Shown here: one piece after another, positions 1 to 36,092 of the stretch | Layout of the letters: each line of letters starts with the position of its first letter | How positions within the stretch are numbered: position 1 is the first letter of the stretch | Notes under the pieces: generated by a model | What the model was told of the DNA's origin: nothing | Database searches by the model: none | Seen by the model: the letters and a program-made list of their open reading frames with translations, nothing else | Made by a program: the position numbers and the translations under genes | IMG/VR virus record: IMGVR_UViG_3300030109_003556 | Coordinates: 1-36,092 of that record | Length of the DNA stretch: 36,092 bases | DNA from: a virus | Strand: one strand, 5' to 3'

Positions 1-485
1 GCAATATTAGCCCAGGAATCGAGCCGTGGGCTGCTAATGTATTTACGGATCAAAGCGCGAAGGGCACGTTTATCCGTAAGAATCCGACTCTTGTCGAAGA
101 ATTCAAGAAACACAACTTGAATAACGATAAGATATGGGATCAAATATTGGCTGATGGTGGATCTGTGCAAGGTATAAAGGCATTAGATAAAATTACTGTA
201 GGTGAACAAGATATACCTATAAAAGAAGTTTACAAAACTTTTAAAGAGATAAATCAACTAGAGCTTGTTAATCAAGCTGGCATACGTCAGCAATATATAG
301 ATCAAGCTGTTAGTTTGAATTTAGCATTTCCTTCTGAAGTAGATCCTAAGTGGTTAAATAAAACACACTTAGAAGCTTGGAAGAGAGGAATAAAAACATT
401 GTATTATATGAGAACCGAGTCTGTGCTTAGAGGTGATATAGCCAAACAAGCAATGGACCCTAACTGTTTAAGTTGTGATGGATAA
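1..485 (+). CDS. nrdA: Ribonucleoside-diphosphate reductase alpha subunit, C-terminal part (partial)
   Basis: This is the last 160 residues of a class I ribonucleotide reductase large subunit, which reduces ribonucleotides to deoxyribonucleotides for phage DNA synthesis. The reading frame is open from base 3 to the stop at 483-485, so the 5' part lies outside the window; a TTG at 117 is not the true start. The fragment begins NISPGIEPWAANVF, and further on shows ELVNQAGIRQQYIDQAVSLN and the AWKRGIKTLYYMRT stretch that closes the alpha/beta barrel of this family. The protein ends in a CxxC pair (CLSC, then DG), consistent with the C-terminal redox-shuttle cysteines of class I enzymes. The small subunit gene is not in the window. 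It overlaps the next gene by 8 bases and heads the plus-strand cluster seen here. Confidence in the family is high. Confidence 0.93.
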   Translation, partial: NISPGIEPWAANVFTDQSAKGTFIRKNPTLVEEFKKHNLNNDKIWDQILADGGSVQGIKALDKITVGEQDIPIKEVYKTFKEINQLELVNQAGIRQQYIDQAVSLNLAFPSEVDPKWLNKTHLEAWKRGIKTLYYMRTESVLRGDIAKQAMDPNCLSCDG

Positions 486-1257
486 TTTAATGAAAGAGTT
501 ACTAGATCCTGTTGATCCTAAAGTATTTTTTAAAGATTACTGGGGTAAAAAGCATTTAGTATTAAGAAGAAATAAATTTAAAAACCTGTTTAATTGGAAT
601 GATTTTGAGCAGTATGTAAACGAGTTTCCTAAAATACCTAACCTACAAATAATAGGTTGGGATGATAAGCATGAGAAGTGGTGCCTTGATAAGGTTAAAA
701 AAGGTAAATTAAAATTACCTATGCTAACTAAAACACAAGTACACAAAGCGTGGACAGATGGTAAGTCATTTGTAATACCATTTGCTGAATATAGAAAAGA
801 AGTACTTATGAATGTTTGTAAAACATTTGAAAGGTATTTTGCAAAAGGTCAGGTTAATGTATACGCATCGCCTGGTAAAGGATCTAAAAGTTTTCCAGCG
901 CACGCTGATAATACAGAGAACTTTTTGTTTCATACTCAAGGTAGAGTTAAATGGAGAATATTTAAAGAGTTTGCACCAGATAAACCTAAAGAAATACTTG
1001 AAGAGTTTATATTAGAGGCAGGTGATTTATTATATATACCACAGTTTCAATATCATGAGGTTATACCTATTGGTGCTAGAATATTATGTAGTATTCATTT
1101 TCCAAACAAACCAAAGCAGTCGCTAAAGAATTTTCAAATATCAAAAAATTCTAAACGTGAGCCATGGTATAAATGGCAACCAGAAAAGTATGATGCTGAT
1201 GGTTATAGAAATGATGAAGACTTTCCATACAAATGGAAAGATTCTAGAAAATGGTAA
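478..1257 (+). CDS. JmjC/cupin-type Fe(II)/2-oxoglutarate-dependent dioxygenase
   Basis: A 259-residue protein of the JmjC-like (Cupin_4, ribosomal-oxygenase-like) dioxygenase group. The N-terminal FFKDYWGKKHLVLRR stretch (about residues 17-31) is the entry motif common in this group. The iron-binding HxD is H142-A-D144 inside AHADNTENF, followed by the strand GRVKWRIF. The distal histidine is H193 in LEAGDLLYIPQFQYHEV. All three iron ligands are therefore present. Family members hydroxylate protein side chains or small molecules; the substrate here is unknown. I chose ATG 478, which overlaps the reductase stop; a GTG at 475 and an ATG at 490 are alternatives. The radical SAM gene starts one base after its stop. 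Its place before a sugar cassette allows a role in sugar or glycoconjugate modification, but that is inference. Confidence 0.8.
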   Translation: MDNLMKELLDPVDPKVFFKDYWGKKHLVLRRNKFKNLFNWNDFEQYVNEFPKIPNLQIIGWDDKHEKWCLDKVKKGKLKLPMLTKTQVHKAWTDGKSFVIPFAEYRKEVLMNVCKTFERYFAKGQVNVYASPGKGSKSFPAHADNTENFLFHTQGRVKWRIFKEFAPDKPKEILEEFILEAGDLLYIPQFQYHEVIPIGARILCSIHFPNKPKQSLKNFQISKNSKREPWYKWQPEKYDADGYRNDEDFPYKWKDSRKW

Positions 1258-1258
1258 T

Positions 1259-2197
1259 ATGAAACAAGAAGAAAGAAAAAATCATCAAGTACACGATGCA
1301 GACACTTTTCTTGAATATAGAAGAAAACAAGAACAAGTACATTTAAATAGAATAAAAGGTAGTACTAATCCGTTAGATGCTATACTTACTATTGAACTTA
1401 ATACAACTGAGTTGTGTAATAGAAAATGTATATTTTGTCCAAGGTTTGCGGCTGATGTTTATCCTAATAGGAATTTAAACATGAGTGTTGAAGTTGCTGA
1501 AAAAATAGCTAAGCATTTAGCTGATGCTAATTATACAGGTAGAATATCTTTTAGTGGATACAGTGAAGGACTACTAAATAAAAGCTTTGCTGATATAGTT
1601 TTTACTTTTAGAAAACATTTAAAAGATAATCTACTAGAGTGTAATACAAATGGTGATGTATTAGGTACGAGAGTAAATCCTCAGGACCTATATAACTCAG
1701 GCTTAGATATGTTGTATATAAATATGTACGATGGACCAGATCAAGCCGATCACTTTCTTAAAATAATGGAAGAGGCTGGTGTATCAAAACGTAAGTTTAG
1801 TTTGCGAGCTCATTATAATTTAAAAGATTATGGTTTAAAGCTTAATAATAGAAGTGGTGTAATAGACTGGATAGGTTTTGAGGATCACGATATTGAAGAG
1901 TTAAAAGGTAAACCATGTCATTATCCATTTTATAAAATGTTTGTTGACTGGAATGGCGACGTATTGTTTTGCTCAAACGATTGGGGTAAAGAAAGAAAGA
2001 TAGGTAATATAGCTAAACAAACTTTAGAAGAGGTTTGGATGGCTGATGATATGAAAGAGATAAGACAAAGATTAAAGCACGGTGATAGATCACAGAGTCC
2101 ATGTGATAAATGCTCTGTTAAAGGTGATTTATTTGGTAAGCCTAGTTTTGATCTTATAAATAAACATTATGAAAGTAGCGATAACGGGAACAACTAG
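1259..2197 (+). CDS. Radical SAM enzyme with SPASM/twitch-like C-terminal cysteine domain
   Basis: A 312-residue radical SAM protein. The 4Fe-4S cluster motif CxxxCxxC is C53-NRK-C57-IF-C60 within NTTELCNRKCIFCPRF. The SFSGYSEGL segment near residue 98 fits the strand after the first barrel turns. The C-terminal part has C220, C238 (FVDWNGDVLFCSNDWG), C282 and C285, with the IGNIAKQTLEEVW block, typical of SPASM/twitch domains that hold an auxiliary iron-sulfur cluster. Family members modify peptides or act on sugars, often in polysaccharide clusters; the substrate cannot be read from sequence. ATG 1259 is preferred over a longer in-frame opening at 1157 because that would overlap the dioxygenase gene by 100 bases and the added residues look non-conserved. 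Its 3' end overlaps the SDR gene by 29 bases. Confidence 0.85.
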   Translation: MKQEERKNHQVHDADTFLEYRRKQEQVHLNRIKGSTNPLDAILTIELNTTELCNRKCIFCPRFAADVYPNRNLNMSVEVAEKIAKHLADANYTGRISFSGYSEGLLNKSFADIVFTFRKHLKDNLLECNTNGDVLGTRVNPQDLYNSGLDMLYINMYDGPDQADHFLKIMEEAGVSKRKFSLRAHYNLKDYGLKLNNRSGVIDWIGFEDHDIEELKGKPCHYPFYKMFVDWNGDVLFCSNDWGKERKIGNIAKQTLEEVWMADDMKEIRQRLKHGDRSQSPCDKCSVKGDLFGKPSFDLINKHYESSDNGNN

Positions 2198-2768
2198 AGG
2201 CTTAGGTAAAGCAATACAAAATGAGTTGTGTGGCAAGTGGATACCAGTAGGTTTTAATAGGCCTAAGTATGATATATGCTGTCCTAAATGTATAAATGCA
2301 TTAACTGAAGAATTAAAAAACCCTGAGTATAGAGTTTTTATAAACAATGCTCATGAAACATTTTGTCAGACAGAAGTGTTAGCGGCTGTGTTTAACTTAT
2401 GGGCTAATGACTCAAGTAAAGTTATTGTAAATATAAATAGTAGAGCAAAGTATCCTAACCTATCAAAAGGTTATATGTACTCAGCTTCTAAAGCATCTTT
2501 ATCACATTTATCAGATAGTTTAAAATTTACTACACCTAAAAAATGTAAGATAGTAGATGTTAACTTAGGTTTATTAGAATCAGATTTACCTAGTTTAACA
2601 TATAAAGAAGCGGCACATACTATAGTATGGGTAATTCAAAACGCTACTCAAAGAAGAAAATTAGAAATAGGCTCAATAGATTTATATCACAATGAGTCTT
2701 ATGTAGAAGTACAAAAACAAAAACAAATAAAATTAAATGAAAGCAGGAAAAATATGGGGAAAAACTGA
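2169..2768 (+). CDS. Short-chain dehydrogenase/reductase (SDR), compact
   Basis: A 199-residue NAD(P)-dependent oxidoreductase of the short-chain dehydrogenase family. The Rossmann glycine motif is TGTTRGLG (residues 6-13), the structural NNA motif is at 59-61, the catalytic serine is probably S91 (INSRA), and YxxxK is Y104-SAS-K108. The protein is about 50 residues shorter than typical classical SDRs, with the C-terminal substrate loop reduced. Between the cofactor site and NNA lies an unusual cysteine trio (CCPKC, about residues 37-41). It overlaps both neighbours (29 bases with the radical SAM gene, 32 with the cupin gene), so it is part of one transcription unit. It might oxidise or reduce a sugar hydroxyl in the octulosonate pathway; this is inference from position. 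Confidence 0.8.
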   Translation: MKVAITGTTRGLGKAIQNELCGKWIPVGFNRPKYDICCPKCINALTEELKNPEYRVFINNAHETFCQTEVLAAVFNLWANDSSKVIVNINSRAKYPNLSKGYMYSASKASLSHLSDSLKFTTPKKCKIVDVNLGLLESDLPSLTYKEAAHTIVWVIQNATQRRKLEIGSIDLYHNESYVEVQKQKQIKLNESRKNMGKN

Positions 2769-3081
2769 AAAGATCCACGCTAATGGAGTTTTTGAGTTTC
2801 ACCGAATAGAATTTAATAAAGGATTTAAATGCTCAGAACACGAGCATGAATTTAAATGGAACGGATTTTATGTAGAGTCCGGTAAAATGTTAATCAGAGT
2901 CTGGCAAGATGATCAAAATCTTTTAGATGAGACAATATTAGAAGCAGGTGATTTTACTATGGTTAAACCTGGTAAATATCATCAGTTTGAAGGTATTGAA
3001 GATGGTGTAGCTTTTGAGTTATACTGGGCTGAGTTTAACCACGATGATATAAAAAGAAGAACATCAGGCAAGAGAGCATGA
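2737..3081 (+). CDS. Small single-domain cupin
   Basis: A 114-residue protein that is one cupin barrel. Cupin motif 1 is G-x5-HxH (GFKCSEHEH), with an asparagine where the usual glutamate ligand sits, then GFYVESG. Motif 2 is AGDFTMVKPGKYHQF. Two or three metal-binding histidines are thus present. Small cupins of this shape include sugar isomerases and epimerases, mannose-6-phosphate-isomerase-like proteins and sugar-binding regulators. No exact function can be assigned. It sits directly before kdsB with a 4-base ATGA overlap, which suggests coupled translation and a role in the same sugar pathway. An arabinose-5-phosphate isomerase role would complete the pathway, but nothing in the sequence shows it. 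Confidence 0.75.
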   Translation: MKAGKIWGKTEKIHANGVFEFHRIEFNKGFKCSEHEHEFKWNGFYVESGKMLIRVWQDDQNLLDETILEAGDFTMVKPGKYHQFEGIEDGVAFELYWAEFNHDDIKRRTSGKRA

Positions 3082-3710
3082 AAGATATAGTATTTGTAAT
3101 ACCAGCTAGACTAGAGAGTACTAGGCTAAAACATAAAATGCTTATGATGTTTGATGATGAGCCACTGATACGTATAGTATTTGATAAAGTACGTACTATG
3201 GGTTATGATACATTTGTTATAACTGATAGTCCTAAGATAGCAGAGGTTATACCTAGCAATAATGTTATCATGACTAATGAAGCAGAAAACGGTACAGCTA
3301 GAATAGCTCAAGCTCATGAATTTTTAAGCGAGTATCAAACTATAATCAATATACAAGGTGATATGATAGATATAACACATAAAACTGTAAAGCCTTTTAT
3401 TGATAGAGCTAAAAATAATTTTGTAGTATACACGGCTTACACAAAAGGCTACGAGCCAAACGGTGTTAAGGTTGTACACCAGGCAGGTAAAGCTATGTGG
3501 TTTACTAGATCTGACATTGGTTATGGTGATAGACACCTTGGTATATACATGTATAGGCCATATGCTTTGCAGTGTTATGATTTATTAGATGATGAATATC
3601 CACAAGAAAACTTAGAACAAAATAGATATTTAGGTTTATATGATATTAAAGTATGTGAGGTTAAATATGAAGGTAGAGAAATAAATACACAAGAAGATGT
3701 TAATGGATAA
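3078..3710 (+). CDS. kdsB: 3-deoxy-manno-octulosonate cytidylyltransferase (CMP-Kdo synthetase)
   Basis: A 210-residue nucleotidyltransferase that activates Kdo with CTP to CMP-Kdo in the cytoplasm. Family motifs in order: IPARLESTRL (8-17), NGTARIAQA (71-79), INIQGDMI (90-97, with D95 as the expected metal ligand), HLGIYMYR (153-160), LEQNRYL (179-185) and INTQEDV (202-208). It is about 35 residues shorter than the usual 245-250. In the last motif the aspartate usual in VDTPEDL is asparagine (N203); this may weaken or change metal binding. The related CMP-sialic acid synthetases (NeuA) are less likely because HLGIYMYR and LEQNRYL are KdsB-like. The gene overlaps the cupin (4 bases) and kdsA (14 bases). 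Adjacent kdsA supports the assignment strongly. Confidence 0.9.
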   Translation: MKDIVFVIPARLESTRLKHKMLMMFDDEPLIRIVFDKVRTMGYDTFVITDSPKIAEVIPSNNVIMTNEAENGTARIAQAHEFLSEYQTIINIQGDMIDITHKTVKPFIDRAKNNFVVYTAYTKGYEPNGVKVVHQAGKAMWFTRSDIGYGDRHLGIYMYRPYALQCYDLLDDEYPQENLEQNRYLGLYDIKVCEVKYEGREINTQEDVNG

Positions 3711-4455
3711 GTTTATAATATCAGGACCATGTGTTATAGAGAGTGAGTACACATGTATGAAAATAGCAGAAAAGGTAAAAGAACTTACAGCTAAGTATGG
3801 TTTTGATTACATATTTAAAGCTTCATTTGATAAAGCAAATAGAACTTCTGTAGACTCATACAGAGGACCAGGTTTACAAGAGGGATTAGAAATACTAGCT
3901 AAAGTTAAAAAAGAGTTTGATGTTCAAATAACAACAGACATACACGAACCTATACAGGCTATACAAGTTAAAGATGTTGTTGATGTTATACAAATACCTG
4001 CTTTTTTATGTAGACAAACAGATCTTTTAATTGCAGCCGGCAGAACAGGTAAGACCGTAAATATAAAGAAGGCACAGTTTATGAGTGGTAACAACATGGA
4101 GCACCCAATTAAAAAAGTGCAAAACACAGGTAATAATAATATAATGGTAACTGAACGTGGAACTATGTTTGGCTTAGGTAACTTAGTCGTAGATTTCAGG
4201 CAGATACTAGATATGAAAAAATTTAACGTACCCATAGTTATGGACGTTACACATTCAACTCAAAAACCTAGCGCTCTTGGCAATAAAAGTGGTGGTGATA
4301 GAAAGTATGCACCATACATAGCTAAGTTAGCACAAGCGGTTGATGTTGATGGTTACTTCTTTGAAGTACACCCTGACCCAGACAACGCTTTAAGCGATGG
4401 TCCTAATATGGTACCGTTAAATAATTTTGAAACAATATTAAAATTTATAGCATGA
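3697..4455 (+). CDS. kdsA: 3-deoxy-8-phosphooctulonate synthase (Kdo-8-phosphate synthase)
   Basis: A 252-residue barrel enzyme that condenses phosphoenolpyruvate with arabinose 5-phosphate to Kdo-8-phosphate. Motifs: SGPCVIES (9-16), FKASFDKANRTSVDSYRGPG (40-59), TTDIHE, IQIPAFLCRQTDL (99-111), VNIKKAQF, TERGTMFG, DVTHSTQ (183-189), FFEVHPDP (221-228) and SDGPN (233-237). The GPC cysteine marks the metal-dependent class: C12, H186, E223 and D234 match the ligands Cys11, His185, Glu222 and Asp233 of the Aquifex enzyme with a constant offset. NeuB and DAHP synthase are excluded by KANRTSVDSYRGPG. It is slightly shorter than the roughly 270-285 residues of cellular enzymes but appears complete. 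Start is ATG 3697 or 3703; both overlap kdsB. No kdsC or kdsD gene is visible, so host enzymes would be needed. Confidence 0.95.
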   Translation: MLMDKFIISGPCVIESEYTCMKIAEKVKELTAKYGFDYIFKASFDKANRTSVDSYRGPGLQEGLEILAKVKKEFDVQITTDIHEPIQAIQVKDVVDVIQIPAFLCRQTDLLIAAGRTGKTVNIKKAQFMSGNNMEHPIKKVQNTGNNNIMVTERGTMFGLGNLVVDFRQILDMKKFNVPIVMDVTHSTQKPSALGNKSGGDRKYAPYIAKLAQAVDVDGYFFEVHPDPDNALSDGPNMVPLNNFETILKFIA

Positions 4456-5102
4456 GAATATTTATAGGAAGTGATTCACGTCATCCGCAAGCTACAAAAG
4501 TAGTTAGAAAGTCTATATTAGACAACGGTGATCACGAGGTTATGTCTTTAGTAAAAGCACAGCTAATTAAGCGTGGTATTTATGGTAGAAAAGATGTGCC
4601 TAATGAATCAACAGAATTTTCTTTTACAAGGTTTTATACACCTTTGTGTAACAACTGGAATGGCATAGCCATGTTCTGTGATAATGACTTCGTTTGGAAG
4701 TGTGATCCTGAAGAGGTTGTACAGTACTTAGGAGATAAAACAGTAGCAGTGGTAAAACATAATCTTGATAATGTTAAAGGAACAAAGATGGATGGAGTTA
4801 AAAACAAAATGTATCCAAAGAAATGTTGGAGTTCATTGATAGTATTTAACTGTGAGAAACTAAAAGATATATTAACTAAAGAATATTTAGACAATGCCAC
4901 ACCAAAACAATTACATCAGTTTGAGTGGATAGATGATAGTGAGATAGCTGAGATACCCGTTGAATATAATCACTTAGTAGGTTATTATGAAAAAAATGAT
5001 AACATAAAAGCGATACATTATACTAACGGTGGACCTTGGTTTGATAAGTATAAGGATGGAGAGTTATCAGAAGAGTGGTGGAGCGTATACAACAGCTTGT
5101 AA
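4452..5102 (+). CDS. GT8-like glycosyltransferase
   Basis: A 216-residue protein resembling family 8 (GT-A fold) glycosyltransferases, which move a sugar from a nucleotide donor to a lipopolysaccharide or other glycan. It opens with RIFIGSDSRHPQA, has the metal-binding DxD as D77-N-D79 in AMFCDNDFVW, the acceptor-side CWSSLIVFN (125-133), and ends with HYTNGGPW (189-196), equivalent to the HxxGxxKPW motif of the family. There is no signal peptide or membrane segment, so it is probably cytoplasmic or peripheral. The start overlaps the kdsA stop as ATGA, and the 3' end overlaps the GT29 gene by 28 bases. Donor and acceptor are unknown. Confidence 0.8.
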   Translation: MRIFIGSDSRHPQATKVVRKSILDNGDHEVMSLVKAQLIKRGIYGRKDVPNESTEFSFTRFYTPLCNNWNGIAMFCDNDFVWKCDPEEVVQYLGDKTVAVVKHNLDNVKGTKMDGVKNKMYPKKCWSSLIVFNCEKLKDILTKEYLDNATPKQLHQFEWIDDSEIAEIPVEYNHLVGYYEKNDNIKAIHYTNGGPWFDKYKDGELSEEWWSVYNSL

Positions 5103-5869
5103 AAAATAAATCAGTAATACTTGTTGGTAATTCTGTAGAGTTAATGCATCATGATTATGGTGCGTTCATAGATAGCCATGATATTGTTGTACGCTTTGGT
5201 AGAGCTGTTGATAGCATAGCTGATGATAAAGAAAAACAATTAGGTAGTAAGACAAACGTATGGGTAACTGGTCAGTTCAGAGCTCCTATATGGAAGAGGC
5301 GTAATAAAGAATTTACAAAAGGTAAATTTAAAGACGTTGAGATATTACTTAATAGATGTCGTGGGAATTTTTTACTCAAAGATTGGGTATTAGAGGATCA
5401 CCTACCCAAGGGTATGCCTTATACTCAGATGTGGTCAGACGCAGAGCTAGAATCGCTGTGGAACGGTTTTGGTAATTCAATGTACAGCTTACAACTCAGG
5501 CCTTCAGCTGGGTTTTTAACAATACTATATTTTATTAGGGAAATTAATACTCAAAAGAAATTGAGTATTATAGGATTTGACTTCTTTCATAAGAGTGTAA
5601 AGAAGAGTACATATATGGCTAAAAATGTAAAAGATGGTAATGGTGAATGTGATCCTCACAGTTGGCATTTACCTCTTTATACTACAAAGCATTCAGCGCA
5701 TGATCGTAATTTAGAAAATCAATATGTGAGTAAGTTAGAACGTGATGGTTTGCTTGAGTGGCACACGTTAAGTGATATGAAAAGAAATAAAGTTGAATAT
5801 ACTGGTTGGATGAAAGGTCAGAAGATAATAAGAAGTGTAGCTAAAAAAACGGCTGTGTCAAAAATCTAG
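5075..5869 (+). CDS. GT29 sialyltransferase-like glycosyltransferase (possible Kdo transferase)
   Basis: A 264-residue protein with the sialylmotifs of family GT29. The L motif spans about 14-44 (VILVGNSVE, then IDSHDIVVRFGRA), with GSKTNVWVT following. The S motif is RPSAGFLTILYFIR then SIIGFDFF (142-170). A VS-type motif, HSAHDRNLE, with H206, H209 and E214, is near the C-terminus. Family members use CMP-activated ulosonic acids, which fits the adjacent kdsA and kdsB; plant GT29 proteins have been implicated in Kdo transfer to pectin. No transmembrane anchor is present, unlike eukaryotic members. The start is GTG at 5075 or 5078, because no ATG precedes the L motif. It is the last gene of the plus-strand unit. 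CMP-Kdo as donor is inference. Confidence 0.82.
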   Translation: MVERIQQLVKNKSVILVGNSVELMHHDYGAFIDSHDIVVRFGRAVDSIADDKEKQLGSKTNVWVTGQFRAPIWKRRNKEFTKGKFKDVEILLNRCRGNFLLKDWVLEDHLPKGMPYTQMWSDAELESLWNGFGNSMYSLQLRPSAGFLTILYFIREINTQKKLSIIGFDFFHKSVKKSTYMAKNVKDGNGECDPHSWHLPLYTTKHSAHDRNLENQYVSKLERDGLLEWHTLSDMKRNKVEYTGWMKGQKIIRSVAKKTAVSKI

Positions 5870-5978
5870 CTACAACCTCGGCTATAACCTCAATAATTAA
5901 TAATACAACAATTGGTAGTATATATTCCCACCAGTCATATTTACCGTTCTCATTTAAATCAAAAAAATTAAATTTCAT
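5841..5978 (-). CDS. 45-residue membrane mini-protein with an EF-hand-like loop
   Basis: A short gene read from the nucleotide sequence. Its ATG (5978-5976) overlaps the stop of the 84-residue gene as ATGA and it ends with TAG at 5843-5841, inside the 3' end of the opposite-strand GT29 gene (29-base convergent overlap). The protein starts MKFNFF, then carries DLNENGKYDWWE (residues 7-18), which has oxygen ligands at loop positions 1, 3, 5, 9 and 12, glycine at 6 and a hydrophobic residue at 8, the canonical calcium-binding EF-hand pattern. One transmembrane helix follows (about residues 19-38). Function is unknown; small membrane proteins in this region may serve lysis. The ATGA coupling supports it being translated. 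Confidence 0.65.
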   Translation of the reverse strand: MKFNFFDLNENGKYDWWEYILPIVVLLIIEVIAEVVARFLTQPFF

Positions 5979-6229
5979 TTTGCTCCGCAAGGCTTGCCGT
6001 TAGCTATGTTAACCCAATTTTCTTTTTGAAACCAGTCACGTAATGTAGCACCTTTTTTTCTAGCACCTTTAACATTAGACTTACTGGATCTTTTATATTT
6101 ACCTTGAGCTGCAGCAGATCTCTTAGCATTAATTACTTTTTGCCTCTGCTCTTTACTCATACTTTTGTATTTGTTATATGGTAAACAAACTTTCTTTGTT
6201 CCACCACCCTTTACTTTACTTTTTGGCAT
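5975..6229 (-). CDS. Lysine-rich small protein with C-terminal WF-W-CG motif
   Basis: An 84-residue, strongly basic protein, unrecognised by precise family. The N-terminal half has many K, R, S and G residues. The C-terminus is RDWFQKENWVNIANGKPCGA, a tryptophan and cysteine pattern that I recall in small proteins of marine phages and large algal viruses (possibly a DUF5872-like family), which I cannot verify. The ATG overlaps the stop of the phosphatase gene as TAATG, and its own stop overlaps the next mini-gene as ATGA. A role in DNA binding or in the virion is possible from charge alone. Confidence 0.6.
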   Translation of the reverse strand: MPKSKVKGGGTKKVCLPYNKYKSMSKEQRQKVINAKRSAAAQGKYKRSSKSNVKGARKKGATLRDWFQKENWVNIANGKPCGAK

Positions 6230-6777
6230 TATACTTTATCTTTAATGTGATTATACATTGCATCACCTATCTTCTCACCAAACTTTGAATCTGACTTATA
6301 GTGTGCTTTAGCTACATTTCTGCTATATGAAATGTCTTTACCTGCTTGTAAAAAATCTTTTGCTGCTTTGGGATGTTTGTCTGCTAGTACTTTAGCTATC
6401 ATTATGCCTTGTGCTGAATGGCCTGACGGATATGAAGGTGTCTTCATACTTTTTAATTCATAGTCTTTTAAGTCTACGTTTATTTCTTCTGCTATAGCTT
6501 TAGGTCTAGGTCTTTTGTAAAATCTTTTTAACTCTAGTATTGGTTTTGTGCTTTGGTCAATTAAACCTTGTACTAATTTACTATCATGTGATACATTATT
6601 TTTCTTAGCAACACTACTAAATGTACCTGCTATATCATCTTTATCATCAACGAATTTTTTATCCATTGGTATCTTAGCTATTTCTTTTACTTCTTTGTAA
6701 GTTCCAAGTGATTTGTTGCCAGGTGGTTTATTTCTTTTAAATTTACTTGTATCAAAGTCTTTAAATAAAGCTTTCAT
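6229..6777 (-). CDS. PAP2-superfamily phosphatase
   Basis: A 182-residue protein with the complete acid phosphatase/PAP2 signature: K84-x6-R91-P92 (KRFYKRPRP), PSGH at 117-120 and SR(152-153)-x5-H159-x3-D163 (SRNVAKAHYKSD). These residues bind phosphate and provide the catalytic histidines. There are no obvious transmembrane helices and no clear signal peptide, so it looks like a soluble acid-phosphatase type and not a membrane undecaprenyl-pyrophosphate phosphatase. I chose ATG 6777, which forms an ATGA overlap with the preceding 34-residue gene; a TTG at 6789 would extend it by four residues. Possible roles are dephosphorylation of a lipid, nucleotide or sugar phosphate. A Kdo-8-phosphate phosphatase role would fill the missing KdsC step, but it is on the other strand and in a different module. 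Confidence 0.85.
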   Translation of the reverse strand: MKALFKDFDTSKFKRNKPPGNKSLGTYKEVKEIAKIPMDKKFVDDKDDIAGTFSSVAKKNNVSHDSKLVQGLIDQSTKPILELKRFYKRPRPKAIAEEINVDLKDYELKSMKTPSYPSGHSAQGIMIAKVLADKHPKAAKDFLQAGKDISYSRNVAKAHYKSDSKFGEKIGDAMYNHIKDKV

Positions 6778-6878
6778 TTTTTCACGCAATTAGGTACACG
6801 TCTGCCACCCTTCTTTTTGAAGCCAACTTGTTTATAACCAGTCCAACATTTAGGTTTTTTCTTATAATCTTTTTTCAT
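6774..6878 (-). CDS. 34-residue basic mini-protein with CWTGY and PNCV motifs
   Basis: A short gene read from the nucleotide sequence; ATG at 6878-6876, TGA at 6776-6774. The protein has CWTGYKQVG in the middle and ends RRVPNCVKK; about one third of residues are lysine or arginine. I recall a similar W/Y/PNCV pattern in very small proteins of marine phages, without a known function. Both ends overlap neighbours (TAATG upstream, ATGA downstream), which supports translation as part of the operon. The two cysteines could bind a metal or form a disulfide. Confidence 0.65.
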   Translation of the reverse strand: MKKDYKKKPKCWTGYKQVGFKKKGGRRVPNCVKK

Positions 6879-7021
6879 TACTTCTTCTTTTTACCTCCAC
6901 CAAATCTACCTGGACCACCAGCTTTAGTACATCTCACACCCCATCCTGAAGCGTAAGCGCTAGGCCATACTTTAAATTTCTTTTTTGCTGCAGCTTTACA
7001 TGCTGGACTAATTTTACCCAT
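6878..7021 (-). CDS. 47-residue basic mini-protein with KVWPSAYASG motif
   Basis: A short gene read from the nucleotide sequence, ATG at 7021-7019 and TAA at 6880-6878. The protein contains FKVWPSAYASGWGVRCTK (residues 16-33), then a glycine-rich stretch and a lysine tail. I recall the KVWPSAYASG pattern from small proteins of phages and large algal viruses; no function is known to me. It ends in a TAATG overlap with the next gene. The conserved aromatic core inside an otherwise basic protein argues for a real, selected gene. Confidence 0.7.
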   Translation of the reverse strand: MGKISPACKAAAKKKFKVWPSAYASGWGVRCTKAGGPGRFGGGKKKK

Positions 7022-7023
7022 AA

Positions 7024-7182
7024 TTATTTGTTTTTATAAGGAAACATTATATTCAAAGCTTCACGTCTACCTTCGCAACCGCAAGGTATATTTAAACCAT
7101 TTGATACTCTATCTACTACAGACTTAATACCAGTTTTACTTGTAAAGTTATGTATACTATCTCCTAACCCTTTTGATTTCAT
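7024..7182 (-). CDS. 52-residue conserved small protein with CGC motif
   Basis: A 52-residue protein starting at ATG 7182, which forms an ATGA overlap with the preceding holin-like gene; a longer in-frame reading from 7233 would overlap that gene by 55 bases and is rejected. The sequence has KGLGDSIHNFTSKTGIKS, then NIPCGCEGRREALN, a pattern of a short amphipathic helix followed by a Cys-Gly-Cys knuckle. I recall this arrangement in Bacteroidota phages and prophages near holin-type genes. The function is unknown; the cysteines may bind zinc. Confidence 0.65.
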   Translation of the reverse strand: MKSKGLGDSIHNFTSKTGIKSVVDRVSNGLNIPCGCEGRREALNIMFPYKNK

Positions 7183-7394
7183 TTCTTTATTTTTTCTACA
7201 GCTGATATGCCAAAGCAACCAAGTGTAACCCATACAAACGAGTTGTAAACAACTTCGTTTATAATGAGATCTTTATCTGCTATAAGACTTGTCATTAAGT
7301 CTGCTATAGCAAACAAAGTCATTACTACAAAAGACGCAAATCCTATTACGTTCTTTTCGTTTATATCGTTTTTATCTTTAAATAATGCCCACAT
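7179..7394 (-). CDS. Two-helix membrane protein, holin candidate
   Basis: A 71-residue protein starting at ATG 7394, four bases after the stop of the preceding gene; an upstream GTG at 7439 would add 15 residues in overlap and is less likely. It has two predicted membrane segments (about residues 15-38 and 47-65) joined by a short charged loop, and a charged C-terminus EKIKK. Size, topology and neighbourhood (an M15 peptidase and a lipoprotein within 2 kb) fit a holin that permeabilises the inner membrane during lysis. This rests on topology only, and it could be another small membrane protein. Confidence 0.6.
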   Translation of the reverse strand: MWALFKDKNDINEKNVIGFASFVVMTLFAIADLMTSLIADKDLIINEVVYNSFVWVTLGCFGISAVEKIKK

Positions 7395-7398
7395 AATA

Positions 7399-7647
7399 TT
7401 AACATTTCCATCTACGTCTAGCTGCAAGACCTCTTTCACTTTTCCAGCCTTTTGATCTAGCGCAAAATGATTTTCTACGTTTAGCAGCTTTACTACCAGG
7501 TTTTACTTTACCTGTTACCGCTGTTTTTAATTTACTACCAGGATTTTTCTTTTTGTAAGCTCTAACACCCTTTTCAGTCATGCCAGCTCCTTCTTTAGTT
7601 GATCTAAAGTTACGTCCTTTTCCTTTTGTAGTTTTTCTTATAGCCAT
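7399..7647 (-). CDS. Basic small protein with GAGMT and KSFCARS motifs (DUF6321-like)
   Basis: An 82-residue, arginine- and lysine-rich protein. It has the ordered motifs EGAGMTEKGVRAYKKKNPGSKL (about residues 19-40), TAVTGKVKPGSKA, KRRKSFCARS and a C-terminal RRRWKC. This order matches, from memory, the DUF6321 family, found in large phages and algal viruses. Function is unknown; the charge suggests contact with nucleic acid. The start is ATG 7647, with AT-rich sequence before it and five bases after the preceding stop. Confidence 0.7.
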   Translation of the reverse strand: MAIRKTTKGKGRNFRSTKEGAGMTEKGVRAYKKKNPGSKLKTAVTGKVKPGSKAAKRRKSFCARSKGWKSERGLAARRRWKC

Positions 7648-7652
7648 TATAA

Positions 7653-7970
7653 TTATTTAACTTTATTTATAAGTGCTTGTATTTCTTCTCTTGTGGCTTT
7701 AATTTCAAATGATAAATCAGCAGCAAACTGCCCTTTTACTTTACCATCTTTTCCTATAACTACAATAACAGGAACTGCTGTTATACTTTGTTTAACACTC
7801 TCAGGTTGCTCTTCTAGCCAAGCATATTGAAGCGTAGCATTTTTAAGCCCTCTAATGTTATAGTTATTTTTGTCGTTCCACTTGTAATTAAAGTGAATTA
7901 CTTTAACTCCACTTTGACCATGAGCAAAAAACCCACATAATATAAATAGTATTGTTATTAAATTTTTCAT
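7653..7970 (-). CDS. Secreted thioredoxin-fold protein lacking the CxxC site
   Basis: A 105-residue protein with a signal peptide (residues 1 to about 19, a lysine then hydrophobic core ILFILCGFF, ending HGQ) of the type common in Bacteroidota. The mature part follows a thioredoxin-like order: VKVIHFNYKW, a helix with NATLQYAWLEEQ, then SITAVPVIVVIGKDGKV with the cis-proline loop AVPV. The position of the CxxC active site is occupied by NYKWND, so no redox pair exists. It may act as a periplasmic binding or scaffolding domain. The start overlaps the 103-residue gene as ATGA. Confidence 0.7.
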   Translation of the reverse strand: MKNLITILFILCGFFAHGQSGVKVIHFNYKWNDKNNYNIRGLKNATLQYAWLEEQPESVKQSITAVPVIVVIGKDGKVKGQFAADLSFEIKATREEIQALINKVK

Positions 7971-8278
7971 CTTTTATAAACTTTATCCTCTAGTTCTTTT
8001 ATAGACTGTTTGTTGTCTAGTATATCTTCTTTTAACACTTCAGTTGATTTTTCTATCTGTATAATAGTAGATCTAACAAGTTCATCTTTTAGTTGAAACT
8101 CCATTTTTTGTACGAACTCTTCACTACCAAAATTATCTATTTTATTATTGAGTTCTTGTATTTCTCCTTGTAGAGTAAACCACATGCTAGCAAGTGACAT
8201 TACACCACCAACTAATAAGCCAATTGTTTTAATATCTAATTTTACTTCTGTATCTTCACTGATTTTTTTTGCTGCCAT
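7967..8278 (-). CDS. Membrane-anchored coiled-coil protein, copy 1
   Basis: A 103-residue protein starting at ATG 8278; the frame is open upstream to 8398, but that stretch overlaps the lipoprotein gene and is translated junk. The protein opens MAAKKISEDTEV, has one membrane segment (about 17-37), then a long charged helix with heptad character to the end KELEDKVYKR. It resembles the 100-residue protein at 9362-9664 in order and in the identical C-terminal KVYKR, so the two look like paralogs. The topology recalls holins or inner-membrane spanin subunits; the function is not proven. Confidence 0.7.
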   Translation of the reverse strand: MAAKKISEDTEVKLDIKTIGLLVGGVMSLASMWFTLQGEIQELNNKIDNFGSEEFVQKMEFQLKDELVRSTIIQIEKSTEVLKEDILDNKQSIKELEDKVYKR

Positions 8279-8291
8279 TGTTGTTATTTTG

Positions 8292-8783
8292 TTAGTTATT
8301 TTTTTTACCACCACCTGTTGACGTGACTGGGTTAGTAGCAACTGGATTACTACCACCACCCGTTGTGTTACCACCATAACTTTGTGATCCACCAGCACTA
8401 CCTATTGTTATAGGAGCATTGTTGTTAGTGTTTGGGTTTGGTATTATATGACCATATGTGCCATTTGCTTTACCATGGTATCTCCATCTGCTATCATGAT
8501 ACCTGTAATCATATCTATAATCATTGTATGGGTTGTAATATCTATTGTCTTGCCATCTAACAAAGTCATAGCCAACAACATTATAGGTTTGTTGTGGTCG
8601 TATTTGATCTATTCTTATCTTAACAGTGTCACCCATTTCCGTTAAAGCAAGTACATGTGTGACCATTACTTGATTGCCTCGGTATAACATAGGTGAACAG
8701 CTTGATAGTGCACCTGCTAATAAAATACCTACAAGCGCTCCTATTGTTATTAATCTTCCTAAGTTTCTTTGTTTTTCTGTCAT
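8292..8783 (-). CDS. Probable lipoprotein with tyrosine-rich middle and Gly/Asn-rich tail
   Basis: A 163-residue protein starting at ATG 8783 (a TTG two codons upstream is less likely). A hydrophobic segment (about 10-25) ends in the lipobox LSSC, with C29 as the lipidation site. A folded-looking part follows (VMVTHVLALTEMGDTVKI), then a low-complexity region rich in tyrosine, asparagine and arginine (about 75-105) and a glycine, asparagine and threonine tail. It could be an outer-membrane spanin subunit by position next to the M15 peptidase and a small membrane protein. The length and low-complexity tail are unusual for spanins. The start overlaps the 39-residue gene as ATGA. Confidence 0.65.
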   Translation of the reverse strand: MTEKQRNLGRLITIGALVGILLAGALSSCSPMLYRGNQVMVTHVLALTEMGDTVKIRIDQIRPQQTYNVVGYDFVRWQDNRYYNPYNDYRYDYRYHDSRWRYHGKANGTYGHIIPNPNTNNNAPITIGSAGGSQSYGGNTTGGGSNPVATNPVTSTGGGKKNN

Positions 8784-8899
8784 GTCCAAATTTTAAAAAT
8801 GTAATGTAATACTAAAATAGCCACAAGCCAAGCACCTTTTAGAAAAAATATAATTCTAACTACCTTGTCTTCAGCCTTTAATTTGTTCCAGTTAATCAA
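8780..8899 (-). CDS. 39-residue single-span membrane protein (TTG start)
   Basis: A short gene read from the nucleotide sequence. It would start at TTG 8899-8897, overlapping the TGA of the M15 peptidase (TTGA), and ends at TGA 8782-8780, overlapping the ATG of the lipoprotein (ATGA). The product is INWNKLKAEDKVVRI followed by one hydrophobic segment (about 16-35). Placed exactly between peptidase and lipoprotein, it may be a lysis component such as an inner-membrane spanin or an antiholin-like peptide. The double overlap is the best evidence that it is a gene. Confidence 0.55.
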   Translation of the reverse strand: MINWNKLKAEDKVVRIIFFLKGAWLVAILVLHYIFKIWT

Positions 8900-9357
8900 C
8901 CTGCGTAATTTGCGTATTGAGTTTTGCCGTCTTTTCTAAATGCTACCAAGCATCTGTTTCTATTTTCACCTGGATTTACGTAGCTTACGTGCACCCAGTC
9001 AGGATTTTTGTGGTCACCAAATTCCCAAATCATCTGATCAAACTGTAAATTATCTTTTATAAAGTTAAACATTTCAGCGTTTGTTTTGTGGCCATATACG
9101 TCATCAATGTCCATAGCTTGACCGTTACAATGTTGTGACTTGTTGCTACCACCGATAGCTTTGTTTAATTCTGGTCCACGATAAAATGAATTTATCCTGA
9201 TAGGACCACCAACCCACTCTCTAAGTGGTTCAAACACTTTTACAGCTAACATCTTCATATTATTAAGATGTTCTTCAGTAGGTTTGTTTTCTAAGCCAAG
9301 TCGTGTAGCGGTTATGCTATACTTACCCTCGCGCATACTAACGTGTTTACTAATCAT
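8896..9357 (-). CDS. M15-family peptidase, probable endolysin
   Basis: A 153-residue zinc peptidase of the D-Ala-D-Ala carboxypeptidase/L,D-endopeptidase type (Peptidase_M15). The fold entry RINSFYRGPELNKAIGG (54-70) is followed by the metal motif SxHxxGxAxD, here S74-Q-H76-CNGQAM-D83, and the second histidine in DWVHVSY (H123). Zinc ligands H76, D83 and H123 are all present. It would cleave peptide crosslinks of peptidoglycan during lysis. There is no signal peptide, so a holin is needed for export; a two-helix candidate lies about 1.5 kb downstream on the same strand. An ejection-associated wall-degrading role is less likely. Confidence 0.85.
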   Translation of the reverse strand: MISKHVSMREGKYSITATRLGLENKPTEEHLNNMKMLAVKVFEPLREWVGGPIRINSFYRGPELNKAIGGSNKSQHCNGQAMDIDDVYGHKTNAEMFNFIKDNLQFDQMIWEFGDHKNPDWVHVSYVNPGENRNRCLVAFRKDGKTQYANYAG

Positions 9358-9361
9358 TTAG

Positions 9362-9664
9362 TTATCTTTTATATACTTTGTTTTCTAAATTATCTACCTT
9401 GTTCTCTAATTTTTCTATTTCTTTTTCTAAATAATCTACTTTTTGTTTTAGTAGTAAACCATCAGATGTTTCTTTTACTTCATAAGCAGGTAGCTCTTTA
9501 GCTAGTTCTATCTCTTGCTTAAGGTTGTTATAACCCATAGTACCGGAGATAATAAAGCCTATGACGATCGCAATACTTTTTACGTCGACTTTGAAGTCAG
9601 GCTTTTTATCGCCATCTATATCTATACCAATTGTTTTATCGCCTAGTTCTTCGATTTGTTTCAT
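9362..9664 (-). CDS. Membrane-anchored coiled-coil protein with Asp-rich loop, copy 2
   Basis: A 100-residue protein with three parts: an N-terminal segment carrying DIDGDKKPD (residues 15-23), an aspartate-rich calcium-loop-like motif; one membrane helix (about 29-45); and a C-terminal coiled coil with repeated KLENKV/NLENKV heptads ending KVYKR. It resembles the 103-residue protein at 7967-8278 in layout and C-terminus. It lies four bases before the M15 peptidase start, in the lysis region, so a holin-like or spanin-like role is plausible. ATG 9664 overlaps the stop of a 12-codon open frame. Confidence 0.7.
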   Translation of the reverse strand: MKQIEELGDKTIGIDIDGDKKPDFKVDVKSIAIVIGFIISGTMGYNNLKQEIELAKELPAYEVKETSDGLLLKQKVDYLEKEIEKLENKVDNLENKVYKR

Positions 9665-9702
9665 TATGAAAGAGATTTAGTTGTTGTGTTTTGTGCTGCC
9701 AT
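9664..9702 (-). other. 12-codon open frame, possible leader peptide
   Basis: ATG 9702 to TAA 9664, coding MAAQNTTTKSLS, with the stop overlapping the ATG of the 100-residue membrane protein (TAATG). It shares the MAA start with the paralogous 103-residue protein and could be a translational leader or a remnant of a longer N-terminus. Evidence is positional only. Confidence 0.3.
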
Positions 9703-9721
9703 ACTTTATAATTACTTGCTA

Positions 9722-12700
9722 TTAGAATAAATTAACTCCGCCTTTCTTCTTTTTGTCTTTTTTTCTACGTCCACCTTCTATACCTACATCCCACGTACTC
9801 CAGCCAAGAGCAAGTGCTATTCTTTGCCAAGCTTGGTTTTCTTTGTTAGTAGCTTCGCGCATATTGTCTGTTATTCTTAACGCTCTGTCAACTGGTAAGT
9901 TGATGGCAGCTGATGTTACATTAGCCACAGCTTCATACGCTGGGTTATCTATATGAAAACCTCTTGATATCATTTCATCACTGTTAAATTTAACTGCCTG
10001 TGTAGCGCTATATACTTTTCTAGTTTTACTACCAAGCGCTGGTGACAAGTTAACCGCTTCTAGTACTGTGTATGCGTGATCAGCTCTATATCCTTTTTTG
10101 TTTTGATCTACAAACTCTAGTGCTACGTTCTTTAGCATAGCCGCTACTGCGCCGTAAATACCTGTACCTCTTAATATGGTATCAGCCATGTTGTTTGCTA
10201 TTCTAGCATATTTTTCTTTTTCTTTATCTTCATCATCATCAAACGCTAAAGCAAATATAGCGCTTTGCAATGAGCTAAATATTAAGTTCTGTAAAGCACC
10301 GTAGTATATTATCTTAGATATGTTGGTTTTAGCATCACCTCTTTTGTTAGCTAAATCTAATGCAGCTTTCTTTATTATCCTTGTATATTGCATAGGTGTG
10401 TTTTGAAAACTCAGTATCCATCTACCTATTTCACTAGCTTGTTGCTGTGATATTTTATCTGGTCTTGCTGATTGCTGTGCGTCTTCAGAAGTTTCTTGCA
10501 TGTCACTAAAAGCTTTTGCTTCTGCTTCTTTTAAACTTAAACCTTGTTTTAAATACGTATCAACTCTATTTCTATAGAAACCCGCACCACCCATACATAT
10601 CGCGAAACTATCACCCATCTGTGTAGGTAAATAACCTTTACCAAGTATATAAGCTATAAGTGACTTAACTTTATTTTTAGAGTTAGCAGCTTCATTTACT
10701 ATTTCTGCTGCGTTAACATCAGTTTGTAATCCTTGTCTTCTGCTTTTTAAGAAGTCAGAGTTCCATATCATAGCAAAGTCTTTAGCAAACTGTGGAAAGT
10801 TACCAACAGCTTTCATATATTTGTAAGGGTTGTTATCACTCCAGTTTACAAAGTTAGCAAACGATATTGTCTGTAACACAGCTGATCTTATATTAAAGAA
10901 CATTATATTACCAACAGCACCATTAGCCCAGTCTGTAAACTCATTTGCTATTTTACTCATACCTGTAGGTCTATTAGTACCTATTTCCATACGATATAGT
11001 GAATCTTCTAACGCTGATCTTATACTAGCACCATATATAGCTTCTATTTTATTTAGATTATCGGGTGTAAATATAGCATCTTTATTTGCTTTCCACTCTT
11101 TAAGATACTCTGCTCTTTTAGTTATAGTTGTAATAGATTTTAAATCTAATTCTATAGTTGATGCTAACCAATTAACGTCATCAGGTTGTACGTAACCTTC
11201 ATCTAGCCTTGTTATAGCTGAAACTTTATCAGCATAAGCTACTAAACTAGGATCAGACTTTACTATATCTAATAAAGATGTTAAATCTCTTTTTGATAAA
11301 CCAGGTATATCAATATTATTTTGATTCATTAAGTAAACCCTTATGGCTTGATCATATGTAAAGTTACTATATCCCGTTGCTGTAAGTAACATTTTCTTTA
11401 CAGCTGGCATGTCTTTTATTAGCTGCGAGTACTCAGTAACTATTCTCTGTCTAGCCGCGTTAATATCTTTAGTTGCTTTAGCAAATGGTTTAAATAATGT
11501 TTCATTAAAAAACTGAGCGTGTGCTTCACCTAGTTTACCTTTGCCCATAAAGTAATACATTAAGCCTTTAAAATCATCAGCGCCTGGTGGTACAAATAAT
11601 CTTGACCAGAACTTATCATTTAAAGCACCACGTACTCTAGCAGCAGCATCAGAAAATGTAGCGTTACGATCTATACCTTTAACTTGCTCTAATATTTTGT
11701 TAAACTTCTTATCCATGTCTTGTCTGAAGTCTTGTTTAACTTGATATACCTTACCATTAATATCTAAACTATCTAATACCTCACTAACCGCATCTGTGTT
11801 TTTAATAGCATCATCAGCAAATAAAAACCTGTTGTAACCTTCGGCAGCTTTATCAACTATAAATTCTGCTTTAGCCTCTGGTCTACCATCTTCTAAACCT
11901 ATAATATTTTCAAGTTTTATATTTAACCCAACACCTTTTAAGAATTTCTGTATAGCAGGTGCAGCCTCTTGAGGTCTAGCCGTTAATATAAATACATCCT
12001 TGTTGCCATACTTTCCTATAAGATCTAAAGCCTTACCAAAGAACGGTCCTTTTTTACCTGCTTTTACCTTGCTAAACTCACTAAAATCAAACTTTGCTCC
12101 TGCAGCTTCTAACGCTGCTGATTGAGCTGCAAAGTCTGTAGCATCTATTTTACCTTTCGTGCCGTCAGGAAGCGTGTAAAGTACCTTAGATTTAGTTTTA
12201 GCCAACGTGTCATCAAAGTCCAGTATACTTATACCTTTTTCTGGTGGGTTTAAACGATTAGCCATCTCTAAAGCTTTATCGTAATTTTTAAATTTCTTGT
12301 TTTGATCAGGCAAGGACATTTTAGCTGGAGCTCTTTGTGCGCTACCAACTCTTAGTTCTTCATTAGCATTTTCAAGAGCAACTCTATCCGCTAAACTTTC
12401 AGCTGATAGTTTATCTGCTAACACATCGTACATATTATTCATACGACCTGAATTGATGTAGTACATCTTCTTGTCACCAAGACCCATCGTTTTAGCATCA
12501 ACCTTCTTTCTGTCTTTAAATTTAGATCTGTCCATATCAAGTGTTGTGATATGTGAGTTTAAACTAGAGTCATAATTATCAGCAATAGTTTCTAATTGAT
12601 TTTTGTACTCGTAAGGATCTATTGTTTTTTCTCTATTTTTCTTTGCTAAACCATAAGTTTCCTTTAACATGAATACGTTTTCTTTTAAATGCTCGGTGTA

Positions 12701-15700
12701 TTCTTTTAAAAACGCAGCAGGTAGTTTTGCTTTCTTGTCTCCGCTTGCTATAGCTTTAGCATTACGCTTGTTGAACTCATCAGATAATACTTTTGCTTCT
12801 TTGTATAATGGATGTGATTCGCTTTTAGGATCTTGCGAAACACCCTCATAAACTTCCATGTGTCTAAAGTTTGCAAACATCCTATGAAAACCACCTGTCG
12901 CATTTTGCGTACCTTTATATATTCTTAACACACCAACTCTATCCATAGGGTTTTGGCTAGCATTTAACTCGCCTAACCTTTGATTCATGTATGTAAATAG
13001 CTTTTTGTTTGTGGCGTTAGCTTTTTCTATTTCTGGTTTTAAAGCCTGTAGCTGTTCCTTTTTATTAGTATCAGTAGACTTTAATATCTTCCATATTTTC
13101 TTGTATAAAGTTCCTGTAGAAACATTAAGTGATTGTTTTATATCTTCTACTTTTATACCTAACTCAGGTTTATTTTTATTATTTTTTATACCTGTTTGTA
13201 TTGCTTTTAATATTTCTTTAGCATCTTTGTCGGTGTTATTTAAACCTTTATTTGTTTTTACGTCTTTACTTAAGTTGCCTGCATTAAAACCAAAGAAGTT
13301 TAGTTGAGCACTATCAGATAGCTTAGCTATGACAGATAGCACATCTGAGTTCATGTTTTTTATAAGAGCTTTTACACCATGAGTAAACTGTGCCCTTGCT
13401 TTACCTTTAAACTTTTTATCTACTTTATTTTTACCACCCACGTCTTGTGTGTACAACTCATAGGCTTCTTTGTCATTAGCTTTTAGATACTCCTCTTGTG
13501 TTTTAGCCCAACCATCTTTGTCAAGTGGAACAACCTCTGATTGCATATCAGTTAGCCACTGTATAAAATCTGGTCTTTCATTTGCTGGTACATCAGCTAT
13601 TATATCTTCTAAAAATAATTCGTATGTTAATGGATCTGAGTTAGCAGATAAAAAGAATTCAGTTAACGCTGGTCTACCGTAAGCTTCGTATGTAGGTAAA
13701 CTTATTTTAAGCTTTGATCTTATGTTTGTAACATTTCTAGCGTCTGTAATTAATTTATCAGCGTTGATATCTATAACCTCTTGTATACCTGTTTCGTTAA
13801 GCACGTTAACAATATCAGGTGATGATGTTACTTGCTGTGCCATTTCAAAAGCCATGTAGTTAGATATCTCTTCTACTATTTTATCTTTTCTAACACCAAC
13901 TCTACTAGCTGGTCCATCAAGAAAATAATTTAAAAACTCACCTTTAACTTGATCCCAAGGTTGCTTTTCAAATAGTTGAGGTTGTGATGTTGCTGTTTTT
14001 ATAACTCGCTTTCCTGTAGGTTTTACAAATAAATCAGGATTACTTTTATCACCTCTAAATCTCTTGTTTAACGTTTCAACATTAACATCATTAAAGTATG
14101 TTTCAAAGTTGTCTGTTAAAAACTTTTTGTAAACTTCTTTTTTCTTTATTGTATTTTTTAAATCCTTTCTTATTGCTTGTCTAAACGTGTCTTGTAAATT
14201 AAGCTTAGCTATACGCGGTTTAGTACCAACAGCTAGTTTCTTTAACACATCAGTAACTTGTTGTTTAACAACCGTATTAAGTTTAGCTTGTACTTTAGGA
14301 TCTATTTTAATTTTATCACTAATACTTGTTGTTGCTTGTTCTGTTATAGTATCTAACGTACCTTGTTGTTTTGCTTTTCTTTCTTGCGTTTCAGTTACTT
14401 TTGTTTCTTTTCTTTGTAGTCTTTTTACAGCTGTGCCAAACTTCTGTACTATGTATGAGTTTATATAAGCATCAAAGTCATCGTTCTTTGTTGGGTTAAA
14501 AGCTCTAGCATGTAACAACAAGTTGTACATTGTGTCCATAACAATGTCACTTTTCTCTTCAGCTATATCAAATGTAGAAAGATCTGACATTGAATAATCT
14601 CTTCTTTGATTTACTACAGCTTCAATTTTAGGCATGTAGTATGGTATAACTTCATCTATAGCTGCCTTGCCTTTTTGCTCGTAAAGTCTATTTACTATTT
14701 CTTTTCTTTGTTGGTTTTCAATATCGTAGTTTGCTATTTTCTTTTTATCGTATATTCTTTTTGCTGTTTGTAATGATGGTTCACTTATTAACTTACCTTG
14801 TAAAGCATTAGTTGACAACCTACCAAAAGACTTATATAGTTTACCTTCTTCAAAACTTTTGTTGTAATCTTTTAATAAATTAAATACATCTTCAGCTGTG
14901 TTAACTTTCATGTTAACATTAAAGTGTTTTCTAAGAAACTGTCTAACTAAGTCTGCAAGCTTTTGAAAAGTTGTTTGATCATATTTAAGTTCATTGTTAG
15001 CCATAGCCTCTGATGTTAATGTTAACACCTCTTCATACCTTTCTGCTTCAGTTAACTTACCATCTTTAACAGCGCCTTTATACGCTTGTAGTCTTTCTTT
15101 AAACCTACTGTTGTTTATTTCTTTTACGTTTATTTTATTTAAATAAGTTTCTAACTCTTTACCTAGTGTTATAGCTGTCTCGTCATTGTTCTTTAATGTT
15201 TCATGTAGCAAGCCATGTAGTAACTCGTGTTGACCAACTGTAAACTGATCACTTTTCATTGCTTCATCTTTGTTAATAACAATTACTTGTTTACCTGTGT
15301 CAGCATCTTGTATTATTCTACCCTCACCATCTGAGTCAAAGTTTGTTTTATGCTTAGCGTTGTACTCGTTAAAAAAGTTTACATACTCTTCGTTAGATAA
15401 AGACTTAAAGCCTATTTTTAAAAATTTTGCAAATGCTTCTGTTTTAGCTAAATTGTTTTCTAGGTTTTGTGTTTTTCTTAGATAAGCCCCACCTGATATA
15501 ACATCGCTAGCTGTAGTACTACCATCATATTTCTTTAATATGTTTTTTATTTGATTTTTTATCTCAGTGGCTCTGATGTTACCAGCAACGCTAGTTTGAT
15601 CTTTTATTTTAGCATGCTGCTTTTCTAGTTTTATTATTTCTTTTCTGTCTTTTACGTTTGTTACGTCTTCACCTATTGCTAAATCATATAACGCTTCTTG

Positions 15701-16870
15701 TCTTTTGTTATTAACAAGCTCTTCTATTACAGCGTTATTTTTTACTTCTATATTTGCTTTTCTTAGTGCTTCTGGATTTAGTCGATTTACGTTTTCTACA
15801 AACTTACGTGCGGAATATGACTCGTTATTTATTTTATATGTACCTGGTTGAGCCATGTTTAAACCTATTGATATAGGTGCTGTAGTTGTTCCTGCTATAC
15901 CTTCAAAACCTATTTCAGCTACGTCCATTTCCTGATCAGCTGCTAGTCTACCAGCCACTTCACCTAAACTACCGCCCACAGCCTCAACACCAACGCCTGC
16001 AGCGGTTGCGCTAACTTTACTACCACCACCTAAACGAATACCTCTAACGGCTTTACCGGCTACACTTCCAGCAAGAGCTTCAAATGCTCCAATAGCTATA
16101 CCTCTTGCAACGGCTTTTTGTAACAAGCTATCAGCTTTATCTGGATCATCAAGTACAGCTCTTATGTTTTCTAAAGTAAAGTTATCTTCGCCAACTTCTT
16201 CTTTTAGTAATTCGCCAAACGTTAATGCGGCTTCCATGCCTGTAGCTAAAGCACCTACACCACCAGCAAATATACCTGTTGGGCCAGCAAATGAACCAGC
16301 TGCTGCACCACCAACTGCAAGCCCCCTGACATCATCAGAGTCAACAGCTGAACCTATCATAGTAGCCATTGATGAAACAAATAATTGTGGAATAATAGTT
16401 GGACTGTCAGCAACACCTTTTAGAAAACCCCATACACCTTTACCTTGTTCTTCGTATATTTTATTAAAGCTCATCATCTCGTCTGAAGACGGGGCTTGGC
16501 TGCTTACGTTATATGCTTCAATAAATTTTTGTATATCTTCATCTGATGCGCCGCCACCAAATAAACCTTTCATTACTTCTATGCTTTCATCTACTGATTT
16601 AGCGGCTTGAGCTCCTGACTTTCCAGCTCTGTATAAATCACCTATAAAATCTCCTATAAAAGGTACGTTGTCAACTGCGAATTTTTCTTCTTGTGACTCT
16701 GGTTTTGTTGAGCTACCATATTTTGGTTCTTGGTTAAAAATAACATCGGGAACGTAACTTAAAACTTTTTTTCTATAGTTAGGATCCGTGTTAAATGCTT
16801 GTTCAAAAACTTCATAGGGCTGATCAATTAAACCTCTTTGAAATAAACTGTTGTATATTTTATCAACCAT
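9722..16870 (-). CDS. Giant internal/ejection virion protein with zincin-like and HAD domains
   Basis: A 2382-residue protein, one of two very large virion polypeptides here. The N-terminal region (about 160-340) holds long glycine/alanine-rich hydrophobic segments. A zincin-like motif HELLH is at 548-552, with H556 and E557 following. A HAD phosphatase module has DFDDT at 1551-1555, ILTARP around T1630 and ADD at 1685-1687, so all nucleophile, phosphate and metal motifs are present. The rest is mostly helical and charged, with membrane-like stretches near the C-terminus (about 2175-2200), ending in a lysine run and GGVNLF. Size and position after two smaller internal proteins suggest a protein ejected with DNA, comparable in role to large T7-type core proteins. 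No lysozyme motif and no RNA polymerase DxDxD motif were found. The assignment is by layout. Confidence 0.75.
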   Translation of the reverse strand: MVDKIYNSLFQRGLIDQPYEVFEQAFNTDPNYRKKVLSYVPDVIFNQEPKYGSSTKPESQEEKFAVDNVPFIGDFIGDLYRAGKSGAQAAKSVDESIEVMKGLFGGGASDEDIQKFIEAYNVSSQAPSSDEMMSFNKIYEEQGKGVWGFLKGVADSPTIIPQLFVSSMATMIGSAVDSDDVRGLAVGGAAAGSFAGPTGIFAGGVGALATGMEAALTFGELLKEEVGEDNFTLENIRAVLDDPDKADSLLQKAVARGIAIGAFEALAGSVAGKAVRGIRLGGGSKVSATAAGVGVEAVGGSLGEVAGRLAADQEMDVAEIGFEGIAGTTTAPISIGLNMAQPGTYKINNESYSARKFVENVNRLNPEALRKANIEVKNNAVIEELVNNKRQEALYDLAIGEDVTNVKDRKEIIKLEKQHAKIKDQTSVAGNIRATEIKNQIKNILKKYDGSTTASDVISGGAYLRKTQNLENNLAKTEAFAKFLKIGFKSLSNEEYVNFFNEYNAKHKTNFDSDGEGRIIQDADTGKQVIVINKDEAMKSDQFTVGQHELLHGLLHETLKNNDETAITLGKELETYLNKINVKEINNSRFKERLQAYKGAVKDGKLTEAERYEEVLTLTSEAMANNELKYDQTTFQKLADLVRQFLRKHFNVNMKVNTAEDVFNLLKDYNKSFEEGKLYKSFGRLSTNALQGKLISEPSLQTAKRIYDKKKIANYDIENQQRKEIVNRLYEQKGKAAIDEVIPYYMPKIEAVVNQRRDYSMSDLSTFDIAEEKSDIVMDTMYNLLLHARAFNPTKNDDFDAYINSYIVQKFGTAVKRLQRKETKVTETQERKAKQQGTLDTITEQATTSISDKIKIDPKVQAKLNTVVKQQVTDVLKKLAVGTKPRIAKLNLQDTFRQAIRKDLKNTIKKKEVYKKFLTDNFETYFNDVNVETLNKRFRGDKSNPDLFVKPTGKRVIKTATSQPQLFEKQPWDQVKGEFLNYFLDGPASRVGVRKDKIVEEISNYMAFEMAQQVTSSPDIVNVLNETGIQEVIDINADKLITDARNVTNIRSKLKISLPTYEAYGRPALTEFFLSANSDPLTYELFLEDIIADVPANERPDFIQWLTDMQSEVVPLDKDGWAKTQEEYLKANDKEAYELYTQDVGGKNKVDKKFKGKARAQFTHGVKALIKNMNSDVLSVIAKLSDSAQLNFFGFNAGNLSKDVKTNKGLNNTDKDAKEILKAIQTGIKNNKNKPELGIKVEDIKQSLNVSTGTLYKKIWKILKSTDTNKKEQLQALKPEIEKANATNKKLFTYMNQRLGELNASQNPMDRVGVLRIYKGTQNATGGFHRMFANFRHMEVYEGVSQDPKSESHPLYKEAKVLSDEFNKRNAKAIASGDKKAKLPAAFLKEYTEHLKENVFMLKETYGLAKKNREKTIDPYEYKNQLETIADNYDSSLNSHITTLDMDRSKFKDRKKVDAKTMGLGDKKMYYINSGRMNNMYDVLADKLSAESLADRVALENANEELRVGSAQRAPAKMSLPDQNKKFKNYDKALEMANRLNPPEKGISILDFDDTLAKTKSKVLYTLPDGTKGKIDATDFAAQSAALEAAGAKFDFSEFSKVKAGKKGPFFGKALDLIGKYGNKDVFILTARPQEAAPAIQKFLKGVGLNIKLENIIGLEDGRPEAKAEFIVDKAAEGYNRFLFADDAIKNTDAVSEVLDSLDINGKVYQVKQDFRQDMDKKFNKILEQVKGIDRNATFSDAAARVRGALNDKFWSRLFVPPGADDFKGLMYYFMGKGKLGEAHAQFFNETLFKPFAKATKDINAARQRIVTEYSQLIKDMPAVKKMLLTATGYSNFTYDQAIRVYLMNQNNIDIPGLSKRDLTSLLDIVKSDPSLVAYADKVSAITRLDEGYVQPDDVNWLASTIELDLKSITTITKRAEYLKEWKANKDAIFTPDNLNKIEAIYGASIRSALEDSLYRMEIGTNRPTGMSKIANEFTDWANGAVGNIMFFNIRSAVLQTISFANFVNWSDNNPYKYMKAVGNFPQFAKDFAMIWNSDFLKSRRQGLQTDVNAAEIVNEAANSKNKVKSLIAYILGKGYLPTQMGDSFAICMGGAGFYRNRVDTYLKQGLSLKEAEAKAFSDMQETSEDAQQSARPDKISQQQASEIGRWILSFQNTPMQYTRIIKKAALDLANKRGDAKTNISKIIYYGALQNLIFSSLQSAIFALAFDDDEDKEKEKYARIANNMADTILRGTGIYGAVAAMLKNVALEFVDQNKKGYRADHAYTVLEAVNLSPALGSKTRKVYSATQAVKFNSDEMISRGFHIDNPAYEAVANVTSAAINLPVDRALRITDNMREATNKENQAWQRIALALGWSTWDVGIEGGRRKKDKKKKGGVNLF

Positions 16871-16874
16871 ATCA

Positions 16875-18896
16875 TTATTGTATTGGTACGTTTAGAGGTG
16901 GTGGCGTGTTATCGCTTTTTTTCATTACACCTATAACCTCTGCTGTTTTTGTACTTATAAATTGATTGTTAAGCAATGAGGTCATCAAATCTATTCTACC
17001 TTGTTCAGTTGTCGCATTACCAACATGACCTCTTATGTCGCCGTCTTTGATGGTAAATACTCCAGATTTATTTACAAAATCAGTTCCACCAACAAACCTG
17101 TTAAACGCTATGTCTTTTAGTATATCTACTATTTGCGCATTAGCTTTTAAGTCACCTGTCTCATATATCATTACACTAGTAAGTGTTGACATTACACTTT
17201 GTTCTTGTTCTTGTGATATTAATCCAGCCTCAGATAAAGCTTCCACAAAATCACCTGTAAACTGATAGTATTTAATTCCGCCAGATTTACCTTCGCGTAT
17301 AAATTGTAATCCCGTGCGTGGATCTACTTCTAAGTCAAAAGACTTCACTGTACCAATTTTATCAGGATCTAAAGCATTAAACACCCTTTCTAATACAACT
17401 CTTTGCAGATCTGCTTTACTATCATCTCCAGCAATTCCTTCTCGTATTTGATTTTTAACTTCATCAATTACCGTGCTCACTCTATCTTGACTTCTAAACA
17501 AATAGCTTTTTGCTTCGTCATATGTGTTTACACTACCTTTAACGTTACCACCTCTTCTAACGATTTCCTGTAGATATCGCTTGTTATATGCAGTTAAGTC
17601 CGCTGGAGTTAAATCACTTTTTAAAACTGGCACGTTGTTATCATCTAACACATACTGGGGGTTATTGTTTGCGTCTAAAGTTGTTTCAAAGAATCTAGCA
17701 TTATTTTCATTTTCTGCTAATTTTAGTACAACATTATCTTGTATTCCTTTAAGGCCAGCTGCAATTCTTTCGGCGGTATTTTTAGGTCCTTTCAATTCTT
17801 CTGCATCTTTAATTTTCTGCAAATAATCATCTATCTCTTGTTGTCTTTGATTAGCCTGAATTTTCTTACCAGCCTCAATAAACTGATTACCAATACGCTG
17901 TGTAAAGCTTCTTACAAAAGTTTCAACGCCTTGTACAATATCTGGTTGCTCAACACCAGCTTTTAATTTCATACCTTGTTCTTTTCTAACTTCTGGATTA
18001 ATAAATGATTCCCAATTTTCTGTAAATTCACCGGCATTTTCAACTACACTTTCAAACAGTTTTCTATACGCATCATCATTTTGTATCCTTAAAGTGTCTG
18101 TCAAACCAGTTTCAGTTTGAAACTCAGTTGGTATTGTTATCTGAAAGTCTAACAAGTCTTGTATGTCAGAGTAGTTTAAATCATTGTCAATGCTTCCTAA
18201 TATTTTTGTAAGTAAAGCACTTGCTTCAGCTGTGTTTGTTGATGCTGTTGTTGCTACTTGAGCAAGATCATTTGAGTACGTTGAATACAAACCTTCTCTA
18301 GGTTGATCGTATGGTCTTAGATCGTTTAGTTCAACATCACCTATACCATCAATTTTAACAATTGTTTTACCGTCTTTAAAGTAAACATCTAAAACTTCAT
18401 CAGCTTGACCAGATTTATAATCACCATTTATTAACTCTGTGTAAGCTGCTCTTAATTTAGTTTCTCTAGCACTTAACTTAGTGTTTGTTTCGTGCGGAAA
18501 AAAAGCGTCAGGGTTATTAGCAAACTCTGTTTCAGCCTCTTCTAAAGACTGAATACCAGCTTCCATTTTTGTTAGTTCTTTTAATATTTCAGCATTTCTT
18601 TGTCTAGCATTTATAGCTACATCAGAAAAATCAGCTTTTCTATACGATACATCTGCATTGCTTTTGTATTCGTTTTGTAATTCTAATACTTTACTTTGTA
18701 TTTTTGGTTGAAGAAAAGATAATGTTGTATCAAAAACTTGAGGGGTTAACTCTAAATCTTTTATCTTTTGATCAAACTTTCTTTGATAATATTTATTTAA
18801 AGCATCGTAGTTTAGACCTTCGCCTATACTTCTGCCCCAGTCTACCGCTGTTACTGTACCTAAATTACCTACTATTTTTTCTTTAAAAAATGCCAT
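16875..18896 (-). CDS. Probable internal virion protein (673 residues)
   Basis: A 673-residue, mainly helical, charged protein that I do not recognise by family. It starts MAFFKEKIVGNLGTVTAVDWGRSIGEGLNY and continues with heptad-like helices such as KYYQRKFDQKIKDLEL. There are no signal peptide, membrane segments or catalytic motifs that I can see; a proline-rich end reads TPPPLNVPIQ. It lies between the 254-residue Gly/Ala/Gln-rich protein and the 2382-residue giant, four bases before the latter's start. In T7-like phages, three consecutive genes of increasing size encode the internal core, so this is likely the middle member. That is inference from order and size. Confidence 0.6.
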   Translation of the reverse strand: MAFFKEKIVGNLGTVTAVDWGRSIGEGLNYDALNKYYQRKFDQKIKDLELTPQVFDTTLSFLQPKIQSKVLELQNEYKSNADVSYRKADFSDVAINARQRNAEILKELTKMEAGIQSLEEAETEFANNPDAFFPHETNTKLSARETKLRAAYTELINGDYKSGQADEVLDVYFKDGKTIVKIDGIGDVELNDLRPYDQPREGLYSTYSNDLAQVATTASTNTAEASALLTKILGSIDNDLNYSDIQDLLDFQITIPTEFQTETGLTDTLRIQNDDAYRKLFESVVENAGEFTENWESFINPEVRKEQGMKLKAGVEQPDIVQGVETFVRSFTQRIGNQFIEAGKKIQANQRQQEIDDYLQKIKDAEELKGPKNTAERIAAGLKGIQDNVVLKLAENENNARFFETTLDANNNPQYVLDDNNVPVLKSDLTPADLTAYNKRYLQEIVRRGGNVKGSVNTYDEAKSYLFRSQDRVSTVIDEVKNQIREGIAGDDSKADLQRVVLERVFNALDPDKIGTVKSFDLEVDPRTGLQFIREGKSGGIKYYQFTGDFVEALSEAGLISQEQEQSVMSTLTSVMIYETGDLKANAQIVDILKDIAFNRFVGGTDFVNKSGVFTIKDGDIRGHVGNATTEQGRIDLMTSLLNNQFISTKTAEVIGVMKKSDNTPPPLNVPIQ

Positions 18897-18906
18897 ATTA
18901 TTTTAT

Positions 18907-19671
18907 TTATCCGAATAAGTTACCACCTGCTAAACTACCTACGCCACCTACTAAACTACCTATACCTTGACCTAATGCATTTTGTTTTGCTGCTAGTGCT
19001 TCATTTGCACTTTGTAATCTATCAGCTGCATAACCTGTTAGTACAGATGCTTTTTCAGCTCTTAACTGCTGTGCTCCTTGTTCGCCTTGACCAATTGCCA
19101 TTTGTCTAGACATCTCACCTTCAGCTCTCGCAAATGTATTTCTTGATTCTTGTTCACCTATAGAAGCAGACGCTTGTTGCATCATCTGCGTACTTTGATT
19201 AGCCATAGCTTGTGCTAAAGCTGCAACACCGCTACCACCAACACCAGCTCTTGTTTGTGCTAGTATATCAACTAAAGACTGTTGACCTTGTTGTGCTTGA
19301 AACTGCGCTTGCTGTTGGTTTACTCTTAAGTTAGCGTATGGATTTCTCATCCTTGCAAAAGGATTATTAACATCAACAGCTGCTAATCCAGCCATTTCTT
19401 TGTCAAACTGTTTTTTTGCGTTATCTCTTTGTCTTCTTGCTTTACCCATGCCAGTTAAACCACTGACTATACCGCCTATACCACCGATAACACTAGCTGT
19501 ACCAGCAGCTCTTACGGCTGGGTCCATATCTGTAAAGTTTTGTGTAAAGGCTTGGCCTCTTGATAAACCTCCAAATTGTTGAAATAATTGTCTTGTCATG
19601 CCGGTATCTTGTATTTTACCAGCTCTAACGTCACGTTGATAATCTGCAAATGTTTTTCCTGTTAAACTCAT
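18907..19671 (-). CDS. Probable internal virion protein (Gly/Ala/Gln-rich, 254 residues)
   Basis: A 254-residue protein with a central glycine-rich hydrophobic stretch (about 55-75, SVIGGIGGIVSGLTGMG), a basic KARRQRDNAKKQF segment, then a long glutamine- and alanine-rich helical part, and a second glycine-rich hydrophobic end (GQGIGSLVGGVGSLAGG). This composition is typical of small internal or ejection proteins such as T7 gp14-like ones, which insert into the host envelope. It comes first in a set of three collinear genes of rising length. No enzymatic motif is visible. The function is inferred from composition and position. Confidence 0.6.
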   Translation of the reverse strand: MSLTGKTFADYQRDVRAGKIQDTGMTRQLFQQFGGLSRGQAFTQNFTDMDPAVRAAGTASVIGGIGGIVSGLTGMGKARRQRDNAKKQFDKEMAGLAAVDVNNPFARMRNPYANLRVNQQQAQFQAQQGQQSLVDILAQTRAGVGGSGVAALAQAMANQSTQMMQQASASIGEQESRNTFARAEGEMSRQMAIGQGEQGAQQLRAEKASVLTGYAADRLQSANEALAAKQNALGQGIGSLVGGVGSLAGGNLFG

Positions 19672-19697
19672 GTTATTATAATTACATTAATTTTTTA

Positions 19698-20024
19698 TTA
19701 TTTACTACTCTCAGCTATCTCGGAAGATAACTGAAATAATTCAGCTTCAGCTGTACTATTATTTTTCATTACAGCTTCAGCATAATATCCTATTATATCT
19801 GCTTGGTTTGCTTTATTATCTTTAGCAAAAAGGTAATAAGTACCACCAGCAGGTGTTACCACATTGTCAGCAACGCTAACTGTTATTTTTTTAGTTGTGG
19901 TGTTGACTACAGTTATTGTTCCCAACCTCTTAGCTTCTGTTCCACTCTTAAAGAATATGATATCATCAACTTGAACTAAGTCGTTTAAATCGTGCGTAAA
20001 TGTTAGTGTTATTAATCTTGCCAT
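19698..20024 (-). CDS. Small beta-rich virion-associated protein
   Basis: A 108-residue protein, unrecognised. The first 80 residues alternate hydrophobic and polar residues in a beta-strand pattern (LITLTFTHDLND, LGTITVVNTTTKKITVSV) and include a YYLFAKDNK segment; the end is a short helix. It sits 9 bases after the stop of the 2234-residue tail protein and before the internal protein set, so it is probably a structural or chaperone component of the tail. Nothing more can be said from sequence. Confidence 0.55.
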   Translation of the reverse strand: MARLITLTFTHDLNDLVQVDDIIFFKSGTEAKRLGTITVVNTTTKKITVSVADNVVTPAGGTYYLFAKDNKANQADIIGYYAEAVMKNNSTAEAELFQLSSEIAESSK

Positions 20025-20033
20025 ATTTTTTTA

Positions 20034-23000
20034 TTAACTTGCGTCATATTGAATTGTTAACGGTGCATCTCCAGCCACCAAGTTACCACCACTAGCGTTA
20101 TCAAGGTTTACATTTACAGCTATAGTTGCTAGACCACCAGTGTATGCTCCTGTCCAACCGCTAGGATTTGTAGCAGATCCGTTGTTTGAAAATCCATCAA
20201 GCGTGTAGCTTATTGTTATATCACTAGTTGTTTTTCCAGTAAAGAAAGAAGATAAAGGTACAAACGTAACTGTACCTGTATAATTTGTTCCATCTGATGT
20301 GCCTATGTTTATAGTAGTTGGTATAGTGCCTCTACTTGTAGTCGTTGCTATGTTACTTATTCCAAACAAGTTAACATATAAACTAGAAACGCCACTACCT
20401 CTAGTTATTAAATTATCTGGATTAAAGTTAAGTAAGTTAAAACTACCACCAGAATTTGAAGTAGCATCACCATACTTCTTTATTACTAGCATACCAAACA
20501 CAGTTAACTTTGTAGCAGAACCACCACTACCAGTTGCTAAAGTTGCTGTTAAGTTAGTTATATCAATGTCAAAGTTATCATCATCACCAGATCCACCATT
20601 ACCAGTGTGTGTAAAGTCCGCTGCCTCAGGTTGTCTAATTAACGTATCATCTGAACCACCACCTGGATCAAACACAAATTTAAAAGGTATAAACCTACTG
20701 AAGAAATTACTAGATCCTGATATTTCACTTTCAGTTTGTGCTTGCGTAGTAATAAATTGAGCAGCTATGGCTGAGTCACCTGTAAAAGCTGTAACTGTTG
20801 CATTGTTAATAAAATCTCTATCAACATCTTCAGTCACAGTAAAGTTTGATGTGCCTACTGCAGATCCAGTACCACCGTAACTAGTACTAGAAACTTGTAA
20901 CTTTAATTTAGAAAGCGCATGTTGATTAACCTGTACGTGTACACCTGATGAAACTTCTGTAAAACCACTTTTTAACATCGTGCTATTAACAAAAAATCCC
21001 ATGTTTTCTAATTGAGTTTGGTTTGTTCTATCAGGCATTTCTAAGCTTACTAATAAAAAGTTTTGTTCTGTAGGTATTTGTAGCGTATCCTGTGCTATGT
21101 CACTAGCACTACCATTTAGTTTAAATCCTAAAGTACTACCAGGTGATAGTCTTGTTAAACCAAATAAAGCACCGGCATCACCACTTACTTTAAAATATCT
21201 TATGTCGTTAGCTCCAATGTAACCTACCTTTGAATCATCCGGTACAAATGTGCCATCATCTAGTTTTCTACCTAACACTATTGATCTTATTTTAGGTGAA
21301 GATGGTCCTTGTTTTGATAGTCCCGTAGCTACTTGTATGATTATATCATCACCTGTTATAGTGGTTTCACTACCAAATGTATACTCAACTTTAACTTTCA
21401 TACTTATAACTTCGTTATCAGCGTTTGTTATTTTATCTGATATAGTTAAAGTATATTTACCACTATTATCATTTTTTATGTTAACTTGAAGTAAATCAAA
21501 AGCTGTAGGTTCAAAGTATGTGCCGCCTTTATAACCACCAAATATAGGCAGTTCTCCAGGTATTGCTGGTACTGTATTTAAAGTGAATTCACTTACAACA
21601 ACTTGTTTGTTACCCACGTAGTCTGTAGCGCTATAACTTTGCGTTGTATTTATAGTATCTGTACTTGTAACAAAAAGTGGTGATGCTTGTATTATGTAGT
21701 TACCAGCCACTGAGTTCTTTGTGCCTGTAGCGGTAGATGTTATTGTTATTGTTTCTGTATGTCCGTCAGTACCAATTGTTCCACCTGCTGTTAATGTAAA
21801 CGTAACAACACCCGTTGTTGAATTATATGATGCTGTTGCGTTACCGCTTATAGTAAGTGATGATGGTAAATCAAATCCTGATAAAGCATCTAAATCTACT
21901 TGTAGTGTTACAGTGCTTATATTTGCTGATGCTGTAAATGCTTTAGTAAACGTGTCGTTAGTGCTATTAGCAGAATAACCTGATGGTGTTCCATTTATTT
22001 CAAGATTATTATTTGTTAAACCAGCTATTGTTATTGATACATCAGCTTGTGTTTGGCTACCAACGTTACCACCATCTGCATCACCTTCAGCTGCTGCTGC
22101 TACACCCAAGCCTTGTACTGAAAATTCTGACGCATCTAGGTTAGCATCAGTTAATGAGTCGCCACGTAGGTGATTATAAAACTTATTTTCTTTACCAATA
22201 AACTCTTGTATGCTACCTGATTGTAGATCAGTTGTTATGTTATCTAAATACCAACCTGCTTGTCTTTCTTGAGCGCTTAATGAATTAAATTCACTTGTAG
22301 TGTCTGGTGCAAGCTCAATCAACCTTGCTAACGTTAAGTTATCAGCGGCAGTATATTCAACACTATCAATAGTACCTAAATATCTAAACCTCTTCTGTTG
22401 CGACCCTTCATATGCTAATGTTTTAAAGCTCTTTACTGTGTCACTCATTTCGTTAAACAAAACGTTTATACTTGACTCAACAGCGCTAGCTCCATAAAAT
22501 GTATTTCTAGTTTCGTTGTCATGAGAGTATAACAAACCATTTTTAAACGTATAGTATGTGTCATTAATGCTTAAACCTGATTCTGGTATGTATGATTTAA
22601 AACTTGTCCAACCACCACCTTCGCCTGATGATTCTGAAAATGCTACAGTCTCTGATGTATCTTTATTTAATGTTAAGATATATTCTGATTTATCTTCACT
22701 GTAACTACCTATTAGTTTTGTAGAGGTTTTTAAGTTGTCACCAAAATAATCTGACATACCTTTACCACTTATATCAGTTAAACCATCTCTTGATAACCTT
22801 AGTACAACACCTCTAGCTTTGTCTGTAAAATAAGATCTGTAAGCATAAGAAACAAATGATTCAGGGTTTTTACTTATACCATACTCACCAGTGTAAGGCA
22901 CTGCTTGACCTAATACGTTTGTACTTGCTATGAGCTGTGGATTACCATCAGCATTAAATATAGCATCCTTATTAGCAACTATGTTTATTATTTTATCTTC

Positions 23001-26000
23001 ATTGCAAGATATTAAGTTACTGTCTCTTGCTTCTAACTTTTGTATTGATCCATATTCTGGATTTAAGTCTTTTGTTATTTTATCTGCTATTAAAAATTGA
23101 TTAGTTTCGTTTATACCGTTCTTATTAACATATATACCTGAATATATTAAGCTTGCTTTCTTGTGTTCTTCAACAACTTCTCTTTCAAGTACTGTAGAAA
23201 CTTTTGGACCTTTGTCAATAAACACCTGATTAAAATCATCTCTTATTCTATTTGATTCAATACCGTTGCCAAATGTAAAGCAATTAAACCATGACAAGAT
23301 ATCACTACCGACGTGACCACCATTTGCTACGTTAATAACTGTTTTACCACCAGCGTTTTCTGTGGCTGATGATATTCCTACTGTTACTATGTCTGTTTCA
23401 AAGCCGTTAGTATCAACAAATGTTTTTGTTTCGTTGTTTGTTATACCAGTTACTATACGATCAAGTGCTATTTTTCTATCTGCCATGTCAACACTTACCA
23501 CCTCAGCATCAGTTCCTTTTAATGTACTACCTATTTTAACAATACCTATTGCATCAGATATTTCGTGGTACAAATCTAAATCAGCTAGCTCTGCGGGCTC
23601 TGTTTCAAAAACGGCAGGTGATGGAACTTGCACTTCACTACCAGTTATTGGCTGCTCTTCTTTAGTTAGTATATATATTCTTGTTGCTGCTGAGCCACTA
23701 ACAAATAAGGGTTCTTCTTGGTAAGGTTCTTCTTCTGTATCAATTAATTTTATTTTCCATATTCTAGTAAAATAATTTTCTAAAGTTCCTATACTATCTT
23801 TATTCCAAAAATCTTTAAAATCACCATTAATAGGATCAAACACTATTTCGTATATCCCGCTTGTTACGCCAGCCTCATTAGCAAATTGTATTTTAGTTCC
23901 AGTTACTAAACTTTTAAAACCCTGGTAATTTTCTGGTAAATTGTTTATGTAGTTTTGTATAGCTATTGGAACGTCATTATCTGCAGATGGAAAATTAGCT
24001 CCTAAGTTGTAAAATGTTAAACCAAAATATGCGCTATTAGTTGTAGGGTGTGTATGCTTTTTACTGCTTGATAAGTTTATAGGGTGAGTAGTTATATCAT
24101 AAGGCTTGTTAGAAGTAAATGTTTCTCTATCATTATTACGGCTTAACTGCCACGTTATTGTTGGCGTACCACCAGATACATACGCTGTTTGATTTTCTGC
24201 AATAGCTAATGATTCTGTTTCTGGTAATGTTTTCAGAACTTTGTAATCAAGTTCTGTTGCTTGTGGTATTTTTATATTTTCTACTATCTCTTTACTGTCT
24301 TCAACTTTAGCAAAAAACTTACCACTAAGCTCTGCGCCTCTTCTATTTTGCAGCTCAAATAATTCTAATGTTGGTGTTGTAACGGTTACAAGAAAATTAT
24401 CAGCTTCAACTATAGCTGTGTCTAATGTTAATATATACCTGTTACCTGTAAGCATTTTGTAACCAACAACAGTATAAAACTTTGATACTTTTTTGTCACT
24501 ACCTGTACCATCTGTAAACCTAACAACTCTTCTTGTACTTACGTTAAGCCTGTCATTTAATGTCGTGAAGTCTTTTGAACCACCACTAAATTCAAATGTT
24601 GATAAACCTACTGTACATGGTCCTGATGTGTCAACATCTTCACTATGTATTTGTACTCTTTCAAACTCAACAAACTTTGGTGGCTCTAGTGCTATATCCA
24701 GTACTTTTAGTTTTACGTTATTTTCAATAACCTCTTCAAGCTGATGTTTCTTTTTTAACTCTATAAAATCTCCTGCTTTAACCTTGTTAACTTCTGCTGA
24801 AGGAAAACTTAACCATATGTTACCATCTTCAGCTGTATAAAAATTACTTAACACTAGGTTATAATACTCACTAGCACCTTCTTTTAAAAACCATTTATAA
24901 TGTGTTGCCCAGTCAGGCGCAGGACTTTCTATATTACCAACAAGCTTATTTTTAAGTGCTGAGTTTTTCTTTTCAATAAACGTTGAAGCGTCTTTATCTG
25001 TAAATACAGGTGATTGTCTTCCGTATTTATCTTGATAAACAACACCAAGCTGATAATTTCTTTGTGACTTTACAGATGGTATACCTCTATTTTTTTTATC
25101 GTATTGTATTGTAATAGTTCCAGCTGTAGGTTGTGCATCAGTAAAAAATAAAAAGGTTTCGTTTGCTTGTTTGTTTATTAGTCTAGGGTATTGGTCAAAT
25201 GGTAATTCATTACCACTTGCATCTAGGACAGTTACATCTTGACCTTGTATTGGAAACTCAGAAAATTTACTTGGTGATAAAGTTAATTTACGATTACCAA
25301 CAACGTATGTAAAATCTTCTGACTCAATAATGTTTGTTGATGCTTGGTCAACAATTATTGTAGGATCTTCTGTATCATACCCTTCTTTATAGTTACCATA
25401 CACAATTCTATTACCTATAAGCTCTTGAGCTTTTGCTTTTTTAGGTACAGTATCAAATGGTCTTGTTAATTGATTTGATTCAACTAATGACTTTAAAATT
25501 TCTCTATTTAATGTGTATGTGTTCTCGTTATTTTTTAAAGTCGTAACTATTCTTACATTATTACTGTTAGACTCTTTATATAAAATATCTACGGATTTAA
25601 CACCTTTTGGAAAAGCACTATCAACTATATCAGGTAAAGTTATTTCTAACTCTCTTAATCTATTTTCCATACCTAAGTTTGTTCCTGTGTTAGGTCTATA
25701 ATCATATAAACCTGGCACGAAAGCCACATCTGAAAATGGTGAAAAACAAGAGTATTCACCATCGTTATATTTATACCTGTATGCAAATCTAGGAAATTTA
25801 AGCTTGTACAAAGCATCATCTTCTTCTAAGAAACACGTATACGCTTCACTGCCTGCTGATATCCTATCATCAATAGATATTATTCTTATTGTAACATTTA
25901 CTTGACCTGCAAAAGGCCTTATATCTGTTACGGTTGCCCTTATAATTAAATCAACTTTTCTGTTGTTAATAATTTCAACTCTTTTAATTCTTATTATACT

Positions 26001-26738
26001 ACCTCTTGTCCATGCTGTAGGAAATATTTGAACTGATATATCTTTTGTATCACCACCTTTAAGTACAACTGAGCTTAAGCTAAAGTCTTCAGTAATATCA
26101 AGTGGATTTGTTTCTATACCTATTTTACCTGATTGAAACGTAGCTGATTTATTAAGTGTTGGTGCTTTTAGTGGTGATTGTTTTATAACTGTTATATGCT
26201 CTTCTTTAAAAGCTACACCTTCAAATGTAGTATGTGTATTAAAATCTGTTGAAACAAAGCCTCCATTTTCTGTAACATTTATTTTTTTTGGTTCGTACTG
26301 ATCATCTGTCCAAAATAATAAACCATCAATTATATTAATGCCTGTTATCAAATAACTTGAGCTAAACTTTAAGATGCTATTTTTATCAACTAACACTGGA
26401 GCTACAGTGTCTTTTACTGTATCATATACAGCTATAGCACTAACGCTTTTATCTGATGTAGCTATAAACCAATAAATTTTATTATTTTCTGTATCTGCGA
26501 TGCTACCGATACACTCTGGATTTGTAAGATTACTTATGTAGTCTGATGACCACGCAACACCATCTTTTTTTATTTTTCTTTCTTGATTACCTAATATGTT
26601 TTGTACAGAACCAGCATTGGAACCTTCTGATGTTACTATTTCTACGTTTTGCGCGTCTCTATAATAACCTTGCGGTACAAGTCTCTCATCGAGATCCTTG
26701 TTCATAGCACCTCCAACAAAATTCTTTTTTATCTCCAT
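20034..26738 (-). CDS. Very large tail/stabilisation protein (2234 residues)
   Basis: A 2234-residue virion protein. The N-terminus MEIKKNFVGGAMNKDLDERLVPQGYYRDAQNV and the block SNAGSVQNILGN are, from memory, characteristic of a conserved structural protein of Bacteroidota podophages, usually listed as a stabilisation or tail protein. The first about 450 residues have beta-propeller-like blades (KIYWFIATSDK, LLFWTDDQY). The middle is beta-rich. The C-terminal third (about 1530-2234) is low in charge and rich in Thr, Ser, Gly and Asn, with Ig-like or adhesin-like strands (for example SSLTISGNATASYNSTTG), probably surface-exposed and receptor-binding. It follows the 367-residue connector by five bases. 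A host-binding role for the C-terminal part is inference. Confidence 0.7.
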   Translation of the reverse strand: MEIKKNFVGGAMNKDLDERLVPQGYYRDAQNVEIVTSEGSNAGSVQNILGNQERKIKKDGVAWSSDYISNLTNPECIGSIADTENNKIYWFIATSDKSVSAIAVYDTVKDTVAPVLVDKNSILKFSSSYLITGINIIDGLLFWTDDQYEPKKINVTENGGFVSTDFNTHTTFEGVAFKEEHITVIKQSPLKAPTLNKSATFQSGKIGIETNPLDITEDFSLSSVVLKGGDTKDISVQIFPTAWTRGSIIRIKRVEIINNRKVDLIIRATVTDIRPFAGQVNVTIRIISIDDRISAGSEAYTCFLEEDDALYKLKFPRFAYRYKYNDGEYSCFSPFSDVAFVPGLYDYRPNTGTNLGMENRLRELEITLPDIVDSAFPKGVKSVDILYKESNSNNVRIVTTLKNNENTYTLNREILKSLVESNQLTRPFDTVPKKAKAQELIGNRIVYGNYKEGYDTEDPTIIVDQASTNIIESEDFTYVVGNRKLTLSPSKFSEFPIQGQDVTVLDASGNELPFDQYPRLINKQANETFLFFTDAQPTAGTITIQYDKKNRGIPSVKSQRNYQLGVVYQDKYGRQSPVFTDKDASTFIEKKNSALKNKLVGNIESPAPDWATHYKWFLKEGASEYYNLVLSNFYTAEDGNIWLSFPSAEVNKVKAGDFIELKKKHQLEEVIENNVKLKVLDIALEPPKFVEFERVQIHSEDVDTSGPCTVGLSTFEFSGGSKDFTTLNDRLNVSTRRVVRFTDGTGSDKKVSKFYTVVGYKMLTGNRYILTLDTAIVEADNFLVTVTTPTLELFELQNRRGAELSGKFFAKVEDSKEIVENIKIPQATELDYKVLKTLPETESLAIAENQTAYVSGGTPTITWQLSRNNDRETFTSNKPYDITTHPINLSSSKKHTHPTTNSAYFGLTFYNLGANFPSADNDVPIAIQNYINNLPENYQGFKSLVTGTKIQFANEAGVTSGIYEIVFDPINGDFKDFWNKDSIGTLENYFTRIWKIKLIDTEEEPYQEEPLFVSGSAATRIYILTKEEQPITGSEVQVPSPAVFETEPAELADLDLYHEISDAIGIVKIGSTLKGTDAEVVSVDMADRKIALDRIVTGITNNETKTFVDTNGFETDIVTVGISSATENAGGKTVINVANGGHVGSDILSWFNCFTFGNGIESNRIRDDFNQVFIDKGPKVSTVLEREVVEEHKKASLIYSGIYVNKNGINETNQFLIADKITKDLNPEYGSIQKLEARDSNLISCNEDKIINIVANKDAIFNADGNPQLIASTNVLGQAVPYTGEYGISKNPESFVSYAYRSYFTDKARGVVLRLSRDGLTDISGKGMSDYFGDNLKTSTKLIGSYSEDKSEYILTLNKDTSETVAFSESSGEGGGWTSFKSYIPESGLSINDTYYTFKNGLLYSHDNETRNTFYGASAVESSINVLFNEMSDTVKSFKTLAYEGSQQKRFRYLGTIDSVEYTAADNLTLARLIELAPDTTSEFNSLSAQERQAGWYLDNITTDLQSGSIQEFIGKENKFYNHLRGDSLTDANLDASEFSVQGLGVAAAAEGDADGGNVGSQTQADVSITIAGLTNNNLEINGTPSGYSANSTNDTFTKAFTASANISTVTLQVDLDALSGFDLPSSLTISGNATASYNSTTGVVTFTLTAGGTIGTDGHTETITITSTATGTKNSVAGNYIIQASPLFVTSTDTINTTQSYSATDYVGNKQVVVSEFTLNTVPAIPGELPIFGGYKGGTYFEPTAFDLLQVNIKNDNSGKYTLTISDKITNADNEVISMKVKVEYTFGSETTITGDDIIIQVATGLSKQGPSSPKIRSIVLGRKLDDGTFVPDDSKVGYIGANDIRYFKVSGDAGALFGLTRLSPGSTLGFKLNGSASDIAQDTLQIPTEQNFLLVSLEMPDRTNQTQLENMGFFVNSTMLKSGFTEVSSGVHVQVNQHALSKLKLQVSSTSYGGTGSAVGTSNFTVTEDVDRDFINNATVTAFTGDSAIAAQFITTQAQTESEISGSSNFFSRFIPFKFVFDPGGGSDDTLIRQPEAADFTHTGNGGSGDDDNFDIDITNLTATLATGSGGSATKLTVFGMLVIKKYGDATSNSGGSFNLLNFNPDNLITRGSGVSSLYVNLFGISNIATTTSRGTIPTTINIGTSDGTNYTGTVTFVPLSSFFTGKTTSDITISYTLDGFSNNGSATNPSGWTGAYTGGLATIAVNVNLDNASGGNLVAGDAPLTIQYDAS

Positions 26739-26743
26739 ACTAA

Positions 26744-27847
26744 TTAATGTTTAATCTGTTTCGATTTGTTTCTCATTATCTGAGCTAACTCCTCGGACTT
26801 AAGGTTTGATAACCTTATTTTAGCATTTCTTAATGATGCGTATCTTTCTTGTTTGTATCTTCTTACCACATACTCTGGTATGTTTACTCTTGATGATAAT
26901 ACAGCGTGAGCAATATGTTTGTATAAAGCTTCTTCAGCAAACTTATGTACTCTCATCTCGTCATCAGTACCTAAAGTATCTGATATATATTTTATTATTA
27001 CAGTTTTACCTGACAAGCCAGCTGAAAAATGTATTCGACCTTGATTTAAATCTATGTAATAAGATCCGTTATCTTGAGCGTGCTCTGGTGTTAAACCATA
27101 TCTTCTACCTTCTTGAAACTTCCACTCAATATCAGTGCTATCGTCTTGATTTACATTTGATTCACTTGTTCCTGCTTGACCGTTTTTAAATTTATCCCAA
27201 GTATCAGATGGTTGTTGTTCTAATAGTGTACCGTCATTATCAAAAACGTAATCAAAGTTAGCATCTTGCAATAATGATTTAGGGTTTGATGAATATCTAA
27301 CTGGATATAATTTTAATTCTATACCTTGACCATCCGTATGAACTATGCTAGTATAATTAACATAGTCATGTGGTAAAGGTATTATTAGTGAAGGTGGTAC
27401 TTCTATTTCTTGTGATTTATGTGATTGTAACGTGTCATAACTAAACTCTGCTAAACCTCTTTTAGCATGAAAGCTAACATCTGTTCTACTAACTTTGCTT
27501 ATTAATTTACCTTCACCAACATAAGCTATCATAAAGTTATTTACAATATCTGTTAGTGCTACGTGTTGATACGTACCAAAATCTTCTGTGGTTTCTACTT
27601 GTCTAACTACAATATTAACACCAGCTGTTGGTGCTGTATCTAATGTTAAGTTAGGACTTGAATATGCGTAATCATCAACATCAAGCTCAGCACCATCTAC
27701 AAAAACTCTTATGTCTGCTTTAGCTGCTGGTACTGTAGGAAAGAAAGTGTTTAACAGCTCATACGCCTGTGCGGCATCTGCTACAGCTTCAAAGGTTTGA
27801 CTTTGCTGATAATACTCTTCTTGTGTTTTATTAAATAAGCCTGCCAT
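26744..27847 (-). CDS. Tail tube/ring-type connector protein
   Basis: A 367-residue virion protein with two parts. Residues about 1-105 look like the short beta-domain found at the start of some T7-like tail proteins (FEAVADAAQAYELLN to VNIVVRQVETTEDF). From about 105 on, ALTDIVNNFMIAYVGEGKLI, VSRTDVSFHAKRGLAEFSYDTLQS and IPLPHDYVNYTSI form a pattern I recall in ring or head-tail joining proteins of Bacteroidota phages. The C-terminus is basic and helical. It lies between another connector and the giant tail protein, three and five bases from each. The fused N-terminal beta-domain may contact the tail fibres. Confidence 0.65.
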   Translation of the reverse strand: MAGLFNKTQEEYYQQSQTFEAVADAAQAYELLNTFFPTVPAAKADIRVFVDGAELDVDDYAYSSPNLTLDTAPTAGVNIVVRQVETTEDFGTYQHVALTDIVNNFMIAYVGEGKLISKVSRTDVSFHAKRGLAEFSYDTLQSHKSQEIEVPPSLIIPLPHDYVNYTSIVHTDGQGIELKLYPVRYSSNPKSLLQDANFDYVFDNDGTLLEQQPSDTWDKFKNGQAGTSESNVNQDDSTDIEWKFQEGRRYGLTPEHAQDNGSYYIDLNQGRIHFSAGLSGKTVIIKYISDTLGTDDEMRVHKFAEEALYKHIAHAVLSSRVNIPEYVVRRYKQERYASLRNAKIRLSNLKSEELAQIMRNKSKQIKH

Positions 27848-27850
27848 TTA

Positions 27851-28561
27851 TTATAATTTTTCGTTTTGTAAATTTTCAATATCTTCTTTATCAGATGCTT
27901 GGTATACATCAGCCGCTTCCATAGATATACCTGCTAGTTCTAATATTTTATTAACTAAGTTTCTTTGTTCTGACCCGTGTAATTCAAAGTTTGTAGAACT
28001 ACTAGGATCATATAGTGGCTCATTATTAACCATAACAAAACCCCATTTAACAGTTGCTGGATTTTTTATATAAGTTATTTTAGCTCCTGACGTTTTTGTT
28101 TCCCAAAAAGGTGTGGTTGTTTTACTACCATATACAACTAAACCATCTGAGTTTTTTACATAAATAGGTTGGTTGTTTGTAGGTAAAGTCAGATTGCTAG
28201 CTAGTATGTATTTAAGATCTTTTAACGATATGTTACTAGCTTCTTTATCGTTAAACAGTACTGAATTTATTTTGTATAAGTCTGATGGTAAGTTATAGTG
28301 ATCTGAATCATATGATAAAGCTGTATCATACTTTTCAAATAAACTTATTTTTTCTTCGATGCTATCGATTGTATCGGCAAATCTAGTATCATTACCAGGT
28401 CTTCTCATGAACTGATTAAGGTCATAGAAATACTGCTCGAATATATCTGCTTGTGCAGCATTAGCAAATACATTATACTCTTGAGGCGTTACATAACCTC
28501 TTTGTTCTTTGTTTGATATTGCTAAAACCCTTTGATAAATTGTGTTTACGTTAATTGCCAT
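27851..28561 (-). CDS. Head-tail connector/tail tubular-like protein
   Basis: A 236-residue protein from ATG 28561; a GTG nine codons upstream lies within a strong hairpin and is less likely. The start AINVNTIYQRVLAISNKEQRGYVTPQEYNVFANAAQADIF is of a type repeatedly seen in connector genes downstream of capsid genes in Bacteroidota phages. A beta-rich middle with LPSDLYKINSVLFND and a helical C-terminus (LVNKILELAGISMEAAD) follow. It probably forms part of the head-tail interface or tail tube. The gene is the first after the hairpin at 28575-28610. There are no enzymatic motifs. Confidence 0.6.
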   Translation of the reverse strand: MAINVNTIYQRVLAISNKEQRGYVTPQEYNVFANAAQADIFEQYFYDLNQFMRRPGNDTRFADTIDSIEEKISLFEKYDTALSYDSDHYNLPSDLYKINSVLFNDKEASNISLKDLKYILASNLTLPTNNQPIYVKNSDGLVVYGSKTTTPFWETKTSGAKITYIKNPATVKWGFVMVNNEPLYDPSSSTNFELHGSEQRNLVNKILELAGISMEAADVYQASDKEDIENLQNEKL

Positions 28562-28574
28562 AAATTTCTTTTTA

Positions 28575-28610
28575 TATAGTGTAGTCACCCAATAGAGTGA
28601 CTACTCTATA
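28575..28610 (-). promoter_or_regulatory. Strong imperfect hairpin before the connector start
   Basis: The arms gtagtcac (28581-28588) and gtgactac (28597-28604) pair perfectly around an 8-base loop. After a T-T mismatch, five more pairs (tatag with ctata) extend the stem to 13 pairs. In minus-strand RNA the hairpin lies about 14 bases before the connector ATG. No run of U follows on either strand, so it is not a textbook terminator; RNA processing, message stabilisation or control of start access are possible. Confidence 0.6.
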
Positions 28611-28620
28611 AAGTGATTAA

Positions 28621-29421
28621 TTATTTTAATCTTTTTTCTAAATTGCCATAAGCTTCTAAGCCTTCGTCAGTTTTAAACCATGCAGCTAAAGCAGAATATG
28701 GATGCTCATCAAAAGGAACATTCATGACTTTTCTACCTGTGTTAGCCCATGTAAAACTTCTATTGTCGGATGATAGGTTTAGTAAACCTAATTCAACGCA
28801 TTTAATTCCAAAGTTTCTAAGCGTAACATTTTCATCATTAGCTAGTTCTAAAAATAATGAAGGGTTGTTTTTAGCTAACAACACAACATCTCTTTTTATT
28901 TCTTTTGATGTCATATTACTTACTGAACTACCTCGCTCTACTCTTAGTATAGCTTCTGCTCTATCAACATCTAAACTCATTGCAGAGTTCAATGCTTCTA
29001 TTTCTGTTTCAATAGTAACCATATCTTCTTCAGCTTCTTGAACAGCATTAAACTCTTTGAATAATCTGTCTCTCTGTGGATGATATAGTGATAAAAGCTT
29101 TTGTAATGTTTGTTTTTCTTTTGGAACGTTTAAAACGCCATCTTCAAAAGTTATGTGACCTAATCTAGCATCACCTTTAAATTCATCTACAAAAGGTGTT
29201 TTTTGATTAAGCGTATATTTTAATTCTCTTTCGTATCCTTTTTCTTCATCAAAGTAATATATACCTCTTGATCTAATTGTATACGACAAAGGTGTCAAAC
29301 CTTCTCTTAAATAATATACTCTGTCTTTTATTTCCCAAGAATTTTTTTTCTTAGGTTGTTCTTTTGCAACAACTACAGGTTCTTCTATAGCTACCGCTTT
29401 TTTTGTTTGTTTTTTTGCCAT
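28621..29421 (-). CDS. Conserved virion-module protein (266 residues)
   Basis: A 266-residue protein that I recognise only as a type: the block RVYYLREGLTPLSYTIRSRG, then YYFDEEKGYERELKYTLNQKTPFVDE, recurs in my memory next to capsid genes in Bacteroidota phages. The first 28 residues are a lysine, valine and glutamate-rich flexible tail. A helical middle (about 105-170) with acidic heptads follows, and the C-terminus is SALAAWFKTDEGLEAYGNLEKRLK. It is transcribed directly after the capsid terminator, so a minor capsid or head-completion role is likely but unproven. Confidence 0.55.
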   Translation of the reverse strand: MAKKQTKKAVAIEEPVVVAKEQPKKKNSWEIKDRVYYLREGLTPLSYTIRSRGIYYFDEEKGYERELKYTLNQKTPFVDEFKGDARLGHITFEDGVLNVPKEKQTLQKLLSLYHPQRDRLFKEFNAVQEAEEDMVTIETEIEALNSAMSLDVDRAEAILRVERGSSVSNMTSKEIKRDVVLLAKNNPSLFLELANDENVTLRNFGIKCVELGLLNLSSDNRSFTWANTGRKVMNVPFDEHPYSALAAWFKTDEGLEAYGNLEKRLK

Positions 29422-29442
29422 GATATAATAAAATTAAATATT

Positions 29443-29484
29443 AAAAAAAAATAAAGGGCTAGGTGCCGAAGCACCTAACTCTTT
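29443..29484 (-). terminator. Rho-independent terminator after the major capsid gene
   Basis: In minus-strand RNA, TAGGTGC and GCACCTA pair around a UUCG tetraloop closed by C-G, an unusually stable loop. Flanking bases (AAAGAG with CCCTTT, one mismatch) extend the stem, and a run of nine T follows after one A. It starts 12 bases after the capsid stop codon and precedes the 266-residue gene. This is the clearest terminator in the window. Confidence 0.88.
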
Positions 29485-29495
29485 AAAATAATGTA

Positions 29496-30974
29496 TTAGT
29501 TAAGTAACATGAAGTTATTAGCTCCTTGTACTACTAAACATCTCTCAGATAGGAAGTTGATTTCCATAGCATCAAGATCAGATGTGATGTTTCCACCTAC
29601 TGAACCTGTTACCCATGTCTTCATTCTTCTATCATCTACTTGAGATGCTCTATATCTAACATGTAAGAATGGTCGTCTCATACTTTGTCCAACTACTTCA
29701 TCATAAACTGTTGAAGTACCAGCTGGGATTAATACCCCTCTGACGTCGTTGAAAGCTGCTTGACCTCTTAATGTTACTTCATTTAAGTATCTCCAATCTG
29801 TTTTGTAGAAGTCATAAGATGCTCTTCTAAATCCAGAGAAACCTAAATTTAACGCCATATCTTCAGAGTTACTGAATACACCGTAAGATGTACCACCAGA
29901 CCCGTAAGAATTTTGCGCTGCTAACATATCATCAATTGCTAATGATACTGTTCTGTTACAGTAAAGCATGTACTCTTCAATAGCACCTTGCTCATCAAAC
30001 TTTTTAAGTATCTCGTCAAAAGATCCTAAATCATCTACTGCTGTAGTTCCACCGATACCCGAAGTCGTGTGACCTCTAGCTTCGATAGCTGAGAATAAAC
30101 CTTCAGTACCAACACTGTCGCCAGCTGTTCCTAAAGTTTCATCAAGAATAGATCCACCAGAATTATCTGCTTTCTCTGCTTCAACTAAAGCCATTTCTAA
30201 GTAATCAGCAAATCTTAATCTAGTTTCTGCTTCTGCTTTTAGATACCATAAGTAACCTGAAGTTCCGTCTTCTGCACTTACTTCAACCCAACCGATTCTT
30301 GAAGTATCAGATCCTGAGATCTCATAGTGATCTTTTAAGATGATTGGTTTGTTGTTAAATGATTTGAAGCTAGGATTAACTGGGTTATTCTTAGCATCGT
30401 TGCCCATACCTCTACTTGCCTTAGCAAACTCAGATCCATAAACGAATACTCTACCGTTTGTTCCATTTAATGAAAAACCAGATACATTACTTATACCTGC
30501 TACATTGTAAGGTAAAACTGTAATAGTAGTAGCCGCTGTGTCTGAAACATAACCTCTAAATACAGTTGGAGTCGCACCACCATCAGAGACTAGAACTGTT
30601 TGTCCTATTCTAACTGCGTGATTTGCGTTTACATCCGTTGTTCCTACGGAACCTGTTATTGTAATAGTGTTAGTTGAAATACTTGCGATTTTGTAAGATA
30701 GATGTAATCTACCTTGTTCTGTCCATATTACTTGATCTGAACTCATTGCTTCTTCTGCTCCAATAGCTGATAAGAAACCAGAGATATTTCTTTTACCGTA
30801 AACCTCTGCTTCTTGTTCTATCAAATCAGGTAGATACTGCTGTGCCCAACCTGCATTTCCGTTACCGTCAATGTCTGAAGAAGTAAAATCCAAATAATTA
30901 GTAGATATAGCACTTTTAATTGGTGAAGGAACTGCGTTTAAAGACGCACCCGCACCTGGAGTAATTGCTGCCAT
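29496..30974 (-). CDS. Major capsid protein
   Basis: A 492-residue protein, identified by position (portal, small protein, scaffold, then this gene, then a strong terminator) and by type. It starts MAAITPGAGASLNAVPSPIKS, has the early EQEAEVYGKRNISGFLSAIGAEEA helix, a beta-rich insert around 120-175, and ends with a positively charged LHVRYRASQVDDRRMKTWV segment and SERCLVVQGANNFMLLN. The length is typical of HK97-fold capsid proteins of this phage type. Base composition is slightly less AT-skewed than its neighbours and codon use looks more regular, consistent with very high expression. The terminator directly downstream fits a transcription unit tuned for capsid output. Confidence 0.78.
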   Translation of the reverse strand: MAAITPGAGASLNAVPSPIKSAISTNYLDFTSSDIDGNGNAGWAQQYLPDLIEQEAEVYGKRNISGFLSAIGAEEAMSSDQVIWTEQGRLHLSYKIASISTNTITITGSVGTTDVNANHAVRIGQTVLVSDGGATPTVFRGYVSDTAATTITVLPYNVAGISNVSGFSLNGTNGRVFVYGSEFAKASRGMGNDAKNNPVNPSFKSFNNKPIILKDHYEISGSDTSRIGWVEVSAEDGTSGYLWYLKAEAETRLRFADYLEMALVEAEKADNSGGSILDETLGTAGDSVGTEGLFSAIEARGHTTSGIGGTTAVDDLGSFDEILKKFDEQGAIEEYMLYCNRTVSLAIDDMLAAQNSYGSGGTSYGVFSNSEDMALNLGFSGFRRASYDFYKTDWRYLNEVTLRGQAAFNDVRGVLIPAGTSTVYDEVVGQSMRRPFLHVRYRASQVDDRRMKTWVTGSVGGNITSDLDAMEINFLSERCLVVQGANNFMLLN

Positions 30975-30993
30975 AATTTTTAAATTTTAATTG

Positions 30994-32172
30994 TTATTTT
31001 TTAAGTTTAAATTTAAAAGCATTAGAATCATCACCGCTTAACACTTTAACTTTCACACCACCAGCTTGTACTTCACCAAGACCTTGTCTAGGTTCTGTTG
31101 TTATGTTTTTAGCTTTTGCTATACTATCTTTGATAGCATCCGCCTTACCTTGCTGGTAAAAATGATTAGCTACAGCGTCAGCATTCATTGCTGTAAACAA
31201 AGATTTATGATAACCTTGTGGATCAGTTAATTGGTTTCTTTTGTCCGTAAACTTGGAAACAAAGTTATTGATATCACTTTGGTTTTCTTTTACTTGCGTT
31301 GCATCCTTAACATTAAATCTAAAACGTTTATCACCGATGTTATATTCAAAACCTTTGAATTTATCCGTGAATAACTGATTTGTTTTAGATGTAAACGCAT
31401 CTCTTTGTTGTTGAGCAATTTTATTAGTTTCTGTCTGCTCTTTGTTGTATCTACTAAAGAAATCAACAGCCTTTTGTTGATCAGGTGTTAACTTAACACC
31501 AGCTTTAATCTCTTTGTAGTATTTAGACTTTTGCCCGTCTAAGTTGGCTCTAGCGTTGGCAACCTGCTCTTTAAACGCTAATTTCTTTCGCTTTATATCT
31601 CTTGGATCATCAACATCTTCGTCGTATGTAAATGAGTCTTCTATTAAAAACTCAATTTCATCAGCATCAAGATGTGATTTAGTTTGTTTATAGTATTCTC
31701 TTAATAAATCTTTATTATCAAGTTTACTATAATCTTGATTTAATCTAACATAATCCTCAAGATCACCACCAGTTTCATCCATAAACTGCATTAGCTTTTG
31801 AATGTTTTCTGGTAATTCTTCACCAGTTTCTTTTGCTTCCTCAACCGCCTCTTTAACTGCTTCTTGTACTTCTTCTACCTTCTCCTCAACCTTTTCATCA
31901 GTTATCTCTTCTACAACTGGTTGCTCCGTTTCTTCAACAGCCTCTTCTTCCTTTGTTTCTTCAACAACTTCCTCTACAACAGGTTGCTCCTCTTGTACTT
32001 CCTCTTTGGGCTGTTCTTCTACCTGCTCTTCTGCCGCAGGCTCTTCTTTAGCAAGATTAACTTTTAAAGTTTCTTCTTGCTGGTTGTATTTTTTAAGACG
32101 AGGTTTTTTTACTTTGCCATCACCCATAGGTGATTCAGCATTGTTCTCGTCAATTTTTACTTTATCCGCCAT
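30994..32172 (-). CDS. Probable capsid scaffolding protein
   Basis: A 392-residue, acidic, coiled-coil-rich protein immediately before the major capsid gene. Residues about 35-125 are a low-complexity glutamate/valine region (runs such as VVEEVVEETKEEE) that is probably disordered or helical. The second half is a charged helical region with DSFTYDEDVDDPRDIKRKKLAFKE around 180-205 and a basic C-terminus ending KFKLKK, as expected for a scaffold that binds capsid protein through a basic tail. No protease motif is visible. Scaffold identity is inferred from position, charge pattern and helix content. Confidence 0.7.
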   Translation of the reverse strand: MADKVKIDENNAESPMGDGKVKKPRLKKYNQQEETLKVNLAKEEPAAEEQVEEQPKEEVQEEQPVVEEVVEETKEEEAVEETEQPVVEEITDEKVEEKVEEVQEAVKEAVEEAKETGEELPENIQKLMQFMDETGGDLEDYVRLNQDYSKLDNKDLLREYYKQTKSHLDADEIEFLIEDSFTYDEDVDDPRDIKRKKLAFKEQVANARANLDGQKSKYYKEIKAGVKLTPDQQKAVDFFSRYNKEQTETNKIAQQQRDAFTSKTNQLFTDKFKGFEYNIGDKRFRFNVKDATQVKENQSDINNFVSKFTDKRNQLTDPQGYHKSLFTAMNADAVANHFYQQGKADAIKDSIAKAKNITTEPRQGLGEVQAGGVKVKVLSGDDSNAFKFKLKK

Positions 32173-32202
32173 AATATAATATTATATAATTAATTAAACA
32201 TA

Positions 32203-32216
32203 TGTACTCTCGTACA
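32203..32216 (-). promoter_or_regulatory. Short GNRA-loop hairpin before the scaffold gene
   Basis: In minus-strand RNA, TGTAC and GTACA pair around a GAGA loop, just after the stop of the 109-residue gene and about 30 bases before the scaffold ATG, in very AT-rich sequence. The stem is only five pairs, so a processing or weak attenuation role is speculative. Confidence 0.25.
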
Positions 32217-32221
32217 ATTTC

Positions 32222-32551
32222 TTATTTACACTCGTATGCTATTACTTTTCCGCTATTTAAAGTAAATGAAGTCCACTTACCATATAGTATTGTACCAACT
32301 GGAAAAGTATCACCAGTTGCTACTGCTGTACCAGCGTCAGTTCCCTCTGTGTTTATATAAACACTAACATCCGCTGCTTCTCCATCACTATCATCATCTA
32401 TCTTTTCAGATATTAAAGCGGTAAATGTAGTAGCTGCAATACATTCAATAGCACAAAAGTAAGTTCCTCTACCAGGTGTTTCAGCGCCTGTATCATCAAT
32501 CCATCTTGATGCTACAATGCTACCAGTCCAATCATTAGTTACTATTGCCAT
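32222..32551 (-). CDS. Small beta-rich virion protein between portal and scaffold
   Basis: A 109-residue protein, unrecognised. It begins MAIVTNDWTGSIVASRWIDD and shows an alternating beta pattern with a short acidic loop (KIDDDSDGEAAD) and FPVGTILYGKWTSFTLNSGKVIAYECK at the end. It has three cysteines, C33, C37 and C108, as FCAIEC and a C-terminal one. Its place, 24 bases after the portal stop and before the scaffold, suggests a small head protein such as a decoration or head-completion protein. No catalytic motif is visible. Confidence 0.55.
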   Translation of the reverse strand: MAIVTNDWTGSIVASRWIDDTGAETPGRGTYFCAIECIAATTFTALISEKIDDDSDGEAADVSVYINTEGTDAGTAVATGDTFPVGTILYGKWTSFTLNSGKVIAYECK

Positions 32552-32575
32552 TTGTTTTTATTTATTTGTTAAACA

Positions 32576-34990
32576 TTATCTAGGTCCAAACGAACTTAGA
32601 TCTATTCCTTCGCCTAATATATCATTACCTGAAGACTCAAACTTTTTAGGTCCTGAACCTTCTTTTCTTTGTGATATTAATTCAGACTGTTGACTAGCTT
32701 GTATTCTAGTTCTTTCATCTTTACGATCTTCTTTAAAAGTTTCTCTAGTCTTTAACGCTTCAACTTCTAAATTTTTAAGTTGCGCTGATATCTGAGCTTC
32801 AGCTTGCATTAACTGAAACTTAAGCTGTGCTTCAGTTTGTAGCTTTTGTAATTCAACTTGACCTCTTACTTGTTCAAGCTGAGCTTTACTTTGTAAGGAT
32901 ACTTGTTCTTTTTGTAACTCAGCTGCTGCCGCTTGTTCTGCAGCTTGTGCGTTTGCTTGAGCTTGCACTTGTATATTTCTTTCTGCTGTAGCCTGATCAC
33001 GCTGTGCTTTCTTTTGTCTTCTTATTTTTAAAACTTGATTTGCTAGTTTTAAGTTTTTAATCTGCCTAACATCAATAGCATCTTCAAGCTCTATACTGTT
33101 AGACTGTAAAGCCATTTGTATATTATTTTCTAACAATTGTTTTTCTTCTTCATCTGGCGCTAGCTCAATAAATATACCAAAGTCATATAAGTACAACTCA
33201 TTAAGCTCACTTAATGTAGCTACATTATGAGCACCAACAGCTTGTATGAAAGCATCTCTTGTTGGCGAGTACTCTAATAAATCAGATATTCTTAATGATA
33301 ATGATTGCGCTAACTCAGTTGTTAAGAATAAACCAGACTGTAGTATATGTCTTGTAGCTGTATTACTATTTGCCGCTGCCATCTTTTGTATACCAACTAA
33401 AGCGTTTTTATCAGGTGTGCTACCATCTCTTGCTTCGTTTAGTCCAGTTACATCTCTTATCATTTGTAGATAATAGTTATAAGTTGTAATTAAACTCTGC
33501 ATTTTATTACCACCACTACCGCTAGCTATTTCTTGTATAGGTACTTTGCCTGGATTCATGTCACCTTCCTGAGTGAGTGATCTACCAATGATACTACCAG
33601 TTTGGAAAAACATGTTTAAAGCTTCTTGTGGATTATAATTTGTACCGTTACCTAGATCAACCTCAGCTAAACCATCAGCATCTAAATAAACACCATCAGG
33701 TACCATGCGTGACATAACCTGTTGTATTTTTAAATGTGTTAACTGTATCATGTCAGCAAAACCTGTTATACGTCTTACTAAAGATTCTATTCTACCTTTG
33801 TACATACGTGGAGCTACCATGTTATAATTCATTTTAACTCTAGTGTAATCACTTTTAGAACGTATTTGATTTTCAGCTAATTTCCACTTTAACAAGTTTT
33901 TAGTACCCACTATTAAAGCTCCTTCGTATAATACCTCTATAGCTTTTGAAACTCTCTCAAAATTACCATCACCAGGCGGATTAAAAGTATCATCTTTTTC
34001 AATAGCTTTTTCAGCACCTGATCCTAATGTTTTTACTTTAAATACATTATTAGCATACGTCTTATAATTAAAATATAATACAGTAATAATGTTTTCATCT
34101 AAATTATTATCTTCATACTTAGTTCCATACCTTGTTGCTTGGTATGCAGGTTGTGATGGTTGTTGTTGTATCTCTTCAAGATCAGCATCTGTTAAATCTG
34201 GAAACTGTTTTTTAAGTTCGTTTATAGATACATTTTTTGCTTCACCAACATAATAAATGTCTTCAAAGAAAGGTGAATCGCTATATGAATAAACTAAATT
34301 AGCAGGATCAACATATTTTATTGTTGCGCCTTCTGATGTGTTAAAATCATTTTTAACAGCACCAATGCCTATAACGGTTAAATCTTGATAAACTCTTTTT
34401 AATATATTATCATAATGATTACCTTCCATTAGGACTTTCAAAGCCTGTTCTTCTGCTATTTCTATAGATTGTTTATAGTTTAATTGCATGTGTACCTCTA
34501 GTTCTTCAGTAGTCTCTGGTAAACTTTCAGGATCGTTTTGGTATATATTAATACCAAACTTATTCATCACATCATTATTAAAATCTTTTGACTGCATATC
34601 ACCAACAACAGATTCCATATATGCTGTTCTTTGATTTACACCGGCTGGATCTTGTGAGTAAGCTTTTATATCATAAGCTCTTTCAGCAATACCATTTACT
34701 ACTATATCTACAAACTTAGGTATGATAGGCACTGGCTTCCAGTCTAAATTAAGATATGATAAATCACCATTAATAGATAATTCATCTTTATATTTCTGTA
34801 TTGATTGTTCGCCTCTAGCATATAATCTAAGTTTATGAAACTCAGCTTGATTAATATTATACCTATTGTTGTTTTTATCTTTTCCAAACCATTCGCTTTC
34901 GATGGCTTTAGCTACTTTTAAACCGTATTCAGCACTAGCTTTTTCAGCATCACTAACTACTTGACTAGGAAAATAACCTTTTTTACTCAT
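32576..34990 (-). CDS. Portal protein
   Basis: An 804-residue protein directly downstream of the terminase (two bases after its stop), where the portal is found. The long N-terminal domain contains NQAEFHKLRLYARGEQSIQKYK and WKPVPIIPKFVDIVVNGIAERAYDI, typical of large portal proteins from Bacteroidota podophages. The middle is mixed alpha/beta with VDPANLVYSYSDSPFFEDIYYVGE (about 225-248). DVTGLNEARDGSTPDKNALVGIQKMA (around 510-540) fits the tunnel-loop and crown region. The C-terminal 150 residues are a glutamine/alanine-rich coiled coil with a charged tail. It forms the dodecameric DNA channel at the capsid vertex, for packaging and ejection. Confidence 0.85.
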   Translation of the reverse strand: MSKKGYFPSQVVSDAEKASAEYGLKVAKAIESEWFGKDKNNNRYNINQAEFHKLRLYARGEQSIQKYKDELSINGDLSYLNLDWKPVPIIPKFVDIVVNGIAERAYDIKAYSQDPAGVNQRTAYMESVVGDMQSKDFNNDVMNKFGINIYQNDPESLPETTEELEVHMQLNYKQSIEIAEEQALKVLMEGNHYDNILKRVYQDLTVIGIGAVKNDFNTSEGATIKYVDPANLVYSYSDSPFFEDIYYVGEAKNVSINELKKQFPDLTDADLEEIQQQPSQPAYQATRYGTKYEDNNLDENIITVLYFNYKTYANNVFKVKTLGSGAEKAIEKDDTFNPPGDGNFERVSKAIEVLYEGALIVGTKNLLKWKLAENQIRSKSDYTRVKMNYNMVAPRMYKGRIESLVRRITGFADMIQLTHLKIQQVMSRMVPDGVYLDADGLAEVDLGNGTNYNPQEALNMFFQTGSIIGRSLTQEGDMNPGKVPIQEIASGSGGNKMQSLITTYNYYLQMIRDVTGLNEARDGSTPDKNALVGIQKMAAANSNTATRHILQSGLFLTTELAQSLSLRISDLLEYSPTRDAFIQAVGAHNVATLSELNELYLYDFGIFIELAPDEEEKQLLENNIQMALQSNSIELEDAIDVRQIKNLKLANQVLKIRRQKKAQRDQATAERNIQVQAQANAQAAEQAAAAELQKEQVSLQSKAQLEQVRGQVELQKLQTEAQLKFQLMQAEAQISAQLKNLEVEALKTRETFKEDRKDERTRIQASQQSELISQRKEGSGPKKFESSGNDILGEGIDLSSFGPR

Positions 34991-34992
34991 AT

Positions 34993-36092
34993 CTATTTTA
35001 TTATTTGTGATGTAAATCCATCATTGTTATATCTTGCAAAGTTTATATTTACTTTCGCTTTATGTGTTTTCGAATTAGGCGTATAAAGGTGTCTATTACA
35101 AGCCATAATCGCAAGCCCGCTGCTAATAGTAGCATCAAACCTAGTACGCTTAGTAATATCAAATTTCGCCCAATCATTTAAAGTCCTGTTAAAATACATG
35201 TTACCACAACCACCGTTTGACTTTAAACCTACATTTTCTTGTATATATGTTTCAATAGCTGCCGCGTGTGCCTGCTTAATATCTTCACTGGAGTTTGGTA
35301 TACCACCTATTTCTTTTTCAGTAACAGATAGCTTGTTCCATACTTTATCAGGTCTATTCATTGAATACCCTCTGTAACCTCTTCTTCGTAGATAATACAA
35401 TAAACGCGGTTTATTATTCTCTGCAAGCATAGGCATGCCATAAAAAACTAATGACATCAAAACATCTTCAAAAAATATCTCAGCGGTTTGAGGTCTTGCC
35501 ACATATTCTAAAAAAAACTGACTAGGCGGTGCATCTTCCATACTAAACTTAGTTAAACCATGCAAAGCACCATTTGAACCCACACCATCAACTGTTCCTG
35601 ATATATCGTAACTATCACACCCAAAAGAACCTATGTGTTCATTGCCTGGATACTTTATTCCGTTTCTTTCAATAAACTTATTTTGTAAATTAGTAGGTGG
35701 TACCCAGCTAATTCTAAATCTACCTTTGGGATCTGGATAAAACATAACGTTTGTATCTTTGACACCATTGACCCATTGAAAATTACCAATAGATATACCG
35801 TTGTTAGCTTCTTCGTTAAAGTCTATTTGCTCGTATATTTTTACTAGATTAAATATACTATTATTAGCTTCGTCTCTAAATGCGTGTTCTTCAGTTCTTG
35901 GAAACTGACGGTAAAACTCATTTAAAGCATCTTGATCGTTTTTTAAACCCTCTGCTTCATTTTGCCAGTGATCTATAACGCCAGTATCAATAATGTCATT
36001 GTGTGGGCCGTTGACCTCGTTATCTGGTGTATCAAACACAGGTAAGCCATACTCATCCATAAATCCCTCATAGTTCCACTCCATTGGTATAA
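34993..36092 (-). CDS. terL: Terminase large subunit, C-terminal nuclease part (partial)
   Basis: The frame is open to the window end, so the ATPase domain lies outside; the ATG at 36084 is internal. Counted from that Met, the linker FYRQFPRTEEHAFRDEANN (58-75) is the hallmark after the ATPase domain of large terminases. The RNase H-like nuclease follows: GSFGCDSYDISG with D157 as likely first acidic residue, MLAENN with E222, and KRTRFDATISSGLAIMACN with D317. These would bind two metals for DNA cleavage during packaging. The gene is followed after two bases by the portal gene. The fragment length is about half of a full-size enzyme. Confidence 0.88.
   Translation of the reverse strand, partial: IPMEWNYEGFMDEYGLPVFDTPDNEVNGPHNDIIDTGVIDHWQNEAEGLKNDQDALNEFYRQFPRTEEHAFRDEANNSIFNLVKIYEQIDFNEEANNGISIGNFQWVNGVKDTNVMFYPDPKGRFRISWVPPTNLQNKFIERNGIKYPGNEHIGSFGCDSYDISGTVDGVGSNGALHGLTKFSMEDAPPSQFFLEYVARPQTAEIFFEDVLMSLVFYGMPMLAENNKPRLLYYLRRRGYRGYSMNRPDKVWNKLSVTEKEIGGIPNSSEDIKQAHAAAIETYIQENVGLKSNGGCGNMYFNRTLNDWAKFDITKRTRFDATISSGLAIMACNRHLYTPNSKTHKAKVNINFARYNNDGFTSQIIK

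Follow-up and report, generated by a model that had tools for sequence, protein, structure and literature searches.

Paralogous membrane/coiled-coil proteins and their putative exported thioredoxin-fold partner beside the endolysin genes of Bacteroidota phages

The gene module described here may bear on how phages of Bacteroidota break the outer membrane of their hosts. Among the phages that a spanin survey (PMC6139136) classes as lacking spanins are Bacteroides phage B124-14 and Croceibacter phages P2559S and P2559Y, and a later survey reports unimolecular spanins as the only type in Bacteroidetes phages (PMC12596118). The module lies in a window of 36,092 bp from a marine phage (the whole stretch of DNA analyzed), which covers almost the full length of a virus record of 36,502 bases. 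A sequence-only reading had proposed that two small membrane proteins in it, here called U and D, are a related pair within a duplicated and unusual lysis cassette of a Bacteroidota phage. The host group is borne out by the portal protein, which matched 87 phage records, 86 of them from phages of Flavobacteriia hosts (Flavobacterium, Cellulophaga, Tenacibaculum and Maribacter) and one unassigned; the closest match (53%) is the unassigned record MW202828. What, then, are U and D, and what might they do for the phage? The genes concerned are as follows.

9362..9664, minus strand: U (P0002), 100 aa, single span and C-terminal coiled coil (BLASTP, profiles, hydropathy)
8896..9357, minus strand: E, M15 peptidase endolysin, 153 aa (PF08291, phrog_894, motifs)
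8780..8899, minus strand: T, 39-aa single-span protein with a TTG start (ORF and overlaps)
8292..8783, minus strand: L, lipoprotein, 163 aa, lipobox LSSC (lipobox in aligned relatives)
7967..8278, minus strand: D (P0001), 103 aa, single span and C-terminal coiled coil, KDELVR motif (BLASTP, profiles, tree)
7653..7970, minus strand: X (P0006), 105 aa, Sec signal and predicted thioredoxin fold without CxxC (AF2, Foldseek, Pfam in relatives)
7399..7647, minus strand: B, 82-aa basic protein of the DUF6321 type within this gene run, given no part in the proposed mechanism (PF19846, E 3.7e-11)
7179..7394, minus strand: H, 71 aa, two hydrophobic segments, holin candidate (weak phrog_4325 match, hydropathy)

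The run reads U, E, T, L, D, X, B, H. Four-base overlaps join E to T (TTGA), T to L (ATGA) and the stop of D to the start of X (ATGA); L precedes D by 13 bases, and E and T sit between U and L. The genes from U to D lie on the minus strand where the sequence-only reading had placed them, and its description of an M15 endolysin, a 39-residue protein and a lipoprotein linked by TTGA and ATGA overlaps is accurate. It did not extend to X (7970-7653) or to the two-span holin-like gene (7394-7179), and it left aside how old the paralogs are. Downstream of the cassette is a PAP2-superfamily phosphatase (6229-6789, E 1.8e-7), and facing it on the plus strand (475-5869) is a run of sugar- or surface-type genes, among which ORFs resembling KDO synthesis enzymes and a radical SAM protein were picked out by eye.

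E matches Pfam Peptidase_M15_3 (PF08291, E 6.4e-15) and the PHROG endolysin family phrog_894 (E 1.3e-29) and carries the SxHxxGxAxD and WxH motifs of the M15 metal site; no signal peptide was seen in it. H, scanned as an 86-aa ORF, has a weak match to the holin family phrog_4325 (E 0.007) and hydropathy peaks at residues 16 and 48, and is a weakly supported holin candidate of the window. Sequences of its kind number 28 and those of the T kind 14 (distinct, window's included), the latter mostly lying between E and L, with T dN/dS values of 0.12-1.15 in eight comparisons, seven of them below 1. The lipobox cysteine of L is present in all 36 aligned relatives, and among 56 distinct ORFs no shorter than 100 aa a simple motif scan finds the lipobox in 46. 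The tail of L is predicted to be disordered (AF2 mean pLDDT 47, low confidence), and comparison of L with solved structures gave nothing better than E 0.1.

The relationship between U and D, for which alignment had been proposed as the check, is confirmed at the sequence level. BLASTP aligns them over 94 columns with 29% identity (E 7e-6), and hhalign of profiles built from close relatives of D and U (42 and 24 sequences) gives E 7.4e-9 and a probability of 95.8%; 20 column-permuted profiles reached at most 1.3% and a reversed profile 0.6%, which rules out coincidental likeness between coiled coils as the source of the match. Iterated HMM searches seeded with either protein converge on one identical set of 244 ORFs, spread over 180 loci. 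The link is further supported by three intermediates (L150, L166, L182) that combine a U-like N-terminus (DxDGDGKPD) with a D-like coil motif. Both proteins end in KVYKR and have a single N-terminal hydrophobic segment, as had been noticed earlier, and one span is found in 53/53 D/U members. Lysine and arginine are richer on the N side of the span in 41 of the 53, equal in 11 and poorer in one, and we infer from this a topology with the N-terminus inside; the coiled coil is predicted from weak profile matches to coiled-coil chains. Just ahead of its membrane helix U has a motif resembling a calcium loop (DxDGDxxPD), which occurs in 52 of 139 distinct D/U ORFs, and a 45-aa gene elsewhere in the window (5841-5978) likewise places an EF-hand-like loop (DLNENGKYDWWE) ahead of a membrane helix; a calcium-sensing step is conceivable.

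Comparison with near relatives indicates that U and D are under strong purifying selection. For U, dN/dS is 0.00-0.10 in eight of nine comparisons (dS is saturated in the ninth), and for D it is 0.06-0.11 in six comparisons made with the longest ORFs, which in the window, L127, L010 and L137 include codons before the likely start. These values are as low as those of the endolysin E (0.04-0.11, nine comparisons).

Is the pair the product of a duplication of this cassette? In a tree of 53 members, U falls on a separate side of a branch with 94/81 support and D likewise on one with 100/100, and a third D/U type, matching phrog_20984, is supported at 100/98; the alignment has 110 columns, so that deep branches are weak and the long branches L110, L150 and L182 may be misplaced. 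The separate clades of U and D lead us to reject a recent tandem duplication. The word "duplicated" therefore holds in the sense of old paralogs and fails in the sense of a recent local event. Other phages carry U alone, D alone with X, or mixed pairs; two D/U copies occur in 14 of 50 whole records and at 11 of 53 D-anchored loci. X is absent from 14 of the 50 records, each of which holds a single D/U copy of the U type (three of them, G006, G010 and G015, end soon after U), and phages of ~28 kb have U without X or L.

The cassette is indeed unusual, and its oddest part, the pseudo-thioredoxin X coupled to D, lies just beyond the genes that had first drawn attention. The AF2 model of X is a thioredoxin fold (pLDDT 85.7) whose best PDB matches by Foldseek are thioredoxins (E 1.3e-4 and above, TM-score 0.5-0.64), and Pfam Thioredoxin (PF00085) matches 19 of 51 X relatives (best 8e-9), the window's own X being unmatched. 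X is like the PF00085 thioredoxins in fold and in the cis-proline (51/51 members, the window's included), and unlike them in its Sec signal, in the coupling of its gene to that of a phage membrane protein and in the loss of CxxC, which is found in none of 91 distinct X sequences. NxxN takes its place in 45/51 relatives (WNDKN in the window), the former cysteine positions being assigned from an F-x-A-x-W/F context common with thioredoxins, with profile alignments placing them roughly. A Sec-type signal is indicated by K/R within the first six residues in 51/51 and a hydrophobic stretch in 47/51; the mature part contains cysteine in 26/51. No lipobox occurs in any of the 91 distinct sequences, and X as a lipidated o-spanin is rejected on this ground.

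X is tied to D by position as well. Among 85 non-edge cases it lies directly 3′ of a D/U gene in 83, 51 of them with a four-base overlap; another set, built around one D subfamily, has it adjacent in 52 of 53. The presence of X also tracks a motif in the coil, with 71 loci having both, 23 neither, and 1 and 2 discordant (uncorrected for kinship; the motif was refined post hoc, a first, narrower version giving 64, 23, 1 and 9). This association suggests that X reads the KDELxR coil of D. At three loci (L008:5934-6251, L016:5937-6257, L017:4740-5060) D is followed, with a four-base overlap, by a small exported-looking CSIC protein, presumably resembling a heavy-metal-binding domain, and similar ORFs occur in 25 loci.

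The module is recurrently found close to lytic genes. Searches anchored on the endolysin gave 76 new loci, 60 after dereplication, of which 35 had at least 2.5 kb on both sides; within 4 kb these 35 contain D/U in 34, X in 28, L in 25, H in 19 and T in 8. Among 65 dereplicated D/U loci, M15 lies within 3 kb in 58 and a holin-like gene in 33, and for the 31 D/U groups with no endolysin-anchored locus the corresponding figures are 24 and 17. In the D-anchored set M15 is within 4 kb in 41/53, and three of the 12 loci where it is not hold a DUF5675-like gene. The enzyme can differ: it is an Amidase_2 (E 2.6e-20) in the L090 cassette, and that of L088, which we take to be DUF5675-like, has relatives annotated as L,D-carboxypeptidase/transpeptidase and peptidoglycan hydrolase. 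By similarity to the latter, L258, L264 and L278 also have DUF5675-like enzymes. The module thus persists while the lytic enzyme varies (M15, Amidase_2 or DUF5675-like). At L088, U, X, D and L form one overlapping block between the enzyme and a holin-like gene. Exceptions are the records of L140 and L142, where a long distance (about 26 and 8 kb) separates D/U and X from the endolysin. The recurrent endolysin linkage and the recognized holins nearby agree with the earlier view of a lysis cassette, and a lysis role for the set is well supported; what each member would do in lysis we infer.

Several further small genes were seen at these loci. At L008:4723-5004 the start of U is overlapped by the gene for a coiled-coil protein that has its span at the C-terminus, like ORFs lie just upstream of U in L018, L029, L138 and L139, and similar ones occur in 31 loci; we assume that this protein is XhlA-like. 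Another coil-lipoprotein pair may exist at L278:6347-7247, where the second of two D/U copies overlaps a 198-aa ORF that follows it and whose start resembles a lipobox; the DUF5675-like enzyme comes next. For the 146-aa neighbor of U at L038, considered as a recognized holin, neither Pfam nor PHROG gave support.

One role in lysis would be timing: U and D could be a holin/antiholin pair that sets when the holin acts, with X a periplasmic regulator of the D coil. The analogue would be the T4 holin T and its antiholin RI. The PHROG matches of the 53 D/U members lean this way: 10 are to the holin/anti-holin family phrog_10340 (best E 2e-7) and four to the holin family phrog_1296, both chiefly through the membrane segment and its N-flank, and one is to a spanin family. 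The phrog_10340 matches, however, mostly cover about 35 residues around the membrane helix. The family phrog_20984, of unknown function, matches 11 members (best 2.4e-14) and best fits the second-copy type (L197, L153). In the window, D matches neither phrog_10340 nor phrog_20984 at E 0.01, and U matches phrog_10340 only (E 5e-4). The recurrence of paralog pairs fits timing, as does X, which by sequence is soluble, exported and unlipidated, and there is a precedent in a mycobacteriophage, where the timing of lysis is reported to be shaped by a one-span protein that lies next to a holin-like protein with two spans (PMC13056207). Against it are the ~28-kb phages, whose U is accompanied by neither X nor L, and the recognized holin (phrog_3427, E 1.8e-14 to 1e-20) that already adjoins D-X in four examined loci, L087, L090, L091 and L106. 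Because that holin is a separate protein, D is probably not the main holin. We consider the timing role rather unlikely.

Another role would be at the outer membrane. The D/U proteins and their cassette resemble lambda Rz/Rz1 and T4 PseT.3/PseT.2: a single N-terminal span leads into a coiled coil, the partner gene overlaps, an endolysin and a holin are nearby and a lipoprotein is present. They differ from these in lacking periplasmic cysteines, in having two paralogous coil proteins, in the soluble thioredoxin-fold protein that is the regular partner and in the absence of the lipoprotein from many relatives. According to the spanin survey, 507 of 528 known two-component systems contain a cysteine in one component or both (PMC6139136). 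Here 51/53 D/U members are cysteine-free, the other two having cysteine in the predicted span, and 0/36 L sequences have one beyond the lipobox, so D/U with L appear to lack this spanin mark, with no cysteine placeable in the periplasm beyond the lipid anchor. It could still be argued that U or D is a canonical i-spanin, L its o-spanin and X unrelated to lysis, since L has an invariant lipobox and a disordered tail and since coil and lipoprotein genes overlap at L088 and L086 (D then L, -4) and at L110 (U then L, -1). The missing cysteines speak against this, as do the coupling of D to X rather than to L in nearly all loci and the absence of L from 29 of 50 records with D/U (it is found in 21); a strict lipobox scan of five near-whole, possibly incomplete records with U alone or D-X (G016, G017, G021, G026, G028) found no lipoprotein. 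We regard a canonical two-component spanin as improbable. With a unimolecular spanin such as T1 gp11 the module would share the proposed outer-membrane step; no protein was found here that combines a lipobox with a span at its C-terminus, L being the sole lipobox ORF found in the window and having a C-terminal hydropathy of -0.14 and no span there.

D-X, perhaps with L, might instead guard the cell envelope from superinfection and simply be carried along with the lysis genes. At L096, L108 and L112 D-X does lie in a run of structural-type genes with no recognized endolysin, and one of 36 L members matches the Cor superinfection exclusion family phrog_1119 (E 6e-4). The persistent linkage to changing endolysins and holins, and dN/dS values for U and D that match the low ones of the endolysin, make such a guard a poor prospect in our view.

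The reading we favor, tentatively and at somewhat less than an even chance, is that U and D are i-spanin-like and X is the periplasmic partner of D, together making an envelope-disruption module. It draws on the endolysin and holin linkage, the enzyme swaps, the Rz-like architecture, the U/D-L overlaps and the D-X coupling; against it stand the missing cysteines, the frequent absence of L, the lack of a lipobox in X, the D-X pairs away from endolysins and the holin-leaning PHROG matches (10/53 over 1/53 for spanin). U and D would be paralogous accessory lysis proteins of the inner membrane with their coils in the periplasm, acting at the outer-membrane step after the holin and the M15 endolysin. 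The partner of D would be X, encoded by the overlapping gene and exported as a thioredoxin-fold protein without catalytic activity, and L may also link U or D to the outer membrane. Lysis would begin with permeabilization of the inner membrane by H (or T), continue with the cutting of peptidoglycan by E and end when the freed U/D coils, with X and L, disrupt the outer membrane. A bolder version, which we think unlikely, is that D and X are a third architecture for outer-membrane disruption in many marine Bacteroidota phages, in which a cysteine-free coil works through a dead thioredoxin adaptor that replaces the lipoprotein, U being a second or timing arm.

The wider D/U family is already present in databases, as judged by the PHROG families matched, two of which are named holin. 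In tblastn searches of 50,697 phage records, D, U and three of their D/U relatives found no match, nor did X or L (one relative of each as query), and a literature search covering titles and abstract openings found no description of the U/D pair. For one subfamily, IMG/VR contains at least 571 matching stretches, redundancy included. This is a widespread module with a defined partner, adjoining the endolysin, and in our proposed reading X would be a thioredoxin fold that phages have retained for binding rather than redox chemistry. The set of U, D and X recurs in many uncultured phages, and it may be what finishes the breaking open of a host with two membranes.
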